64,000 nucleotides of DNA from Clostridia bacterium (GTDB lineage: Bacteria > Bacillota > Clostridia > Oscillospirales > Acutalibacteraceae), in assembly GCA_017465505.1 (NCBI GenBank), contig JAFTWB010000006.1, positions 62,001 to 126,000 of the forward strand. The letters run 5' to 3'. Positions 1 through 64,000 of the stretch are shown in pieces (position 1 is the first letter of the stretch; each line of letters opens with the position of its first letter). A program made the position numbers and the translations under genes. The notes beneath the pieces are model-generated. The model was given only the letters and a program-made list of their open reading frames with translations. It searched no databases and was not told the origin of the DNA.

Positions 1-135
1 AAAAAGGGTTTTGTTTGCCAGCAAATTCATACAAATAACGCTTACAACAAAAAGTGATACCACTGTAGAGGGGATACACCTTAAGAGAATTGCTGTTTCT
101 GTTTTTTCTCGCTTTATCCATTCGGTTATTTTCAT
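1..135 (-). CDS. VUT/YhhQ-family queuosine-precursor transporter, N-terminal part (runs off left edge)
   Basis: The reading frame starts at ATG 135-133 on the minus strand and stays open to the window edge, giving 45 codons. It begins MKITEWIKREKTET and continues into a hydrophobic stretch ending MNLLANKTLF, which resembles the first membrane segment of VUT/YhhQ proteins (usually about 220-240 residues). These membrane proteins import queuosine precursors such as preQ0/preQ1. A GGGAG ribosome binding site lies 7 bases upstream. The family call rests on this short N-terminus plus the preQ1-like riboswitch in the leader, which independently points to queuosine metabolism. The rest of the gene is outside the window. 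Confidence 0.7.
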   Translation of the reverse strand, partial: MKITEWIKREKTETAILLRCIPSTVVSLFVVSVICMNLLANKTLF

Positions 136-144
136 TTTTATCTC

Positions 145-182
145 CCAAAAAGAAAGGTGGCCCTGCAAAACGCAAAGCCACC
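145..182 (-). terminator. Leader terminator hairpin between riboswitch and transporter start
   Basis: On the minus strand GGTGGC (182-177) pairs with GCCACC (161-156), and the stem is followed by TTTCTTTTT before the GGGAG ribosome binding site. A U-tailed hairpin inside a 5' leader, downstream of an aptamer, is the usual expression platform of a transcription-terminating riboswitch. The antiterminator partner was not resolved by eye. Confidence 0.65.
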
Positions 183-207
183 ATAATCATATGCTTATGT
201 ATAGCAG

Positions 208-249
208 TCCTGGTTTTGTTTAACGACAGGATGGTACAAGCGAACTGTC
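208..249 (-). promoter_or_regulatory. preQ1-I riboswitch aptamer
   Basis: Read on the minus strand, GACAG (249-245) pairs with CTGTC (229-225) to form P1. The loop TTCGCTTGTACCATC is followed by a tail GTTAAACAAAACCAGGA. The loop bases TCCTG can pair with CAGGA of the tail to give the H-type pseudoknot, and the A-rich TTAAACAAAAC strand matches the class I preQ1 pattern (the Thermoanaerobacter aptamer has TTAACAAAACAAGG at the same place). The aptamer starts only a few bases after the predicted transcription start. A covariance-model search would settle the call. Confidence 0.75.
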
Positions 250-256
250 ACTTTTT

Positions 257-285
257 ATTATACATCATATCAATACAAAACTCAA
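257..285 (-). promoter_or_regulatory. Promoter of the queuosine-precursor transporter
   Basis: On the minus strand TTGAGT (285-280) and TATAAT (262-257) are separated by exactly 17 bases. The predicted start is near 250, at the beginning of the riboswitch aptamer. The promoter is divergent from the SOS promoter at 332-360. Confidence 0.75.
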
Positions 286-331
286 GAGGCATATTTTAGA
301 AAGCTTTTATGTAAAAATCTTCATTTTCCTC

Positions 332-360
332 TTGAAATCGAACAAATTTTCTGATATCAT
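332..360 (+). promoter_or_regulatory. SOS promoter of the Y-family polymerase operon, with upstream LexA half-match
   Basis: TTGAAA (332-337) and TATCAT (355-360) are 17 bases apart. The spacer contains an imperfect LexA box, GAAC-N4-TTTC (340-351), which differs from the Gram-positive consensus GAAC-N4-GTTC at one position. A repressor bound there would cover both promoter elements. Confidence 0.65.
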
Positions 361-373
361 ATAGTTGCAGAAA

Positions 374-385
374 GAACGTAGGTTC
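374..385 (+). promoter_or_regulatory. LexA (DinR) box
   Basis: GAACGTAGGTTC is a perfect GAAC-N4-GTTC palindrome, the LexA/DinR operator of Firmicutes. It lies just after the predicted transcription start and 20 bases before the start codon of the Y-family polymerase gene, a typical place for SOS repression. Confidence 0.8.
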
Positions 386-405
386 GAAAGTTAGGAGGGC
401 GAAAG

Positions 406-1893
406 GTGGATAAAAAATATCTGTGCATAGATTTAAAATCATTTTACGCTTCAGTAGAGTGCGTCGAAAGACACCTTGACCCTTTGACAACAAACCTGGT
501 TGTTGCAGATATGAGCAGAACGGAAAAGACCATCTGCCTTGCAGTTACTCCATCCTTAAAATCTTTTGGAATATCAGGCAGAGCCAGACTTTTTGAAGTT
601 TTGGAGCAGGTAGGCAGAATCAACGCAGACAGACAAAGAAAAGCAGGAAAGACAAAGCTTTTAAAGGGTGTTTACGATATCCGAGAGATTCAGAATAACC
701 CCTATGTTGCACTTGATTTTGTTGTTGCTCCGCCTCAGATGGCTCACTATATGAAGTGGAGCACCTATATCTATCAGATTTACCTTAAGTATGTTTCGCC
801 TGAGGATATCCACGTTTATTCTATTGATGAGGTTTTTATGGATATCACGGGTTATCTTGAAAACGCCGGAATGACTGCTTATGAGTTTGCCCAGACCATT
901 ATCCAGGATGTGCTTAAATCCACGGGAATCACAGCCACTGCAGGAATCGGCACAAATATGTATCTTGCCAAAATTGCAATGGATATCAGTGCCAAGAAAA
1001 TGCCTGCCGATGAGTACGGCGTGAGAATTGCTGAGCTGGATGAACATTCTTACAGAGAAAAGCTGTGGTCACATACTCCCCTTACAGATTTCTGGAGAGT
1101 GGGCAGAGGCATTGCGAAGAAGCTTGAAAATTACGGTATGCACACAATGGGGGATGTGGCACGTTGCTCTGTTGAGTGTGAAGACTGGCTTTACGAAATG
1201 TTTGGGGTTAATGCTGAGCTTCTCATTGACCACGCCTGGGGTTGGGAACCTTGCACCATTGCCGATGTAAAAGCCTATAAGCCTGCTTCAACAAGTCTTA
1301 GCACAGGTCAGGTGTTGCAGAATCCTTACCCCTTTGACAAAGCACGGCTCATTGCCGAAGAAATGATAGATCAGCTTGTTTTTGATCTGGTGGATAAAAA
1401 ATTAGCCACAGACCAGCTTGTGCTAACTGTGGGCTATGATGTTCTCAACCTTAGAAACAAGGATATTATGAGCACATACAAGGGCGAAATCTGTACCGAC
1501 CATTATGGCAGAAAAATTCCAAAGCACGCTCACGGCACAGTGAATCTTTCCAGTAAAACATTATCGTCATCAGCTCTTATAAATGCTCTTTTAGAGCTTT
1601 TTGACAGAATTGTGGACAAAAATCTTCTTGTTCGCAGGCTTACCATTGCGGCTTGTAAGCTTGTGGATGAATCGGAAATTGAAAAAGGCTTTGTAGCTCA
1701 GCAGCTTGATTTGTTCACAGATTACGAGAAAGAGTCGTCATCTCAATCACTTTCTCGTGAAAGAAAAATGCAGGACGCAGTTGTAACAATAAAACACCGA
1801 TTTGGCAAAAACGCAATTTTTAAAGGAATGAACCTTAAGGAAGGTGCAACGGCAAGAGAGCGTAATGGTCAGATTGGCGGACATAAGGCATAA
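406..1893 (+). CDS. Y-family translesion DNA polymerase (UmuC/UvrX type)
   Basis: Product of 495 residues. It is an error-prone polymerase that copies damaged templates during the SOS response. The N-terminal palm has the metal-binding motif DLKSFYASVE with Asp9, and the catalytic pair YSIDEVFMD with Asp141 and Glu142. A helix-hairpin-helix region and little-finger domain follow. The sequence is of the UmuC/UvrX branch, with an insertion around residues 65-110 rather than the shorter DinB layout. The start is GTG at 406, 9 bases after TTAGGAGGG. It is followed 6 bases later by a YolD-like gene, the usual Gram-positive pairing. The upstream LexA boxes predict DNA-damage induction. An alternative name would be DNA polymerase IV/V-like. 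Confidence 0.93.
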   Translation: MDKKYLCIDLKSFYASVECVERHLDPLTTNLVVADMSRTEKTICLAVTPSLKSFGISGRARLFEVLEQVGRINADRQRKAGKTKLLKGVYDIREIQNNPYVALDFVVAPPQMAHYMKWSTYIYQIYLKYVSPEDIHVYSIDEVFMDITGYLENAGMTAYEFAQTIIQDVLKSTGITATAGIGTNMYLAKIAMDISAKKMPADEYGVRIAELDEHSYREKLWSHTPLTDFWRVGRGIAKKLENYGMHTMGDVARCSVECEDWLYEMFGVNAELLIDHAWGWEPCTIADVKAYKPASTSLSTGQVLQNPYPFDKARLIAEEMIDQLVFDLVDKKLATDQLVLTVGYDVLNLRNKDIMSTYKGEICTDHYGRKIPKHAHGTVNLSSKTLSSSALINALLELFDRIVDKNLLVRRLTIAACKLVDESEIEKGFVAQQLDLFTDYEKESSSQSLSRERKMQDAVVTIKHRFGKNAIFKGMNLKEGATARERNGQIGGHKA

Positions 1894-1899
1894 TTAAGT

Positions 1900-2331
1900 A
1901 TGAAAAATAATTATAATGATATAATAAATCTTCCTTATCCTACCTCAAAGACCAGGCCGAGAATGAGCAACCTCAACCGAGGGGCACAGTTTTCGCCTTT
2001 TGCCGCTTTGACAGGCTACGAGGAAGCAGTAAAAGAAACCGCAAGGCATACTAATGAAAAGGCTCAGCTTTCGGAATATCAGATTGCTTTAATCAACGAC
2101 AAACTTAACATAGCCTTGGAAAAGAAAAGTTCAAATCCAATTGTAAGCATTACATATTTCAGACCCGATAAAAGAAAACAAGGCGGTGAGTACATAACTT
2201 TGTCAGGTGTAATTAAAAAAATTGACGAAATAAGCCGTACTCTTATTCTTATGGACCGCTCGGTAATTCCCATAGATATGCTATACGATATCCAAGGCGA
2301 AATCTTTGATTATAAATATTCGGACTTATAA
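1900..2331 (+). CDS. YolD-like protein
   Basis: Product of 143 residues. It carries the YolD signature near the N-terminus, RPRMSNLNRGAQFSPFAAL at about residues 19-37. A C-terminal part (about 85-135) looks like a small WYL/YolD-type beta domain that begins near ISGxI-type strands. YolD-like proteins accompany UvrX-type polymerases in Firmicutes and are proposed to act like a UmuD-type accessory factor, though the mechanism is not established. It is transcribed with the polymerase gene (6-base gap) and so shares its LexA control. Confidence 0.85.
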   Translation: MKNNYNDIINLPYPTSKTRPRMSNLNRGAQFSPFAALTGYEEAVKETARHTNEKAQLSEYQIALINDKLNIALEKKSSNPIVSITYFRPDKRKQGGEYITLSGVIKKIDEISRTLILMDRSVIPIDMLYDIQGEIFDYKYSDL

Positions 2332-2363
2332 ACGCCGTGTTTGATAAAGTCCTGAAAAAACTC

Positions 2364-2390
2364 AACCCCTCTGCTTTTTACAGAGGGGTT
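2364..2390. terminator. Bidirectional terminator between SOS operon and dockerin gene
   Basis: AACCCCTCTG (2364-2373) and CAGAGGGGTT (2381-2390) form a 10-bp stem with a 7-base loop. On the minus strand it is followed by a run of six T (2355-2360), so it serves the convergent dockerin gene best. The plus-strand T-run is weak. Confidence 0.75.
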
Positions 2391-2403
2391 TGACTGTGTG
2401 GAG

Positions 2404-3630
2404 TTAATCAGGATAAGCTATGGCGTTGATTTCAATATATTCTATATCTTTATCAAGTCTGTGCCAGATAGCTTTGATTGCTTCAATGATATTCTCGGTG
2501 CCCGGATTTTTAAGGTAGAGAGCGTAAACATCAGGGTCGTATTCATTATATATACCGCCGATTTGCTCAACTCTCTCAAAGTCGTACTCGGGAAAATCGT
2601 AGGGAGTATAAGGGTTGTAATTGCCGTTAAGGGTAATGATAATACTGTCATCTGCGAAAGCTTCAGAGCCAAGGGCAAGGATGTCGTCAATCATAAGCTG
2701 AAGCTCTTCGTCAAGCTCAGGCTCGATTTTGGCAAGGTGCTTCTGAATTGCTGTTGCGTCCTGAATAGTGAGCTTGCCGTCACGGTTAAAGTCTGTGGTG
2801 TAACCGATGGGAAGCTTGCCTTCAAGATTCCAGTCGCTTAAGTCATCCAGATATATTGTCTGCATTTTTGCAAGAACCTTTTGAATAAGGGTAGAGTCCT
2901 TAATGCTCAGCTTGCCGTCGCGGTTGCTGTCTCCGATGAGAATGGCCATACGGGGGATTTTTTCAAAAGCTGCCTTAATACCCTGTACGCCTTCTCTGTA
3001 TGCTTTCTCAATGCTCATAACCTTGTCTTCTTTTGGCAGGTATACACCGTAGCCGTATTCAAAGGGGTAGTAAGCATTGTAGCCTTTAAGCACATAATCT
3101 CCCAGAATATCAATGGTAAGTATGGGGGATACCATATTTGATTCAAGCCATACAAGAACATATTCAGGGGTTTCGTCGGCAGTGGATAAGTAATGCTCGT
3201 AAATCTCGTCGTAGTAATATTCATATTCCAAATTGTTTTCGATTTCCAACAGCTCAAAGATTCTGCCTTTGTAAAGGTCGATGTTGGGCTCTTCCAGTGT
3301 GCCGTCGTTGAAGATTACATCTTCAAACAGTCCCGAGGCAAAAGTGTAGGTATAAATCTCGCCGTAGCCTTTGACAAAAGTTTTCTCAACCATTTCGCCG
3401 GGGTAGGGTGCATTTTCCGTTGTACCGCACCAGTTGGGTTGACTGCAATAAGCGTAAGCGTAAACATTCTCCCAACCCTCGGGATTAGTAAAGCCGATGG
3501 TTACCGAGCCGTCAATAGCAGGGTTTTCGATAATCTGGAAATTGTCTTTGCTCTGCTGAGCATTGACACCTATTACAGAAACACCTGCAATGAGTGCCAG
3601 AGTTAAAATAAGGGATAATAGTTTTTTCAT
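2404..3630 (-). CDS. Secreted protein with starch-binding-like module and internal dockerin
   Basis: Product of 408 residues. A signal peptide (MKKLLSLILTLALIAGVSVI, ending near VNA at 22-24) directs export. Residues about 43-110 resemble family 25/26 starch-binding modules: a Trp-Glu-Asn-Val-Tyr-Ala-Tyr strand, a YPGEM loop and a final VIFNDG. Residues about 232-303 are a type I dockerin with two calcium-loop repeats, GDSNRDGKLSIKD and TDFNRDGKLTIQD, each followed by an IQK helix. The dockerin is not at the end: about 105 more residues of unknown type follow. Dockerins bind cohesins on scaffoldins or the cell surface. No catalytic domain or cohesin is visible in this window. An AGGAGG site precedes ATG 3630, and a LytTR-type operator lies upstream at 3705-3738. 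Confidence 0.85.
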   Translation of the reverse strand: MKKLLSLILTLALIAGVSVIGVNAQQSKDNFQIIENPAIDGSVTIGFTNPEGWENVYAYAYCSQPNWCGTTENAPYPGEMVEKTFVKGYGEIYTYTFASGLFEDVIFNDGTLEEPNIDLYKGRIFELLEIENNLEYEYYYDEIYEHYLSTADETPEYVLVWLESNMVSPILTIDILGDYVLKGYNAYYPFEYGYGVYLPKEDKVMSIEKAYREGVQGIKAAFEKIPRMAILIGDSNRDGKLSIKDSTLIQKVLAKMQTIYLDDLSDWNLEGKLPIGYTTDFNRDGKLTIQDATAIQKHLAKIEPELDEELQLMIDDILALGSEAFADDSIIITLNGNYNPYTPYDFPEYDFERVEQIGGIYNEYDPDVYALYLKNPGTENIIEAIKAIWHRLDKDIEYIEINAIAYPD

Positions 3631-3669
3631 AATTCTTCCTCCTTTGGTTTAGGTTTATCCTCAATTCTC

Positions 3670-3697
3670 ATTATACATATGTTTTTGCAATTGTCTA
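3670..3697 (-). promoter_or_regulatory. Promoter of the dockerin gene
   Basis: On the minus strand TAGACA (3697-3692) and TATAAT (3675-3670) are 16 bases apart. The -35 box is poor and the spacing short, as expected of an activated promoter. The direct-repeat operator ends 7 bases upstream of the -35 box, the same geometry as at the transport operon promoter (6026-6053). Confidence 0.65.
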
Positions 3698-3704
3698 CTG
3701 TGTT

Positions 3705-3738
3705 GGCAGAAACGATTTGTTTTAAGGCAGAAACGATT
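3705..3738 (-). promoter_or_regulatory. LytTR-type direct-repeat operator of the dockerin gene
   Basis: Read toward the gene, AATCGTTTCTGCC occurs twice (3738-3726 and 3717-3705), identical over 13 bases with a 21-bp period (two helical turns). LytTR regulators bind paired direct repeats of this spacing just upstream of a -35 box. The same repeat in the same orientation relative to its promoter occurs at 5985-6018. Confidence 0.75.
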
Positions 3739-3786
3739 GGTTAAATGATTTTTGAGGATTTTTTAATCCTTTCATTTATTAGACGC

Positions 3787-3816
3787 AAAAAACCGAAAAA
3801 ACTCACTCGGTTTTTT
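3787..3816. terminator. Terminator-like A/T-tailed hairpin
   Basis: AAAAAACCGA (3787-3796) can pair with TCGGTTTTTT (3807-3816) across a 10-base loop. The symmetrical A and T tails would allow termination in either direction. It lies between the kinase gene end and the dockerin operator, insulating the dockerin promoter. Confidence 0.5.
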
Positions 3817-3834
3817 AAAAAAATTTGAAATTTT

Positions 3835-3866
3835 AAAAAAAGCGACAAGTCTTCAGAACTTGCCGC
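3835..3866 (-). terminator. Terminator of the two-component operon
   Basis: On the minus strand GCGGCAAGT (3866-3858) pairs with ACTTGTCGC (3850-3842), with one G-T pair and a 7-base loop. A run of T (3841-3835) follows. It sits 9 bases after the kinase stop codon. Confidence 0.8.
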
Positions 3867-3875
3867 TAAAATGAA

Positions 3876-5177
3876 TTATTCTGTTTTAAGTACCACAGAG
3901 AATGTAAAACGCATAGTGCTTTTCTCAAATATGAAGTCAACGCTTCCATCGTATTCTTTTGCAATTCGCTTAATACTCTTGATTCCAAAGCCGTGAATTT
4001 CTTTGTTCTTCTTGGTGGTTTTAAGCTCCTTGCCGTCAGTTTTTGGGGCTGATGAGCAGGAGTTTACAAGGGTAATTACCACAAAGTTGGAGTTTGTGTT
4101 TTTAACGGAGATTTCAATAATCTTGTCTTCGGATTCTTTAGCAGCTTCTACAGCGTTTTCAAGAAGGTTGTCAAGCAGAGAAGTGAGATGGATGTCGGAG
4201 ATGAATGAAAAATCAACATCTCTTACGTCGCAGAAAAAGTCAATGTCATATTCTTTGCAGGCTTCTACATATCTGTTGGCAATTGCATTAACCAGTTTGT
4301 GGTCACTGTATTTTCTGAGGTATTTAATCTGGTAATTGTCGTAGAGATTGTCGATGTAATTGATAATCCGTTGATATTGCTCATCATTTGCAAATTCTTT
4401 TATAGAAAGAAGATGACGCTTAATGTCGTGAATGAGTATGTTGGAATTTTCGTACTGAGCTTGAAGAATTGTGTAGTACTCTGTATCCAACTCTGCTTTT
4501 TGTTTTAACAGACGGTGCTCCAGGTTTTCCTTTTGAATCTTTATCATTGATTCGTGAATCCAGAAAACCACAATATTTGAGTATAGCAAAAGCACAACGC
4601 TGATAATAAAAACATAGAAAACATTTTCGGAAACCTCTGTGATTTCCATAATTCTGGAAACACCTGCCAGAAGCACGATTGAGGCAAGAGGAAGAAGTAA
4701 AAGCAGGCTTGCCTTTGAACTTCTCAGTTCTTTTCTTTGTTCAGAAATGCTCAGTTTAAGAATAAGATAAACAACAAAAAAGTATAAAAGCTTCGCACAA
4801 CTTGCCTGAATCCATAGAATGGTGTCGTTTTCCGTGTGGACACTTGTGTGAACCCCAAACAAAAGGGTGGAAAGGTGAAAAATGCACATTTCCGTAATCA
4901 GCATTGACGCCGACAAGATAAGAGAAGTGAAAAGGCTTTGCCAGACCCCTGTTTTGAAAAGTAAAAAGCAGAGAAGAAAATTGAACACAAAGAAAGCCAC
5001 CAGATTTAATATGGGAATGCCGATGTAGCTTATGCCAAACTGTAAAAGAACGGAAACAGCAAAACCTGCAAAGATGATAGGTTTAGAATGCTTTGAGGAA
5101 TACTTTTGTGAAAAGAACAACAGAGAAATTAAAGCTTCAAATATGTATGTCAGAAAATAACAGGTTGCCGATAACAT
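3876..5177 (-). CDS. GHKL sensor histidine kinase, AgrC/NatK-like
   Basis: Product of 433 residues. The first 205 or so residues contain about six membrane segments. A helix with the phosphoacceptor region IHDIKRHLLSIKEF follows (His250), then an ATPase domain with the N-box LDNLLENAVEAA and the G-box GFGIKS. This layout is that of LytTR-partner kinases such as AgrC, which sense extracellular signals through the membrane domain. The start codon overlaps the regulator stop codon (TAATG), so translation is probably coupled. No AgrB/AgrD-type peptide maker is visible nearby. Ligand unknown. Confidence 0.92.
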   Translation of the reverse strand: MLSATCYFLTYIFEALISLLFFSQKYSSKHSKPIIFAGFAVSVLLQFGISYIGIPILNLVAFFVFNFLLCFLLFKTGVWQSLFTSLILSASMLITEMCIFHLSTLLFGVHTSVHTENDTILWIQASCAKLLYFFVVYLILKLSISEQRKELRSSKASLLLLLPLASIVLLAGVSRIMEITEVSENVFYVFIISVVLLLYSNIVVFWIHESMIKIQKENLEHRLLKQKAELDTEYYTILQAQYENSNILIHDIKRHLLSIKEFANDEQYQRIINYIDNLYDNYQIKYLRKYSDHKLVNAIANRYVEACKEYDIDFFCDVRDVDFSFISDIHLTSLLDNLLENAVEAAKESEDKIIEISVKNTNSNFVVITLVNSCSSAPKTDGKELKTTKKNKEIHGFGIKSIKRIAKEYDGSVDFIFEKSTMRFTFSVVLKTE

Positions 5178-5893
5178 TAAATACCTCCCACAAAACTGTA
5201 AAAAGCCTTTTTAAATTCAGCATATTTTCTCTGAGAAATACAGGGAACACTGAGAGCTTCACTTCCTGTTTCAAATGTAATGTGGTTTTTGTCAAAGTTA
5301 ATCACATTTTGCAAATTAACAACAAAGCTCTTGTGAGAATAAATAAAACAGTGAGGTTGACTGATTTCATCGCATAACTGTTGCGGCTTTTTACTTGTTT
5401 TGAACTTTTGATTTTTTGTTACGATTATTGAGCCGTGTTTAAGGTTTTCGATATAAAGAATATCTTTTGTCTTGATAAAGTAGACCTTGTCGCAGTTTTC
5501 AATAATAATCTGCTTGCTTATCTGACCGTGATATACAATGGCATCGATAAAATTTCGGTAAAACCTTTCTTCGTCAACAGGTTTTGACAAATAACGGAAA
5601 ACGGAAATTTTCATTGCTTTGTCAAGGTAATCGGAAAAGGATGTAAGAATTATTACGATGACATCGTTGTTGTACTCTTTGAGCTTTTCCGAAAGCTCAA
5701 GGCCTGTAATTTCGGGCATTTCAATGTCAACGATAGCAATGTCATAAACAACCTTTTGGTGCCTTACAAAATCTCCGTTGTTTCTTACATCTATTTCAAA
5801 ATCAATATTGTTGTTTTTCTGAATTTTCTGCAACAAATCCATTACCTTAGCGGTAATGGTTACATCGTCGTCGCATACAAGCACTTTAATCAT
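5177..5893 (-). CDS. LytTR-family response regulator
   Basis: Product of 238 residues. The receiver domain (1-120) has the acidic pocket CDDD (8-10), the phosphoacceptor Asp56 in IVDIEMP, Thr in ILTSFS and Lys in YLSKPVD. Residues about 135-236 form a LytTR DNA-binding domain, with IENLKHGSIIVT and the final SQRKYAEFKKAF helix. LytTR proteins bind paired direct repeats about 21 bp apart, and such repeats lie at 5985-6018 and 3705-3738 on either side of this gene pair. The regulator is therefore the best candidate to control the dockerin gene and the transport operon. A GGGGG-type ribosome binding site precedes ATG 5893. Confidence 0.93.
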   Translation of the reverse strand: MIKVLVCDDDVTITAKVMDLLQKIQKNNNIDFEIDVRNNGDFVRHQKVVYDIAIVDIEMPEITGLELSEKLKEYNNDVIVIILTSFSDYLDKAMKISVFRYLSKPVDEERFYRNFIDAIVYHGQISKQIIIENCDKVYFIKTKDILYIENLKHGSIIVTKNQKFKTSKKPQQLCDEISQPHCFIYSHKSFVVNLQNVINFDKNHITFETGSEALSVPCISQRKYAEFKKAFYSFVGGI

Positions 5894-5912
5894 AACTGAG
5901 CCCCCTTAAATG

Positions 5913-5941
5913 ATTATATATTAAAAAATACGGAATGTCAT
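5913..5941 (-). promoter_or_regulatory. Promoter of the two-component operon
   Basis: On the minus strand ATGACA (5941-5936) and TATAAT (5918-5913) are 17 bases apart, about 20 bases before the regulator start. A second TATAAT on the same strand (5961-5956) has no clear -35 partner. Confidence 0.55.
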
Positions 5942-5984
5942 TATTTTCTAAGCATATTATACCATATTATTTTTTCTTGTGCAT

Positions 5985-6018
5985 AATCGTTTCTGCCTCA
6001 AAATAAATCGTTTTTGCC
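5985..6018 (+). promoter_or_regulatory. LytTR-type direct-repeat operator of the transport operon
   Basis: AATCGTTTCTGCC (5985-5997) and AATCGTTTTTGCC (6006-6018) are direct repeats with a 21-bp period and one mismatch. They match the repeats at 3705-3738 base for base apart from that mismatch. The operator ends 7 bases before the -35 box at 6026, as at the dockerin promoter. Confidence 0.75.
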
Positions 6019-6025
6019 TTTGGAC

Positions 6026-6053
6026 TTGATTCTATGTTTAGGATAAATATAAT
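6026..6053 (+). promoter_or_regulatory. Promoter P1 of the transport operon
   Basis: TTGATT (6026-6031) and TATAAT (6048-6053) are separated by 16 bases, the same short spacing as at the dockerin promoter. There are 29 bases between the operator and the -10 box in both cases. Transcripts would have a leader of about 115 bases containing the palindromes at 6091-6149. Confidence 0.6.
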
Positions 6054-6090
6054 TTAGGTGAATTTGGAAGTTAAAATATATTTTTTCAAT

Positions 6091-6113
6091 ATAGTCTACA
6101 AAATGTAAACGAA
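6091..6113 (+). promoter_or_regulatory. Imperfect upstream copy of the TTTACA/TGTAAA operator
   Basis: ATAGTCTACA-AAA-TGTAAACGAA resembles the perfect palindrome at 6125-6149, with a few mismatches. The two dyad centres are 35 bp apart. Tandem copies suggest cooperative binding by an unidentified dimeric regulator. Confidence 0.45.
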
Positions 6114-6117
6114 ACTA

Positions 6118-6146
6118 TTGACTTTATAGTTTACATTTTGTAAACT
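6118..6146 (+). promoter_or_regulatory. Promoter P2 of the transport operon
   Basis: TTGACT (6118-6123) and TAAACT (6141-6146) are 17 bases apart, 30 bases before the start codon of the first binding protein. The spacer and -10 box are covered by the palindrome at 6125-6149, so binding there should repress. The second binding-protein gene has a very similar promoter (TTGACA-17-TAAACT). Confidence 0.6.
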
Positions 6147-6149
6147 ATA
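6125..6149 (+). promoter_or_regulatory. Perfect palindromic operator overlapping P2
   Basis: TATAGTTTACA (6125-6135) and TGTAAACTATA (6139-6149) are perfect 11-bp inverted repeats around TTT. No T-run follows, so this reads as a protein-binding site rather than a terminator. The regulator is not identified, and no GntR/LacI/ROK-type gene lies next to it. Confidence 0.65.
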
Positions 6150-6175
6150 ATTAAAACGTATGAGAGGTGTGTTCT

Positions 6176-7543
6176 ATGAAAAAAAGAATTTTGGCATTTT
6201 TTCTTATGGTATTACTTGCTGTTTGTCCCATACTTTCTGCTTGTGGCGAGTATGCAACGGAAGAAACCGATGGCAAACTCACAATGTATACTGTGGGAGA
6301 GCACGGTGACGCACTTAACGAGTTTGTAAAAAAATATAACAAGTACTGTGCGGTCAACGATTGTTTTGAGGATAGCGTGGAGTTTATCTGCTTCGATGAT
6401 TTTACACAGTTAAACGATACACTTTCCACAGAGCTTATGGCCGGTAAAGGCCCCGATATCCTTTCGCTCACTCAGTCGCTTCCTTTTGAAAAGCTTGTTT
6501 CCAACAAATCTCTGGCGGATATTGACAGGCTTCTTTCGGATTCATCTGTTAATATCAATTTTGATGATTACAACAAAACCATTATGGATAGCGGTGTTGT
6601 AAACGGAAAGCGTGTGCTTTTGCCCCTTTATTACAGTGTTGATGTTCTTTTTACAACTCAAGAACGACTTGAAGAGTTTGGAATTGATATTGAAAAAGAA
6701 AACATTTCTCAAATTGCTAATAAGATAAATTCTGAAAATATTGACACTCATCTGGTTTGTCCTTATTCTGCCGACAGCTTTTATTTTTCCTTTATTCGTA
6801 ACTTCATTGATTTGGAAAAGGGAACAACAGATTTTGACAGTGAAGAGTTTCGTGAAAATGCCGTGGCCTTCAAGAAAGCTCTTCTTAATTCAAAAACCTA
6901 CGCCGACCTTTCAAATTTTGAGTTTCCTTCTGAAGAAACCCACTCTGATTTTCTCTTTTCCTGCAATGAGTTTGATTTTTACGGGGGTTCTTTTACCGAT
7001 ATCGCCGAAATCTATCACAACACCTGTGCCGATGGCGTAACTCCTGTAATCTGCCCTGATTTTAGCAGAAACGGAGAAATCAGTGCCAACGTGGAAATAG
7101 GTTTTGGAATCAACGCAAACTGCAAAAAGACCGAGAAAGCCGCAAAATTTATTGAATATCTTTTAAGCGATTCTTCTCAAGGGTATTTTGCCGGAGCAAG
7201 AGAGGATGTGCTTGACGAAGTCGGCTTGTCCTTGCCTGTGAAAAATTCGGTTTTTGAAAGTGCTTTTAGTAAGGCAAAGGATTACAACTGGTACTATCCT
7301 GAGGACGACGCAGATGTAGCCGCAATGAAAGAGAATGCAAATGAGTTTCTTGAAAAAGAGTATTTGCCTTTGGTTCAAAGCGTAAAGCAGTGCCATTGGT
7401 ACGGCAAAAGCTCTCAGTTAAGCTCTTATCTGTATCAAAATGTTGCAAGAATAACCATCAGTGATTATCTTAAGGACAAAATAACTCTGGATAAATTTTC
7501 AGATAAACTTTCATCATCTTTTAATATGTATATAAATGAGTAA
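6176..7543 (+). CDS. Sugar ABC transporter substrate-binding lipoprotein (paralog 1)
   Basis: Product of 455 residues from ATG 6176. An in-frame GTG at 6167 lies inside the GAGAGGTG ribosome binding site and is less likely. A lipoprotein signal ends in LSAC with Cys23. The mature part is a family 1 extracellular binding protein, with LMAGKGPDILSLTQ near residue 85 and a C-terminal GYFAG-type region seen in carbohydrate binders. It would capture an oligosaccharide outside the membrane and hand it to the permeases at 9056-10748. It shares long identical blocks, such as KYNKYCAVNDCFEDSVEFI, with the next gene. Substrate is unknown. The neighbouring starch-binding-like dockerin protein makes an alpha-glucan a reasonable guess. 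Confidence 0.9.
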   Translation: MKKRILAFFLMVLLAVCPILSACGEYATEETDGKLTMYTVGEHGDALNEFVKKYNKYCAVNDCFEDSVEFICFDDFTQLNDTLSTELMAGKGPDILSLTQSLPFEKLVSNKSLADIDRLLSDSSVNINFDDYNKTIMDSGVVNGKRVLLPLYYSVDVLFTTQERLEEFGIDIEKENISQIANKINSENIDTHLVCPYSADSFYFSFIRNFIDLEKGTTDFDSEEFRENAVAFKKALLNSKTYADLSNFEFPSEETHSDFLFSCNEFDFYGGSFTDIAEIYHNTCADGVTPVICPDFSRNGEISANVEIGFGINANCKKTEKAAKFIEYLLSDSSQGYFAGAREDVLDEVGLSLPVKNSVFESAFSKAKDYNWYYPEDDADVAAMKENANEFLEKEYLPLVQSVKQCHWYGKSSQLSSYLYQNVARITISDYLKDKITLDKFSDKLSSSFNMYINE

Positions 7544-7593
7544 AATCCATAATTTCACAAAATCTCCATATTTTTGAAGTATCCTTTAGTTGC

Positions 7594-7622
7594 TTGACAC
7601 AGGTGATTTCAAAGTGTAAACT
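7594..7622 (+). promoter_or_regulatory. Internal promoter of the second binding-protein gene
   Basis: TTGACA (7594-7599) and TAAACT (7617-7622) are 17 bases apart in the 109-base gap between the paralogs. Both the sequence and the spacing repeat P2 of the first paralog, as if the promoter had been duplicated with the gene. The full palindrome is not preserved: only GTGTAAACT of the right half is recognisable. Confidence 0.6.
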
Positions 7623-7652
7623 TAAGTGTAGGAAACTTATGAGGTGATGTGA

Positions 7653-9032
7653 TTGAAAAGGAAAATCTTAGCCCTGTTTTTAACATCGGTTATGGCTCTT
7701 TGTCCCTTGCTTTCGGGTTGTAACGCCATAGGGATGAATCAAAGCGATAAGCTGACCTTTTACTGCGTGGGTGATGGCAGCGACGAGCTTTTTGAATTTC
7801 TGAAAAAATACAATAAATACTGTGCGGTCAACGATTGCTTCGAAGACAGTGTGGAGTTTATTTCCTTTGACAGTTACAACGAAATGAACTCAGCCCTTGC
7901 AACAGAGCTGATGGCAGGCGGTGGGCCTGATATTCTTTCTCTTACTCAGACATATCCCTTCGAAAAGCTGGTGCGAAACAATGCCCTTGCGGATATTGAC
8001 GAAATCGTCAGCACATATAACGCAGATGTGAATTTCGATGATTTCAACGAAAAGGTAATGAACAGCGGTGTTGTGGACGGCAAAAGGTGTATACTTCCTC
8101 TTTATTATCGCCTCAATGCTCTTTACACCACCGAAGAAAAGCTTGCCAAGTTTGGTCTTGACAGGGAGAATTTCTCTTTTGATACCATTCTTCAGGCCTA
8201 TGAAAACGGCTCTGTTAACTCTTATTTTGTAAATCCTTATTCAGCCGAGGCTTTTTACTTTTCCTTTATCCGCCGGTACATCGATTTTTATGAGGGTACT
8301 GCGGATTTTGAAAGCGATGAGTTTAAGGATTATGCTGAAAAATTCAGACAGGCAGTTCTAAAAGGCGGTACTTACAAGGAACTTCACTCTAATGAGCCTG
8401 ATATTCCTGAAAATGAGTTTGAGCCTGAGGATGATTCAGGCTATATTTTCTCAGCCAATGAAGATAATTACTACGGTGGTTCTCTGGCAAGCTTTGCTCA
8501 GGATTACCTCATAGCTATGGAGTACGGTCAACAGCCTCCTGTGCTTGTACCTGACTTTAACCGTAAGGGCGAAATCACCGCAAGCATTGAGGTTGGCTTT
8601 GCTATAAACGCCAACTGTAAAAAAATGGATAAGGCGGCAAAGCTTATCGAATACCTTCTCAGCGATTCTTCTCAGGGTTATTTCGGCGGCGGCAGAGATG
8701 ACAGTAACTCAATGGGACTTTCAATTCCCGTTAAAAACTCTGTTTACGATAACGCCGTGAAAGAGGCGCTTGCTTACGAAAAGCATTTCTGGGGCTTTGA
8801 GTTTAACCGTGACAACGTGGAGCTTAAAAACAAAGCTTTAACCGAGATGTATATTCCTATGCTGGAGAGTATCTCCTCCTGTAACCTTTACGGCTACAAT
8901 TCTCAGCTTAAATCCCACCTTTATCAGAATGTAATAGGTGAGGTAATAGTAGATTATCTGGATGGTAAAATCACCACCAACAAGCTCTCTCAGCGGCTTA
9001 CCTCTGCCGTTACAATTTATATGAGCGAATAA
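7653..9032 (+). CDS. Sugar ABC transporter substrate-binding lipoprotein (paralog 2)
   Basis: Product of 459 residues. The start is TTG 7653, 5 bases after GAGGTGA. The lipoprotein signal ends in LLSGC with Cys23. It is a family 1 binding protein closely related to the preceding gene, with shared segments including NKYCAVNDCFEDSVEF, LMAGGGPDILSLTQ and IEYLLSDSSQGYF. It differs by an acidic insertion around residues 245-265 (PDIPENEFEPEDD). Two binding proteins for one permease pair suggest related ligands of different length or affinity. It is followed after 23 bases by the first permease gene. Confidence 0.9.
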   Translation: MKRKILALFLTSVMALCPLLSGCNAIGMNQSDKLTFYCVGDGSDELFEFLKKYNKYCAVNDCFEDSVEFISFDSYNEMNSALATELMAGGGPDILSLTQTYPFEKLVRNNALADIDEIVSTYNADVNFDDFNEKVMNSGVVDGKRCILPLYYRLNALYTTEEKLAKFGLDRENFSFDTILQAYENGSVNSYFVNPYSAEAFYFSFIRRYIDFYEGTADFESDEFKDYAEKFRQAVLKGGTYKELHSNEPDIPENEFEPEDDSGYIFSANEDNYYGGSLASFAQDYLIAMEYGQQPPVLVPDFNRKGEITASIEVGFAINANCKKMDKAAKLIEYLLSDSSQGYFGGGRDDSNSMGLSIPVKNSVYDNAVKEALAYEKHFWGFEFNRDNVELKNKALTEMYIPMLESISSCNLYGYNSQLKSHLYQNVIGEVIVDYLDGKITTNKLSQRLTSAVTIYMSE

Positions 9033-9055
9033 CCTCACAACAGGGAGTGAATACA

Positions 9056-9907
9056 TTGAAATATAAACGAAAAGAAGGCTTTGCGGCACTGCTTTTTATT
9101 CTGCCCTCAGTTCTGGGCATAGCAGTGTTTTACGTTGTGCCGTATATAATCTGTTTTGTAAAGAGTCTTTTCATAGGCAACACCTTTGTGGGACTGAATA
9201 ACTATTTTGAGCTTTTTACAAATAAAACCTTTCTCCTTGCTCTTAAAAACACAGGCATTTTTACTGTTATTGCAATTCCCTTGCTGATGATAGTATCTTT
9301 TCTCATAGCTTTGTTCTTAAATTCTTTCAAAAGCATTTCGGGCTTTTTCAGAAGCTCTCTTCTTATTCCCGTAGTTGTGCCCATTGCTTCTCTTGTGTCT
9401 GTGTGGCAGCTTCTCTTTGATGATTACGGAGCTATAAACGGACTTCTGAATAACCTTGGCCTTGATACCGTGGGGTTTTTCAACTCAGGCTTTTCTATGG
9501 TGATGATTATTCTCATCTACGTCTGGAAATACTGCGGTTTCTGCGTTGTCCTCTTTACGGCAGGACTTGCAGGTGTGCCTCAGCACCTTTACGAAAGTGC
9601 CCGACTTGACGGTGCCTCAAGCTTTAAGATGGTTACCAAAGTTACCATTCCTATGATAACTCCTACAACTTTCTTTGTTTTCTTAATGGAGATTATCTAT
9701 TCCTTCAAGATTTTCAGAGAGGTTTTTGCTATTTTCGGCGACTATCCCGACGAAAACGTGTATTTCTTGCAGAACTTTATAAACAACAATTACTATAACC
9801 TTAACTATCCTCGTCTTTCGGCGGCTTCAATAGTTCTTTCTCTGTTTATTGTTATTCTGCTGCTTGTTTTCTATCTCTTTGAGCGTAAGCACAGCTTTAC
9901 ACAGTGA
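9056..9907 (+). CDS. ABC sugar transporter permease, MalF/UgpA type
   Basis: Product of 283 residues from TTG 9056, chosen because AGGGAGTGA ends 5 bases before it. An in-frame GTG at 9047 lies within that site. It has six membrane segments. The cytoplasmic loop that docks on the ATPase is YESARLDGASSFKMVTKVTIPMITP (starting near residue 180), the usual EAA motif of CUT1 permeases. It forms the membrane channel with the MalG-type partner encoded 7 bases downstream. No ATP-binding protein is encoded in this operon, so a shared MsmX-type ATPase elsewhere is presumed. Confidence 0.92.
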   Translation: MKYKRKEGFAALLFILPSVLGIAVFYVVPYIICFVKSLFIGNTFVGLNNYFELFTNKTFLLALKNTGIFTVIAIPLLMIVSFLIALFLNSFKSISGFFRSSLLIPVVVPIASLVSVWQLLFDDYGAINGLLNNLGLDTVGFFNSGFSMVMIILIYVWKYCGFCVVLFTAGLAGVPQHLYESARLDGASSFKMVTKVTIPMITPTTFFVFLMEIIYSFKIFREVFAIFGDYPDENVYFLQNFINNNYYNLNYPRLSAASIVLSLFIVILLLVFYLFERKHSFTQ

Positions 9908-9914
9908 GGTTAAT

Positions 9915-10748
9915 ATGAAAAAGACTAAACTGATTTTAAAATACATTCTTCTGATAATCATAGCTCTTGTGTTTTTGTTCCCTGTAATCTATATGCTGGC
10001 GGCTTCCTTTATGCCACAGGCTCAGGTAAACACAATGCTGGATTTTACAAATGAAGAATATAAGACAATTGAGCTTATACCTGAAAAAGCCACCTTTGAG
10101 CAGTTTTATCAGGTGTTTTTCCGCAGACCGGAGTATCTTGAAAAATTCTGGAACTCGGTTATTATGACTTTTCCCACGGTAATAGGTCAGACGGTTGTTT
10201 CGGCCTTGGCGGCATTTGCCTTTGCAAAGCTGAATTTTCCTTTGAGAGATAAGCTTTTCTTTGTATACATAATTCTGCTTATCCTACCCTTGCAGGTTAC
10301 TTTAGTGCCTAATTATATGGTTCTGGAGAACCTTAATTTGCTTAATAATTTTCTGGCGGTAATACTTCCCGGAACCTTCTCTGCCTTTGGTATTTGTCTT
10401 CTCAGGCAAAGTATCAAATACATCCCCGATTCATCCATCGAGGCAGCTCGTGTTGACGGTGCAAGCTACTTCAGAATCTTCACACGTATTATCCTGCCGC
10501 AGATAAAAGGCGGACTTGTTACACTGGTGCTTCTCACATTTATAGATAACTGGAATGTTGTTGAACAGCCTCTTATCTATTTCGAGGACGAGGGAATGTA
10601 TCCTCTCTCTGTAACTCTTGGTGAAATCGGCAACAGTGACTTCGGTATTGTTTTTGCCTGCGGTGTTATGTTTATGATTGTGCCTCTGCTTATTTTTGCT
10701 TACGGTCACAAGGATATTGACTCACCCTTTATCAGCACAGATAAATAA
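9915..10748 (+). CDS. ABC sugar transporter permease, MalG/AraQ type
   Basis: Product of 277 residues. ATG 9915 is used because TGAGGT precedes it. Longer in-frame starts fall inside the previous gene. It begins with a membrane segment ending VFLFPVIYMLAASF and has the EAA loop EAARVDGASYFRIFTRIILP near residues 175-195, typical of CUT1 inner-membrane components. It pairs with the preceding permease. The periplasmic-side loop after the first segment is longer than in MalG-type sugar permeases of model species, which is common in this family. Confidence 0.92.
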   Translation: MKKTKLILKYILLIIIALVFLFPVIYMLAASFMPQAQVNTMLDFTNEEYKTIELIPEKATFEQFYQVFFRRPEYLEKFWNSVIMTFPTVIGQTVVSALAAFAFAKLNFPLRDKLFFVYIILLILPLQVTLVPNYMVLENLNLLNNFLAVILPGTFSAFGICLLRQSIKYIPDSSIEAARVDGASYFRIFTRIILPQIKGGLVTLVLLTFIDNWNVVEQPLIYFEDEGMYPLSVTLGEIGNSDFGIVFACGVMFMIVPLLIFAYGHKDIDSPFISTDK

Positions 10749-10758
10749 GGAGGTTACT

Positions 10759-11172
10759 ATGAAAAAGGATAAGATAAAAAAATTCAGCCTGATTTTTGGC
10801 GTGGTGTTCTTTCTTTTGCTTTTGTTTCTCACATATTTTTCCAGCACTATTGATAAAATGCTTATACCCAACGTAAAAACCACAGAAGTTGTGAGAGCTT
10901 CTCTTTCCGAGGAGGGTATGATGTACTCTCAGGAAGACAGATTTCTTGTACCCGTTAAGGCGGTAAGTGATTTCGGGGATAACTCTACAGTTTATACAGT
11001 TAACTGGGTTGACGGCGATTATTATGTAGGTGTGGCAGATATCCAGATTATCGACACCGACGGAATGTATTACGAGGTAACGTCTTCCGGCCTTTATGGC
11101 GGTAATCAGATTATTTACAGCACCTCAAAAAGCCTTCAGAGCGGTGACCGCGTTTATGTAGTGGAGGGCTGA
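10759..11172 (+). CDS. Small membrane-anchored adaptor-like protein
   Basis: Product of 137 residues from ATG 10759, preceded by AAGGAGGTT. One N-terminal membrane segment (about 8-30) is followed by an extracellular domain. The last 75 residues resemble the C-terminal beta domain of periplasmic adaptor (membrane fusion) proteins: a VPVKAV strand, a short VYTVNWVDGDYYVGVADIQI stretch, SGLYGGNQII and a final GDRVYVVEG. The lipoyl and coiled-coil hairpin domains of normal adaptors are missing. It lies directly before a MacB-like permease gene (1-base gap), echoing the macA-macB order. The similarity call is by eye and moderate. Confidence 0.55.
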   Translation: MKKDKIKKFSLIFGVVFFLLLLFLTYFSSTIDKMLIPNVKTTEVVRASLSEEGMMYSQEDRFLVPVKAVSDFGDNSTVYTVNWVDGDYYVGVADIQIIDTDGMYYEVTSSGLYGGNQIIYSTSKSLQSGDRVYVVEG

Positions 11173-11173
11173 T

Positions 11174-12319
11174 ATGACCCTGAAAAAACATCTTTTTATT
11201 TTAATTGTCTTTCTGCTTCTTGCTTCTCTTTCTTTGAGCGGTTTTCTGTTTTTTGCAGATAACGCCCTTGACAAACTGCCCTTTGCCGGTATGGCAAACT
11301 ACAACCCTCTTGAGGGAGAAGAGCCCATTGAGGTCAGCTACTTTGACAAAATCAGCAAAAGAGTCCGTACAAAGCATTACAGCTTCGCCTCAGTGGGTGA
11401 AGAGGTAAGCTTAAAAGGCTATGAGGTTTTCCCGACTTATATTACCTGCGATTATTTTGATATTTTAAATCAGCCCCTTAATGGCGTAAGTTTTAGCGAA
11501 GAAGAGCAGCTCTCCAAGGCAAAGAAAGCGATAATAAGCGATACCCTTGCCTTGAAGCTCTATTTTAATACCGACGCCGTTGGCAAAAACCTTGAACTAA
11601 ACGGCGAAAGCTATATTATCTGCGGTATAATTGAGGAAAGCAAAAACCTCATTGATAAATTTTCCCAGGATGGCAAGGAGCGTGTATATATTCCTTATAC
11701 CTTAGCCGAAAATCCCGAGAAGCTGCCTGTGCATACCATTGTTTATGATACACGCACCGCAAGTGCAGGTGTTATAGAGCAAATGAACACCCCTCAGTAT
11801 CATTTCACAAGCTTAAGCGAAAAAGCACAGGTTATCAACTGCCTCAGACACGTCGCCTTTCTTGTTATCTATGTAGCTCTGGCAATTACTTTGATGTACC
11901 TGTGGTACAAAATCTGCTCAAAGCTCTTAAAAGAAATAGGGGAGAACCTTAAGAAAAACTACTTCTTAAAGTCTTTTCTCAGTGTTCCCTTAAAGTATAT
12001 TTTCTTTGTACTTACGGCTCTGGGTATACCTGCTTTGTTGGTGTTTATTTTTCTGAAATCCGATTTCAGTATTTTCATTGTTTCAAAGTATATTCCTTAC
12101 GATAATCTTTTTGATATAGGCTATTACTTTGAAAGGCTTTGTGAAGAAGCTCAGTATATGAATACTCTTGCATTGGCAGGAGATACCTACCGCATAAATT
12201 TATATACCTCAACATTTTCTACCTGTCTTTGGATAGGTGCAATCTTTACGATTTTCTTCATAATCACCATTGTTCTGCTCCTGTCCCTTATTAAAAAGCT
12301 ATTTAAAAAATATTCTTAA
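11174..12319 (+). CDS. MacB-like ABC permease without an ATPase domain
   Basis: Product of 381 residues. The topology is one N-terminal membrane segment (about 6-27), an extracellular domain of about 190 residues and three C-terminal segments (near 228-250, 275-295 and 350-375), as in MacB permeases. The extracellular part has the MacB core-domain hallmark of a substitute-residue strand, ISDTLALKLYFNTDAVGK, followed by LNGESYIICGIIEES. It lacks a nucleotide-binding domain, and no MacB-type ATPase gene is next to it. It ends the transport operon. A role in exporting or handling a lipid or peptide next to the sugar importer is conceivable but unproven. Confidence 0.7.
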   Translation: MTLKKHLFILIVFLLLASLSLSGFLFFADNALDKLPFAGMANYNPLEGEEPIEVSYFDKISKRVRTKHYSFASVGEEVSLKGYEVFPTYITCDYFDILNQPLNGVSFSEEEQLSKAKKAIISDTLALKLYFNTDAVGKNLELNGESYIICGIIEESKNLIDKFSQDGKERVYIPYTLAENPEKLPVHTIVYDTRTASAGVIEQMNTPQYHFTSLSEKAQVINCLRHVAFLVIYVALAITLMYLWYKICSKLLKEIGENLKKNYFLKSFLSVPLKYIFFVLTALGIPALLVFIFLKSDFSIFIVSKYIPYDNLFDIGYYFERLCEEAQYMNTLALAGDTYRINLYTSTFSTCLWIGAIFTIFFIITIVLLLSLIKKLFKKYS

Positions 12320-12323
12320 ACCT

Positions 12324-12355
12324 AAGCTCTCCTGAAACTCAAGGAGAGCTTTTTT
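12324..12355 (+). terminator. Terminator of the sugar transport operon
   Basis: AAGCTCTCCT (12324-12333) pairs perfectly with AGGAGAGCTT (12342-12351) across an 8-base loop, followed by TTTTT. It lies just 4 bases after the MacB-like gene. Confidence 0.9.
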
Positions 12356-12365
12356 CTATTTACAT

Positions 12366-12394
12366 TCATATTTTGCTCCTTTTAATAATAGAAA
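12366..12394 (+). promoter_or_regulatory. Possible sigma-E promoter of sipL-spoIVA
   Basis: TCATATT (12366-12372) matches the mother-cell sigma-E -35 pattern. After 14 bases comes AATAGAAA (12387-12394), a partial match to the -10 pattern CATACAnT. SpoIVA and SipL are mother-cell coat proteins in other spore formers, so sigma-E control is expected. The -10 match is weak. Confidence 0.4.
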
Positions 12395-12423
12395 TGGTGT
12401 ATAAGCACAAAGGAGAGAAAAAT

Positions 12424-13950
12424 ATGGATTTTACACTAACCCCTGAGCCTTGCTATTTTGCAGATGACGCATTGGATGTGTCCAAAGAACAACCTGTAGA
12501 TTTGGATTTTACCCTGCCTGATTATTGTGCCGATGTAGAGAAAATTTTTAAATGCACGGTAACCCCCGAGGTTTATTCCATAAACTCCGGAGGAGGACAG
12601 CTTACTGTTGAAGGAGCTTCTCTTGTACGGGTGCTTTACTGCTCCGTTGACAAGAAAAACCTTCGCTGTGCCGAGCAGACTCTGCCTTTTTCGGTAGCGT
12701 TTAATCTCAGTAACGACATCGAGGATTTCGTAACTTCGGTAAAGGCAAAGACAGAGTACGTCAATTGCAAGGCAGTTTCCCCACGCAGACTTCAGATTCA
12801 CGGAGCGGTAAGCCTTAATGTTAAAGCAAGAGTGAGAAAGCCTTCTCAGATTTACAAATCGGAAAACAACGACACCTTGCAGACAGACATAAGAAAAACC
12901 AAGGTGTCTGAGCTTGTGTCCTTGCAAAGCGAGGTTTTCTCAGTAAGCGAAAGCATAACTGTAAATGCAAAAGCTCCTGTTTCCACAGTTTTAAGAAGCG
13001 AGGTGAAAACAATGCTCACCGACGCCTCTGCTGTTGGCAACCGACTTTTACTGAAAGGCGAGCTTACCCTGTGTATGCTTTATAATTCCGATTATAAAGG
13101 CGAAATTCCTGAGCAGCTTACTTATGTCTTCCCCTTTGTTCATAATATGGACTGTGAGGGAGTGGGAGAGAGCAGCCTGAGAGAAATTGATTTGAGCCTG
13201 CTTTCTTTTGATACACGGCTGAAATCGGATATTGGCTCCGAAAACCCTTTGATAATCCTTGAAGCCAAGCTATGTGCCTGCGTAGCTTGCCGAAAGGAAA
13301 CCGAAGTAAGCTATATCAGCGACGCTTACTCCACTGCGGTGGATACAGAGCTGGAATTTGTGCCGCTTACCCTCGAATCTGCGGTGCTTCCAAAAATCTC
13401 AAACATTATGAGCAAAGCTACCCTTAGCCTTGGTGAGCAGAAAATAACACGGGTTATTGATATTTTCTGCGACAATGTTACGGTAAAGCCTTACATTTCC
13501 GATAAGTTAAGGCTTAGCGGTAAGGCGAATTTCTGTATCCTTGCACTGGACGAAAATAATGAGCTCACCTATATAGAGCGAAGTGCTGACATTGAAAATG
13601 AGGAGAATTTGGCACAGAGCTTCAGCTACTGTTCTGACATAACCTCTATGATTAAATCTCTCAGCTACAGACTTACTGAAAACAACTCTATGGAGCTGAG
13701 AGCGGAGATTTATATTCTCTCAAAACTTGTAAGAACAGAGAATATTCAGGCGGTTTCTAAAGTTGAAGATGTGGGTGTACCAGATGACGATGACAACTGT
13801 GCTTTGACTCTTTACTTTGCTCAGGAAGGCGAAAGCCTCTGGGACATTTCAAAGCGTTATCGCACAGACAAAAATGCTCTTTGTTTGGAAAATGGTATTG
13901 ATGATACGAAGCTTAGCGATAAAATGCTTCTTCTGATTCCAAAAGTATAA
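12424..13950 (+). CDS. sipL: SipL-like spore coat morphogenetic protein (DUF3794/SPOCS repeats plus LysM)
   Basis: Product of 508 residues from ATG 12424, preceded by AAGGAGAG. The upstream in-frame start at 12373 is rejected because it lies before that site. The protein is built of repeated SPOCS/DUF3794 beta modules (for example MDFTLTPEPCYFADDALDVS at the start, and a QVPxxxxDFTLPDYC-like block near 25-40). It ends in a LysM domain (about 460-508: YFAQEGESLWDISKRYRT and MLLLIPKV). In Clostridioides SipL binds SpoIVA through its LysM domain to build the coat basement layer. Here it directly precedes spoIVA (12-base gap), which strongly supports the call. Confidence 0.88.
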   Translation: MDFTLTPEPCYFADDALDVSKEQPVDLDFTLPDYCADVEKIFKCTVTPEVYSINSGGGQLTVEGASLVRVLYCSVDKKNLRCAEQTLPFSVAFNLSNDIEDFVTSVKAKTEYVNCKAVSPRRLQIHGAVSLNVKARVRKPSQIYKSENNDTLQTDIRKTKVSELVSLQSEVFSVSESITVNAKAPVSTVLRSEVKTMLTDASAVGNRLLLKGELTLCMLYNSDYKGEIPEQLTYVFPFVHNMDCEGVGESSLREIDLSLLSFDTRLKSDIGSENPLIILEAKLCACVACRKETEVSYISDAYSTAVDTELEFVPLTLESAVLPKISNIMSKATLSLGEQKITRVIDIFCDNVTVKPYISDKLRLSGKANFCILALDENNELTYIERSADIENEENLAQSFSYCSDITSMIKSLSYRLTENNSMELRAEIYILSKLVRTENIQAVSKVEDVGVPDDDDNCALTLYFAQEGESLWDISKRYRTDKNALCLENGIDDTKLSDKMLLLIPKV

Positions 13951-13962
13951 CGGAGGTACATA

Positions 13963-15441
13963 GTGCAACAGAGAAATATATATAAGGATATCTGCCAGCG
14001 TACAGGTGGAGATATCTATATCGGTGTAGTAGGACCTGTAAGGACAGGTAAATCCACTTTTACAAAGCGGTTTATGGATACTTTGGTGATTCCCAATATC
14101 GCAGACCAGTTTAAAAGAGAACGTGCTCAGGATGAACTGCCTCAGTCCGCAGGCGGCAGAACCATAATGACCACCGAACCCAAGTTTATTCCTGAGCAGG
14201 CGGCTGAAATCTCTCTGGCAGACAACGTAAACTTCAAAGTAAGGCTCATTGATTGTGTGGGCTATATTGTTGAAGAAGCTCTTGGTTATATGGAAGACGA
14301 AATCCCCAGAATGGTGAAAACTCCTTGGTTTGATACCGAAGTACCCTTTGATAAAGCCGCAGAATTTGGCACAAGAAAGGTGATTGAAGACCACAGCACC
14401 ATCGGACTTGTCATAACCACAGACGGCTCTATAACTGATATTGACCGTCAGGAGTATGTGGACGCTGAAAGAAGAGTTGTAGAAGAGCTTAAAGATTTAG
14501 GTAAGCCCTTTATAATTCTTCTCAATACCCTTGACCCTCACGAAAGCGACGCAATAAACCTTGCGTCAGCCTTATCTGCCCAGTATATGGTGCCGGTTAT
14601 TCCTACTTCTTGTGAAGAGCTGGACGAAAATGAGATTAAGAGGATTCTTGCTCAGATTCTTTTTGAGTTTCCCATCCGTGAAATCAAGGTGGATATCCCA
14701 TCCTGGGTGGTTTCCCTTGAACATAATCATCCCATAAAAACCTCGGTTTTCTCCTCTATAAAAGAGGTGGCAAAGACAGTAGAAAAAATCCGACAGGTGC
14801 AGGAAGTAACAGACGCACTTCTTGAAAACGAGTACATCTCTTCCACGAAGCTTGTATCGTTGGACCTTGGCAGGGGAGAGGCAAAGCTGAAAATAGAAAT
14901 CAGCTCAGGGCTTTTCTTCAAGGTGCTTTCAGAGCAGACAGGGCTCGACTTGCCCGATGAAAAGGCACTTCTGGCAAAATTCTCTCAGATGAGCGAAAAG
15001 CAGCAGAAGTATGAGCGGATTGCTAAAGCTTACGACGAGGTTATGGAGTCGGGCTACGGAATTGTTATGCCCACAATGGAAGAGCTCTCTCTTGAAGAGC
15101 CTAAAATCATCAAGCAAAGCGGTAAATACGGCGTTAAGCTCAAGGCAACTGCACCTTCTGTGCACCTTATGCGGATTGAAACAGGTGCTGAGGTAACACC
15201 CATAGTGGGAAGTGAGCAGCAGTCCGAAGAGCTTGTAAAGTATCTTCTTTCCGAATTTGAGGAAGACCCCGTGAAAATCTGGCAGTCGGATATTTTCGGC
15301 AAATCTGTTCATCAGCTTGTAAGCGAAGGCCTTAACAACAAGCTTTACCGTATGCCGCAGGACGCCAGAAAGAAGCTTTCCGAAACTGTGGAAAAAATCA
15401 TCAACGACGGCTGTAACGGTTTGATTTGTATAATTCTATAA
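13963..15441 (+). CDS. spoIVA: Stage IV sporulation protein A
   Basis: Product of 492 residues, the normal family length. It is an ATPase that polymerises on the forespore surface to form the base of the spore coat. The N-terminal domain has the Walker A motif GPVRTGKST (24-32), a GGRTIMTTEP switch segment and the DCVGY motif. The C-terminal region anchors the protein to the membrane and to coat partners. The start is GTG 13963, preceded by ACGGAGGT. It lies next to the SipL-like gene, its expected partner. Confidence 0.97.
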   Translation: MQQRNIYKDICQRTGGDIYIGVVGPVRTGKSTFTKRFMDTLVIPNIADQFKRERAQDELPQSAGGRTIMTTEPKFIPEQAAEISLADNVNFKVRLIDCVGYIVEEALGYMEDEIPRMVKTPWFDTEVPFDKAAEFGTRKVIEDHSTIGLVITTDGSITDIDRQEYVDAERRVVEELKDLGKPFIILLNTLDPHESDAINLASALSAQYMVPVIPTSCEELDENEIKRILAQILFEFPIREIKVDIPSWVVSLEHNHPIKTSVFSSIKEVAKTVEKIRQVQEVTDALLENEYISSTKLVSLDLGRGEAKLKIEISSGLFFKVLSEQTGLDLPDEKALLAKFSQMSEKQQKYERIAKAYDEVMESGYGIVMPTMEELSLEEPKIIKQSGKYGVKLKATAPSVHLMRIETGAEVTPIVGSEQQSEELVKYLLSEFEEDPVKIWQSDIFGKSVHQLVSEGLNNKLYRMPQDARKKLSETVEKIINDGCNGLICIIL

Positions 15442-15448
15442 AAGCACT

Positions 15449-15484
15449 AAAACTCTTCTCGCTTAACCGAGGAGAGTTTTTTTA
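15449..15484 (+). terminator. Terminator after spoIVA
   Basis: AAAACTCTTCTCG (15449-15461) and CGAGGAGAGTTTT (15468-15480) form a long stem with one G-T pair and a 6-base loop, followed by a T-run to 15483. Confidence 0.9.
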
Positions 15485-15544
15485 CCTTAATTTGCGACAA
15501 ATTAAAACAAAATTCATATTTTAAAAACAATTTCGTAAATACTA

Positions 15545-15573
15545 TTGAAAATTTTTCACAAAGAATATATAAT
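15545..15573 (+). promoter_or_regulatory. Promoter of the decarboxylase subunits
   Basis: TTGAAA (15545-15550) and TATAAT (15568-15573) are separated by 17 bases, 32 bases before the gamma-subunit start codon. Confidence 0.8.
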
Positions 15574-15604
15574 GTATAGGTAAAATTATATTATGGAGGT
15601 TACT

Positions 15605-16027
15605 ATGTTTCTTTCCGCTTTGGCAAAAACAACGGAAACCACAGAGAACATCTGGGGCTTGTCCCTTAACGTTCTTATAACAGGTATTGTGGTTGTTTTT
15701 GCGGTACTTCTATTGCTTATTCTTCTCATTAAGCTTTATTCAACTATCGTTTATAAAGCTCAGAACCGTACACCCAAAGCTCCCAAAGGCGGCTCGGATA
15801 ACGTTTCTCAGGCTACTGTTATTCAGAATAACGGTGCTCTGGCAGTTACTCAGCCTCAGGGGCTTACAGATGAGCTTATCGCAGTTATTACTGCTGCCGC
15901 AGTTGCCTGTATGGGTAACTCAAACATCCGTGTTACAGGTATCCGCAAGAGAACAAGTAGAAGCGAATGGTCTGACGTAGCCCTTAAAGAGAATGTTCAG
16001 CCCTTCAGAATGGGGGATTGGAAATGA
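15605..16027 (+). CDS. Na+-translocating decarboxylase gamma subunit (OadG family)
   Basis: Product of 140 residues from ATG 15605, preceded by ATGGAGGTT. A short extracellular N-terminus is followed by one membrane segment (about 20-45). The cytoplasmic tail ends in an OadG-type region with DELIAVITAAAVACM and a basic segment. The gamma subunit holds the membrane decarboxylase complex together and binds the alpha subunit. Its stop overlaps the beta-subunit start (ATGA), so translation is coupled. The carboxyltransferase (alpha) and biotin carrier genes are not in this window, so the substrate (oxaloacetate, methylmalonyl-CoA or glutaconyl-CoA) cannot be told. Confidence 0.85.
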   Translation: MFLSALAKTTETTENIWGLSLNVLITGIVVVFAVLLLLILLIKLYSTIVYKAQNRTPKAPKGGSDNVSQATVIQNNGALAVTQPQGLTDELIAVITAAAVACMGNSNIRVTGIRKRTSRSEWSDVALKENVQPFRMGDWK

Positions 16028-17295
16028 ATATTTTACAAGGCTTTTTAGATTCCATTGTTTATCTTTTCAACACCTCAGGTCTTGCAACCCTTACTTGGGA
16101 AAACTACGTTATGGTAGGCATTGCTTGTGTTCTTCTTTTCTTAGCTATTAAGAAACAGTACGAGCCTTTGCTTCTTCTGCCTATCGCTTTCGGTATGCTT
16201 CTGGTTAACCTTTTCCCCGGTATTATGGGTGCACCTTCTACCGAAATGATTCCCTTGACCGAGTATCTCGCAACGCACCCCGATGTTACAGAGGCCACTA
16301 TAGGTTATCCCATTACAACCTTAGAAGGTATTCAGTACGTGAATTACCCTCATAACGGCGGTCTTTTCTACTACCTTTATCAGGGCGTTAAGCTGGGTAT
16401 TTATCCTCCTCTTATCTTCCTTGGTATCGGTGCTATGACCGACTTCGGTCCCCTTATCTCTAATCCCAAGAGCTTTATTCTCGGTGCAGCAGCTCAGGTT
16501 GGTATCTTCATTACATTTATCGGTGCTATTGGTCTTAATGCAATTTTCCCCGGTATGTTTACCCCCGAGCAGGCAGGTGCTATCGGTATTATCGGTGGTG
16601 CCGACGGTCCTACAGCTATCTATGTTGCTACGAAGCTCGCTCCCGAGCTTTTAGGTCCAATTGCTGTTGCGGCTTACTCCTATATGGCTCTTGTTCCCAT
16701 TATTCAGCCTCCTATTATGAAGGCTCTCACAACAAAGAAAGAGCGTTCTGTAGTGATGGAGGTAACTCGTCCTGTTTCTAAGCTGGAGAAGATTTTATTC
16801 CCCATTATCGTAACAATTGTTATTGCTCTTATCCTGCCTGATGCAGCTCCCCTTGTAGGTATGCTTATGCTTGGTAACCTCTTCAAGGAAAGCGGAGTTG
16901 TTGACAGAATCTTCAAGACTGCTCAGAATGAGCTTATGAATATTGTTACAATCTTCCTCGGTGTTACTGTTGGTGCTACCGCTACCGGTCAGAACTTCTT
17001 AAAGCCCCAGACTCTCGGCATTATTGCTCTCGGTCTCTTAGCATTCTGCATGGGTACTGCTTGCGGTGTTCTCTTCGGTAAGATTATGTATGTTGTTACC
17101 AAGGGTAAGGTTAACCCCCTTATCGGTTCTGCAGGTGTATCTGCTGTTCCTATGGCAGCTCGTGTTGCCAACAAGGTTGGTCAGCAGGAAAACCCCTCCA
17201 ACTTCCTTCTTATGCACGCTATGGGTCCCAACGTTGCAGGTGTTATCGGTTCTGCCGTTGCAGCAGGCGTACTTCTCAGTATTCTCGGCTCATAA
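16024..17295 (+). CDS. Na+-translocating decarboxylase beta subunit (OadB/MmdB)
   Basis: Product of 423 residues from ATG 16024. It is a polytopic membrane protein that decarboxylates carboxybiotin and exports Na+. Family signatures are present: GIIGGADGPTAIYVATKLAP near residues 185-205, a second conserved block VPIIQPPI, and NFLLMHAMGPNVAGVIGSA near the C-terminus. It is usually paired with gamma, as here. It lets the cell conserve the free energy of decarboxylation as a sodium gradient during fermentation. Codon use is highly biased (many CTT, GGT and GTT), as in strongly expressed genes. Confidence 0.96.
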   Translation: MNILQGFLDSIVYLFNTSGLATLTWENYVMVGIACVLLFLAIKKQYEPLLLLPIAFGMLLVNLFPGIMGAPSTEMIPLTEYLATHPDVTEATIGYPITTLEGIQYVNYPHNGGLFYYLYQGVKLGIYPPLIFLGIGAMTDFGPLISNPKSFILGAAAQVGIFITFIGAIGLNAIFPGMFTPEQAGAIGIIGGADGPTAIYVATKLAPELLGPIAVAAYSYMALVPIIQPPIMKALTTKKERSVVMEVTRPVSKLEKILFPIIVTIVIALILPDAAPLVGMLMLGNLFKESGVVDRIFKTAQNELMNIVTIFLGVTVGATATGQNFLKPQTLGIIALGLLAFCMGTACGVLFGKIMYVVTKGKVNPLIGSAGVSAVPMAARVANKVGQQENPSNFLLMHAMGPNVAGVIGSAVAAGVLLSILGS

Positions 17296-17348
17296 GCCTT
17301 TTTAACGCTTAAAACCTATTAAAATTTAAAGCTAAAGGAGATGGTAAA

Positions 17349-18038
17349 GTGAGAGATATTACTATCAACGATATTCTCAAAATGCTTTTGGCACACATAA
17401 AGCTTATTATCATTCTTACTGTTGTGTTGGCTCTCGGCGGTTATATTTATGCCGATAACTTTATTCAGAAGAGCTATTCCGCCAGTACAATGATCAGTAT
17501 TCTTGTTACTCCCACAACAACAGTAGTTGACCCCGATGCAGTAGAAGACGGCAGGATTTCCTACAACTCCATCAGCTCATCTGAAAGCCTTGCTAACAAC
17601 ATCACAACACTTTTTACTTACGCAAGCGAAATTGATGAGATTTGTCCTCCCGGATATTACTTCTCTGTTTCACCCGTTAACGAGTCAAACTATATGCGTA
17701 TCACCGTAAGCGGTGCTGACGGACAGGTTTGTGCCGATACCGCCAACGCTATCAGAAGTGCTGCTCCCGAGGTTGTTGCCAAGTATTATAAGGGTGGCGA
17801 GGCAGTTCCTTTCAGTAATCCTGCCACAGCTCCTTACACTCATTCATCTCCTAACGCAAGCCGCTATGCAATGTTCGGCGGTATCGCAGGTCTTATAATT
17901 TCAATCCTCATCGCCATTATTCTTGAGGTTATTGATACAACAATCAAAGCAAGCGATGACCTTTATAAGATTTACGAAATCCCCGTATTTGCTGAAATCG
18001 TTGACTTTGATTCGGAAGGCGGTGCAAAGAAACGATGA
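17349..18038 (+). CDS. Capsular polysaccharide chain-length regulator, CpsC/Wzz type
   Basis: Product of 229 residues with two membrane segments (about 15-32 and 175-196) flanking an extracellular Wzz domain that starts around residue 35. Such proteins control polysaccharide chain length and activate the partner tyrosine kinase. The start is GTG 17349, preceded by AAAGGAGAT. The kinase gene overlaps its last 4 bases (ATGA). No flippase, polymerase or glycosyltransferase genes follow. Confidence 0.88.
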   Translation: MRDITINDILKMLLAHIKLIIILTVVLALGGYIYADNFIQKSYSASTMISILVTPTTTVVDPDAVEDGRISYNSISSSESLANNITTLFTYASEIDEICPPGYYFSVSPVNESNYMRITVSGADGQVCADTANAIRSAAPEVVAKYYKGGEAVPFSNPATAPYTHSSPNASRYAMFGGIAGLIISILIAIILEVIDTTIKASDDLYKIYEIPVFAEIVDFDSEGGAKKR

Positions 18039-18754
18039 AAAAGTTCGGTGCTAAAAACAAGAAAATCAACTACGTTGACAAATCCAAAAACGTAATCAAT
18101 AACGACAGTAAGTTCGCTATTGTTGAGGGCTATAAAATTGCCCGTACAAACCTTGTTTTCTCTCTTTCTGCCGCTGAAAGCAACATTGCCGTTGTAACAA
18201 GCTGGTCAAAGGGTGAAGGTAAGTCTACCGCTACATCCAACTTAGCTATTTCTTTCTCAAAGATGGGCAAAAAGGTTCTTCTCATTGACTGCGACCTTCG
18301 CCGTCCCAATGTTCACAATCTTTTAAAGCTTGACAACTCCGTCGGCCTTTCTGAAGTTGTGGGCAGATTCAAAACCTTTAACGAGGCATTGCACAGGGAT
18401 GTTCTCCCTTGTCTTGATGTTCTTACTTCAGGCTCAATTCCTCCCAACCCCTCTGAGCTTCTTGCTTCCGCAAGCTTTGATAATCTTATCAACACAATCC
18501 GTAACGAATATGAATATATTATTATTGACTCACCTCCTATTGGTGTAGTTACCGATACACTTCTTCTTAAGGATTATATCGGCGGTTATGTGGTTGTTGT
18601 CAGAGAAAAGGTTACCACTCACGGTGACATTGAAAAGACTATCCAGAGCATTAAGCTTGCAGACAGCAAAATCCTGGGTTTTCTCAAGGTTGGTTGCACT
18701 GTTCACGAGAAAAAGCACTATAAAGGCTACTACGGATATTATAAATATTATTAA
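18035..18754 (+). CDS. Bacterial tyrosine kinase, CpsD/CapB type
   Basis: Product of 239 residues, a cytoplasmic BY-kinase that autophosphorylates on a C-terminal tyrosine cluster. The Walker A motif SWSKGEGKSTATSN (near 55-68) is followed by Walker A' LLIDCDLRRPNVH and Walker B IIIDSPPIG. The last residues, HYKGYYGYYKYY, hold six tyrosines. The usual SxxPGEGKS has Lys in place of Pro here. It works with the preceding CpsC protein. The opposing CpsB-type phosphatase is not adjacent. Confidence 0.93.
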   Translation: MKKFGAKNKKINYVDKSKNVINNDSKFAIVEGYKIARTNLVFSLSAAESNIAVVTSWSKGEGKSTATSNLAISFSKMGKKVLLIDCDLRRPNVHNLLKLDNSVGLSEVVGRFKTFNEALHRDVLPCLDVLTSGSIPPNPSELLASASFDNLINTIRNEYEYIIIDSPPIGVVTDTLLLKDYIGGYVVVVREKVTTHGDIEKTIQSIKLADSKILGFLKVGCTVHEKKHYKGYYGYYKYY

Positions 18755-18761
18755 CTTTTCA

Positions 18762-18791
18762 CAACCCGCTGATTTCGGCGGGTTGTTTTTT
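18762..18791 (+). terminator. Terminator after the CpsCD genes
   Basis: CAACCCGC (18762-18769) pairs perfectly with GCGGGTTG (18778-18785) across an 8-base loop and is followed by six T. Confidence 0.92.
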
Positions 18792-18811
18792 AAGAAAAAT
18801 TGCAGGATTAG

Positions 18812-18840
18812 TTGACAAAACTTGCAAAATTGTGTAATAT
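18812..18840 (+). promoter_or_regulatory. Promoter of the aspartate aminotransferase gene
   Basis: TTGACA (18812-18817) and TAATAT (18835-18840) are 17 bases apart, about 52 bases before the start codon. Confidence 0.8.
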
Positions 18841-18892
18841 ATTAAAGTAATTGTATTTAAAATGAATTATTGACTATGGAGAGTGAGCAATA

Positions 18893-20176
18893 ATGTATTA
18901 TTCAGAGTATTCCAGAGAGCAGCTCCTGGCAGAGCAGGAAAGTCTTAAGGCTGCCTATAAGAAGTTCCTTGATATGGGCCTTCGTCTTGATATGTCCCGC
19001 GGTAAGCCTTGTGCTGAGCAGCTTGACATTTCTGTTCATATGCTTGATATTGTAAACAGCGAACACGACTGCAAGTCAAAAACAGGTCTTGATTGTCGTA
19101 ACTACGGTCTTCTCGAGGGTCTTCCTTCCTGTAGAGAGCTTTTTGCAAAGCTTATGCAGGTTAAGCCGGAGGAGGTCATGATTGGCGGTAACTCCAGCCT
19201 TAATATGATGTTTGATACTATTGCTACCTTTATGTATACTCCTGTCTGTGAGGGTGCAAAACCTTGGCTTTTTGAGGAAAAGAGAAAATTCTTGTGTCCT
19301 GTGCCCGGTTATGACAGACATTTCGGCATTACAGAGTACTTCGGCTTTGAAATGATTACTGTTCCTATGACAGAGTCAGGCCCAGATATGGATGTTGTAG
19401 AGTCTTTGGTTGAAAATGACGATACAATCAAGGGTATCTGGTGTGTGCCTAAGTATTCTAACCCTCAGGGCTATACCTACAGCGACGAAACTGTTAAGCG
19501 TTTTGCTGCCTTAAAGCCCAAGGCAAAGGACTTCAGAATTATCTGGGATGACGCTTACTGTATCCACGACATTGCTGATGAGGGTGATACTCTCTTAAGC
19601 CTTATGGATGAATGCCGCAAAACAGGCAATACAGAGCTTCCCATTATTTTCTGCTCCACCTCTAAAATCACTTTCCCGGGTTCAGGTGTTGCCGCAATGG
19701 CAGCAGGCGAGAAGACAATGGAAGTTATCCACCGCCGTTACCAGAGCCAGACTATCGGATATGATAAAATCAATATGCTCCGCCATATGCTTTTCTTCAA
19801 AGACCTTGACGGCGTTAAGGCTCATATGCTCAAGCACAAGGCTATTCTTAAGCCTCGTTTTGATATGGTTCTCAGAAAGCTGGACGCAAAGCTTGCAGAT
19901 AAAGGCTTTGCAAAGTGGTGCAAGCCAAATGGCGGTTACTTTGTAAGCATTGACGTTATGGAGAATACTGCTTCCAAGGTTGTAAGAATGTGCAAAAATG
20001 CTGGTCTGGTTCTTACTTCAGCAGGTGCAACCTATCCTTACGGTAAAGACCCCAAGGATTCTAACATCCGTATTGCTCCTACATTCCCGCCTGCAAGTGA
20101 GCTTGAGATTGCAATGGATGTGTTCTGTGTATGTGCACGACTCTGTGCAGTTGAGGAGCTTTTAGCTAAGGCTTAA
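18893..20176 (+). CDS. Aspartate aminotransferase, type Ic (PLP-dependent)
   Basis: Product of 427 residues of the fold-type I Asp_aminotransf (PF12897) family. These enzymes transfer the amino group between aspartate and 2-oxoglutarate. Conserved features include SRGKPCAEQLDIS near residue 35, the Asn-binding IGGNSSLNMMF, VPKYSNPQGYTYS and the PLP-lysine segment STSKITFPGSG (Lys near 254). The C-terminal small domain ends at EELLAKA. The gene is monocistronic, with its own promoter at 18812 and a possible terminator at 20256. The start is ATG 18893, after a GGAGAG site. Confidence 0.92.
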   Translation: MYYSEYSREQLLAEQESLKAAYKKFLDMGLRLDMSRGKPCAEQLDISVHMLDIVNSEHDCKSKTGLDCRNYGLLEGLPSCRELFAKLMQVKPEEVMIGGNSSLNMMFDTIATFMYTPVCEGAKPWLFEEKRKFLCPVPGYDRHFGITEYFGFEMITVPMTESGPDMDVVESLVENDDTIKGIWCVPKYSNPQGYTYSDETVKRFAALKPKAKDFRIIWDDAYCIHDIADEGDTLLSLMDECRKTGNTELPIIFCSTSKITFPGSGVAAMAAGEKTMEVIHRRYQSQTIGYDKINMLRHMLFFKDLDGVKAHMLKHKAILKPRFDMVLRKLDAKLADKGFAKWCKPNGGYFVSIDVMENTASKVVRMCKNAGLVLTSAGATYPYGKDPKDSNIRIAPTFPPASELEIAMDVFCVCARLCAVEELLAKA

Positions 20177-20228
20177 GATGTTTTTTTCTGAAAATTGGCT
20201 GAAAAACCCCTTAAATTCTATCTTTTAA

Positions 20229-20257
20229 TTGACTTTTTATTAAAATAAACTTATAAT
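20229..20257 (+). promoter_or_regulatory. Promoter of secD
   Basis: TTGACT (20229-20234) and TATAAT (20252-20257) are separated by 17 bases. The -10 box touches the left arm of the hairpin at 20256-20290, so the transcript would start inside that hairpin. Confidence 0.7.
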
Positions 20258-20297
20258 AACTCTGTTATGTTCTGTATATAACAGAGTTATTTTTTTG
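20256..20297 (+). terminator. Terminator hairpin overlapping the secD promoter
   Basis: ATAACTCTGTTAT (20256-20268) and ATAACAGAGTTAT (20278-20290) are perfect 13-bp arms around a 9-base loop, followed by seven T. It would stop transcripts from the aminotransferase gene. RNA starting at the secD promoter would begin within the left arm and so could escape it. Confidence 0.8.
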
Positions 20298-20314
20298 TAC
20301 GGAGGTACAATTCT

Positions 20315-21736
20315 ATGAAAAGGATTGCAAAACCTGTGTCCTTTATCATCGCATTCCTTATACTTGCTTTTTCATTTGTGTCCCTTTTTGGTATAAGCTA
20401 CTATGTAGGTGACAATAAGCATACAGTAATCAAAGGCTTCGGTGATATTGACTGGGGTATTGACACCACAGGTGCTACAAAGCTTGTTTTAAAAAGTGCA
20501 ACTGATGACGAAATGAGTGCCGATAGCCTTAAGGCAAACACCAGGGTTATCAAAAACAGACTCGCTTATTTCGGTCTTAACGATTACGAGGTTTATTTTG
20601 TAGATGATACTGACGAAATCGTGGTTGTTGTCCCCAGAACCATCGATTGCGACTATTCCTCAAAGGGCTTCGTTAAGCTTATTGCAGGCAAGGGTTATGT
20701 AACCGTTCGACCTTCTGATGATTACACCCAAATGGTTATTGACGAATCTAACGCAGGTGCATTTGTTACTCCCGCAGGTGATACTTCCAAGTCAGTTCTT
20801 CTGGATAGTGAAACAATCGCCAATGCCTCATACTTTAGCTATAAGCCCGAGGGTGAGGATAAATACTATTATCTTAACATAGCTTTTGATGAGCAGGGAA
20901 CAGACGCTCTTTACACAATGACCAACTCTATGACAGGTAAATACTATAACCAGATTATCTCGGTTTGGCTTGACGACCTTATGCTTGCAAATCCCACAGT
21001 TTCCGAGGAGATTTCCGACGGTCAGCTTGCAGTATCCGGGTATTCCATGACAGAAAGCAAAGCAAAGCTTTACTCTGCCATTATTTCTGCAGGTGTCCTT
21101 CCTTACGATATGAAAATTGACTCTGTTCAGTTTGTAGATCCAGTGGCAGGTTATATGGTTTCTGATATCTTCCTTATTGTAGGTATAGCTGCAACCTTGC
21201 TTATTACCATACTTATGATTTTACGCTACCGTGTATTTGGCGGTATTGCCCTTGTGTCCATTATCGGTCAGGTTGCTGTTCTTGTAGCAATAATCTCAGG
21301 CTTCTGTATTCCCGGAAGAACCTTCCTTATGGATATTTCAGGTGCTTGTGCTTTGGCACTTTGCGTTGTTCTTTCTGTAATTTCCGTTTCATTTATTGCT
21401 CATACTCTTAAGGAAAATCTCGAATCGGGAATGGCTCTCAGAAGTGCCGCTGAGGCAGCTATCAAGCACAGCCGCAAGAACATTTTCGACATCAATATTG
21501 TGCTTATTATCGTAGCACTGATGGGTATGCTTATGTTTGGCTCAGTAGGTCTGACTACTGCAATATTTGGCGGAATGGCTGTGAGCAGTATATATAACTT
21601 CTGCTTCGTTCTGTTCTTTGGTGCAGTTGTAAACTTCTTTACCGGCTATCTTTTCCCTGAACTTATGCTCAGAAGCCTTGTGAATTTCAAGGTGTTCAGC
21701 AAGCCCTCGTGGTACGGAGGTAAGAACAATGACTAA
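20315..21736 (+). CDS. secD: Divergent protein translocase subunit SecD
   Basis: Product of 473 residues with one N-terminal membrane segment, a large external domain and five C-terminal segments (from about 285). SecD helps the Sec channel release exported proteins using the proton gradient. Recognisable SecD parts are the domain start GIDTTGATKLVL, the P1 segment TRVIKNRLAYFGLNDYEV and the SAIISAGVLPYDMKI stretch before the membrane domain. The normally invariant LDLxGG and membrane motif GmxVDANVxI are replaced (the latter region reads CVVLSVISVSFIAHTLKENL), so the proton-relay Asp is missing. It overlaps the SecF-like gene by 8 bases. Confidence 0.85.
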   Translation: MKRIAKPVSFIIAFLILAFSFVSLFGISYYVGDNKHTVIKGFGDIDWGIDTTGATKLVLKSATDDEMSADSLKANTRVIKNRLAYFGLNDYEVYFVDDTDEIVVVVPRTIDCDYSSKGFVKLIAGKGYVTVRPSDDYTQMVIDESNAGAFVTPAGDTSKSVLLDSETIANASYFSYKPEGEDKYYYLNIAFDEQGTDALYTMTNSMTGKYYNQIISVWLDDLMLANPTVSEEISDGQLAVSGYSMTESKAKLYSAIISAGVLPYDMKIDSVQFVDPVAGYMVSDIFLIVGIAATLLITILMILRYRVFGGIALVSIIGQVAVLVAIISGFCIPGRTFLMDISGACALALCVVLSVISVSFIAHTLKENLESGMALRSAAEAAIKHSRKNIFDINIVLIIVALMGMLMFGSVGLTTAIFGGMAVSSIYNFCFVLFFGAVVNFFTGYLFPELMLRSLVNFKVFSKPSWYGGKNND

Positions 21737-22358
21737 ATCTTTTGACTTTGCCAAGCTTTTCAAGCTTGTTGCGTTAGCTGCCGTTGCAATTGTTTTTATC
21801 GGTACATTGCTTCTTTTTATCCTTGGCGGCGATACCTTTATTTCATTCCGTGACGGAAATCTCGGCTTTGTGTTTTACCTTAAAGCCGCTATTACTGTTG
21901 TTCTTGCCTGTGCTCTCATTACCCTTTACTTCGGGGTGAGATTTCGCAAAAAACAGGGCTTTAAAGCAGGTCTTATTGCTTCTCTTTCAGCCTGTGTTTC
22001 GGCTTTAACATCTTTCTTTATCTGTGTTATTTTCAGAGCTCCATTATGCGGCTATGTTTTCTCTGTGATTTTGCTTGCAATCTGCATTTCACTTATGTGC
22101 TCTGTGGTTCACTTTGATTTTCTGAATAAATCAAGCAAAAAGAAAAGCAAGTCAGAAGAGAAAAGCCCCTCTGCAAAGGGATTCAGAAGACTTTTTGTTT
22201 TCCTTTTTGTAATTCTTGTGATTCTTTTTGTGGCTTTTGTTGCGGCTCTTATTCTTGACGCAAATCTGCTTACATTCTATGCTTTCCCTGCTTGCGTAAC
22301 TGTAATTTTCTCTTCGATTTTTACTTTCTGTGCTTGCGGTAAGCTTTTTGAAAAATAA
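21729..22358 (+). CDS. Shortened SecF-like membrane protein
   Basis: Product of 209 residues, against about 300 for SecF. It starts TKSFDFAKLFKLVAL, like the FDF-type SecF N-terminus. Five to six membrane segments follow, with a short external loop where SecF normally has its P4 domain. A charged internal stretch (about 135-155, KSSKKKSKSEEKSPSAKG) precedes the last two segments. Position and overlap with secD support assignment as its partner. The sequence alone would be hard to place. A SecDF partner that has lost its external domain is the simplest reading. Confidence 0.6.
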   Translation: MTKSFDFAKLFKLVALAAVAIVFIGTLLLFILGGDTFISFRDGNLGFVFYLKAAITVVLACALITLYFGVRFRKKQGFKAGLIASLSACVSALTSFFICVIFRAPLCGYVFSVILLAICISLMCSVVHFDFLNKSSKKKSKSEEKSPSAKGFRRLFVFLFVILVILFVAFVAALILDANLLTFYAFPACVTVIFSSIFTFCACGKLFEK

Positions 22359-22370
22359 TTTCAGACGATT

Positions 22371-22397
22371 TCGGGCGGCAAAACCGCCCGATTTCTT
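22371..22397 (+). terminator. Terminator after the SecDF-like pair
   Basis: TCGGGCGG (22371-22378) and CCGCCCGA (22384-22391) form a perfect GC-rich stem with a CAAAA loop, followed by TTTCTT. Confidence 0.8.
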
Positions 22398-22414
22398 GAT
22401 TTGAGGTGACTTGT

Positions 22415-23164
22415 TTGTCATTGCTAAAGGTAAACGACCTGACCCTTGGTTACGATGGGAAGGTGATTGTCAAAGGCTTGGGCTTTTGTGTAAATGAGGG
22501 AGATTTCCTCAGCATAATAGGGGAAAACGGCACTGGTAAAACCACCCTTGTAAAAGGGCTTTTAGGTCTTATTCCCAAGATTTCGGGAGAAATTGAATTT
22601 GGTGAAGGTATCAGCCAGAGTCATATCGGCTACCTTGGACAGAAAAATCAGATTTCAAAGGATTTTCCTGCTTCGGTTTATGAGATAGTTATGTCGGGCT
22701 TTTTAAACTCAAACCGCTTCGGCCTTTTCTACACAAAAGAGCAGAAAAAGGAAGCTCAACTCCTTATGGATAGAGTTGGAATAACAAGTATCAGAAACTC
22801 CAGCTTTTCTCAGCTTTCAGGCGGTCAGCAGCAGAGAGTCCTTTTGTGCCGTGCACTTTGTGCTACCAAAAAACTTATTCTTCTTGATGAACCGGCAACA
22901 GGACTTGACCCCATTGCAACCGCTGAGTTTTACACTTTGCTCCAAAAGCTTAACAGTGAGGGCGTTACTGTTATAATGGTTTCTCACGACGTAACAGGTG
23001 CTATTAAAATGAGCTCTAATATCCTGTATCTCGGTAAGGACGCAACCTTTTACGGTACTACTCATCAATATCTTCACTCCAATGTAGGCAAGAGCCTTTT
23101 GCTTGAGGGTTGCCCCTGTGACAGTTGCAAACACAACGCAAAAGGAGGTTTTAAAAATGCTTGA
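22415..23164 (+). CDS. Metal ABC transporter ATP-binding protein (ZnuC/MntB type)
   Basis: Product of 249 residues from TTG 22415, 5 bases after GAGGTGA. The in-frame GTG at 22406 lies within that site. Motifs in order are Walker A GENGTGKTT, Q-loop GYLGQKNQ, ABC signature LSGGQQQRVLL, Walker B LILLDEPATGLD and H-loop VSHDV. The Cys-rich C-terminus (CPCDSCKHN) is found in zinc/manganese importer ATPases. It powers the permease encoded by the overlapping next gene. No metal-binding lipoprotein (ZnuA) lies in the window. Confidence 0.92.
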   Translation: MSLLKVNDLTLGYDGKVIVKGLGFCVNEGDFLSIIGENGTGKTTLVKGLLGLIPKISGEIEFGEGISQSHIGYLGQKNQISKDFPASVYEIVMSGFLNSNRFGLFYTKEQKKEAQLLMDRVGITSIRNSSFSQLSGGQQQRVLLCRALCATKKLILLDEPATGLDPIATAEFYTLLQKLNSEGVTVIMVSHDVTGAIKMSSNILYLGKDATFYGTTHQYLHSNVGKSLLLEGCPCDSCKHNAKGGFKNA

Positions 23165-23975
23165 TATTTTCAGTTACTCCTTTATGGTCAATGCCTTTAT
23201 TGTGGGTGTACTTATTGCAGTTTGTTGTGCTCTTCTGGGCGTTGTGCTTGTGCTCAAAAGATACTCTATGATTGGCGACGGACTTTCTCACGTAGGCTTT
23301 GGCGCACTTTCCATTGCTGCGGTGCTTAACCTCGGTGCACCACTTTATGCCGCTTTACCTGTGGTTGTTTTTGCTGCATATTTTCTTTTAAGAATTACAG
23401 AAAAAGGCAAGGTAAATGCCGACGCCGCCATTGCACTGATTTCAAGCTCAGCTCTCGCAATAGGTGTTTTTGTTGCCAGTATAAACGGCACCAACATTGA
23501 CCTTCAGCAGTATATGTTCGGCAGTATCCTTGCAGTAGGGCAGGGTGATATAATAATCAGTGCGGTTCTTACAGTTTTGGTTCTTTTTGTTTTTGTTGTT
23601 TTTTATAACAAGATTTTTGCCGTAACCTTTGACGAGAGCTTCGCCAGAGCTACAGGTATACACACCTCGGTGTATAATATTACCGTTTCAATACTTACCG
23701 CCGTGACAGTAGTGGTGGGTATGCGTATGCTTGGTACTTTGCTGATTTCTGCACTCATAATTTTCCCTGCACTAACCTCTATGAGAGTCTGCAAACGCTT
23801 CAAAGCTGTTGTTATTACTTCCGTTGTTGTTTCGGTTTTTTGTGTTGTAGCAGGACTTTTTACTTCCTATTACTTCGAGAATATCCCCGTGGGAGCAACA
23901 ATTGTTATTTATAACCTGGGCGTGTTTTTGGTTTTTGCTTTAGTTTCTCTGATTTTAAAGGCAAGGAATAAATAA
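23157..23975 (+). CDS. Metal ABC transporter permease (ZnuB/MntC type)
   Basis: Product of 272 residues from ATG 23157, preceded by AAAGGAGG and overlapping the ATPase gene by 8 bases. It has about eight membrane segments and the ABC-3 family signatures LKRYSMIGDGLSHVGFG near residues 35-50 and RMLGTLLISALIIFPALTSM near 185-205. It imports a divalent metal, probably Zn or Mn, with the preceding ATPase. The long in-frame extension upstream of 23157 is coding in another frame and is not used. Confidence 0.93.
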   Translation: MLDIFSYSFMVNAFIVGVLIAVCCALLGVVLVLKRYSMIGDGLSHVGFGALSIAAVLNLGAPLYAALPVVVFAAYFLLRITEKGKVNADAAIALISSSALAIGVFVASINGTNIDLQQYMFGSILAVGQGDIIISAVLTVLVLFVFVVFYNKIFAVTFDESFARATGIHTSVYNITVSILTAVTVVVGMRMLGTLLISALIIFPALTSMRVCKRFKAVVITSVVVSVFCVVAGLFTSYYFENIPVGATIVIYNLGVFLVFALVSLILKARNK

Positions 23976-23976
23976 A

Positions 23977-24357
23977 TTAAAGAATATTATGAAGATAAGG
24001 CAGCTCGCTTTCTTTAAGGGAAGTGAGCTGTATTTTTATTTCTTCAATATGAGCTCTTACAGCGGTTTCGTCCTTGCTTTCTGTGTAAGCCGGAAGAGTG
24101 ACCAGGTGTTCTGTTATACTGTCGATATAGTCGTGATAAAGGTACTTGTCAAGGTGCTTTGCGGTTTTCTTCCAGTTTTTCAGAATGTTTTCAGAAAGCT
24201 TGCCTGCCTCGCTGTATTCTTTGCTCTCCATAAGCTTGCTGACTTTTATGAGTTCTTCTGTATAGCTTTTCTCATTTGAGCTTACCGAGTAAATCTCACA
24301 TCCGCAGATAAGTCCTGCAATAAGCACCATAGCCACTGCAATCATAATCCGATTCAT
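23977..24357 (-). CDS. DUF4363 family lipoprotein
   Basis: Product of 126 residues. A lipoprotein signal ends in LICGC with Cys20. The rest is mainly helical and charged, with the DUF4363 pattern of two long helices (SYTEELIKVSKLMESKEYSE and the C-terminal EEIKIQLTSLKESELPYL). Its function is not known. In Clostridia it usually follows a DUF421 gene, as here, with overlapping stop and start (TAATG). Confidence 0.8.
   Translation of the reverse strand: MNRIMIAVAMVLIAGLICGCEIYSVSSNEKSYTEELIKVSKLMESKEYSEAGKLSENILKNWKKTAKHLDKYLYHDYIDSITEHLVTLPAYTESKDETAVRAHIEEIKIQLTSLKESELPYLHNIL
24001..24038 (+). terminator. Terminator of the metal transporter, inside the end of the convergent gene
   Basis: CAGCTC (24001-24006) pairs with GAGCTG (24025-24030). 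Inner CTT/AAG-type pairs extend the stem, and TATTTTTATTT follows. It lies within the last codons of the minus-strand DUF4363 gene, as is common between convergent genes. Confidence 0.65.
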
Positions 24358-25028
24358 TATTTCACCTTCCTGATTATGTTGTACTCCTTAAGTCTGTTTG
24401 CGGTCATAATCATAACATCATCCCTCTTAAGTCCTTCGCCCTTGAGAATTTCATCAATCCACCTACTGTCAACATTGCAAAGCTTCATAGAGTTTTTCAG
24501 AAGCTCTCCGTCGCTGATAACTACCGCTTCAATTCCCGAATCTCTCACCGCTACACTAAGCTGCTCGCAGTTGGGTGAGCGTTTTTCGGGCTTTAGCTGA
24601 ACGCTTAATTTACCATTTGGCTCAATTATACAAAACTGCACATCGGTGATGTTATATACACCTAACTGCCTGAGCTGAACCCCCAGGTCCTCGGTAGTCA
24701 TTCTCAGAGAGCGAAGAGTGTTCTGACAAAGGTTGCCGTCGTTAATAAGCACCTCAGGCTTGCCGCAGACAAGGTTGCGGATTTTTGAGGATTTCATCAT
24801 AATTATGCTAATTACTATTTCGGCACTTATGAGAATAAGGATTGGTATAATTCCTGTCAGAAGAGGTTGAGAAGTGTTCTGCATTGGAATAGAGGCGATA
24901 TCTGCGATTATCAGGGTAATTACAAGCTCCGTTGTCTGCATTTCGCTGAGCTGTCTTTTTCCCATAATACGCACTGCCATTATTACAAAAAAATACAGAA
25001 GAATAGTTCTGATAATAAGTATTAACAT
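24357..25028 (-). CDS. DUF421 membrane protein (YetF/YdfS family)
   Basis: Product of 223 residues from ATG 25028, with GGGTGA 5 bases upstream. An in-frame GTG at 25040 overlaps that site and is less likely. Three membrane segments occupy the first 80 residues and include the family hallmark RIMGKRQLSEMQTTELVITL. A cytoplasmic DUF421 domain follows, with a KPEVLINDG strand and a DLGVQLRQLGV helix. Spore-membrane relatives (SpoVA-associated or YetF type) are common in Firmicutes, but the molecular role is unclear. It is coupled to the DUF4363 gene. Confidence 0.88.
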   Translation of the reverse strand: MLILIIRTILLYFFVIMAVRIMGKRQLSEMQTTELVITLIIADIASIPMQNTSQPLLTGIIPILILISAEIVISIIMMKSSKIRNLVCGKPEVLINDGNLCQNTLRSLRMTTEDLGVQLRQLGVYNITDVQFCIIEPNGKLSVQLKPEKRSPNCEQLSVAVRDSGIEAVVISDGELLKNSMKLCNVDSRWIDEILKGEGLKRDDVMIMTANRLKEYNIIRKVK

Positions 25029-25153
25029 TAAATCACCCACATAAATCTTTTACCGAAAAAATTGAAATATACACCGGGATTCAATGAATTGAGTCACAAA
25101 GAGAAAAATTTGCAAATCCTGCATAAAATATGCATATTTTTCATTGAAACCCC

Positions 25154-25182
25154 TTTATTTTTTTACACTTTTAGGTTATAAT
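25154..25182 (+). promoter_or_regulatory. Probable promoter of hprK
   Basis: TATAAT (25177-25182) is a perfect -10 box. The best -35 at 17 bases is only TTTATT (25154-25159). It lies in the 234-base gap between the divergent DUF421 gene and hprK, about 80 bases before the start codon. I saw no other structured element in this gap. Confidence 0.5.
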
Positions 25183-25262
25183 ACAATGGAGCATATATAT
25201 GTAAAAGGATACATATTTTTCTCAGAGAATATTAACGGAATTTCTTAAATGTGAGGTGCGTT

Positions 25263-26237
25263 ATGAATACAGGGTTTTCAGTAACTTTAGCAAAAATTAT
25301 CAAAGAAACAGGTCTTAAAGAGTTTTATATGCCATCAGACCCACAGGAGCTTATGGTTTCTTCTATGGAAATCAATCGTCCCGGCCTTGAGCTGACAGGC
25401 TATATGGACTATTTTGACAAAGACCGTATTATTATTTTTGGCAATACTGAGTATTCTTATCTTGAACAGTTTGCAAACGATAAACAGTATGAGATTTTAT
25501 CCCGTATGTTCTGCCAAAAGCCGCCTGCAATTATTATTGCAAGAAATCATAAGCCCACTGAGGCTATTATAAAAGCCACAAAGGAATTTGAGGTGCCTAT
25601 TCTTGTTTCTTCAGAAGCAACCTCTTCTATGTCTGCTTCTCTCATCACCTTCCTCAATGCCGAGCTTGCACCTCGTATTACCAGACACGGCGTACTGGTT
25701 GAAGTATACGGCGAAGGTATTCTTCTTATCGGCGACAGCGGTGTAGGTAAGTCTGAAACCGCAATTGAGCTTATTAAGAGAGGCCACCGTCTGATTGCTG
25801 ATGACGCCGTTGAAATCCGCAGGGTGTCAAACCGTACTCTTGTGGGCACATCTCCCGAGAACATCCGCCATTTTATTGAGTTAAGGGGTATCGGTATCAT
25901 CAACGCAAGACGTATCTTTGGTATGGGTGCCGTTAAGCTTACGGAAAAGATTGATATGATTATCAATATGGAGCAGTGGAACACCGAAAAGGTTTACGAC
26001 AGAATCGGTATGGATAACCAGTACACCGAGATTATGGGTATTCAGGTTCCTATTATGACAATTCCTGTTAAGCCCGGACGTAACCTTGCCATTATTATTG
26101 AGGTTGCCGCTATGAACAACCGCCAGAAGAAAATGGGCTATAACGCCGCTCAGGAGCTTTTACAAAGCCTTGGTATGGAAATCGGTGCAGACGATATCCA
26201 GAGTCACAAGGTAGACACAGGCTGGGGTGAAGAATGA
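25263..26237 (+). CDS. hprK: HPr kinase/phosphorylase
   Basis: Product of 324 residues from ATG 25263, after GTGAGGTG. The enzyme phosphorylates or dephosphorylates Ser46 of HPr and so sets carbon catabolite repression in Firmicutes. The N-terminal domain is about 130 residues. The kinase domain has the P-loop GDSGVGKSETAIEL (near 155), the ADD motif in RLIADDAVEI, and the family signature LRGIGIINARRIFGMGA. It starts the long core-gene run and overlaps the next gene by 4 bases. Catabolite control of the sugar uptake genes upstream would be consistent but is not shown. Confidence 0.97.
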   Translation: MNTGFSVTLAKIIKETGLKEFYMPSDPQELMVSSMEINRPGLELTGYMDYFDKDRIIIFGNTEYSYLEQFANDKQYEILSRMFCQKPPAIIIARNHKPTEAIIKATKEFEVPILVSSEATSSMSASLITFLNAELAPRITRHGVLVEVYGEGILLIGDSGVGKSETAIELIKRGHRLIADDAVEIRRVSNRTLVGTSPENIRHFIELRGIGIINARRIFGMGAVKLTEKIDMIINMEQWNTEKVYDRIGMDNQYTEIMGIQVPIMTIPVKPGRNLAIIIEVAAMNNRQKKMGYNAAQELLQSLGMEIGADDIQSHKVDTGWGEE

Positions 26238-26956
26238 AGATAATCGCAGATTTACACACCCACACAATTATGTCTGTTCACGCATACTGCACAGCCTTGG
26301 AAATGATAGCGGAGGCTCAGCGTATCGGCCTTTACGGTATGGCAATTACTGATCACGGTGCAACTATGCAGGACTTCCCTCATAAATATTATTTTATGAA
26401 CCTTCACGCAATCCCCAGAGTTTTCAACGATGTCCGTGTCCTTAAAGGTGTGGAAGCCAATATATCCGACTTTTCGGGTAATCTTGATGTTGATGAGGAA
26501 GCTCTGAGAAATCTGGATTTCTGTATTGCTTCAATGCATATGCCCACCTTACACGGCGAGCCCAGCTTTGAAAAATGCACTCAGGCTTACCTTAAAATGG
26601 CAGAGAATCCCTACATCAATATGATAGCCCACTCAGGCTCACCTTACTACAAATATGACTACGAAAAAGTCATCAAGGAATTTGCAAAGTGCGGCAAGCT
26701 TATTGAAATCAATAATTCTTCAATTAAGCATAAGGCTGATTTTGTGCCTAACTGCGTTGAAATTGCAAAGCTTTGCAAAAAGCATAAATGCCGTATTTCC
26801 GTTGACACCGACGCTCACTTTATCACTCAGCTTGGAAGAGCCGATGAAGCCCTTAAAATGCTTGAGGATATTGACTTTCCCGAGGCTTTGGTGGTTAATG
26901 CAAACGTGGAGAATTTTAACGCATACCTTAAAGAAAACAATATTCCTCTTTCCTAA
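26234..26956 (+). CDS. PHP-domain phosphoesterase (YcdX-like)
   Basis: Product of 240 residues, a single PHP domain with metal ligands in DLHTHT (6-11), ITDHG (about 38-42), a Glu in LKGVEANI, SMHMP, IAHSG and the C-terminal DTDAH. This set is that of YcdX-type phosphatases rather than the polymerase or histidinol phosphatase branches. The substrate is not known. It sits between hprK and murB with overlap or short spacing and is probably cotranscribed. Confidence 0.88.
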   Translation: MKIIADLHTHTIMSVHAYCTALEMIAEAQRIGLYGMAITDHGATMQDFPHKYYFMNLHAIPRVFNDVRVLKGVEANISDFSGNLDVDEEALRNLDFCIASMHMPTLHGEPSFEKCTQAYLKMAENPYINMIAHSGSPYYKYDYEKVIKEFAKCGKLIEINNSSIKHKADFVPNCVEIAKLCKKHKCRISVDTDAHFITQLGRADEALKMLEDIDFPEALVVNANVENFNAYLKENNIPLS

Positions 26957-26965
26957 GGAGAGTTT

Positions 26966-27874
26966 ATGTTCAGTAATTTTTCAAAAGAGTTAGATAAACT
27001 TAATTTAGAATATAAGAAAGACGCACCAATGAAGGAGCATACCTCCTTTAAAATCGGGGGTAACGCTGACTACTTTGTTTCTGTAAAAAATACAGAAGAG
27101 CTTAAAACCATTATTTCTCTTTGCAGAGACAAGAATGTGCCTTATATGCTTATTGGCAACGGCTCAAACCTTCTTGTAGATGATGAGGGTATCCGTGGTG
27201 TGGTGATTCGTCTTGAGGGAGATTTCAAAGAAATCAGAATTGACGGCGATTTTATTGAGGCAGGAGCAGGTGCTTCTCTTACAAAGCTTTGCCTTGACGC
27301 CTGGAAGGCTTCTCTCACAGGTCTTGAGTTTGGCTACGGTATCCCGGGCTCTGTGGGCGGTGCGGCATATATGAACGCAGGTGCTTACGGCGGTGAAATG
27401 AAGGATGTTCTGGTGTCCTGTACTCATCTGGACTCCGAGCTTAACGTTGCTTCATTTACTCTTGATGAGCTTGACCTTAACTATCGCCACAGTGCATATA
27501 TGAAAGGAGAGTATATAATCCTTTCCGTAAAGCTTAAGCTCAGCAAAGGGGATAGCACTGCAATCAAAGCCCGTATGGATGAGCTTATGGGCAAAAGAAT
27601 GGATAAACAGCCCCTTGAGTACCCCAGTGCAGGCTCGGTTTTCAAACGCCCCGAGGGTGCTTTTGCCGCCGCTTTGATTGAAGAGTGCGGCTTAAAAGGC
27701 AGAAGCGTAGGCGGTGCTCAGGTCAGTGAAAAGCACTCGGGCTTTATTGTTAACAAAGGAGAGGCTACCTGTAAGGATGTCCTCGACCTTGTTGAAATTA
27801 TTCAGGATGAAGTAAAAGAGAAAACAGGCTATGAGCTTCATCGTGAGATAATCTATATTGAAGGAGGTAAGTAA
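26966..27874 (+). CDS. murB: UDP-N-acetylenolpyruvoylglucosamine reductase
   Basis: Product of 302 residues. It reduces UDP-GlcNAc-enolpyruvate to UDP-MurNAc in peptidoglycan synthesis, using FAD and NADPH. Features are the FAD-binding MLIGNGSNLLVDDEG (near 55-70), GYGIPGSVGGAAYMNAGAYG (near 125-145), the active-site segment PSAGSVFKRPEG with Ser, and the C-terminal HSGFIVNKG. The sequence is of the short type without the extra Tyr-loop of E. coli MurB. The next gene starts immediately at 27875. Confidence 0.97.
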   Translation: MFSNFSKELDKLNLEYKKDAPMKEHTSFKIGGNADYFVSVKNTEELKTIISLCRDKNVPYMLIGNGSNLLVDDEGIRGVVIRLEGDFKEIRIDGDFIEAGAGASLTKLCLDAWKASLTGLEFGYGIPGSVGGAAYMNAGAYGGEMKDVLVSCTHLDSELNVASFTLDELDLNYRHSAYMKGEYIILSVKLKLSKGDSTAIKARMDELMGKRMDKQPLEYPSAGSVFKRPEGAFAAALIEECGLKGRSVGGAQVSEKHSGFIVNKGEATCKDVLDLVEIIQDEVKEKTGYELHREIIYIEGGK

Positions 27875-28738
27875 GTGGAATTTATTATTATCACGGGACT
27901 TTCGGGTGCAGGCAAATCCAATGCCCTACACGCTCTTGAGGATATTGGCTACTATTGTGTCGACAATATTCCGCCTCTTCTTCTTTCAACCCTTTACACT
28001 CTTTGCGAAACCTCCAACGACAGTCGTATGAAAAAGGTTGCCGTTGTGGTGGATATCCGCGGAGGCGAGGTTTTCGACAACCTTTTTGACCAACTTAAAA
28101 TTTTCGATGAAGAGGGCAAAAAATATAAAATCCTTTTCCTTGACGCAAAAAGCGATATTCTTCTTATCCGCTACAAGGAAACAAGGCGTAAGCACCCTCT
28201 TTCAGACAGTGCAAATATTTCCACCGAGGACGCCGTTAAGCTTGAGCGTGAGCTTTTAAAGCCTGTTAAGGCACACGCTGACTTTGTAATCGACACCTCC
28301 TATATGGCGATTAAACAGCTTAAGGAGAGAGTTACAACTCTCTTTGCTGAAAATGCAGGGGACAGCCTGATTGTTACCTGTATGTCATTCGGCTTCAAAT
28401 ACGGTATTCCTCTTGAGGCGGATTTACTTTTTGATGTAAGATGTCTGCCAAATCCTTTTTATGTCAAGGACCTTAAGCACCTTACAGGTCTGGACGAGGC
28501 AGTGAGGGAATACGTTCTTAAATTTGACGAAACTCAGCAGTATATAGAAAGACTTCTCAGCCTTCTGGATTACTCCGTGCCTCTTTACAGGGCAGAGGGC
28601 AAAAGCGAGCTGGTAATAGCCATCGGTTGCACAGGCGGTAAGCACCGCTCCGTAACCCTTGCAAGGCTCTTGAACAGCCACTTCGTTGAAAACGGCCAGA
28701 AGTCTACAATTCACCATAGAGATATCTGGAAAGCATAA
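27875..28738 (+). CDS. rapZ: RNase adapter protein RapZ / nucleotide-binding YvcJ
   Basis: Product of 287 residues. The P-loop GLSGAGKSNALHALEDIGY is at 8-26. The C-terminal domain has SFGFKYGIP, DVRCLPNPFY and the terminal IGCTGGKHRSV motif. In Firmicutes this nucleotide-binding protein affects competence and cell-wall metabolism. In Proteobacteria it binds small RNAs with RNase E. The start is GTG 27875, directly after the murB stop, with GGAGG inside the end of murB. Its usual neighbour yvcK is absent between it and whiA. Confidence 0.96.
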   Translation: MEFIIITGLSGAGKSNALHALEDIGYYCVDNIPPLLLSTLYTLCETSNDSRMKKVAVVVDIRGGEVFDNLFDQLKIFDEEGKKYKILFLDAKSDILLIRYKETRRKHPLSDSANISTEDAVKLERELLKPVKAHADFVIDTSYMAIKQLKERVTTLFAENAGDSLIVTCMSFGFKYGIPLEADLLFDVRCLPNPFYVKDLKHLTGLDEAVREYVLKFDETQQYIERLLSLLDYSVPLYRAEGKSELVIAIGCTGGKHRSVTLARLLNSHFVENGQKSTIHHRDIWKA

Positions 28739-28756
28739 GAAAGGTCGGGTAAAAAA

Positions 28757-29701
28757 ATGTCTTTTGCAGGAGATGTAAAAAAAGAGCTTTCAAAAGCCGA
28801 TATAAGTGTAAGTGCCTCACGGCTTGCGGAGTGTTACGGACTTCTCCTTTATTCAAGGCGTTTTTGTGAACTTGAAATCAAGCTTAAAACCGAGGCTATC
28901 TGCGTTGCAGAAAGATTCTGTGACCACGTTAACACTCTCTTCGGAGCAATTGTTGAGAAAAAATCCACCCTCAGAGCAAGCAAGGAAGACATCAATCTTC
29001 ACAGTATTAAGGTTTTACTTGAGGATGACTGTAAGCGGATTTACAGCTATTTCGGACACTCTGAGGATAATCACACTTTAAGAGTTAACAGGGCTAATAT
29101 CGAGGATGAGCAGTGTATCTCAGCCTTTTTAAGAGGTGTTTTTCTTGCCTGCGGTTCTGTCAATGACCCTCAAAAGAATTATCATCTTGAGTTCTGTGTT
29201 CCTTTTAAAAACCTAAGCACAGACCTGTGTACTCTTATGGGAGAGATTACCGAGTGTCAGCTCACCCCTCGTACTATTCTGAGAAACGGCAATCATATCG
29301 TTTACCTTAAAGACAGCGAGCAGATTACAGATTTGCTTACATATATGGGAGCTCCCAATTCTGCTATGGACATTATGAGTGCCAAGGCTTACAAGCAAAT
29401 GCGTAATGTTACCAACAGGCGGATAAATTCAGAGCTTGCCAATATATCCAAAACCGCTCGGGCAGGTGCTAAAATTTTAAATGCCATCGATGTTATTGAA
29501 GCTGACCGTGGACTTTCATCCTTGCCGGATAACTTAAGAGCCGTTGCCGAAATTAAAAGAGATAACCCAGAGCTGTCCCTTTCGGCACTGGGCAATCTTC
29601 TTAATCCGCCCATAAGCCGAAGTGGAGTTAACCACAGACTTAATAAGCTCATTGAGCTTTCCGAGGAAATCAAAAGAGAGGCAGGAGAAACTGATGAATA
29701 A
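28757..29701 (+). CDS. whiA: DNA-binding regulator WhiA
   Basis: Product of 314 residues. An N-terminal LAGLIDADG-like domain (about 1-210, with AFLRGVFLACGSVNDPQK near 130) is followed by a helix-turn-helix region at the C-terminus (LSALGNLLNPPISRSGVNHR). WhiA is involved in sporulation in Streptomyces and in cell division and chromosome segregation in Bacillus. It follows rapZ by 18 bases. Its 3' end overlaps xseB by 8 bases. Confidence 0.96.
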   Translation: MSFAGDVKKELSKADISVSASRLAECYGLLLYSRRFCELEIKLKTEAICVAERFCDHVNTLFGAIVEKKSTLRASKEDINLHSIKVLLEDDCKRIYSYFGHSEDNHTLRVNRANIEDEQCISAFLRGVFLACGSVNDPQKNYHLEFCVPFKNLSTDLCTLMGEITECQLTPRTILRNGNHIVYLKDSEQITDLLTYMGAPNSAMDIMSAKAYKQMRNVTNRRINSELANISKTARAGAKILNAIDVIEADRGLSSLPDNLRAVAEIKRDNPELSLSALGNLLNPPISRSGVNHRLNKLIELSEEIKREAGETDE

Positions 29702-29924
29702 TGATAAATTCAAAAATATGGACTATGAAACCGCTCTAAAAAAGCTTTCTTCGCTCATTAGTGACCTGGAAAGCGGACAACTGAGCTTTGACGATACCTT
29801 AGTAGCTTACAAAGAAGCTTTTGAATATTACACCTTTTTAAGCGACTACCTTAAAACAGCAGGTGAAAAAATCAAGGAAATGAATCAGAAAATGTCCCAG
29901 ATTTCACCTTATCCGGAGGGTTGA
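29694..29924 (+). CDS. xseB: Exodeoxyribonuclease VII small subunit
   Basis: Product of 76 residues from ATG 29694, with AGGAG upstream. It shows the XseB pattern MDYETALKKLSSLISDLESG followed by SFDDTLVAYKEAFEYY. The small subunit binds the large catalytic subunit XseA to degrade single-stranded DNA. xseA, normally the gene before xseB, is not present here and must lie elsewhere or be lost. Confidence 0.93.
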   Translation: MNNDKFKNMDYETALKKLSSLISDLESGQLSFDDTLVAYKEAFEYYTFLSDYLKTAGEKIKEMNQKMSQISPYPEG

Positions 29925-29927
29925 GTT

Positions 29928-30812
29928 ATGTTTGAAAATTCAGAAAAATACAGTGCTCTGGTAGATGAAACCCTTCTTTCTCTGGTGAAAAAGGGCAGAG
30001 AAGAGTATAAAGAGCTTCTGGATTCTATGGCTTACTCTGTTTCGGCAGGTGGTAAAAGAATCAGACCAATGCTTACAATGGCTTTTTGCTCTCTTTGCTC
30101 AGAAAGTCCTGAGAAGGCTCTCTATCCTGCCTGTGCAGTGGAGTTTATCCACACCTACTCTCTCATTCACGATGATTTGCCTTGTATGGATAACGACGAT
30201 ATGCGTCGTGGCAAGCCCTCAAATCACATTGTTTTCGGAGAAGATACCGCACTTTTAGCAGGAGACGCTTTGCAAAGTCTTGCTTTTGAAGCCTTAACCT
30301 GCGAAGAAAACATAAAAAACATCGGCTACGAAGCTGCCGCAAAATGTGTGCAGACTCTTTCTGTCCTCAGCGGTGCAAAAGGTATGGTAGGCGGTCAGGT
30401 GGTTGACCTTGCTCTTGAAAAATGTGAGGGAAATGTAGAGATTGTCACCTTTATGCATTCTCTTAAAACTGCCGCTCTTATTAAGTCTGCCTGTGTAATG
30501 GGCTGTATCTGCGGCGGTGCAAATGAAGTGCAGATTAAAGCCGCTGAAGAATACGCAGAGTGTATAGGTCTTCAGTTTCAGATTGTTGACGATATACTTG
30601 ATGTTACCTCAACAACCGATGTTTTAGGCAAACCCGTAAACTCCGACGTAGAAAACAATAAATCCAATATGGTTTCTTTATTAGGCATTGAAAAATGTCG
30701 TGCTCTTGCAAAAGAGCTTACAGATAAGGCTATTGAAGCTTTAAAGGCCTTTGAGGGCGAAACAAAAGCTCTTGAAGATTTCGCCTTGAAGCTTCTCAAC
30801 AGAAATAAATGA
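29928..30812 (+). CDS. ispA: Farnesyl (geranyl) diphosphate synthase
   Basis: Product of 294 residues of the polyprenyl synthetase family. It condenses isopentenyl diphosphate with allylic diphosphates to make the C15 precursor of undecaprenyl and quinone-like lipids. The two aspartate-rich motifs are DDLPCMDNDD (about 82-91) and DDILDVT (about 222-228). The GKRIRP lysine-arginine site is near residue 42. It follows xseB by 3 bases and precedes dxs, so isoprenoid precursor genes are grouped. Confidence 0.96.
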   Translation: MFENSEKYSALVDETLLSLVKKGREEYKELLDSMAYSVSAGGKRIRPMLTMAFCSLCSESPEKALYPACAVEFIHTYSLIHDDLPCMDNDDMRRGKPSNHIVFGEDTALLAGDALQSLAFEALTCEENIKNIGYEAAAKCVQTLSVLSGAKGMVGGQVVDLALEKCEGNVEIVTFMHSLKTAALIKSACVMGCICGGANEVQIKAAEEYAECIGLQFQIVDDILDVTSTTDVLGKPVNSDVENNKSNMVSLLGIEKCRALAKELTDKAIEALKAFEGETKALEDFALKLLNRNK

Positions 30813-30821
30813 GTGATTTTT

Positions 30822-32687
30822 ATGGAAAATAAGAAAGCTTTTCAGCTTCTTGATAAAATTGAACATCCATCTGATATAAAAAGACTGACTATCCCAGAGC
30901 TTAGAGCTCTCTGCGGCGAAATCCGTGAATTTATCATCAGCACTGTCAGCGAAAACGGTGGCCATCTGGCTTCTAATTTAGGCGTGGTAGAGCTTACAGT
31001 TGCAATGCATTATGTCTTTGATTTGCCTGCGGACAGTCTTGTTTTTGATGTAGGTCATCAGTGCTATACTCATAAAATCCTTTCGGGCAGAAAGTCACGC
31101 CTTACAACCATCAGACGCAAGGATGGACTTTCGGGCTTTCCCAGAAGGGACGAAAGCGATTGCGACGCCTTTGGTGCAGGACATAGCAGTACCTCTATTT
31201 CTGCCGCTTACGGCATTGCCAAGGCAAAGGCTATTAAAGGGGACAACAGCCATACCGTTGCAGTAATCGGTGACGGCTCTTTCACAGGCGGACTTGCCTT
31301 TGAAGGAATGAACAATGCAGGGCGTTTCAAGAAAAACTTCATAGTTGTTCTTAACGACAATAAAATGTCTATTTCCAAAAACGTTGGTGCCGTTGCAAGA
31401 TATCTTACAAATATCCGTGTTAACCCTTGGTACTTAAAGGCTAAATGGGGGCTTGAGCGTGTTCTTAACAAGGTTCCTTTTGTGGGCAAGCCCTTTGTAA
31501 ACTTCCTTACAAAGATTAAAAACAACTTTAAAAAGCGTACTCTCAAGGGCAATAACCTTTTCGAGAATTTCGGCTTTTTCTATTACGGCCCTGTGGACGG
31601 TCACAACCTTGAGGAGCTTATAAACACCTTTAAGGCCGCTAAAAAGGTTACACGTCCTGTGCTTATTCACGCAGTTACTGTCAAGGGTAAGGGTTACGGC
31701 TATGCGGAGAAAGACCCGAAGAATTACCACGGCATAGGTAAATTTGACGTGGATTCGGGCGAGCCTCTTTCACACTCTACTTCTTACAGCGATATTTTCG
31801 GCAAGAGTCTATGCCATCTTGCTGAGAAGAATAAGAATATCTGTGCCATAACTGCCGCTATGACTATGGGCACAGGCTTAACAGAGTTTTCTCACAAATA
31901 TAAAGAGAGATTCTTTGACGTAGGTATCGCTGAAGAACACGCCGTTACCTTCGGCGCAGGACTTGCAAGTCAGGGAATGATTCCTGTTTTTGCGGTGTAC
32001 TCCACCTTCCTGCAAAGAGCCTATGACCAGCTCATCCACGATGTTTCCTTGCAGAAGCTTCACCTTGTTCTTGGTGTGGACAGAGCAGGAATAGTGGGTG
32101 AAGACGGCGAAACCCATCAGGGTGTTTTCGATGTTTCTATGCTTAACTCAATACCAAACACAACCTGCTATTCTCCTTGCTATTTTGAGGAGCTTGCAGG
32201 ATGTATCCAGCAGGGTGTTGTTAAAGATAAAAATCTGGTGGCTATCCGTTATCCCAGAGGCAGTGAGCCTTATAAGCCCGAGGATTTTACCGAAACCAAT
32301 ATAAATTATTCCGTTTACGGCAACAAAAACGCCAGCCGTCTTATTGTTACTTACGGCAGGCTTTTTGCAGAAGCTTGTATTGCCAAGCGTGAGCTTTCAA
32401 AAATCGGTATCGAGGTCTGTATCCTCAAGCTTACCCGAATCAAACCAATTGATGAAGAAGCTATCCGCTTTGCTTCAGGCTTTTCAAAGGTGCATTTCTT
32501 TGAAGAAGGTATGCTCACAGGCGGTATCGGCGAAACCTTCGGCTACGGAATTGACAAGCTGGGCTTTAAAGGCACTTACGGCATTACCGCAGTAGAAGAC
32601 AAGTTTGTGCCTCACGCCTCTGTCAAGGAATCAATGCACAGCTTAAGGCTTAATTCTTTGGGAATTTATGAAATAATGAGAAGATAA
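30822..32687 (+). CDS. dxs: 1-deoxy-D-xylulose-5-phosphate synthase
   Basis: Product of 621 residues from ATG 30822. An in-frame GTG at 30813 overlaps the likely ribosome binding site. It is the first enzyme of the MEP isoprenoid pathway, joining pyruvate and glyceraldehyde phosphate with thiamine diphosphate. Features are DVGHQCYTHKILSGR, the ThDP motif GDGSFTGGLAFEGMNNAG (near 145-165), KGKGYGYAEKDP, and the transketolase domain with VGIAEEHAVTFGAGLA. The glycine-rich C-terminal domain contains LTGGIGETFGYG. It follows ispA directly. Confidence 0.97.
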   Translation: MENKKAFQLLDKIEHPSDIKRLTIPELRALCGEIREFIISTVSENGGHLASNLGVVELTVAMHYVFDLPADSLVFDVGHQCYTHKILSGRKSRLTTIRRKDGLSGFPRRDESDCDAFGAGHSSTSISAAYGIAKAKAIKGDNSHTVAVIGDGSFTGGLAFEGMNNAGRFKKNFIVVLNDNKMSISKNVGAVARYLTNIRVNPWYLKAKWGLERVLNKVPFVGKPFVNFLTKIKNNFKKRTLKGNNLFENFGFFYYGPVDGHNLEELINTFKAAKKVTRPVLIHAVTVKGKGYGYAEKDPKNYHGIGKFDVDSGEPLSHSTSYSDIFGKSLCHLAEKNKNICAITAAMTMGTGLTEFSHKYKERFFDVGIAEEHAVTFGAGLASQGMIPVFAVYSTFLQRAYDQLIHDVSLQKLHLVLGVDRAGIVGEDGETHQGVFDVSMLNSIPNTTCYSPCYFEELAGCIQQGVVKDKNLVAIRYPRGSEPYKPEDFTETNINYSVYGNKNASRLIVTYGRLFAEACIAKRELSKIGIEVCILKLTRIKPIDEEAIRFASGFSKVHFFEEGMLTGGIGETFGYGIDKLGFKGTYGITAVEDKFVPHASVKESMHSLRLNSLGIYEIMRR

Positions 32688-32689
32688 TT

Positions 32690-33493
32690 ATGAAAAAAAG
32701 ACTTGATGTTTTAGTTTTTGAAAAAGGCTTTGCTGACTCCCGTGAGCGAGCAAAAGCCATAATAATGTCGGGAAATGTTTATGTAAATAACCAGAAAGCA
32801 GACAAACCCGGCACCCAGTACGATGAGGACGCTCCTTTGGAAGTCCGCTCAACCGGTCTTAAATATGTAAGCCGTGGCGGACTCAAGCTTGAAAAAGCAA
32901 TGACTTCCTTTGAGCTTGACCTTAAGGGTGCAACCTGCCTTGATATCGGTGCTTCCACAGGTGGTTTTACCGATTGTATGCTCCAGAATGGTGCACAGAA
33001 GGTTTTTTCCGTTGATGTAGGCTACGGCCAGCTTGCCTGGAAGCTTCGCACCGACGAGCGTGTTGTGAATATGGAGCGTACCAACTTCAGAAATGTTACC
33101 AAAGAGGACATAGAAGATGATATCGACTTTTTCTCTGTAGACGTTTCCTTTATCTCCCTTAAGATTATTCTCCCTGTGGCAAGAAAGCTTCTCAGCTCTG
33201 AGGGCAGAGGCGTATGCCTTATTAAGCCTCAGTTTGAAGCAGGCAGGGAAAAGGTAGGCAAAAAGGGTGTGGTCCGTGACAAAAATGTTCACGCAGAGGT
33301 TATTGAAACCATCGTAAACTTCGCTCTGGAAAACGGCTTTGATGTCCTCGGCCTTGACTTTTCTCCCGTAAAGGGACCCGAGGGCAACATCGAATATCTT
33401 ATGTATGTAAAAATCAGCGACAATCCTGAGAATTTCTCCAAGGTTTCGGCCAAGGAGCTTTCTGACCTTTCTCACGCAGAGCTTGATAAATAA
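32690..33493 (+). CDS. tlyA: TlyA-family rRNA 2'-O-methyltransferase
   Basis: Product of 267 residues. An N-terminal S4 RNA-binding domain (RLDVLVFEKGFADSRERAKA) precedes a FtsJ-like methyltransferase domain with the SAM motif LDIGASTGGFTDCML (near 85-99) and KPQFEAGREKVGKKGVVRD. The mycobacterial homolog methylates 16S and 23S rRNA. The B. subtilis homolog is YqxC, in the same gene order (dxs-tlyA-nadK-ahrC-recN). The gap to dxs is 2 bases. Confidence 0.95.
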   Translation: MKKRLDVLVFEKGFADSRERAKAIIMSGNVYVNNQKADKPGTQYDEDAPLEVRSTGLKYVSRGGLKLEKAMTSFELDLKGATCLDIGASTGGFTDCMLQNGAQKVFSVDVGYGQLAWKLRTDERVVNMERTNFRNVTKEDIEDDIDFFSVDVSFISLKIILPVARKLLSSEGRGVCLIKPQFEAGREKVGKKGVVRDKNVHAEVIETIVNFALENGFDVLGLDFSPVKGPEGNIEYLMYVKISDNPENFSKVSAKELSDLSHAELDK

Positions 33494-33506
33494 GGATTGA
33501 TTTTTA

Positions 33507-34358
33507 ATGAAGATTGCTTTAATTGTAAACTTAAATAAAAAAGGTGCTTTTGAAACAGGAGAGAAAATTGCCACTCTTCTTTTAAAAGAAGGAGTTCAGG
33601 TTCTGTTTCACAAAGGCAGGCTTGCAGATTTGTTTTCGGACTGTCAATCCTTTGACAGCAGAAACGACCTTGTGAAAGAAAGCGATATTGTTCTTACTGT
33701 GGGCGGTGACGGCACAATTATCCACACCGCAAAGTATGCCGTTAAATACGCAAAGCCTATTTTGGGTGTAAACTTAGGCAGACTGGGCTATGTTGCTGAA
33801 CTGGAAGCTGACGAGGTCGATATGATTTCAAGGCTTGTAAAAGGGGATTTTGACACCTGCCTGAGAAGTGTGCTTTCTGTCAGCATAAGAAACGACAGAG
33901 GTTACTTTAAAGAATACATAGCAATTAACGACGCGGTTGTATCCCGAGGTTCTCTTTCCAGAATCATTGATTTACAGGTGTCCATAGACGGCGACGATGT
34001 ATCCTCTTACAGAGCAGACGGAATCATTGTTGCCACACCCACAGGCTCTACCGCTTATGCACTCTCGGCAGGCGGCCCTGTGATTTCTCCTCACCTTAAA
34101 TGTATTGAGCTTGTGCCTGTGTGTCCTCACTCTCTTTCGGCCAGAAGTGTTATTCTTTCCGAGGATTCTGTTATCCGTATCAGTGCAAGCTCTCCTGATG
34201 ATACAAGCTACCTTACCATTGACGGTCAGATTTCCGAGCCTGTAAACGAGGACGAGGTGGTTGAGATTAAAAATTCCCAGAGTACCTTGGAAATGATTGT
34301 CTTCAAAAAACGCAACTTCTTCAAATTAGCCGGCGAAAAGCTCCGTGAGGTGAACTAA
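33507..34358 (+). CDS. nadK: NAD kinase
   Basis: Product of 283 residues. It phosphorylates NAD to NADP. The active-site motif GGDGTIIHTAKYAV (near 69-82) and the second conserved region RADGIIVATPTGSTAYALSAGGP (starting near 170) are intact, as is the C-terminal ISASSPDDTSYLTIDGQ. It lies between tlyA and argR in the conserved Firmicute order. Confidence 0.96.
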   Translation: MKIALIVNLNKKGAFETGEKIATLLLKEGVQVLFHKGRLADLFSDCQSFDSRNDLVKESDIVLTVGGDGTIIHTAKYAVKYAKPILGVNLGRLGYVAELEADEVDMISRLVKGDFDTCLRSVLSVSIRNDRGYFKEYIAINDAVVSRGSLSRIIDLQVSIDGDDVSSYRADGIIVATPTGSTAYALSAGGPVISPHLKCIELVPVCPHSLSARSVILSEDSVIRISASSPDDTSYLTIDGQISEPVNEDEVVEIKNSQSTLEMIVFKKRNFFKLAGEKLREVN

Positions 34359-34360
34359 AA

Positions 34361-34807
34361 ATGAAGCTTAACAGACATCAGAAAATTTTAGAGCTTATAA
34401 AGCTCTATCCCATAAATACACAGGAAGAGCTTCTTGATAAGCTCAGAGCAGAGGGCTATTCCGTTACCCAGTCCACTGTTTCCAGAGACATAAAGTCCTT
34501 AAGACTTCAGAAATCTCTTTTGGGCGATGGCAAATACCGCTACATTGCTCCAGAATCCAAGCTTCCTGAGATGAAATCCAGCTTTTCCGGTATTCTTTCA
34601 AATTCCGTGGTTTCTGCTGAAGCCGCAGTAAATCTTGTAGTAGTAAAAACATACAGCGGTATGGCTTCTGCAGCCTGTGCCGCCATTGATTCAATGGAGT
34701 TTGCAGGGGTTGTAGGCTCTCTTGCAGGAGATGACACGATTTTTATCGCCTGTGTGGATAATGCTACCGCCAGTGACTTTGTGTTAAAACTCAACAAATT
34801 CTTATAA
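34361..34807 (+). CDS. argR: Arginine repressor ArgR/AhrC
   Basis: Product of 148 residues. The N-terminal winged helix carries the SR motif QSTVSRDIKSLRLQK (about 37-51). The C-terminal hexamerisation domain binds arginine through GSLAGDDTIFIAC (about 119-131). With arginine bound it represses biosynthesis at ARG boxes. Such boxes lie before the argG operon at 54212-54235 and 54413-54426 in this window. The gene is part of the nadK-argR-recN run. Confidence 0.96.
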   Translation: MKLNRHQKILELIKLYPINTQEELLDKLRAEGYSVTQSTVSRDIKSLRLQKSLLGDGKYRYIAPESKLPEMKSSFSGILSNSVVSAEAAVNLVVVKTYSGMASAACAAIDSMEFAGVVGSLAGDDTIFIACVDNATASDFVLKLNKFL

Positions 34808-34822
34808 TTTCAGGTTGATTTT

Positions 34823-36490
34823 ATGCTTTCAGAACTTTACATCGAAAATATAGCAGTTATTGAAAAATCAAATATAAACTTTTCTCAGGGGCTTAATGTG
34901 CTTACAGGTGAAACAGGTGCAGGTAAAAGTATTGTTATCGACTCTATCGGTGCAGTGCTTGGCTTTCGTACTTCCCGTGAGCTTATCCGTACAGGTGCAG
35001 ACAAAGCAGTTGTTACCGCACTTTTTACTGACGTAAGCACCAGAGTGCAGGAAAGCTTAAGTGAGCTTGGTATTGAGTGCGAGGGTGAGCTTCTTATCAG
35101 CAGAGAGCTTACTCAGGCAGGCAAGAACAACTGCCGCATTAACGGCAAGGTATGCACTGTTTCTATGCTTAAGGACCTGGGAAAGCTTCTTATAAATATC
35201 CACGGTCAGCACGAAAGCTACGAGCTTATGTCACCTGATCTGCACATCCGTTACATTGATACTTTAGGCTCTCACGATGAGCTTTTAAACCAATACAGAG
35301 AGGCTTTTGACGAGTATAAAAAACTTGAAGTAAGCCTGAAAAAACGTAAAACCGACGAACAGGAAAGAAGCAGAAGAATTGATATTCTCCGATTTCAGAT
35401 TGACGAGCTTTCGTCAGCCGATATTACAGTAGGCGAGAAAGATGAGCTTGTGAGCAAAAGGATTGCTCTTTCCAATGTAGAGCGAATCCGTGAGGGGCTT
35501 TCGGGAGCTCTTTATAAACTGGGCGGAGATATGACTGAGGGCTTTTGTGCTTTCAATCTTCTGGATGACGCAGGGAGTGACCTTTCCTCAATTTCTCGAT
35601 ATTCGGAGAATATAGAGAGCCTTTCGGAAAGACTTTCAAACCTTACTTATGAGCTGAGAGATATTTACGCAGAGTGTGAGGATATGCTCTCGGATTTAGA
35701 TAGCGACCCTCAGCTTCTTGATTCTATTGAAGAGCGACTGGAGCTTTTATCAAATCTTTCAAAAAAATACGGCTCAACAGAGGAAGAAATGCTTTCTTTT
35801 CTTGCTGAGGCAGAGGCTGAGCTTGAGGCTCTCCTTAATTTCGAAGAGCACTATGAAAAGCTTCAGCAGAATGTGGAAATCGCCTTCAAAAAAGCAACCG
35901 AAATTGCCAACGAGCTTTCTGAAAAACGCCGTGCAGTGTCAAAGGACTTCTGCGAGAAGGTTTCGGAGCAAATGCATTTTCTTGATATGCCCAACGCTGT
36001 TTTGCAGGTTCAGCAAACTGATTGTGAGCTCTATGAGCTGGGTGCAGATACCCTTGAGTTTTTAATTTCAGCCAATGTGGGCGAGCCGCCAAAACCTGTG
36101 GCAAAGATAGCCTCAGGCGGTGAGCTTTCCAGAATGATGCTTGCCATTAAAACCGTTTTATCTCAGGCTGACCCCACCGACACCCTGATTTTCGACGAGG
36201 TAGACACAGGCGTTTCAGGTTCAGCGGCTGAAAGAATAGGTATGAAGCTGAAAGAAGTAAGCAGGTCTTCCCAGGTGCTCTGTGTTACTCATCTGCCGCA
36301 GATTGCCGCTCAGGGCGAAAATCATTATAAAATTTCAAAACGAATTGATCAGGGCAGAACCTTTACTTCTGTTGATTTGCTTTCAAATGACGGCAGGGTA
36401 GAGGAGCTTGCTCGTATTATGGGTGGCGTTACCGTTACCGACTCAGCACGGGATTACGCCCGTGACCTTATCAATAAATTCAAAGACTAA
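34823..36490 (+). CDS. recN: DNA repair protein RecN
   Basis: Product of 555 residues, an SMC-like ATPase that gathers broken DNA ends. The Walker A motif GETGAGKSIVIDSIGAVLG is near residue 29-47. The middle (about 150-390) is a coiled coil. The C-terminal part has the signature KIASGGELSRMMLAIK and Walker B DTLIFDEVDTGVSG. No LexA box was seen at this gene, which is embedded in the run. In Bacillus it is followed by spoIVB-spo0A, whereas here recJ follows. Confidence 0.96.
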   Translation: MLSELYIENIAVIEKSNINFSQGLNVLTGETGAGKSIVIDSIGAVLGFRTSRELIRTGADKAVVTALFTDVSTRVQESLSELGIECEGELLISRELTQAGKNNCRINGKVCTVSMLKDLGKLLINIHGQHESYELMSPDLHIRYIDTLGSHDELLNQYREAFDEYKKLEVSLKKRKTDEQERSRRIDILRFQIDELSSADITVGEKDELVSKRIALSNVERIREGLSGALYKLGGDMTEGFCAFNLLDDAGSDLSSISRYSENIESLSERLSNLTYELRDIYAECEDMLSDLDSDPQLLDSIEERLELLSNLSKKYGSTEEEMLSFLAEAEAELEALLNFEEHYEKLQQNVEIAFKKATEIANELSEKRRAVSKDFCEKVSEQMHFLDMPNAVLQVQQTDCELYELGADTLEFLISANVGEPPKPVAKIASGGELSRMMLAIKTVLSQADPTDTLIFDEVDTGVSGSAAERIGMKLKEVSRSSQVLCVTHLPQIAAQGENHYKISKRIDQGRTFTSVDLLSNDGRVEELARIMGGVTVTDSARDYARDLINKFKD

Positions 36491-36502
36491 TCGGAGGCAA
36501 CA

Positions 36503-38563
36503 ATGAAGGTCTGGTCTGTTGCACAGTTAAATAAAGAAAGAGCACTTCAGATTTCGGAAGAATTTGATATCCCTATGATTTGTGCAGCTCTTCTTGAAGT
36601 AAGAGGTATAAACACCCCTGAAGCAGTTGAAGAGTTTATCAGCGACGAAATCCGCTTTGACAATCCCTTTGATATCAAGGATATGGATAAAGCGGTCAGC
36701 CGTATTCTCACAGCTGTGGAAAACGGGGAGAAAATCTGCATATACGGCGACTACGACGCTGACGGCGTTACCGCTACAACAATACTTTATCAGTATCTTG
36801 ATACAATAGGTGCAAACGTGAGCTTTTACATTCCCAGCAGAGCCGACGAAGGCTACGGAATGAATCCACAGGCGGTTGAGCTTCTTGCAAATGACGGAGT
36901 CGGGCTTTTAATTACAGTTGATAACGGTATCTCTGCCTATAACGAAGTGGAGCTTGCAAATTCTCTGGGTATGGATGTGGTAGTGACTGACCACCACACT
37001 GTCCCCGAGGTTATACCCAACGCAGTAGCAGTTGTTAATCCCCATAGAGCGGATTGCCCCAGTAGGTTCAAGGAGCTTTCAGGTGTTGGTGTTGTTTTCA
37101 AGCTTATTATGGCTATGGAAGGCGAATATGCCGATATAGATTCCCTTATGGATGAATACGGTGATATAGCCGCTATCGGCACAATAGGTGATATTGTTGA
37201 TTTAACAGGAGAAAATCGAGTTATTGCCAAGCAGGGTATCAGACGCATAAATAATAGCGATAAAGCAGGTATAAACGCTCTTTTGAAGGTGAGCGGCTGT
37301 GCTGATAAGGAACTCACTGCTACTGACCTTTCCTTTTCCATTGTTCCCAGAATCAATGCCGGCGGAAGACTTGGTCTTTCGTCAAAATCCGTGGAGCTTC
37401 TCCTTACGGAAGATGAAGAGTACGCCTTAAGTCTTGCCTCTAATCTTTCTGAAGATAATGCGGAAAGGCAAAGAATTGAGCAGGATATCTTAAAGGAAAT
37501 TGACAAGGTTATTCAGGATGATCCCAATGTTGTTCGCAATCCTGTAATTGTAATTGACGGCGAAAACTGGCACCAGGGTGTTATCGGTATTATCGCCGCA
37601 AAAATCAAAGGTTTATTCGGTAAAGCCTGTATCATAATTTCCAAAGAAGGCGAGATTGCAAAAGCCTCGGGCAGAAGTATTGAGGGCTTTGCCCTTAACG
37701 AAGCAATTTTTGCTTGCAGTGAGTATCTTGAGCATTTCGGCGGCCACGCAATGGCTGTGGGCTTTTCTCTGAAAACCGAAAATATCGAAAAATTCAAACA
37801 GACTCTCTATGATTATTACGACTCTTTGGATACACTTTTCCTGCCCAGAATCAACATCGACTGCAAATTGAATCCTGCTCTTATTAACCTTGAGCTTGTG
37901 GATTCTTTATCCCTTCTTGAGCCCTTCGGAGCAGGTAATCCTTCGCCACTTTTCGGACTTTACAATATGCAGATTACTGATGTTAAGCCTCTTTCAAACG
38001 GCAGACATCAGCGTATAACCGTTACCAGAGGCGGTGCAGTACATACCGTTATGTACTTTGGTATGCCAAGCGATATGTTTCCTTATACAGTGGGTGATAC
38101 TGTGGACCTGGCTGTGGCACTTGATAAAAACTTCTATAAAAATAACGTTTATCTTTCAATAATTGCAAGAGATATCCGCTACTCAGGCTTTGAAAGTGAA
38201 CGTCATCTTAACTCTATGCGTCTTTACGACAGATTTGTTCTTGGAAGGCCTTTGGCAAAGAAATACTCACAGTATTTTCCAATGCTTATTCCTAAAAGAG
38301 ATGATTTTGCTCTTGTTTACAGGTATCTCAAATCTGTGGGTAGCATAGAAATTAACCTTGAAACATTAAGCTACCGATTGGGCTCAATGCCTTGCGGTAA
38401 GCTGAGGACCTGCCTTGACGCTATGGCAGAGCTTTCTCTCATAAGCCTTTTTGAAGGCCCGAAAACCTTAAAAATCACTGTTTTGGATGTCAAGGGAAAG
38501 GTAGACATCGACAGTGCACCAATACTCAGAAAACTAAGGGAGGTAGAGCAATGTCAAATGTAA
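36503..38563 (+). CDS. recJ: Single-stranded-DNA-specific exonuclease RecJ
   Basis: Product of 686 residues. The DHH phosphoesterase core has YGDYDADGVTATTILY (near 80-95) and VVTDHHTVPE (near 160). The DHHA1 domain carries the ASGRSIEGFALNEAI and FGGHAMAVGFS motifs near residues 395-425. An OB-like domain and a C-terminal part follow. It degrades single-stranded DNA 5' to 3' in recombination and mismatch repair. Its stop overlaps the relA start by 13 bases. Confidence 0.95.
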   Translation: MKVWSVAQLNKERALQISEEFDIPMICAALLEVRGINTPEAVEEFISDEIRFDNPFDIKDMDKAVSRILTAVENGEKICIYGDYDADGVTATTILYQYLDTIGANVSFYIPSRADEGYGMNPQAVELLANDGVGLLITVDNGISAYNEVELANSLGMDVVVTDHHTVPEVIPNAVAVVNPHRADCPSRFKELSGVGVVFKLIMAMEGEYADIDSLMDEYGDIAAIGTIGDIVDLTGENRVIAKQGIRRINNSDKAGINALLKVSGCADKELTATDLSFSIVPRINAGGRLGLSSKSVELLLTEDEEYALSLASNLSEDNAERQRIEQDILKEIDKVIQDDPNVVRNPVIVIDGENWHQGVIGIIAAKIKGLFGKACIIISKEGEIAKASGRSIEGFALNEAIFACSEYLEHFGGHAMAVGFSLKTENIEKFKQTLYDYYDSLDTLFLPRINIDCKLNPALINLELVDSLSLLEPFGAGNPSPLFGLYNMQITDVKPLSNGRHQRITVTRGGAVHTVMYFGMPSDMFPYTVGDTVDLAVALDKNFYKNNVYLSIIARDIRYSGFESERHLNSMRLYDRFVLGRPLAKKYSQYFPMLIPKRDDFALVYRYLKSVGSIEINLETLSYRLGSMPCGKLRTCLDAMAELSLISLFEGPKTLKITVLDVKGKVDIDSAPILRKLREVEQCQM

Positions 38564-40746
38564 ATGTAGCTCATTACAGAGATTACCACGAGCTTGTTGA
38601 GCTTCTTAAATCAAGCGGTAACACCTATGACCTTGAAAAAATTGACAAAGCCTACAACTATGCCAAGGAGGCCCACGGAGATCAACGCAGAGTGTCGGGC
38701 ATTCCTTATATTCTTCATCCTACTTCAGTCGCTTGTATTCTTGTAGGTTTAGGTATGGACACCGACTCCATAATTGCCGCATTACTTCACGATGTTGTAG
38801 AGGATACAGATAAAACTCTTGAAGAGGTTACAAAGGAGTTTGGTAGCGGTATAGCCCTTCTTATTGACGGTCTTACCAAAATTTCAAAAATTGCTTACGC
38901 AAATCGTGAGGAGCAGCAGGCGGAAAGTATCCGCAAAATGCTTATTGCAATGAGCAATGACATTCGCGTTATTATCATTAAGCTTGCAGACAGAGTTCAC
39001 AATATGCGAACCATTGACTGTATGCGTGAGCAGAAACGCCGTGATAAGGCAAGAGAAAATATGGAGGTTTATGCTCCCATAGCTCATCGCCTTGGTATGA
39101 AAGCTGTAAAAGAAGAGCTCGAGGACCTTTCTTTAAGATATCTTGACCCGGTAGGATATGAAGAAATCGAAAACGAGCTTTTGCTCACAGCAAAGGACAG
39201 AGAGGCTTTTATCTCAGACCTTAAGGAAGAGATAATTGAGCGTTCTAAATCTTCTATAAGCGACCTTTATATCAGCGGACGAGTAAAGAGTATTAACAGT
39301 ATTTATCACAAAACCTACACTCAGGGCAAAACCATTGACCAGATTTATGATATCTTTGCCGTGAGGATTATAGTTCACACAGTTACGGATTGTTACAATG
39401 TGCTTGGCATTATCCACGATATCTATAAACCTATTCCAAACCGCTTTAAGGATTATATTTCAACACCCAAGGCTAATATGTACCAATCCCTGCATACCAC
39501 TGTAATCAGCCACAGAGGCATTCCCTTTGAGGTGCAGATTCGCACCTGGGATATGCACCATACTGCCGAATACGGTATCGCCGCTCATTGGAAGTATAAA
39601 GCAGGTGTTTCCGATAAAGGCGGTAAAACTCAGTCTTTGGACGAACACCTTACCTGGATTCGTAAAATGCTTGAAACCCAGAGTGAAGCATTGGATTCCA
39701 CTGACCTCGTATCTTCAATCAAAACCGACCTTAACCCCAATGAGGTCTTTGTTTTTACGCCTAAAGGCGATGTTATTACCTTGCCTCAGGGCTCAACAGT
39801 AATTGATATGGCTTACCATATTCACTCGGCTGTGGGAAACCGAATGGTGGGTGCAAAGGTTGACAGACGCATTGTGCCTATCGATTATCAGGTGAAGACT
39901 GGCGAAATTGTTGAAATTCTTACTCAAAAGGAAACTCAGGGTCCTAAAAGAGATTGGCTGAAAATTGTTAAAACAAGTGAAGCAAGAGCCAAAATCCGCT
40001 CCTGGTTTAAGAAAGAAAAAAGAGAAGAAAACATTATTGAAGGTAAGGCGGAGTTTGAGCGAGAGCTTAAGAAAATGGGCATACAGCTTAAGGAAAAGGA
40101 TGTTTTCGAGTTTCTTTCCAAAATCAATCTGAAAATAGAAATCAAGGATGTTGACGATTTCTACGCCGCCATTGGTTATGGCGGTATTCAGCTCTGGAAG
40201 CTTAATCAGCGAATCCGTGATGTTTATCAGAAGTATTACGTTGACAACGACGAGCCATCTCTTATTGTCACCGAGCTTAAGACCAAAAACAAAGTTGGCT
40301 CAGGTGTTTGCGTTGAGGGTATTGATGATGTTCTCACCAAATTCTCAAGGTGCTGTAATCCTCTTCCCGGAGATGAAATAATCGGTTTTGTTACCCGTGG
40401 TTACGGTGTTTCTATCCACAAGCGTGACTGCACAAATGTACCGAAAAACATTCAGGAGGCAGAACACCCCGAAAGATGGGTCAACGCTTACTGGCTCAAT
40501 AGTGTAAAGGATAATTTCCAAAGCAGTATCCATATTTTCGGCAACGACAGAGCAGGTCTTCTGGCAGATGTCAGCTCTCAGCTTTCTGCTATGCACATTA
40601 TGATTCGCTCTCTGGACTGTCGTGAGCTTCCTGATAATAAGGCTATCATCAATGTAACTCTGGATGTTACAGGTTTAGACCATCTCAAGTCCGTTATGGC
40701 AAGACTTAATACCATCAACGGCATTATCTCAATAACAAGGGACTGA
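38551..40746 (+). CDS. relA: Bifunctional (p)ppGpp synthetase/hydrolase RelA/SpoT
   Basis: Product of 731 residues, the long Rel form. Domains in order are the HD hydrolase (HGDQRRVSGIPYILHP, LLHDVVEDT), the synthetase (YDIFAVRIIV, NRFKDYISTPKANMYQSLHT), TGS (EVFVFTPKGDVITLPQGSTVIDMAYHIHS), a Cys-containing region (KFSRCCNPLPGDEIIGFVTRG) and a C-terminal ACT domain. It makes and breaks the stringent alarmone. The HD motifs are intact, so hydrolysis is expected. The order recJ-relA-dtd is as in Bacillus, but apt is missing between recJ and relA. Confidence 0.97.
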   Translation: MSNVNVAHYRDYHELVELLKSSGNTYDLEKIDKAYNYAKEAHGDQRRVSGIPYILHPTSVACILVGLGMDTDSIIAALLHDVVEDTDKTLEEVTKEFGSGIALLIDGLTKISKIAYANREEQQAESIRKMLIAMSNDIRVIIIKLADRVHNMRTIDCMREQKRRDKARENMEVYAPIAHRLGMKAVKEELEDLSLRYLDPVGYEEIENELLLTAKDREAFISDLKEEIIERSKSSISDLYISGRVKSINSIYHKTYTQGKTIDQIYDIFAVRIIVHTVTDCYNVLGIIHDIYKPIPNRFKDYISTPKANMYQSLHTTVISHRGIPFEVQIRTWDMHHTAEYGIAAHWKYKAGVSDKGGKTQSLDEHLTWIRKMLETQSEALDSTDLVSSIKTDLNPNEVFVFTPKGDVITLPQGSTVIDMAYHIHSAVGNRMVGAKVDRRIVPIDYQVKTGEIVEILTQKETQGPKRDWLKIVKTSEARAKIRSWFKKEKREENIIEGKAEFERELKKMGIQLKEKDVFEFLSKINLKIEIKDVDDFYAAIGYGGIQLWKLNQRIRDVYQKYYVDNDEPSLIVTELKTKNKVGSGVCVEGIDDVLTKFSRCCNPLPGDEIIGFVTRGYGVSIHKRDCTNVPKNIQEAEHPERWVNAYWLNSVKDNFQSSIHIFGNDRAGLLADVSSQLSAMHIMIRSLDCRELPDNKAIINVTLDVTGLDHLKSVMARLNTINGIISITRD

Positions 40747-40750
40747 TAAA

Positions 40751-41206
40751 ATGAAAGCAGTACTGCAACGTGTCAGCAATGCAAGTGTAACAGTTGACAA
40801 TGAGCTTGTTTCATCAATAAATCAGGGCTTTCTCATTCTTCTTGGTGTAGAAAACGAAGATAACGAAAAAGAAGCCCTTGCTCTTGCTAAAAAGATTTCG
40901 GGGTTGAGGATTTTTACTGACGAAAATGATAAAATGAATCTTTCTCTTTCAGACGTTCAGGGTGAGGTGCTGGTGGTGTCAAATTTCACCCTCTGTGCCG
41001 ATTGCAAAAAGGGCAGACGTCCCAATTTCGAAAAAGCCGCACGGGGTGAATTAGCACAGGGACTCTATGAGTATTTTTGCCAAACTCTTCGTGAACTTGG
41101 CGTTAGCAAAGTTCAAAAAGGCATTTTCGGAGCAGATATGAAGGTAGAGCTTCTAAACGACGGCCCTGTCACCATTATTATTGATTCACGGGAGCTTGCA
41201 AAATGA
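40751..41206 (+). CDS. dtd: D-aminoacyl-tRNA deacylase
   Basis: Product of 151 residues, full length. It removes D-amino acids wrongly attached to tRNA. The Gly-Pro motif NDGPVTIIID is near the C-terminus. The other active-site motif, normally SQFTL, reads SNFTL here (near residue 77). The remaining sequence is ordinary (MKAVLQRVSNASVTVD, GVENEDN, CKKGRRPNFEKAA). It follows relA by 4 bases and overlaps the next gene by 4. Confidence 0.95.
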   Translation: MKAVLQRVSNASVTVDNELVSSINQGFLILLGVENEDNEKEALALAKKISGLRIFTDENDKMNLSLSDVQGEVLVVSNFTLCADCKKGRRPNFEKAARGELAQGLYEYFCQTLRELGVSKVQKGIFGADMKVELLNDGPVTIIIDSRELAK

Positions 41207-41838
41207 TAAAAGTAGAATCCTTTCTTGTTGGTCATCTTTCCACCAACTGCTATATAATAACTGACGAAAGCACAAACCGCAGGGCTATTGTTGACCCCGG
41301 CTATAAAAGCGGTGAACTTTTAAAAAGGGTGAAAAAGCTTGGCAAGGACACCTTTGACTATATTCTGCTTACTCACGGTCATTTTGACCATATCTGGTAT
41401 GCTGAAGAGTTGAGAAGCCTGACTAACGCAAAGCTCGTTATCTCAAAGGAAGATTCTTCCTTCCTTCTTGACGGCAGACTTAATCTTTCCTCTGTTTTCG
41501 GTATCAGCAAATTTCCTCAGATTTGTGCCGATATGGCTCTTTCTGATGGAGATAAGCTTAAGTTTGGCTCTTCTGAGTTTACCTTTATGTCAACTCCGGG
41601 CCACACTGTGGGAAGCGGTTGCTTTATCTTTTTTGAAGACAAAGTGATTTTCTCGGGAGATACTCTTTTCAGGCTTTCTCAGGGAAGAACAGACTTTCCC
41701 ACAGGGGACACCTTGAAGATGGCTCAATCTCTCAGAAAACTTGCTGCTTTACAGGGAGATTTCACAGTTTATCCCGGTCATAACGAGTCCACAACACTTG
41801 AATATGAACGTCAAAATAATCCATTTGTGAGTGTATAA
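41203..41838 (+). CDS. Metallo-beta-lactamase-fold hydrolase (YqgX/glyoxalase II-like)
   Basis: Product of 211 residues. The metal-binding motif THGHFDHI (near 56-63), the second ligand region STPGHTVGS with His, FSGDTLF and the final PGHNEST place it in the small glyoxalase II-like group (YqgX/YcbL). It probably hydrolyses a thioester, but the substrate is not established. Start and stop overlap both neighbours (ATGA with dtd, TAATG with hemZ). Confidence 0.9.
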   Translation: MIKVESFLVGHLSTNCYIITDESTNRRAIVDPGYKSGELLKRVKKLGKDTFDYILLTHGHFDHIWYAEELRSLTNAKLVISKEDSSFLLDGRLNLSSVFGISKFPQICADMALSDGDKLKFGSSEFTFMSTPGHTVGSGCFIFFEDKVIFSGDTLFRLSQGRTDFPTGDTLKMAQSLRKLAALQGDFTVYPGHNESTTLEYERQNNPFVSV

Positions 41839-43283
41839 TGAAGCTATATATAATTAACCACAGCTTTGCTTATGAGCTGGAAAATTTAACAAGAGCTTTC
41901 TTTCCCAATGAAAAAATCCAGACCTTAAAGGAAGCGGAATCTTTTGAGCCGCCCTATGTCTACACAGAAGACAGGGAAGATGTGCTCACTGTCAGGGTTT
42001 CTGCTGACGGCAAGGATGAAGAGCGGACCATAAAGGCGGAAGAAGGGGATGACAAGGAGCTTTTGCTGGCTACCCTTTTATACAACTGTCTTTCAAAGAT
42101 TTGCTCCAGAGAGCTTCCCTGGGGACTTCTTACAGGTGTGCGTCCCATTAAGCTTTTCAGACGCCTCAGCGATAGCTCCAACAGAGAAGAGGCAGAAAAG
42201 TACTTTAAAGAAACCCTTCTTGTAAGCGACGAAAAGCTTAATCTTGCCAAGGTTACCGAAGCAAACGAGCGTAAAATCCTTGATTTATCAAGACGGGACT
42301 CTTTCAGCCTTTATATTTCCATTCCGTTCTGTCCCTCAAGGTGCAACTATTGCTCCTTTGTTTCTCAGTCCGTTGAAAAGGCAAAGCACCTCATTGCACC
42401 TTATGTAGATATTCTTCTTGAAGAAATCAAAGAAACAGCTAAGGTCGCAAAGGACTTAAAGCTTCGCCTGGAAACTGTTTATATAGGCGGCGGCACTCCT
42501 ACAACTCTATCGGGTGAAGATTTAAGCCGTATTATAAATACTGTCAGAGAAAACTTCGATATGTCCTTTGTCCGTGAATTTACGGTTGAGGCAGGCAGAC
42601 CTGACACCATAACAGAAGAAAAGCTGAGAGCCATTATTGACTCAGGGTGCGACAGACTCAGCATTAACCCTCAGACTCTCAACGACTCAGTCCTTGAGGC
42701 AATCGGCAGAAAGCATACTGCCAAGGAGTTTAATGAGGCTTTTGCCCTTGCCAGAGCACTTGGCTTTAAGCACATAAACACAGACCTTATCGCAGGTCTT
42801 GATACAGATACAGTAGCTTCTTTCAAGAATACTGTGGACGGAATTCTTGCGCTTTCTCCTGAAAGTGTTACAATCCATACTCTTTCTATGAAGCGAAGCT
42901 CTTTTATCACCGCCGAAAACAAGCAGATTACAGAAAACTCAAACACTTCTGTTGCCGATATGCTTTCCTACGGCTACGAAAAGCTTTCTCAAAGCGGCTT
43001 CAGACCCTATTATCTCTATCGTCAGAGCAAAATGCTGGGCAACTTAGAGAATACAGGCTGGGCTAAGGAAGGCTTCGATGGGCTTTATAATGTCTACATT
43101 ATGGACGAAACTCACACCATTCTTGCTTGCGGTGCAGGTGCGGTTACCAAGGTGAAAGCTTTTGGAAGTGAGAATCTTGAGCGTATATTTAACTTCAAAT
43201 ATCCATACGAATATATAGACAGGTATAGTGAGCTTTCAGGTAGAAAGAAGGCTATCTATGACTTTTATGAAAAATATTTTTAA
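41838..43283 (+). CDS. hemZ: Radical SAM coproporphyrinogen III dehydrogenase, HemZ type
   Basis: Product of 481 residues. The radical SAM cluster motif is CPSRCNYCSF (Cys-x3-Cys-x2-Cys near residue 168). The extended N-terminal domain of about 150 residues is typical of HemZ rather than HemN. Later conserved segments include GGGTPTTL and SINPQTLNDSVLEAIGR. HemZ-type proteins are annotated as oxygen-independent coproporphyrinogen oxidases, though some HemN relatives insert or traffic haem, and no other haem genes lie here. Confident on family, less so on reaction. Confidence 0.9.
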   Translation: MKLYIINHSFAYELENLTRAFFPNEKIQTLKEAESFEPPYVYTEDREDVLTVRVSADGKDEERTIKAEEGDDKELLLATLLYNCLSKICSRELPWGLLTGVRPIKLFRRLSDSSNREEAEKYFKETLLVSDEKLNLAKVTEANERKILDLSRRDSFSLYISIPFCPSRCNYCSFVSQSVEKAKHLIAPYVDILLEEIKETAKVAKDLKLRLETVYIGGGTPTTLSGEDLSRIINTVRENFDMSFVREFTVEAGRPDTITEEKLRAIIDSGCDRLSINPQTLNDSVLEAIGRKHTAKEFNEAFALARALGFKHINTDLIAGLDTDTVASFKNTVDGILALSPESVTIHTLSMKRSSFITAENKQITENSNTSVADMLSYGYEKLSQSGFRPYYLYRQSKMLGNLENTGWAKEGFDGLYNVYIMDETHTILACGAGAVTKVKAFGSENLERIFNFKYPYEYIDRYSELSGRKKAIYDFYEKYF

Positions 43284-43294
43284 CGGAGGATATT

Positions 43295-43618
43295 ATGAGC
43301 TTATTCGAAGACTTTTCTGTCACCGCCAAGGTTTACGCAAACAAAGTTTCCCAGAAGGCTGATGAGGCAGTTGAAATCTCACGCCTTAAAATCACCGAAA
43401 AAAGGCTTCAGAGGGATATCTCAAAAAGCCTGAAGCTTTTGGGTGCAAAGGTATATAAAGCTTACAGTGCAGGAGATTCAAGTCTGGATGTCGGAGGTGA
43501 CGTCACAGATATCCGTGATATGTATGACAGCCTCAAAACTATTCGTACAAAGATAAATAAACTTAAAAATTCCTCGGTTACAGATTCCGACGAAAAAAGC
43601 ACCGAAGAAAAAGGATAA
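43295..43618 (+). CDS. Small coiled-coil protein of unknown function
   Basis: Product of 107 residues that I do not recognise. It starts MSLFEDFSVTAKVYANKVSQ, is highly charged and probably helical. A short Gly-rich turn (GDSSLDVGGDV) separates two helices, and the tail is acidic (SDEKSTEEKG). No signal peptide or membrane segment is visible. It has a GGAGG site at 43285, is 11 bases after hemZ and 31 before the flippase gene, so it is very likely real and cotranscribed. Similar short proteins with a following zinc ribbon exist in Firmicutes, but no cysteine is present here. Confidence 0.75.
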   Translation: MSLFEDFSVTAKVYANKVSQKADEAVEISRLKITEKRLQRDISKSLKLLGAKVYKAYSAGDSSLDVGGDVTDIRDMYDSLKTIRTKINKLKNSSVTDSDEKSTEEKG

Positions 43619-43649
43619 TTAAATCATCTTTTTCAGAATCGGTGAGTTA

Positions 43650-45413
43650 ATGAAAACAAAAAAATCAAAACTTAATAATCACACATCCCAATCTTTTCTC
43701 AAGGGCGCAATGGTGCTTACTGTCAGTATGATTCTTGTTAAGCTCTGCGGACTTTTACAGAAGGTACTGCTTACAAACCTTTACAGCACTCTGGGAGAGA
43801 GCTTAGGTGAGTTTGGCTCAGGGCTTTTTGCCAATGCCTACGAGCTTTATGTTCCTCTTTTTACCCTTGCCACCATAGGCTTTCCCATTGCGATTTCCAG
43901 GCTTATTTCAGAAGCTCAGGCAAAAGGAAGATACAAGGATGTTCAGAGAACCTACAAAGTTGCAAAGCCCTTTTTTATAATTATGGGCACACTTTGCTTT
44001 TTCCTGATGACAGTGGGCGGATTTATATATGTTCGGTATATAGATTCGCCCTATTCGCTTTTATCAATACTTATGCTTGCTCCCACAATTTTTTTCGGTT
44101 GTCTTGAGTCGGTATACCGAGGCTATTACGAGGGCCTTAGAAATATGACCCCTACAGCGATTTCCGAGGTGATAGAAGCCCTTGCGAAAATCTTAATAGG
44201 AGTTGCTCTTTCATATCTTGTTATAAACCTTGGAGTGAAGGAATATGAGCTTAAGGGTACAATTTTTACTTTAAGTTTTGACAGTGAAGATGAAGCGTAC
44301 AACACCCTTTTGTCCTTTTCTGTAGCAGCTTCAATTTTTGGAATTACTCTTGGAAGCTTTCTCTCCTTCCTTTATCTGAAATTGAGATTTGTTTTCAGAA
44401 AAGGGGATATCCCTGCGACTTTATATCTTAATTCTCCCGAAGCTTTGTCAAAAGGGGAAACCTTCAAAAAAATGTTTAAGGTTGCACTTCCTGTGGGAGT
44501 GGGTGCTTTGGTAATGAGCTTTGCAAACTCTCTTGACGCCACAATATTAAACAGGCTTTTGAGAAATATGGCTCAGAATTCTCCTTTTGAGCTTTATCAG
44601 CAGTATCCTCAGCTTTACGACGAGATTTATAACTCTCACACGGCACATACCTGTATATGGGGGTATTACAGCGCCTCACTTACCATTCTTTCTTTAGTTG
44701 CCGCAGTTACTCAGGTTTTCGGTACAAGTGCAATGCCCAATGTTTCCAACGCATTTACAAAAGGGGATAGGAATGAGCTGAAAAAATCCATTGAAACCGT
44801 AATAAGACTATCGTCGGTTTTTGCCTTTCCCTGTGGAATCGGACTTGTTGTGCTGGCAAAACCCATACTTTCTTTGATTTATTTTTCAAATCCAAACATC
44901 CCTGTTTACGCAACTCCTGTTTTGCAGATTATGGGTATAGGCTCAATTTTTATCGGGCTTTGTACTCCTGTTTGCTCAATGCTTCAAGGTGTAGGTAAAG
45001 AAAGCAGAACTATGTTTATTTACATTTTCGGTACTGTACTTAAGGTTATAATATCTTATTTCTTTGCTAAAAATATAAGCGTAAACATAGCAGGCACTGC
45101 TATAGGTTCTCTTGTTTCAAACCTGCTTATGTGTCTTGCGGCTTCTTTTTCTCTTATAAAATTCACCAAAGTAAAGCTTGATTTTCTTTCGGTTTTAATC
45201 AAGCCTTTTGTTTCTTCAGTTATTTGCGGTTTATGTGCTTATCTTTGTTATTATGTATTTAATATCAATGTAATAATTTCTGTTGTGATTTCAGCTATAA
45301 TATATCTTGCTTTTTTGTTTATATTGCATACTTTTTCAAAAGACGAAATAAAATTGGTTATAAATTGTAAAAAAATTGTAATAATACTTGAAAAACTCCA
45401 TCTTATAGGTTAG
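43650..45413 (+). CDS. SpoVB/YabM-type polysaccharide flippase (MATE/MurJ-like)
   Basis: Product of 587 residues with about 14 membrane segments. It belongs to the MOP superfamily that flips lipid-linked oligosaccharides. Conserved blocks include FANAYELYVPLFTLATIGFP (near 60), ESVYRGYYEGLRNM and SAMPNVSNAF. In Bacillus the paralogs SpoVB and YabM act in spore cortex synthesis, and yabM precedes yabN (mazG), as here, which favours YabM. An extra external loop around residues 295-345 is unusual in the family. Confidence 0.88.
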   Translation: MKTKKSKLNNHTSQSFLKGAMVLTVSMILVKLCGLLQKVLLTNLYSTLGESLGEFGSGLFANAYELYVPLFTLATIGFPIAISRLISEAQAKGRYKDVQRTYKVAKPFFIIMGTLCFFLMTVGGFIYVRYIDSPYSLLSILMLAPTIFFGCLESVYRGYYEGLRNMTPTAISEVIEALAKILIGVALSYLVINLGVKEYELKGTIFTLSFDSEDEAYNTLLSFSVAASIFGITLGSFLSFLYLKLRFVFRKGDIPATLYLNSPEALSKGETFKKMFKVALPVGVGALVMSFANSLDATILNRLLRNMAQNSPFELYQQYPQLYDEIYNSHTAHTCIWGYYSASLTILSLVAAVTQVFGTSAMPNVSNAFTKGDRNELKKSIETVIRLSSVFAFPCGIGLVVLAKPILSLIYFSNPNIPVYATPVLQIMGIGSIFIGLCTPVCSMLQGVGKESRTMFIYIFGTVLKVIISYFFAKNISVNIAGTAIGSLVSNLLMCLAASFSLIKFTKVKLDFLSVLIKPFVSSVICGLCAYLCYYVFNINVIISVVISAIIYLAFLFILHTFSKDEIKLVINCKKIVIILEKLHLIG

Positions 45414-45416
45414 AAT
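45388..45416 (+). promoter_or_regulatory. Promoter of mazG inside the end of the flippase gene
   Basis: TTGAAA (45388-45393) and TAGAAT (45411-45416) are 17 bases apart. The -10 box includes the flippase stop codon. It would start transcription about 35 bases before mazG. Confidence 0.6.
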
Positions 45417-45459
45417 ATTGGATTAGAAAGGGAACTATGCGGTTTTCCGGGAGGCTTTT

Positions 45460-46260
45460 ATGGTAGATTTTGAGTTTAAATCCAATTATAATTTTTACGA
45501 CCTTGTAAAGATTATGTCTTTGCTTCGTTCTCCCGAGGGCTGTCCCTGGGACAGAGAGCAGACTCATAAATCTATCCGCCGTGATTTCCTTGAGGAATGT
45601 TACGAGGCTATTGAAGCTATCGACACGGATGACCGTGACCTTCTCCTTGAGGAGTTGGGTGATGTTCTTCTTCAGGTGGTTTTCCACGCTGAGATTGAAG
45701 CTGAGAAAAACTCCTTTACCGCTGATGATGTTTGCGATGGTATCTGTAAAAAGCTTATTATCCGTCATCCTCACGTTTTTGGCGACGTAACCGCTGAGGA
45801 CAGCGAAGCGGTTCTTAAAAACTGGGACGCAATTAAAATGCAGACCAAATCCCAGAAGTCAAATTCCGAGGTTATGCACAGTGTGTCAGTTGCTCTTCCT
45901 GCTTTAATCCGTGCCGATAAGGTGCAGAATAAGGCAAGAAAAATCGGATTTGATTTTCCTGATGTAAATGCAGCTCTCGATAAGCTTTCTGAAGAAGTTT
46001 CTGAGCTTAAAGAGGCTATCTTAAAAAATCAGAGTGACTCTATACAGGCTGAGCTTGGCGATGTGCTTTTCTCTGCTGTTAATGTGGGCAGACTTTTAAA
46101 GGTAGATTCCGAGAAAGCTCTCTCAGATACAACGGAGCGTTTTATTGCAAGATTTGAAGGTATGGAAAAGCTCGCTGCTGAAAAAGGCCTTGAAATCAAC
46201 TCTCTTTCCCTTGAAGAGCTTGACAATCTTTGGGACACTGTTAAAGCTTCTTCCAACTAA
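45460..46260 (+). CDS. mazG: Nucleoside triphosphate pyrophosphohydrolase MazG
   Basis: Product of 266 residues with two MazG domains. The first (about 8-110) begins LVKIMSLLRSPEGCPWDREQTHKSI and has the metal-binding EECYEAIEAID and EELGDVLLQVVFHAEI. The second (about 150-260) has EEVSELKEAI and ELGDVLFSAVNVGRL. It hydrolyses non-canonical or excess NTPs. The gene corresponds to the C-terminal part of Bacillus yabN. The N-terminal methyltransferase domain of YabN is absent. Confidence 0.95.
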   Translation: MVDFEFKSNYNFYDLVKIMSLLRSPEGCPWDREQTHKSIRRDFLEECYEAIEAIDTDDRDLLLEELGDVLLQVVFHAEIEAEKNSFTADDVCDGICKKLIIRHPHVFGDVTAEDSEAVLKNWDAIKMQTKSQKSNSEVMHSVSVALPALIRADKVQNKARKIGFDFPDVNAALDKLSEEVSELKEAILKNQSDSIQAELGDVLFSAVNVGRLLKVDSEKALSDTTERFIARFEGMEKLAAEKGLEINSLSLEELDNLWDTVKASSN

Positions 46261-46320
46261 ACTTGTTTAAGAGCGGCATATGCCGTTTGTATAATTAAAA
46301 ATAATCGGAGGTTTCACACT

Positions 46321-46596
46321 ATGAACAAAACAGAATTAGTTGCTGCTGTTGCAGCAAAGGCTGACATCAAAAAGGCTGACGCTGAGAAGGCAGTTAATGC
46401 TGCTATCGACGTAATCATCGAGTCTATCACTGCAGGTGAGAAGGTTCAGATCGTAGGCTTCGGTACATTCGAGCAGAGAGAAAGAGGCGCTCGCACAGGT
46501 TGCAACCCCAAGACAAACGAGAAGATCGAAATCGCAGCTTGCAAGGTTCCTGCTTTCAAGGCTGGTAAGGCTTTCAAGGACGCTGTTAATAAGTAA
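46321..46596 (+). CDS. hup: DNA-binding protein HU
   Basis: Product of 91 residues, a histone-like dimer that bends DNA. It has the DNA-arm signature GFGTFEQRERGARTGCNPKT (near 46-65) and the usual N-terminal MNKTELVAAVAAKADIKKAD. A strong GGAGG precedes ATG 46321, and TATAAT (46290-46295) lies upstream with only a poor -35. Its insertion between mazG and the yabO homolog differs from Bacillus. A 12-bp palindrome CGGCATATGCCG (46274-46285) sits just upstream of the -10 box. Confidence 0.97.
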   Translation: MNKTELVAAVAAKADIKKADAEKAVNAAIDVIIESITAGEKVQIVGFGTFEQRERGARTGCNPKTNEKIEIAACKVPAFKAGKAFKDAVNK

Positions 46597-46607
46597 TTTG
46601 TTCTTTG

Positions 46608-46646
46608 CAGTGGGCAGGCTTTTGCTTGTCCGCTGTTTGATTTTTT
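46608..46646 (+). terminator. Terminator after HU
   Basis: CAGTGGGCAGGC (46608-46619) and GCTTGTCCGCTG (46624-46635) form a 12-bp stem with a TTTT loop and three G-T pairs, followed by TTTGATTTTTT. Confidence 0.75.
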
Positions 46647-46666
46647 AAAGGCTTACAGGAGGATAT

Positions 46667-46915
46667 ATGAGGCTTGATAAATACTTAAAGGTTTCTCGTC
46701 TTATTAAACGTCGCACAGTTGCCAACGACGCCTGCGATGGCGGCAAAATCACCGTCAACGGCAAGGTTGCCAAGGCTTCCTATAACGTTGCAGTGGGGGA
46801 TATTATAGAAATCACCTTTGGTGAACGTAAAATCGCCGTTAAGGTTGAATCTATCAATGAATATGCAAAAAAAGACGACGCCGCAGCTATGTATAGTGCA
46901 CTCAGTAATAAATAA
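46667..46915 (+). CDS. rqcP: S4-domain protein RqcP (YabO/Hsp15-like)
   Basis: Product of 82 residues, essentially one S4 RNA-binding domain ([20 protein letters not shown] and [16 protein letters not shown]). In Bacillus RqcP works with RqcH to add alanine tails to stalled peptides on 50S subunits. Position in the mazG-yabO-yabP-yabQ-divIC-yabR order supports the call. It is preceded by CAGGAGG. Confidence 0.94.
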
Positions 46916-46922
46916 GTAAACG

Positions 46923-46960
46923 CCTTCGTATAAATTATTATATTTCTACGGAGGTTTTTT
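46923..46960 (+). promoter_or_regulatory. Hairpin covering the yabP ribosome binding site
   Basis: CCTTCGTA (46923-46930) can pair with TACGGAGG (46947-46954), with one G-T pair and a 16-base AT-rich loop. A TTTTTT run follows. The right arm contains the GGAGG ribosome binding site of yabP. It could be a weak terminator after rqcP or an element limiting translation. Sequence alone cannot tell which. Confidence 0.45.
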
Positions 46961-46962
46961 AT

Positions 46963-47235
46963 ATGCAGGAGCAAAAGAGCTTTAAACCCCATAATCTTAC
47001 TTTGGAAAATCGCAAGATTTTAAGTTTAAACGGAGTGCTGGATGTTCAGGGCTTTGACGAAGAAACGGTGAATATTGTCACAACTTTAGGTGTGCTTATT
47101 GTAAAAGGGAGCTCACTTCATATCAGCAAGCTTTCTCTGGAAACCTCTGAGGTGATAATCGACGGAGAAATAAACGCCCTTCACTATCTGGCAGGAACTG
47201 AGAAAAAGGGCTTTATGGCGAGGCTTTTCAAATAA
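46963..47235 (+). CDS. yabP: Sporulation protein YabP
   Basis: Product of 90 residues of the YabP/YqfC family. It shows the pattern HNLTLENRKILSLNGVLDVQGFDEETV and a following strand LGVLIVKGSSLHI. Relatives are needed for spore coat or cortex formation in the mother cell. Its stop overlaps the yabQ start (TAATG). In Bacillus yabP is transcribed by sigma-E. I did not find a convincing sigma-E promoter here. Confidence 0.92.
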   Translation: MQEQKSFKPHNLTLENRKILSLNGVLDVQGFDEETVNIVTTLGVLIVKGSSLHISKLSLETSEVIIDGEINALHYLAGTEKKGFMARLFK

Positions 47236-47684
47236 TGCTCGAAGTAAGCCTTAATTCCCAGACTCTTGCTTTTTTGTGCTCGATTTTAAGCGGGCTGATT
47301 ATTGGTGTGGTTTATACTTTTTTCAAATGTATAAGAGTCGCCTTAAATAACTCAAAAGCAGTGACCTTTGTTTGCGATGTCTGCTTTATGCTTTTCTTTA
47401 CGTTTGTTACTATGATTTTCAGCATAGGTTTTACTTTGGGATTTGTTCGTTATTTTGTAGTAGCAGGGGAAATTGTGGGCCTTGTTGCTTATAAACTTAC
47501 CTTAGGCAGACTTTTTGATACGCTGTTTAATATTCTTTTTAGAGCTTTTGGCAAATTTTGCGGAGCTTTTCAAAAAAATATTAAAGGATTTATCAAAAAA
47601 CTATTGAAAGCACGGCACAAGATGTTGTATAATAAAGACAAGAAAAAGACTATCTTGAAAGGAGAACGTGAATATGACTCTTAA
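47235..47684 (+). CDS. yabQ: Spore cortex protein YabQ
   Basis: Product of 149 residues with about four membrane segments and a basic C-terminal tail (FIKKLLKARHKMLYNKDKKK). YabQ is required for spore cortex formation and sits in the membrane around the forespore. The N-terminal LAFLCSILSGLIIGVVYTFF and the LGFVRYFVVAGEIVG block agree with the family. It overlaps divIC by 11 bases. Confidence 0.88.
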   Translation: MLEVSLNSQTLAFLCSILSGLIIGVVYTFFKCIRVALNNSKAVTFVCDVCFMLFFTFVTMIFSIGFTLGFVRYFVVAGEIVGLVAYKLTLGRLFDTLFNILFRAFGKFCGAFQKNIKGFIKKLLKARHKMLYNKDKKKTILKGEREYDS

Positions 47685-47985
47685 GGTTGTTAAACCGGGC
47701 AAAAAACGCTCTCCTTTTCTTTATATTGTTTTAGGTGCAGTAGTTGTGGTTTTTCTGGGTGTTTTCGTTTATACAGTTTCCGGTATCTATTCGGAAACCG
47801 CCGAGAAACGTTCTCAGCTTGCTTCACTTCAACACGAAATTGAAATTCAGGAAATGAAAAACGCTGAGCTTGAGGCTGTTGTTTATTCTGACGTTGAGTA
47901 CCTTAAGTATGCTACCAAGGTTGCAAGGGATAACGACTATGTAAAAAGCGGCGAGCGTGTTTTTATAAATTCTTCAGGTGACTAA
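47674..47985 (+). CDS. divIC: Septum formation initiator DivIC/FtsB
   Basis: Product of 103 residues from ATG 47674, with AAAGGAGAAC upstream. An earlier in-frame GTG at 47668 is too close to that site. One membrane segment (about 16-37) precedes a coiled coil (about 42-70, YSETAEKRSQLASLQHEIEI) and a conserved end (EYLKYATKVARDNDYVKSGE). DivIC joins FtsL and DivIB/FtsQ in the division complex. The position matches Bacillus. Confidence 0.92.
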   Translation: MTLKVVKPGKKRSPFLYIVLGAVVVVFLGVFVYTVSGIYSETAEKRSQLASLQHEIEIQEMKNAELEAVVYSDVEYLKYATKVARDNDYVKSGERVFINSSGD

Positions 47986-48012
47986 ACGCCTGATTTAATC
48001 GAAAGGAAAAGT

Positions 48013-48510
48013 ATGAAACCGGAAAAGGGAAGCATTTACGAAGGAAAAATCACAAGTATTACAAATTTTGGTGCGTTTGTCAGTTTACCTGACGGTCCTG
48101 ACGGATTGGTACACATTTCAGAAGTATCAAACGGCTTCGTTAAGGATATTAACGAGCTTTTCAGCGTAGGACAAACTGTTAAGGTAAAGGTTATCTCCAT
48201 TGCAGAAAACGGCAAAATCGCACTTTCTATCAAGCAGGCTCAGCCCAGAGAAGAAAAACCTCAGCAGCAGAATTTCAGACCCAGACCCCAGAATGAACGA
48301 AAGTTCACTCCCAAAAAGCCCGAACAGAAGCCACAGTTTAATCCCAATGTTCCGCCTGAGGAGTACTGGGAGGAGCAGATTTCCACAAATCAGGGCTTTG
48401 AGGATATGATGAACAAGTTCAAAAAATCAAGTCAGGACAAATTTTCCGACCTCAAGCGAGGCGGTGAAAGCCGCGGCTACAGCAGACGTGGTCACGGCGG
48501 CAGAAAATAA
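48013..48510 (+). CDS. yabR: S1 domain RNA-binding protein (YabR-like)
   Basis: Product of 165 residues. An S1 domain occupies about 5-78 (GSIYEGKITSITNFGAFVSL, DGLVHISEVSNGF, GQTVKVKVISI). A disordered basic tail rich in Pro, Gln, Arg and Gly follows and ends GYSRRGHGGRK. The gene follows divIC as in Bacillus. Its precise role is unknown, though RNA binding is expected from the domain. Confidence 0.92.
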   Translation: MKPEKGSIYEGKITSITNFGAFVSLPDGPDGLVHISEVSNGFVKDINELFSVGQTVKVKVISIAENGKIALSIKQAQPREEKPQQQNFRPRPQNERKFTPKKPEQKPQFNPNVPPEEYWEEQISTNQGFEDMMNKFKKSSQDKFSDLKRGGESRGYSRRGHGGRK

Positions 48511-48534
48511 AATACCCCAAAGGAGGCTAAATCT

Positions 48535-49077
48535 ATGAAGATTACTTATGTAGCACGCAAGGTAAACCTGAGAGAGAACTTTAAGGAAAGAGTTGAGCTC
48601 AAGCTCAAAAAATTCTCAAAGATTTTCTCCGATAGTGCCGAGGCTACTGTTGTGGTAACCTTGGAGAAGAATCGTCAGACAGTGGAAATTACCATCAAGG
48701 ATAATTCTATGGTATTCCGTGCCGAGTCAACTATGGCTGAGATGAACGACGCTCTTGATAAAGTGGTTGACCTTATTGCAGGTCAGCTGAGAAAGCATAA
48801 AACAAAGCTTTCCAAGCGTATTAAGACAGGTTCTATCGACGACCTTGTAATAGCCTCCGCTGAAGAAGATGTTACTATGGAGGATGAGGATACTTACGAT
48901 ATAGTTCGCCGCAAGCAGATTCCTCTAAAGCCTGTTTCTGTTGAAGAAGCAATTCTACAGATGGAGCTTGTGGGCCATCAGTTCTATATGTTCCTCAATG
49001 CTGATACAAATCTTATTAACGTAGTTTACATCAGAAAAGACGGCTCTTACGGTTTGCTTGAGCCCTCTGACGAATAA
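48535..49077 (+). CDS. hpf: Ribosome hibernation promoting factor, long form
   Basis: Product of 180 residues. The N-terminal HPF domain (1-100) binds the decoding site of 30S subunits. The C-terminal domain (about 125-178, KPVSVEEAILQMELVGHQFYMF and NVVYIRKDGSYGLLEP) dimerises to form 100S ribosomes. Length and both domains match the long form of Firmicutes. It is preceded by AAAGGAGG. Confidence 0.96.
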   Translation: MKITYVARKVNLRENFKERVELKLKKFSKIFSDSAEATVVVTLEKNRQTVEITIKDNSMVFRAESTMAEMNDALDKVVDLIAGQLRKHKTKLSKRIKTGSIDDLVIASAEEDVTMEDEDTYDIVRRKQIPLKPVSVEEAILQMELVGHQFYMFLNADTNLINVVYIRKDGSYGLLEPSDE

Positions 49078-49115
49078 AAATAAAGGCAGGAATTACTGCC
49101 ACTGAATAAACCTGT

Positions 49116-49149
49116 AACCCCGTCCTGTTTTTGCGGCGGGGTTTTGGTT
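49116..49149 (+). terminator. Terminator after hpf
   Basis: AACCCCG (49116-49122) and CGGGGTT (49137-49143) pair across a 14-base loop, with TTTT and further T after it. A smaller hairpin, GGCAG/CTGCC (49085-49100), precedes it. Confidence 0.7.
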
Positions 49150-49177
49150 TGGGGTGGTAAGTTCCTTTGGTGAAAAT

Positions 49178-50302
49178 ATGCAGAAATTTACAATGTGTGC
49201 CCCTTGTCTTTTCGGTTTGGAAAAGCTTGTGGCAAATGAACTCAAATTTATGGGTGCAGAAAATGTTACCGCTGAAAACGGCAGGGTTCTTTTCAAAGGC
49301 GGATACGACATTTTAATCCGTGCCAATATCCGTTCTCGTTTTGCGGAGCGTATTGTGGTGCTTCTTGGTGAATTTACCGCAAGAAGCTTTGAGGAGCTTT
49401 TTAACGGTGTTGAAAAGCTTCCTTTTGAAAACTTCATTCTTGAAAACGAAGCTTTCCCGGTGTCGGGTGCTACTCTCGATTCCAAGCTTTACAGTGTTCC
49501 CGATTGCCAGAAAATCATAAAAAAAGCAGTGTGCAAACGACTCAGCCGAATCCGCAAAACCGATTGGCTTAACGAAAGCGGGGGAGTGCACCAGATTAAA
49601 TTCTTAATCCGCAAGGATAAAGCAAGCATTATGCTTGATACTACCGGTACAGGGCTTTATAAAAGAGGCTACCGTGCCGAGTCTAACTCAGCCCCTATTA
49701 AAGAAACCCTTGCCGCTGCTATGGTGGACCTCTCAAAAGTGAGAAAGGACCATTATGTTGTTGACCCTATGTGCGGCAGTGGTACCATTCTTATTGAGGC
49801 GGCACTTGCGGCTATGAAAATTTTCCCCGGTGCTGAGCGTAGCTTTGCCGCAGAAAACTGGGCTTGTATTCCAAAAGAGCTTTGGGAAAAAGAGCGTGAA
49901 AGTGCCAGAGCTATGAGGATTACCGACTGTAACTTCAAGGCAACAGGTTTTGATATTGACGCAGAATCTCTGAGAATTGCTAAGTCCAACGCTAAGAAAG
50001 CAGGGGTGGACGACAGAATTACCTTTATCCAGCAGGATGTCAAGGATTTTATTCCATCTGAGGAAAGAGGTACCCTTATTACAAACCCTCCTTATGGTGA
50101 ACGTATGCTGAGTATCAACGAAGCCGAGGAACTTTACTACACTATGGGTAAGCGTTTCAAGAAGAAGCAGGGCTGGAGCTATGCCATTATAACCCCTGAT
50201 GATGACTTCGAAAAATGCTTTGGAAGAATTGCTGACAAACGCAGAAAGCTTTACAACGGTATGCTTAAATGCCAGTTCTATATGTATTTTAAAACAGAGT
50301 GA
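49178..50302 (+). CDS. THUMP-domain rRNA guanine N2-methyltransferase (RlmL/YpsC type)
   Basis: Product of 374 residues from ATG 49178. The in-frame GTG at 49154 has no ribosome binding site. The N-terminal THUMP domain (about 45-160) recognises RNA. The Rossmann methyltransferase domain has DPMCGSGTILIEAALAA (near 190-206), a GFDIDAESLRIAKSNAKKAG motif and the catalytic NPPYGERM. It methylates 23S rRNA. The YpsC branch lacks the second methyltransferase domain of E. coli RlmL, as here. Confidence 0.93.
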   Translation: MQKFTMCAPCLFGLEKLVANELKFMGAENVTAENGRVLFKGGYDILIRANIRSRFAERIVVLLGEFTARSFEELFNGVEKLPFENFILENEAFPVSGATLDSKLYSVPDCQKIIKKAVCKRLSRIRKTDWLNESGGVHQIKFLIRKDKASIMLDTTGTGLYKRGYRAESNSAPIKETLAAAMVDLSKVRKDHYVVDPMCGSGTILIEAALAAMKIFPGAERSFAAENWACIPKELWEKERESARAMRITDCNFKATGFDIDAESLRIAKSNAKKAGVDDRITFIQQDVKDFIPSEERGTLITNPPYGERMLSINEAEELYYTMGKRFKKKQGWSYAIITPDDDFEKCFGRIADKRRKLYNGMLKCQFYMYFKTE

Positions 50303-50313
50303 GTGATTTAATA

Positions 50314-51333
50314 ATGACCAAAACTTTATTAAAAAAGACCCTTGCCCTTTTTCTTATACTTTTGTTGTCTTTGTCCCTTTTTGCTTGCGGTACTGAGAAA
50401 GTACCTGAGCCTACGGAAACTACCGCCACAGAAGCCAAGCTTCAGGTTATTGGTGTTTTAAGCCTTGAACTGGACGAAAACACTCAGAAAGCTTTTGACG
50501 GATTTATAAACGCCTTGTCTGCAAACGGTTACACCGAGAACGAAAACTTTACCCTTGTTCATACTCAGTGTAAAGAAGAAAAGGAGCTAAAAGCCGCCGC
50601 AGAGGAGCTTGTAAAAGAAGAACCTTCGTTGATTTATACCATCGGCACAGAGGCAACTAAAGAAATAAAAGAAGCCACAACTGAAATTCCTGTTGTATTT
50701 TCTTGTGTAAATGACCCTGTGGGAGAGAAAATTGTAAAATCCTGCGAAAAGCCCGAGGCTAATATAACAGGTGTGTGTGATTATTCTCCGGTTTTTGAGC
50801 AGATTGAGCTTATCTCAACTCTTTATCCCGAGACTAAGCGAATCGGTTGCCTTTATAACGGTGCAGATGAGGAATCTATCTTTTCTGCTAATCTTGCTAG
50901 TGGTGCGGCTCAGATTTCGGAGGTTAAGTTTACTCTTTATCCCTCTTTGACAGATAAGGATTTTCTTGACGAGCTGGAAACAGCTCTGGAGAAATGCGAT
51001 GTTCTCTATCTTACGGATGACGCTCTGGTGAAATCCTGTCTTAACGATATTCTCAGTCAGGCCAAGAAAAAGAAAATCCCTGTGTTTGCTGAGAGTACGG
51101 AGCTTGTAGAAAGCGGTTGCCTTGCTACCTGTATTACAGACTACGAGCATATAGGGTACAGTGCAGGTGAGCTTTCGGCAATTCTTCTTCGCTCTCTTAA
51201 AGAGGTTTCCCAGGTTCCTGTTGAATATGCCACTGATACAACTGTTGTTGTAAATTCAAAAACCCAGAAAACATTGAAGCTTACTTTGCCTGATGTAATT
51301 TCAGAAAGTGCGGTTTTTGTGAAGGCTTCTTGA
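50314..51333 (+). CDS. ABC substrate-binding lipoprotein, DUF534/TrpX-like
   Basis: Product of 339 residues from ATG 50314, with GAGTGA 7 bases upstream. A lipoprotein signal ends in LFAC with Cys25. The periplasmic-binding fold of the PF04392 family has two lobes (IGVLSLELDENTQKAF, IYTIGTEATKEI, IPVVFSCVNDPV, KRIGCLYNGADE). Relatives bind tryptophan/tyrosine or other small molecules and usually sit next to a permease and ATPase gene, which are missing here. Substrate unknown. Confidence 0.87.
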   Translation: MTKTLLKKTLALFLILLLSLSLFACGTEKVPEPTETTATEAKLQVIGVLSLELDENTQKAFDGFINALSANGYTENENFTLVHTQCKEEKELKAAAEELVKEEPSLIYTIGTEATKEIKEATTEIPVVFSCVNDPVGEKIVKSCEKPEANITGVCDYSPVFEQIELISTLYPETKRIGCLYNGADEESIFSANLASGAAQISEVKFTLYPSLTDKDFLDELETALEKCDVLYLTDDALVKSCLNDILSQAKKKKIPVFAESTELVESGCLATCITDYEHIGYSAGELSAILLRSLKEVSQVPVEYATDTTVVVNSKTQKTLKLTLPDVISESAVFVKAS

Positions 51334-51402
51334 TGTTGTTCATTAAAAGTTTTTAATCAGCTTTCAAAATATACTTGATTTTTTACAAAATATGGTTTAA
51401 AA

Positions 51403-51408
51403 TATAAT
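51403..51408 (+). promoter_or_regulatory. -10 box of the groESL promoter
   Basis: TATAAT lies immediately before the CIRCE operator and shares its last T with it. The -35 region is unclear (TTTACA at 51382-51387 gives a 15-base spacer). Confidence 0.55.
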
Positions 51409-51434
51409 TAGCACTCTAAAGTGTAGAGTGCTAA
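51408..51434 (+). promoter_or_regulatory. CIRCE operator (HrcA binding site)
   Basis: TTAGCACTC (51408-51416), nine bases, then GAGTGCTAA (51426-51434) is a perfect match to the CIRCE consensus. HrcA bound there represses groESL until heat or protein stress. hrcA itself is not in the window. Confidence 0.97.
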
Positions 51435-51467
51435 TTATTTTGTTTTATATGAAAAAGGAGGATATAT

Positions 51468-51752
51468 ATGACTATTAAACCATTACTTGACAGAGTTGTT
51501 CTTAAGGTGGACAACGCAGAGCAGACTACTGCCAGCGGTATTGTTCTCTCTTCTGCTGCTCAGGAAAAGCCCCAGTTTGCCAACGTTATTGCAGTTGGCC
51601 CCGGTGGTGTTGTTGAGGGCAAAGAGGTAGTAATGTATGTAAACGTTGGTGACAAGGTTATTACATCAAAGTACTGCGGTACAGAGGTTAAGCTGGATGG
51701 CGAAGAGTACACAATTGTAAAACAGTCTGATATTCTGGCTGTTGTAGAATAA
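51468..51752 (+). CDS. groES: Co-chaperonin GroES
   Basis: Product of 94 residues, the lid of the GroEL chamber. It starts MTIKPLLDRVVLKVDNAEQT and has the mobile loop TTASGIVLSSAAQEKPQ (about 20-36). It is preceded by AAGGAGGATAT and a perfect CIRCE element, and is followed by groEL after 18 bases. Confidence 0.98.
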   Translation: MTIKPLLDRVVLKVDNAEQTTASGIVLSSAAQEKPQFANVIAVGPGGVVEGKEVVMYVNVGDKVITSKYCGTEVKLDGEEYTIVKQSDILAVVE

Positions 51753-53396
<1,644 letters not shown>

Positions 53397-53419
53397 TAAA
53401 ATAACACACAAGATAACTT

Positions 53420-53449
53420 GCCGACGGCTTATTTGCCGTCGGCTTTTTT
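53420..53449 (+). terminator. Terminator of groESL
   Basis: GCCGACGGC (53420-53428) and GCCGTCGGC (53435-53443) are perfect arms around a 6-base loop, followed by six T. Confidence 0.95.
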
Positions 53450-53450
53450 G

Positions 53451-53479
53451 TTGACTTTTGCCATATAAAAAGGTATAAT
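53451..53479 (+). promoter_or_regulatory. Promoter of the small lipoprotein gene
   Basis: TTGACT (53451-53456) and TATAAT (53474-53479) are separated by 17 bases, directly after the groESL terminator and 30 bases before the start codon. Confidence 0.8.
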
Positions 53480-53509
53480 TATACTATTATGTTTTGGCGG
53501 TGGAATATT

Positions 53510-54211
53510 ATGAAAAAATTATCTCTTATTCTTATGTTTATGCTTGTTGCGGCTATGCTTTTCGGATGTAAAGAAGAGGACGAAGTGCTTACTCCTCCCG
53601 AAACCGTCGCTCCCGGTATTGCCTGGTCATCAACTGCTGCCGATAAAAACCTTGTTGGTGCTTGGCTCATTGAAAATGACGAAGAGCATAATGAGATTTA
53701 TCTTTTTACAAACGACTGTAAGGTTCGTATCGTAAAAGGTTCCTGCTATTTTGAAGGCGACGTTACTTATGGTATTGACACCGACGGTAATCACAAATAC
53801 TTATCCGACTTTTACTATATGGCAGGAGAGCTTACCTATGTCGTTGATGGCGACAAGGTGATTTTTGTCAATGAAGAGGGCGTAACCCGTACTATGATTA
53901 AAACTCAGTATAGTGCACCTCAGCTTAAAGCTTTCGATGATTTCAGCGCCGAGAATCCCCTTGTTGGCACTTGGTACAATGAAGAGTACAACGACAGCTA
54001 TACCTTTAACGCTGACGGTACTGCTGCCTATGATATGGATTACACCGAGCAGGCGTATAAAACTCACATTGATTACACCTATAAAGTAGTTGATGATTTG
54101 ATTTACTTCACCTATGATACAGGTGATGGGGCAGAGCAGTATACAGAAAGCTTCTCTGTCAAGGGCGATACCCTTAATATCATCGGTACAGGTGAGTTTA
54201 TCCGCAAATAA
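53510..54211 (+). CDS. Lipoprotein with two lipocalin-like repeats
   Basis: Product of 233 residues from ATG 53510. A longer start at 53489 lies before the GGTGGA site. The lipoprotein signal ends in LFGC with Cys20. Two similar beta-rich units follow, each beginning LVGAWLIENDE or LVGTWYNEEYN and carrying a YTFNADGTAAY-type turn. This is the pattern of DUF5640/lipocalin-like proteins common in gut Clostridia. Function is unknown. It is monocistronic, with its own promoter. Confidence 0.8.
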   Translation: MKKLSLILMFMLVAAMLFGCKEEDEVLTPPETVAPGIAWSSTAADKNLVGAWLIENDEEHNEIYLFTNDCKVRIVKGSCYFEGDVTYGIDTDGNHKYLSDFYYMAGELTYVVDGDKVIFVNEEGVTRTMIKTQYSAPQLKAFDDFSAENPLVGTWYNEEYNDSYTFNADGTAAYDMDYTEQAYKTHIDYTYKVVDDLIYFTYDTGDGAEQYTESFSVKGDTLNIIGTGEFIRK

Positions 54212-54235
54212 TGCATATATATGCATAAAAACGCA
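54212..54235 (+). promoter_or_regulatory. Overlapping ARG boxes, distal
   Basis: TGCATATATATGCA (54212-54225) fits the ArgR pattern TGNAT-N4-ATNCA perfectly. TGCATAAAAACGCA (54222-54235) fits it with one mismatch. They lie directly after the lipoprotein stop codon and about 240 bases before argG, so they could act as an auxiliary site for DNA looping. Confidence 0.6.
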
Positions 54236-54267
54236 TAATTCTTAAATCGGATTTTTCAAAAACATTT

Positions 54268-54390
54268 CCCCTTGATTTACCTTTTATCTTAATACCAAAG
54301 GCTCTCAAGGGGTAATTTAATGTGGTTTATTGTAATATTATACAAAACAATGGTACTAAAATCGTCAATATAGGTCAAAGATACGATTTT
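54268..54390 (+). other. Inverted repeats in the argG upstream region
   Basis: Two inverted repeats with long loops occupy the gap: CCCCTTGA (54268-54275) with TCAAGGGG (54305-54312), and AAAATCGT (54358-54365) with ACGATTTT (54383-54390). They may terminate lipoprotein transcripts or bind a protein. No small ORF with a good ribosome binding site was seen here. Confidence 0.35.
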
Positions 54391-54397
54391 AAAAATA

Positions 54398-54426
54398 TTT
54401 ACTCAAAAAGCTTGCATAAATATACA
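54398..54426 (+). promoter_or_regulatory. argG operon promoter with overlapping ARG box
   Basis: TTTACT (54398-54403) and TATACA (54421-54426) are 17 bases apart. TGCATAAATATACA (54413-54426) is a perfect TGNAT-N4-ATNCA ARG box lying over the spacer and -10 box, so ArgR would block RNA polymerase. A further half-site, ATGCA, lies at 54443-54447. Confidence 0.7.
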
Positions 54427-54475
54427 TAACGTGCTAATATTTATGCATACCAAAAAAATTATCGGAGGCATTACT

Positions 54476-55708
54476 ATGAATAACAAGAAAGAAATAAAAA
54501 AGGTCGTTCTCGCATACAGCGGCGGTCTTGATACTTCAATCATCATTCCTTGGCTCAAGGAGAACTACAACAACCCTGAAATTATTGCAGTTTCCGGCAA
54601 CGTTGGTCAGGCTGACGAGCTTGAGGGCTTAGAGGAGAAGGCAATCAAGACCGGTGCTTCCAAGTGCTACATTGAAGACCTTACAGAAGAGTTCCTTACA
54701 GATTACGTTTTCCCCTGTGTTCAGGCAGGTGCACTTTATGAGGAATATATGCTGGGTACTGCTTTTGCACGTCCTCCCATTGCAAAGCGTATTGCTGAAA
54801 TTGCTATTGCTGAGGGTGCTGACGCTATCTGCCACGGTTGCACAGGTAAGGGTAACGACCAGGTACGTTTCGAAATGGCTATCAAGGCTTTTGCTCCCGA
54901 TATGCCTATCATCGCTCCCTGGCGTGAGTGGGATATCAAATCCCGTGAAGAGGAAATCGAGTATGCTGAGGCACACAACGTTCCCTTAAGAATCAACCGC
55001 GAAACAAACTACTCCAAAGACAAGAACATCTGGCACCTTTCTCACGAGGGCTTAGACCTTGAGGACCCCACAAACGAGCCTCAGTACAACAAGCCCGGCT
55101 TCCTTGAGATGGGCGTTTCTCCCGAGATGGCTCCCGATGTTCCCACTTATGTTACAATTCACTTTGAGCAGGGTGTTCCCACTTCTGTTGACGGCGTTGA
55201 GATGAACGCAACAGAGCTGGTTTCAACCCTTAACAAGCTTGGCGGTGCAAACGGTATCGGCCTTCTTGACATCGTTGAGAACCGTCTTGTTGGTATGAAG
55301 TGCCGTGGCGTTTACGAAACTCCCGGCGGTGCAATTCTTTACAAGGCTCACTCTGTTCTCGAGTCCATCTGCCTTGACAAAGAAACTGCTCACTACAAAT
55401 CTCTCGTTGCTCAGAAGCTTGCTGAGCTTTGCTACAATGCTCAGTGGTTCACACCTCTTACAGAGGCTATTCTTTCCTTCGTTAAGACAACTCAGCGTTT
55501 TGTTACAGGCGACGTTAAGCTTAAGCTCTACAAGGGCAATATGATCAACGCTTCCGTTTCTTCTCCTTACTCTCTCTATGACCCCGAAATCGCAACATTT
55601 GACGAGGACGAGGTTTACGACCAGAAAGATAGCGCAGGCTTCATCAACCTTTATGGTCTTCCCACAAAGGTTTACGCTAAGATGAAGGCTAAGAACGGCG
55701 TTAAATAA
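54476..55708 (+). CDS. argG: Argininosuccinate synthase
   Basis: Product of 410 residues from ATG 54476, after ATCGGAGG. Longer in-frame starts overlap the promoter. It joins citrulline and aspartate with ATP. Motifs are the N-type ATP pyrophosphatase loop [15 protein letters not shown] (near 14-28), the citrulline/aspartate site [13 protein letters not shown] (near 122-134) and the conserved YETPGG region. Codon use is strongly biased, suggesting high expression. It is first in the operon argGHCJBDF. Confidence 0.97.
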
Positions 55709-55736
55709 TTAAATTTCACAATAAAGGATTTCTACT

Positions 55737-57116
55737 ATGGATAAACTTTGGGCAGGCAGGTTTTTAACTGCCTTGGATAAAACAGCAGACGATTTCAACT
55801 CCTCCATCAGCTTTGACAGTAAAATGTACAAGCAGGATATTCAGGGCTCTGTGGCTCACGCCACAATGCTCGCCTCAAAAGGCATTATTTCCAAAGAGGA
55901 CGCTGAAACCATTATAGAAGGTTTGGGTTCAATCCTTGCCGATATCGAAAGCGGTGCACTTGCTTTTGATATGAACGCCGAAGATATCCATATGTTTATC
56001 GAGGCTGAGCTTACAAAGAGAATAGGGGATTGCGGCAAGCGTCTTCACACAGCCAGAAGCCGTAATGACCAGGTTGCGCTTGACCTCAGACTTTACCTCA
56101 GAGATGAAAACAAAGAGGTTATTAACCTTGTTAAGAACCTAATTGTTGCTCTCAGAGATAAAGCTCAGGAAAATAAAGACGCAATTATGCCCGGTTACAC
56201 CCACCTTCAGCGTGCTCAGCCCGTTACCTTTGGTCACCATCTTATGGCATACGCTATGATGTTTATCCGTGACCTTCAGAGAATCAACGACGCCTTAAAG
56301 CGTATGAATCAGTCGCCTATCGGCTGTTGCGCTTTAGCTGGCACTACATATGACACCGACAGAGATTTAGAGGCAAGTCTTTTAGGTTTTGACTCAGTAA
56401 CCCTTAATTCACTGGACGGCGTATCCGACAGAGATTTCGGTCTTGAGCTTCTTTCTGCTTACGCCACAATGATGATGCACCTTTCACGTTTAAGCGAGGA
56501 AGTTGTGCTCTGGTCAAGCTGGGAGTTTAAGTTTATCGAGCTTTCTGACGCTTACTCCACCGGCTCTTCAATTATGCCTCAGAAGAAGAACCCCGATATG
56601 GCAGAGCTTATCCGCGGTAAGACAGGCAGAGTCTATGGCGACTTAATGACTCTCTTAACCGTTATGAAAGGCTTACCCCTTGCATACAACAAAGATATGC
56701 AGGAGGATAAGGAGTGCATTTTCGACGCCCTTGAAACAGTTAAAATGTGCTTAGGCGTTGCCGCTCCTATGATTGCCACTATGACCGTTCTTCGCGACAA
56801 TATGATAAATGCTGCCTCAAAAGGCTTTATAAATGCTACTGATCTGGCAGATTACCTTGTTAAAAAGGGTATGCCCTTCAGAAGTGCATACAAGCTTGTA
56901 GGTCAGACAGTTGCCTACTGCATTGAGAAGAACACTGTTCTTGAAAAGCTTCCTTTTGAAAGCTACAAAGAGCTCAGCGACCTTTTCGAAGAGGACGTTT
57001 ACGAGGAAATCTCCCTTGAAACCTGCGTTAAAAAGCGTATCTCAAAGGGCGGTACCTCTGTTCAGTCTGTTGAGGCACAAATTAAGTATGTTACGGAGTT
57101 TTTAGCAAATGACTAA
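55737..57116 (+). CDS. argH: Argininosuccinate lyase
   Basis: Product of 459 residues. It splits argininosuccinate into arginine and fumarate, the last step of the pathway. The family signature GSSIMPQKKNPD lies near residue 277-288. The N-terminal LWAGRFLTALDKTADDFNSS and THLQRAQPVTFGHH (near 157-170) are conserved. It overlaps argC by 8 bases. Confidence 0.97.
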   Translation: MDKLWAGRFLTALDKTADDFNSSISFDSKMYKQDIQGSVAHATMLASKGIISKEDAETIIEGLGSILADIESGALAFDMNAEDIHMFIEAELTKRIGDCGKRLHTARSRNDQVALDLRLYLRDENKEVINLVKNLIVALRDKAQENKDAIMPGYTHLQRAQPVTFGHHLMAYAMMFIRDLQRINDALKRMNQSPIGCCALAGTTYDTDRDLEASLLGFDSVTLNSLDGVSDRDFGLELLSAYATMMMHLSRLSEEVVLWSSWEFKFIELSDAYSTGSSIMPQKKNPDMAELIRGKTGRVYGDLMTLLTVMKGLPLAYNKDMQEDKECIFDALETVKMCLGVAAPMIATMTVLRDNMINAASKGFINATDLADYLVKKGMPFRSAYKLVGQTVAYCIEKNTVLEKLPFESYKELSDLFEEDVYEEISLETCVKKRISKGGTSVQSVEAQIKYVTEFLAND

Positions 57117-58050
57117 AGTATTTATAGACGGAAGTGCCGGTACTACCGGACTTCGTATTTTTGACAGGCTCAGTACCCGTAAGGATATTGAGCTTATCAC
57201 CCTTTCTGACGATTTAAGAAAGGACCCTGTTGCACGTAAAGAGGCAATCAACAGCTCAGATATTTCTTTCCTTTGTCTGCCTGATGCTGCAGCTATGGAG
57301 TCTGTTTCTCTTGTTGTAAATGATAACACCATTATTATTGATACATCTACAGCTCACAGAACCAACGAGGGTTGGACATACGGTTTTCCTGAGCTTTCCG
57401 AGAGCTTCAGAGAAAGTCTCAGAACATCTAAAAGAATTGCTGTGCCCGGTTGCTATGCAAGCGGATTTATTGCACTTGTAAAGCCTTTGGTTGATGACGG
57501 AATTATTTCAGAAGATACACTCATCTCTTGTCATGCTGTTTCAGGTTATAGCGGTGCAGGTAAAAACGCTATTGCTCAGTATGAAGACGAGGGAAGAGAC
57601 CCCTTGCTGGGTGCTCCCCGTGAGTATGCCCTTACTCAGCAACACAAGCACCTTAAAGAAATGAGAATCATCAGCGGTCTCAAGTCAGAGCCTATTTTCT
57701 GTCCCTATATCTGTGATTACTACAGCGGTATGGTTATGACTGTTCCTCTTTTCAGCAAAGACCTTAACGAAGGCAAAACCCTTGAGGATATCAAGGCTCT
57801 CTATAAAGAAAAATACAACTCTGAATTTGTTATGTATAAAGAAGCTATGGATGAATCCGGCTTTGTTTCTGCTAATAAAATGTCAGGTAAAGATAATATG
57901 GAAGTTACCGTTTGCGGTAACGACGACAGAATTTTACTTATTGCAAGATACGATAACTTGGGCAAAGGTGCCTCCGGTGCTGCTATTGAGTGTATGAATA
58001 TCGCTCTTGGCATTGATGCTTCTATCGGTCTTGATATTGAGGAAGTGTAA
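57109..58050 (+). CDS. argC: N-acetyl-gamma-glutamyl-phosphate reductase, short (type 2) form
   Basis: Product of 313 residues. It reduces N-acetylglutamyl phosphate to the semialdehyde with NADPH. Motifs are FIDGSAGTTGLRIFDRL at the N-terminus, the active-site cysteine in PGCYASGFIA (near 117) and SGYSGAGKNAI. The length and the FIDGSAGTTG start are those of the type 2 ArgC branch rather than the 345-residue type 1 form. It is coupled to argH by overlap and followed by argJ after 3 bases. Confidence 0.95.
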   Translation: MTKVFIDGSAGTTGLRIFDRLSTRKDIELITLSDDLRKDPVARKEAINSSDISFLCLPDAAAMESVSLVVNDNTIIIDTSTAHRTNEGWTYGFPELSESFRESLRTSKRIAVPGCYASGFIALVKPLVDDGIISEDTLISCHAVSGYSGAGKNAIAQYEDEGRDPLLGAPREYALTQQHKHLKEMRIISGLKSEPIFCPYICDYYSGMVMTVPLFSKDLNEGKTLEDIKALYKEKYNSEFVMYKEAMDESGFVSANKMSGKDNMEVTVCGNDDRILLIARYDNLGKGASGAAIECMNIALGIDASIGLDIEEV

Positions 58051-58053
58051 ACT

Positions 58054-59268
58054 ATGAAAATAATCGAAGGCGGCGTTTGTGCTGCTCAGGGTTTTAAAGC
58101 AGGCGGTATTCATTGCGGTATCCGTAAAAACCGCTCAAAGCGTGACCTTGCTCTCATTGTTTCTGAGAAAAAGGCAACTGCCGCCGCTGTATATACAACA
58201 AATCTGGTTAAGGGTGCTCCCTTGACTGTTACAAAAGCTAATATTGCTGACGGCTTTTCTCAGGCAGTTATCTGTAATAGTGGTAACGCCAACACCTGTA
58301 ATGCCAACGGCATTGAAATAGCAAATGAGATGTGCTCTCTTGTTTCTGAGGCAACAGGTATCTGTGCAAATGATGTTGTGGTAGCTTCCACAGGCGTTAT
58401 TGGTGAGCCTCTTAATATTGAACCCATTAAAAACGGTATGGCAGAGCTTGCCGCTAGCGTTTCTCAGGATGGCAACCTTGCCGCCGCTGAGGCGATTATG
58501 ACTACCGACACTAAGGTTAAGTCCATTGCCGTAAGCTTTGAAATCGACGGAAAAGAGTGTAAAATCGGCGGTATTGCCAAGGGTAGCGGTATGATTCACC
58601 CCAATATGGCAACTATGCTTGTGTTCATTACTACCGACTGTGCGGTTTCTTCCCATATGCTTCAGAGGGCTCTTTCCTCAGACATTACAGAAACTTTCAA
58701 TATGATAAGTGTAGACGGCGACACATCCACCAATGATATGGTTACTGTTCTTGCCAATGGTATGGCAGGTAACACAGAAATCACTTCCGAGGGTGAAGCA
58801 TTCGACACATTTATGAAGGCTCTCAACACTGTTACAGTTTACCTCTGTCGCTCAATTGCCGCAGACGGTGAGGGTGCTACAAAGCTTCTGGAGTGTAAAG
58901 TTGAGGGTGCTCAGTCACTTTCTACTGCAAAAAGTGCCGCTAAGGCGGTTATCTGCTCTTCTCTTCTTAAAGCCGCAATGTTCGGTGCTGACGCAAACTG
59001 GGGAAGAGTGCTGTGTGCAATCGGCTATGGCACAAAGGATGTTGACGTTACAAAGGTTGACGTAAGCTTTAAATCTGCAAAGGGTCAGGTTGACGTTTGC
59101 AAAAACGGTGCAGGTATTCCTTTCAGCGAGGAGCTTGCAAAAGAAGTTCTTCTTGAGAATGAAATCGACATCCTTATTAACCTTAATAACGGCGAGTTTT
59201 CTTCCACCGCTTGGGGTTGCGATTTAACCTACGATTATGTAAAAATCAACGGCGATTACAGAACTTGA
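58054..59268 (+). CDS. argJ: Ornithine acetyltransferase / N-acetylglutamate synthase
   Basis: Product of 404 residues. It recycles the acetyl group from N-acetylornithine to glutamate, and bifunctional forms also use acetyl-CoA. The autocleavage site and nucleophile are in KGSGMIHPNMATMLVFITTD, where the Thr after Ala-x-Met becomes the new N-terminus (near residue 188). CNSGNANTCN and GADANWGRVLCAIGY are also conserved. No argA or argE lies in the operon, in line with the cyclic pathway. Confidence 0.96.
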   Translation: MKIIEGGVCAAQGFKAGGIHCGIRKNRSKRDLALIVSEKKATAAAVYTTNLVKGAPLTVTKANIADGFSQAVICNSGNANTCNANGIEIANEMCSLVSEATGICANDVVVASTGVIGEPLNIEPIKNGMAELAASVSQDGNLAAAEAIMTTDTKVKSIAVSFEIDGKECKIGGIAKGSGMIHPNMATMLVFITTDCAVSSHMLQRALSSDITETFNMISVDGDTSTNDMVTVLANGMAGNTEITSEGEAFDTFMKALNTVTVYLCRSIAADGEGATKLLECKVEGAQSLSTAKSAAKAVICSSLLKAAMFGADANWGRVLCAIGYGTKDVDVTKVDVSFKSAKGQVDVCKNGAGIPFSEELAKEVLLENEIDILINLNNGEFSSTAWGCDLTYDYVKINGDYRT

Positions 59269-59295
59269 TTTATCTATAAATTAAAGGTGATTTAA

Positions 59296-60180
59296 ATGTC
59301 TATGGAAATTTCAAACGCTCTCAGAGCTGAGGTTTTAATTCAGTCTTTACCATATATCAGAATGTATAACGGCAAAGTTATAGTTATTAAATACGGCGGT
59401 AATGCTATGGTAAGCGAAGAGCTCAAGCAGCAGGTAATGCAGGACTTGGTTCTTCTCTGGCTTATCGGTATCAAGGTTGTTTTAGTTCACGGCGGCGGTC
59501 CCGAAATTACCGATACTTTAAAGGCAGTGGGCAAAGAGACCCAGTGGGTTGACGGCTTAAGAGTAACCGACAAGGAAACTGCCGAAATTGTTCAGATGGT
59601 ACTTGCAGGTAAAATCAACAAAAGTCTTGTAAACCTCCTCGAAACAAAAGGCGGCAAGGCTATGGGTATCTCGGGTATCGACGGACAGATGATTAAGGCT
59701 GAGGTTAAAGACGAAAGACTTGGTTTTGTAGGCAAAATCACCGATGTTAACGTTGAGCCAATCAACGACTTACTGGAAAAAGGCTACATCCCCGTTGTTT
59801 CAACCATTGGTTGTGACAATCAGGGAAATGTTTATAATATCAACGCCGATACAGCTGCCGCATTTATTGCAGGTAAGCTTAACGCTGAGCGTCTTATCAC
59901 TATGACAGATATCGCAGGTATCTTAAGAGATAAGAACGACCCCTCATCCCTCATTGGTCATATCGATACAGTTGGTATCCGCAAGCTTATTGAGGACGGC
60001 ACAATTTCCGATGGTATGATTCCCAAGGTGCAGTGCTGTCTGGATGCCATAGATATGGGTGTAAACAGAGTTATCATTATGGATGGCAGAGTAGAGCACT
60101 CTCTCCTTATTGAAACTCTCACCGATGAGGGTGCAGGCACAATGGTAGCGGAGGATTTTAATTATGACTATGAATGTTAA
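59296..60180 (+). CDS. argB: N-acetylglutamate kinase
   Basis: Product of 294 residues. It phosphorylates N-acetylglutamate. Motifs are IKYGGNAMVS (near 31-40), VLVHGGGPEIT (near 64-74) and the C-terminal DGTISDGMIPKVQCC, which is found in arginine-sensitive kinases and ends near the conserved Lys. Feedback inhibition by arginine is therefore plausible. Its end overlaps argD by 17 bases. Confidence 0.97.
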   Translation: MSMEISNALRAEVLIQSLPYIRMYNGKVIVIKYGGNAMVSEELKQQVMQDLVLLWLIGIKVVLVHGGGPEITDTLKAVGKETQWVDGLRVTDKETAEIVQMVLAGKINKSLVNLLETKGGKAMGISGIDGQMIKAEVKDERLGFVGKITDVNVEPINDLLEKGYIPVVSTIGCDNQGNVYNINADTAAAFIAGKLNAERLITMTDIAGILRDKNDPSSLIGHIDTVGIRKLIEDGTISDGMIPKVQCCLDAIDMGVNRVIIMDGRVEHSLLIETLTDEGAGTMVAEDFNYDYEC

Positions 60181-61339
60181 AGCTTTAGACCGTGAGTATA
60201 TAATGGGAACATACTCACGGTTTCCTCTTACCCTTACAAAAGGCAAAGGCTCAAAAGTCTACGACGATGAGGGTAAGGAATATATCGACTTAGGAAGTGG
60301 CATTGCCGTAAATGCTTTCGGTATTGCTGATGATGAGTGGGTGAGTGCAGTTACAAAGCAGCTTACCACTTTACAGCACACTTCCAACTTGTATTTCACA
60401 GAGCCTTGTGCTAATCTTGCCAGAGTTCTTTGTGAAAGAACAGGTATGAGCAAGGTGTTTTTCTCAAACAGCGGTGCAGAGGCTAATGAGTGTGCTATTA
60501 AGACCGCAAGAAAATATGCCGCTGAAAATCTCCCCGAGCTTAACCCTGTTATGCTCACTCTGGTAAATTCTTTCCACGGCAGAACAATTGCAACTATCTC
60601 TGCCACAGGTCAGGATGTTTTCCACAAGGATTTCAAGCCTTTGGTTGAGGGTTTTGCCTATACCCCTGCAAACGATATAGAAGCACTTGAGAAAAACGTA
60701 AAGGAGCTTAAGCCTTTTGCAGTGATGTTTGAGTGTGTTCAGGGTGAGGGTGGCGTTCTTCCTCTTGAAAAGGATTTTGTTGACAAAATCCTTGAGCTTT
60801 CCAAAGAGTATGGCTTCCTTGTTATCTGCGACGAGGTTCAGACTGGTAACGGCAGAACAGGCGAGCTCTATTCCTTTATGAATTTCGGCTTTACTCCCGA
60901 TATTTTTTCCACCGCAAAGGGTCTTGGCGGCGGTCTTCCCATTGGTGCAACCGTATTTTCCGAAAAAGTAGCTCAGGCTATGAAATCAGGAGATCACGGC
61001 TCAACCTTCGGCGGTAACCCCGTAGCCTGTGCAGGTGCTCTCAATATTATTGAGCGTATTGACGACAAACTTCTCTCTGAGGTTCGTGTAAAATCAGAGT
61101 ATATTATAAATGAGCTCAAAGACGCCAAGGGTGTTAAGTCTGTCAGTGGAATGGGTCTTATGCTTGGCATTGAAACCGAAAAAGACGCAGGGGAGATTAT
61201 CGCCGACTGTATGGCAGATGGTGTTCTTGTTATTAAGGCAAAGACAAAAGTAAGACTTCTTCCTGCTCTCAATATTCCTATGGAAGACCTTAAAAAGGCA
61301 GTAGAAATCATTAAAACAAATATTGCGAAAGGCGTGTAA
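60164..61339 (+). CDS. argD: Acetylornithine aminotransferase
   Basis: Product of 391 residues, PLP-dependent class III. It transaminates N-acetylglutamate semialdehyde. Conserved features are FFSNSGAEANECAIKTARKY (near 100-119), SFHGRTIATISATGQ, ICDEVQTGNGRTG, and the PLP-lysine in STAKGLGGGLPIG (near residue 246). The start is ATG 60164, after GCGGAGG within argB. A second ATG at 60170 is possible. Confidence 0.97.
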   Translation: MTMNVKALDREYIMGTYSRFPLTLTKGKGSKVYDDEGKEYIDLGSGIAVNAFGIADDEWVSAVTKQLTTLQHTSNLYFTEPCANLARVLCERTGMSKVFFSNSGAEANECAIKTARKYAAENLPELNPVMLTLVNSFHGRTIATISATGQDVFHKDFKPLVEGFAYTPANDIEALEKNVKELKPFAVMFECVQGEGGVLPLEKDFVDKILELSKEYGFLVICDEVQTGNGRTGELYSFMNFGFTPDIFSTAKGLGGGLPIGATVFSEKVAQAMKSGDHGSTFGGNPVACAGALNIIERIDDKLLSEVRVKSEYIINELKDAKGVKSVSGMGLMLGIETEKDAGEIIADCMADGVLVIKAKTKVRLLPALNIPMEDLKKAVEIIKTNIAKGV

Positions 61340-61345
61340 CTTATT

Positions 61346-62338
61346 ATGAATCTTAAGGGCAAAAGCTTTTTAAAGCTTCTTGATTATACCCCTGATGAAA
61401 TTGAATATCTCATAGATTTGGCTGCAAAGCTTAAAGCCGAAAAAAAGAGCGGCATAAAGCACAGACTTTGCGAAGGCAAGAACATTGCCCTTATTTTCGA
61501 AAAAACCAGTACCCGTACCCGTTGCAGCTTTGAGGTTGCGGCTTATGATTTGGGTATGAATGTTACATATCTTGACCCCACAGGCTCTCAGATGGGCAAG
61601 AAGGAGTCTATCGCAGACACTGCACGAGTGCTGGGCGGAATTTATGACGCTATTGAGTACCGCGGCTTTGGTCAGGAAACTGTTGAAGCTTTGGGCAAAT
61701 ACGCAGGTGTGCCTGTTTATAACGGTCTTACCGACGAATTTCACCCCACACAGATTCTTGCAGACTTCCTTACTATCAAAGAACAGTTTGGCAAGCTTAA
61801 GGGTATAAACTTTGTATATATGGGCGACGCCCGTTTCAATATGGGCAACTCTCTTATGGTTGGTTGTGCAAAGATGGGTCTTAACTTCACTGCCTGTGCT
61901 CCCGAAAAATATTTCCCCAACAAGGAGCTTGTTGCTCAGTGTGAGGAAATTGCCAAGGAAACAGGTGCAACCCTCAACTTTGAAACCGACCCCAAAAAGG
62001 CAGTAGAAAACGCCGATGTTATTTACACCGACGTTTGGGTTTCTATGGGTGAACCTACTGATGTCTGGAAAGAGCGAATTGATGAGCTCCTGCCTTATCA
62101 GGTTAACGACACTCTTATGAACAACGCCAAGGACACAACTGTGTTTATGCATTGCCTGCCTGCTTTCCATAACCTTGAAACCACAGTTGGCAAAGAGGTG
62201 GGGGAGAAATTCGGCTTAGAGGCTCTGGAGGTTACTGATTCTGTTTTCGAAAGCGAAAAGTCAATAGTTTTCAAAGAAGCAGAAAACCGTATGCACACAA
62301 TCAAGGCAGTAATTGCCGCAACTCTCAGCGATATCTGA
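61346..62338 (+). CDS. argF: Ornithine carbamoyltransferase
   Basis: Product of 330 residues. It makes citrulline from ornithine and carbamoyl phosphate. Motifs are the carbamoyl phosphate loop [19 protein letters not shown] (near 51-69), [12 protein letters not shown] (near 133-144) and the ornithine-binding HCLPAFHN with catalytic Cys (near 271-278). It is the last gene of the arginine operon. The stop codon lies only 7 bases before the inverted-repeat element at 62346. Confidence 0.97.
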
Positions 62339-62390
62339 CAAAAACAAGGTCGTCTTTTGAGGCACACTTCGTAAGGAAGTGTGCCTCAGC

Positions 62391-62485
62391 TATATTCGTG
62401 CTTCACACGAGCGATATATCTTCGATGCTATATGCGGCGAGCCGCACGATATACGGCTTTCGCCGTGCGAAATGTCACGAATATA
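62391..62485. repeat. Long-range stem enclosing two small hairpins
   Basis: TATATTCGTG (62391-62400) is the reverse complement of CACGAATATA (62476-62485). They enclose TGCGGC-GA-GCCGCA (62433-62446) and ACGGC-TTTC-GCCGT (62453-62466). As RNA or single-stranded DNA this would fold into a multi-branched structure. Confidence 0.6.
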
Positions 62486-62613
62486 ATATCGTGAAAGCAA
62501 AGAGCTTTTATATCGCTTTTGCCCTAAGGCAAAAATATCGTTGCAAACGCAGTTTGCAATATCGCTTATACATATAGTAAAAGTTTTGTATATCTCCAAG
62601 TTTGTAACCCACT

Positions 62614-62648
62614 ATGACACTTTCAGTTAGTGAAAGTGTCATTTTTTT
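62614..62648 (+). terminator. Terminator-like hairpin inside the element
   Basis: ATGACACTTTC (62614-62624) and GAAAGTGTCAT (62632-62642) are perfect 11-bp arms around AGTTAGT, followed by a run of seven T. It may terminate transcripts of the arginine operon that read through the element. Confidence 0.7.
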
Positions 62649-62801
62649 GAATAAAAAACCGGAGACTACTTTTTTACGAAGTGTCTCTTTTACAGGCGAC
62701 CTTTTCTTTATCCCTAAAATGTATTTTTTGTACCTGAATTGTAGAATTTTTTGAAATAATGTGTTATAGTAATAATACAATATAAAATAAGGATTTTGGA
62801 T

Positions 62802-63668
62802 ATGAGAAAGAAGAAGAATCAAGGACTAATTGTCTTGCTTTTAATATTGATTGTTACCATTGCACTTTCGTTTTTGGTTGGCGGATGTATAAAGTCTTGC
62901 AGTGGCTCAAATGATGATAACAACGAAACAACACCACCCGTTCCTTTTGAAACAGACCCTGTTTTTGCAGAGGTTACTACTGGAGAGGCTGTGCCTTCAG
63001 ACCCAATGGAAAAGCTTGCGTTGTTTGCACATAAGAACGGAATTTCTATTGAAGAGTATCCTGATTTTCTTGTGGATTTTATGAAAAAATATCCTCAGAC
63101 CACCGATTTTGTCCTTAATTACCCTTTAATTAAGGCAAATCCTCCTCAGATTGATTTGTCAGATGATGTAGACTCTCTGACAGTTCCTCAATACATTCAG
63201 TGGGATGAGCGTTGGGGATATATCCCTTATGGTGATGGTGTAATCGCCAATACAGGTTGCGGTCCGACTTGTCTTTCTATGGTATGTGTCTATCTTCTTG
63301 ATGACCCCGAGCTTTCTCCTGCATACATTGCAGATTTCAGCGAGAGAAACGGCTTTTGTGAGCCGGGCAACGGAAGTGCCTGGACTCTTATCTCAGAAGG
63401 CGGCGAGTATCTTGGGCTTAATGTTGAAGAATTGCCACTTGTTGAGAGCATAGTTATTGATGAGCTCCTTTCAGATCACCCTGTTATATGTGTTGTTGGT
63501 CCCGGAGATTTTACCGACGGCGGTCATTTCATTGTAATGACAGAGTATGTTGACGGTATGATTAAAATCAACGACCCCAACAGCATAGAAAACAGCGAAA
63601 AGCTCTGGAGCTTTGACGATATTTCAGAACAGATAAACAATCTTTGGGCTTGCAGTAAAGCATACTGA
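62802..63668 (+). CDS. C39-like (papain-fold) peptidase lipoprotein
   Basis: Product of 288 residues from ATG 62802, with AAGGA 8 bases upstream. The in-frame TTG at 62796 is too close to that site. A membrane segment ends in LVGGC, a possible lipobox, followed by an acidic Thr-Pro-rich linker. The C-terminal domain (about 125-288) is of the peptidase_C39_2 family. The catalytic Cys is in NTGCGPTCLSM (near 155), the His in GGHFIVM, and the Asp/Asn in INDPNS. Such enzymes cut extracellular peptides or cell-wall linked substrates. Target unknown. Confidence 0.85.
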   Translation: MRKKKNQGLIVLLLILIVTIALSFLVGGCIKSCSGSNDDNNETTPPVPFETDPVFAEVTTGEAVPSDPMEKLALFAHKNGISIEEYPDFLVDFMKKYPQTTDFVLNYPLIKANPPQIDLSDDVDSLTVPQYIQWDERWGYIPYGDGVIANTGCGPTCLSMVCVYLLDDPELSPAYIADFSERNGFCEPGNGSAWTLISEGGEYLGLNVEELPLVESIVIDELLSDHPVICVVGPGDFTDGGHFIVMTEYVDGMIKINDPNSIENSEKLWSFDDISEQINNLWACSKAY

Positions 63669-63674
63669 AAAATT

Positions 63675-63716
63675 AAGGCATACTTTCCAAATCAGGAAAG
63701 TATGCCTTCTTTTTTT
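63675..63716. terminator. Bidirectional terminator between the peptidase and gpsA
   Basis: AAGGCATACTTTCC (63675-63688) and GGAAAGTATGCCTT (63695-63708) are perfect 14-bp arms around a 6-base loop. A T-run (63710-63716) follows on the plus strand. On the minus strand the gpsA stop codon lies just upstream. Confidence 0.92.
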
Positions 63717-64000
63717 ATTTAATTCTGAATTCTCTCTTAACCTTTCTGTCGAAAAGCTCATCAATGGCGTCTGCAACCTTTTTGTCTTCAAAAAGAACAT
63801 TGTAGCAAGCTCTGACAATGGGCATATCTACATCATATTCCTGAGAAAGCTTAACAAGTGCCTTGGTGGTCATAACACCTTCAGCCAGCTTTTCGAACTT
63901 GTTGCCGCTGACAAAAGCTTCGCCGTACATTCGGTTGTGGCTCCACTTTGAAAAAAGAGTTGCTTCATAATCGCCTAAATGACAAAGTCCATAGGCAGAC
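63715..64000 (-). CDS. gpsA: Glycerol-3-phosphate dehydrogenase, C-terminal part (runs off right edge)
   Basis: The minus-strand frame is open from the window edge to the TAA at 63717-63715, about 94 codons. It contains the GpsA C-terminal motif, here GLCHLGDYEATLFSKWSHNR followed by MYG, matching the GLxGxGDlxxT...SRNrxxG pattern. It then has KLAEGVMTTKALVKLSQEY and ends FDRKVKREFRIK. The enzyme makes sn-glycerol-3-phosphate for phospholipids with NAD(P)H. The N-terminal NAD-binding domain lies outside the window. The change of SRN to SHN in the motif is slightly unusual. Confidence 0.9.
   Translation of the reverse strand, partial: SAYGLCHLGDYEATLFSKWSHNRMYGEAFVSGNKFEKLAEGVMTTKALVKLSQEYDVDMPIVRACYNVLFEDKKVADAIDELFDRKVKREFRIK

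What the first reader, a model, noticed from the sequence alone, without database searches (positions are those of the whole stretch)
3705..6053. Two promoters share one LytTR-type operator geometry around a two-component system
The 13-bp repeat AATCGTTTCTGCC occurs in pairs at 3705-3738 (toward the dockerin gene) and 5985-6018 (toward the transport operon, one mismatch). Both pairs have a 21-bp period. Both end 7 bases before a weak -35 box with a 16-base spacer and TATAAT, with 29 bases from operator to -10. The only transcription regulator between them is a LytTR protein, a class known to bind 21-bp-period direct repeats. This suggests a small regulon in which an AgrC-like sensor turns on a secreted starch-binding-like dockerin protein together with an oligosaccharide transporter.
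Basis: partly seen in the sequence, partly recalled or inferred. Interest (0 to 1): 0.78.

Follow-up and report, generated by a model that had tools for sequence, protein, structure and literature searches.

The report
Pheromone-type switch for starch-capture genes
A gut bacterium related to the starch specialist Ruminococcus bromii appears to use a leftover bacterial-pheromone switch, with no pheromone-processing gene found, to turn on a starch-binding surface protein and a sugar-type transporter together through two matching DNA landing sites.

Summary
A 13-bp repeat occurs in two head-to-tail pairs of period 21, each followed by 7 nt, a -35-like hexamer, 16 nt and TATAAT. They are the only two such pairs (up to 3 mismatches) in the 1.9-Mb, 84%-complete genome.

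In relatives, operators of this family lie beside orthologues of the same response regulator, nearly always 29 nt before the -10. Depending on the genome they precede agrD-agrB pheromone genes, dockerin genes or solute-binding-protein genes. A motif built without the window ranks the two window sites first in 42 own-genome loci. Operator base 3 co-varies with regulator residue 221, consistent with this LytTR protein reading it.

No AgrB was found in this genome. One relative keeps an agrB fragment between operator and transporter genes. Best reading: an agr-type two-component system that lost its pheromone genes and kept the cargo, here a CBM26-dockerin protein and an ABC importer. Binding, activation and the signal are inferred. 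A BlaI-like palindrome pair also marks the transporter promoter region.

The parts
3705..3738 (-). operator pair 1 (13-bp direct repeats at 3726-3738 and 3705-3717, period 21), before the dockerin gene
3670..3697 (-). core promoter of the dockerin gene: TAGACA (3692-3697), 16 nt, TATAAT (3670-3675)
2404..3630 (-). CBM26 + dockerin protein, 408 aa, with a signal-peptide-like start (by eye)
5985..6018 (+). operator pair 2 (13-bp direct repeats at 5985-5997 and 6006-6018, one mismatch), before the transport operon
6026..6053 (+). core promoter: TTGATT (6026-6031), 16 nt, TATAAT (6048-6053)
6091..6148 (.). two palindromes (6091-6113 imperfect; 6126-6148 ATAGTTTACATTTTGTAAACTAT) over a second possible promoter (TTGACT-17-TAAACT, 6118-6146); a likely BlaI-type repressor site
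5177..5893 (-). response regulator, receiver + LytTR, 238 aa (AgrA-like); residue Q221 co-varies with operator base 3
3876..5177 (-). sensor kinase, 433 aa, hydrophobic N-terminal half + HATPase_c_5 (AgrC-like)
6167..7543 (+). solute-binding protein 1 (SBP_bac_8)
7653..9032 (+). solute-binding protein 2 (SBP_bac_1); a promoter-like TTGACA-17-TAAACT lies at 7594-7622
9047..10748 (+). two sugar-importer-type permeases (9047-9907; 9849-10748 as called, its real start probably later)
10678..12319 (+). two co-directional ORFs: a 164-aa protein with a weak RND_mfp-like end, and a MacB_PCD protein

Best explanation
The two repeat pairs are operators of the LytTR response regulator encoded between them. 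When the AgrC-like kinase phosphorylates it, the regulator binds the two head-to-tail half-sites on one face of the DNA, just upstream of the -35 region, and helps RNA polymerase start at the -10 lying 29 nt further on. One signal thus switches on both the CBM26-dockerin protein and the solute-binding-protein/permease operon. The system descends from an agr pheromone locus in which operator, agrD and agrB preceded cargo genes; here no agrBD is visible and the cargo sits directly behind the operator. Shown: the sites, their rarity, the conserved geometry, their association with regulator orthologues, and operator/residue covariation. Inferred: binding, phosphorylation, activation, and descent by loss of agrBD. 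Unknown: the signal and the transported substrate.
For: Only 2 paired sites in the genome, 0 for the control. Picking by repeat alone in relatives gave sites upstream of agrD/agrB (L080, L081, L193, L043; AgrB confirmed by Pfam), a dockerin gene (L203) and other genes. The -10 match peaks at exactly 29 nt: over the 12 sites I kept, mean 4.75/6, next-best offset 3.33; over all 16 candidates listed, mean 4.06, next-best 2.81; 0 of 200,000 random-offset draws reach it in either test. Among 14 regulator loci that gave no site to the motif, 9 show one, including three copies in L202 and two in L204 before dockerin-type frames, and sites before solute-binding-protein genes in L194 and L197. A motif built without the window ranks both window sites first. 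Operator base 3 is T with Q221 in 12 of 18 regulators, G with Q in 1, and C with R in 5; the R class lies in two separate clades. AgrD-like ORFs follow the operator in L080, L081 and L193. AgrB was not found in G000; a 55-aa agrB remnant lies between operator and solute-binding-protein gene in L197. The kinase is 56% identical to that of the agr locus in L080. The geometry agrees with published LytTR repeats (PMC6193735 passages; PMC4227749 passages).
Against: No binding or expression data. In 5 of the 22 regulator loci scanned (L038, L044, L083, L087, L199) the motif gave no clear site. L197 (17.8) and L198 (18.9) are barely above an unexplained hit of 17.3 in L195. The two window promoters lack the TGn extended -10 that 19 of 22 sites carry and have -35-like boxes instead, so they may depend less on the regulator. 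Dockerin genes are abundant (62 matches in G000), so adjacency alone is weak evidence. Position 3 was chosen for the covariation test after looking, and its Fisher value ignores phylogeny. A paralogous regulator (53% identical) in the same genome could share the sites.
Confidence: 0.84

Rival explanations
1. It is still a complete quorum-sensing system: agrD and agrB lie unlinked in the missing part of the genome, and the pheromone sets expression by cell density.
For: The assembly is 84% complete. Related loci carry agrB/agrD behind the same operator type. G455, a dockerin-type relative, has an AgrB elsewhere (C90).
Against: No AgrB in G000 by Pfam or by an eight-sequence profile; none either in G457 (88% complete), G465 (91%) or G545 (100%), which keep operator and regulator. 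No AgrD-like ORF with a ribosome-binding-like site was found in the four window gaps examined; the rest of the genome was not searched for AgrD.
Confidence: 0.15
2. The paralogous orphan regulator at C23:92181-92888, not the local one, is the main occupant of the two operators, or the two share them.
For: 53% identity; it keeps Q at the position of Q221 (AQRRY), adjoins another CBM26-dockerin gene, and has no kinase beside it.
Against: Its own neighbourhood shows only a loose period-20 pair (seen by eye) and no motif hit; most relatives with the operator have the local kinase-regulator pair beside it.
Confidence: 0.12
3. The regulator represses or merely tunes both promoters; they work mainly through their -35-like and TATAAT boxes.
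For: The window promoters have better -35-like boxes (5/6 and 4/6) than the relatives (0-3 of 6, L085 4) and a perfect TATAAT.
Against: The operator lies upstream of, not over, the promoter; most relatives have no -35 box, which calls for an activator.
Confidence: 0.1
4. The repeats are a chance or mobile-repeat similarity with no regulatory role.
For: Single 13-mers with up to 3 mismatches are no commoner than expected; the bare pair pattern is near background outside the own genome.
Against: Paired sites are unique in the genome, recur across genera beside the same regulator and keep one fixed distance to the -10.
Confidence: 0.02

Closest known systems
agrBDCA pheromone system (AgrA operators before agr promoters)
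   Same: AgrC-like kinase, receiver + LytTR regulator, pair of direct repeats upstream of a weak promoter; relatives carry agrD-agrB behind the same operator type
   Different: No agrB found and no agrD seen here; targets are a CBM26-dockerin gene and an ABC importer; 16-nt spacer, against 18 and 20 nt reported for the S. aureus agr P2 and P3 promoters (PMC4227749 passages)
LytTR Regulatory Systems (HdrRM/BrsRM type)
   Same: Direct repeats with the same period close upstream of a promoter (PMC6193735 passages)
   Different: Those pair a LytTR regulator with a membrane inhibitor (recalled); here there is a receiver domain and a kinase
Ruminococcus bromii amylosome
   Same: Dockerin protein with a CBM26 module; cohesin matches in the genome
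   Different: In the passages and searches used here nothing describes a dedicated regulator of amylosome genes; this proposes one for one component
Clostridium thermocellum AgrD-type peptide (PMC5322536 passages)
   Same: An agr-type signal element in a bacterium known for cellulosomes (recalled), raised under xylose inhibition
   Different: There the peptide is known and no cognate regulator; here the regulator is known and no peptide

Membership tests
LytTR direct-repeat operator | LytTR-domain regulator encoded nearby | tested here: met
   PF04397 45 bits, cut-off 22.6
LytTR direct-repeat operator | Two direct repeats of period about 21 a few nt upstream of a promoter | tested here: met
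   published separation and position from PMC6193735 passages
LytTR direct-repeat operator | Binding by the regulator | not testable with these tools
   only indirect: residue-base covariation
agr quorum-sensing system | AgrC-type kinase with HATPase_c_5 | tested here: met
   75.4 bits; 56% to the kinase of an agrB/agrD locus
agr quorum-sensing system | AgrA-type regulator | tested here: met
   receiver + LytTR; in one clade with agr-locus regulators
agr quorum-sensing system | AgrB | tested here: not met
   0 matches in G000, 84% complete
agr quorum-sensing system | AgrD | tested here: inconclusive
   none with a ribosome-binding-like site in the 4 window gaps scanned, while found in 3 relatives; the rest of the genome was not scanned
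LytTR Regulatory System (LRS) | LytTR regulator without receiver, with membrane inhibitor (recalled definition) | tested here: not met
   receiver domain and kinase present
Amylosome component | Dockerin and starch-binding module on one protein | tested here: met
   CBM26 29.8 bits (cut-off 28.1), Dockerin_1 24.2 (22.9), both narrow; 2 cohesin matches in G000, 1 over the cut-off
Amylosome component | Assembly on a scaffoldin; starch binding | not testable with these tools
   needs protein assays
CUT1 carbohydrate importer | Solute-binding protein plus two permeases | tested here: met
   no ATPase among the proteins scanned from this stretch; substrate unknown

The most novel reading that the evidence does not exclude
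In the Ruminococcus bromii genus the agr pheromone circuit has repeatedly been converted into a switch for starch-capture and sugar-import genes: the pheromone genes decay, the operator stays, and the AgrC-like sensor now answers either to other species' peptides or to a starch-derived cue. Amylosome composition would then be set by a former quorum sensor.
Probability: 0.4. Interest if true: 0.8.

Novelty: new variant of a known kind. Interest (0 to 1): 0.66.

Why it matters
R. bromii is described as a keystone degrader of resistant starch (abstract openings of PMC5814915 and PMC9112005), yet the passages of these two papers that I saw name no regulator of the amylosome. This gives a concrete candidate: a named regulator, two 34-bp operators and a fixed promoter geometry that can be tested in vitro and used to predict targets in other genomes. 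It also offers a series of genomes in which a pheromone system seems to change from self-signalling to nutrient-gene control, with an intermediate (agrB followed by dockerin and CBM26 genes, L199), a decayed intermediate (L197), and genomes without detectable agrB.

Tried and rejected
Tried without result: a single-protein scan of genome contigs (0 relatives). Order-wide pair pattern: 5 of 394 genomes matched, the own genome among them, and the reversed control also matched in 2, so outside the own genome the bare pattern is close to background. Relaxed genus pattern: 45 of 161 genomes, but by my hand count of the table 39 of 161 also match the control, so only hits beside the regulator were used. 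No motif site in the paralogue's neighbourhood L038, only a loose period-20 pair. Two solved-structure searches gave no alignment reaching a LytTR-DNA complex over the C-terminal part, so residue 221 could not be placed in a solved complex.

Rows dropped: of 16 intergenic candidates listed, 12 were used; the four left out were window 5882-5915 (overlaps the regulator start), L085 2658, L196 15005 (about 6 kb from the regulator) and L087 7867. Put back in, they lower the mean -10 match at 29 nt from 4.75 to 4.06, still the highest offset. L086 and L194 are the same site and L100, L165 and L043 the same locus, each counted once. L042 has the same site type as L193 and was not counted. L199, L044, L083, L038 and L087 were left out of the covariation table for want of a clear site.

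Considered and rejected: an LRS-type one-component system (a receiver domain and kinase are present); chance repeats (geometry and recurrence); dockerin adjacency as evidence by itself (62 dockerin matches in G000).

Literature absence claims rest only, in an open-licence library.
Full report
Observation. The 13-mer is exact in three half-sites and has one mismatch in the fourth. Both pairs have period 21, and each is followed by 7 nt, a -35-like hexamer (TAGACA; TTGATT), 16 nt and TATAAT. Single 13-mers with up to three mismatches are no commoner than in shuffles (27 against 20.85). The paired form, searched over the whole genome of 1,907,076 bases (84.23% complete), occurs only at these two places; the reversed control occurs nowhere.

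Surroundings. Between the sites lie a receiver + LytTR regulator and a HATPase_c_5 kinase. One site faces a gene for a protein with a signal-peptide-like start (by eye), a CBM26 and a dockerin domain; the other faces two solute-binding proteins, two permeases of the sugar-importer type and two further ORFs. The genome holds 37 CBM26 matches at E <= 0.01, 62 dockerin matches, and 2 cohesin matches of which 1 is over the cut-off, so it has amylosome-type parts.

Other LytTR proteins. Five LytTR matches are found in the genome, this one included. One is a 53%-identical paralogue that adjoins another CBM26-dockerin gene and has no kinase beside it.

Relatives. Among 161 genomes of the genus, 28 (own included) have a regulator of this family at E <= 1e-40. 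The two closest regulators come from other organisms: L079 (63%) and Anaeromassilibacillus An172, L080 (62%); L200 within the genus has 61%. Neighbours fall into kinds. AgrB genes, confirmed by Pfam in all 8 loci tested, stand in L080, L081, L083, L193, L195, L199, L201 and L043. Dockerin-type genes stand beside the regulator in the window, L038, L202, L203 and L204, and in L199, where an ORF with a dockerin and a subtilase with CBM26 follow agrB. Solute-binding-protein or permease genes stand in the window, L193, L194, L197 and L201. In L193, L199 and L201 the cargo genes lie downstream of agrB on the same strand. In L197 an agrB remnant (58-aa frame; 55 aa at 54%) lies between the operator and the first solute-binding-protein gene.

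Operators in relatives. Picking pairs by repeat sequence alone gave 16 intergenic candidates, of which I used 12. In these 12 the match to TATAAT peaks at exactly 29 nt (mean 4.75 of 6; next-best offset 3.33). With all 16 it is 4.06 against 2.81, and with the 13 outside the window 4.00 against 3.00. In the 12-site and 16-site tests 0 of 200,000 random-offset draws reach the observed mean. A motif of 10 sites (the two window sites and 8 others) was scanned over 27 loci, which contain 22 distinct regulator loci of this family. A site was found in 17 of these 22; L038, L044, L083, L087 and L199 gave no clear one. Of the 14 loci that had given no site to the motif, 9 show one: L085, L194, L195, L196, L197, L198, L201, L202 and L204. 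The highest score in dinucleotide shuffles was 13.6 over 901,856 positions. Real unexplained hits reach 17.3 (L195), apart from a second operator-like pair in L085 (27.9), so L197 (17.8) and L198 (18.9) are marginal; L194, whose site is close in sequence to that of L197, scores 22.4.

Dockerin loci. L202 has three sites and L204 two. Four of the five are followed by dockerin-type frames by Pfam or BLAST. One of these, L202 9875, is followed by a short signal-peptide frame and an 80-aa dockerin-like frame, apparently a broken gene, then a 230-aa dockerin gene. The frame behind the fifth site, L202 11410, is cut by the contig end. The frame behind L202 8960 matches the window dockerin protein over residues 144-306, that is, beyond the dockerin itself. 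A motif that leaves the window out ranks the two window sites first in 42 own-genome loci (32.0 and 30.3; next 20.2).

Geometry. Over the 22 aligned sites, 21 have at least 4 of 6 matches to TATAAT at 29 nt; L085 has it at 30. Ten of the 22 were picked with a motif that contains the -10, so the repeat-only tests above are the fair ones. TGn just before the -10 is present in 19 of 22, and these sites match TTGACA in at most 3 of 6 positions where the -35 would lie. The two window promoters lack TGn and instead have 5/6 and 4/6 -35-like boxes. If the LytTR element is taken as positions 2-10 of the 13-mer, the elements are 12 bp apart and end 10 bp before the -35, which is what the LRS paper reports as commonest for LRS operons (PMC6193735, passages). 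AgrA repeats reported near -60 fit too (PMC4227749, passages).

Specificity. Regulators with Q at the position of Q221 have T at operator base 3 in 12 cases and G in 1; those with R have C in 5 of 5 (18 regulators with a clear site; Fisher p = 1.6e-4 without the G row, not corrected for relatedness, position chosen after inspection). Six of 244 alignment columns separate the C and T classes; only Q221 does so with one residue in each class. In the tree the R class lies in two separate clades (L202/L204 and L194/L197/L201), so the paired change happened at least twice on that tree. This is the best indirect evidence that this regulator reads this operator.

Is it an agr system? It works like one, but I do not file it as one. 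The kinase and regulator are agr-type. AgrB is not found in this genome, nor in G457, G465, G545 or G018 (14 genomes examined, 9 with a match, among them the G525 remnant and a marginal G468 match with a stop). AgrD-like ORFs stand behind the operator in L080, L081 and L193 but in none of the four window gaps scanned. The assembly is incomplete and AgrD was not sought elsewhere, so unlinked genes cannot be excluded.

Second input. Between operator 2 and the first solute-binding-protein gene lie two palindromes, 6091-6113 and 6126-6148. With up to 3 mismatches the only other place in the genome is upstream of a BlaI/MecI-like repressor gene (Penicillinase_R) followed by a BlaR1-type Peptidase_M56 gene. 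The transport operon is therefore probably under two controls.

Literature. Searches for amylosome with quorum sensing (4 papers, listing only), dockerin with LytTR (3 papers, listing only), agr with cellulosome (3 papers; PMC5322536 passages seen), Ruminococcus bromii with AgrB (none) and dockerin with agr and Ruminococcus (5 papers; PMC2721979 and PMC12484212 passages seen) showed no report of agr-type control of dockerin or amylosome genes. The library holds open-licence papers only, and no paper was read in full.

Verdict. It is strengthened by comparative evidence and widened: a pheromone-type two-component system seems to have been rewired to starch-capture and import genes in this genus. 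Binding, activation and the signal are not shown.

Noticed in passing
window 6091-6148; L241 and L256 (G000:C25:233139): Two AGTTTACA-n3-TGTAAACT-like palindromes before the transport operon recur in the genome (up to 3 mismatches) only upstream of a BlaI/MecI-like repressor gene; L256 holds two tandem pairs of a 120-aa BlaI-like and a long BlaR1-like ORF (one pair checked by Pfam).
   Followed up: partly
L040 8659-8692, G000:C25: A period-21 repeat pair (GGCAACTTG core) lies about 100 nt before a stand-alone LytTR protein gene, like an autoregulated LytTR system with a different half-site.
   Followed up: no
L038 7310-15116, G000:C23: The orphan paralogous regulator sits between a CBM26-dockerin gene and a large VWA/SpaA/FctA gene, with no kinase beside it.
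   Followed up: partly
window 5913-5983 (-): Two promoter-like sites for the regulator-kinase genes; the outer one begins 1-2 nt from operator pair 2, so that operator may also act on the regulator's own transcription.
   Followed up: no
window 3670-3697 and 6026-6053: Unlike nearly all aligned relatives, both window promoters lack the TGn extended -10 and have -35-like boxes instead.
   Followed up: partly
L200 8249-9268, G545: A 339-aa open frame begins with an XRE-like segment and runs into the regulator; other loci (L081, L199, L201) have a separate XRE-like gene before the regulator (L083 similar by eye).
   Followed up: no
L202 8960-11443, G457: Three near-identical operator-promoter cassettes, each before a separate frame, as if the cassette had been duplicated with its cargo; the middle one is followed by an apparently broken frame.
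   Followed up: partly
L085 2658-2691: A second operator-like pair (27.9) lies about 2.3 kb from the first, with no downstream gene identified.
   Followed up: no
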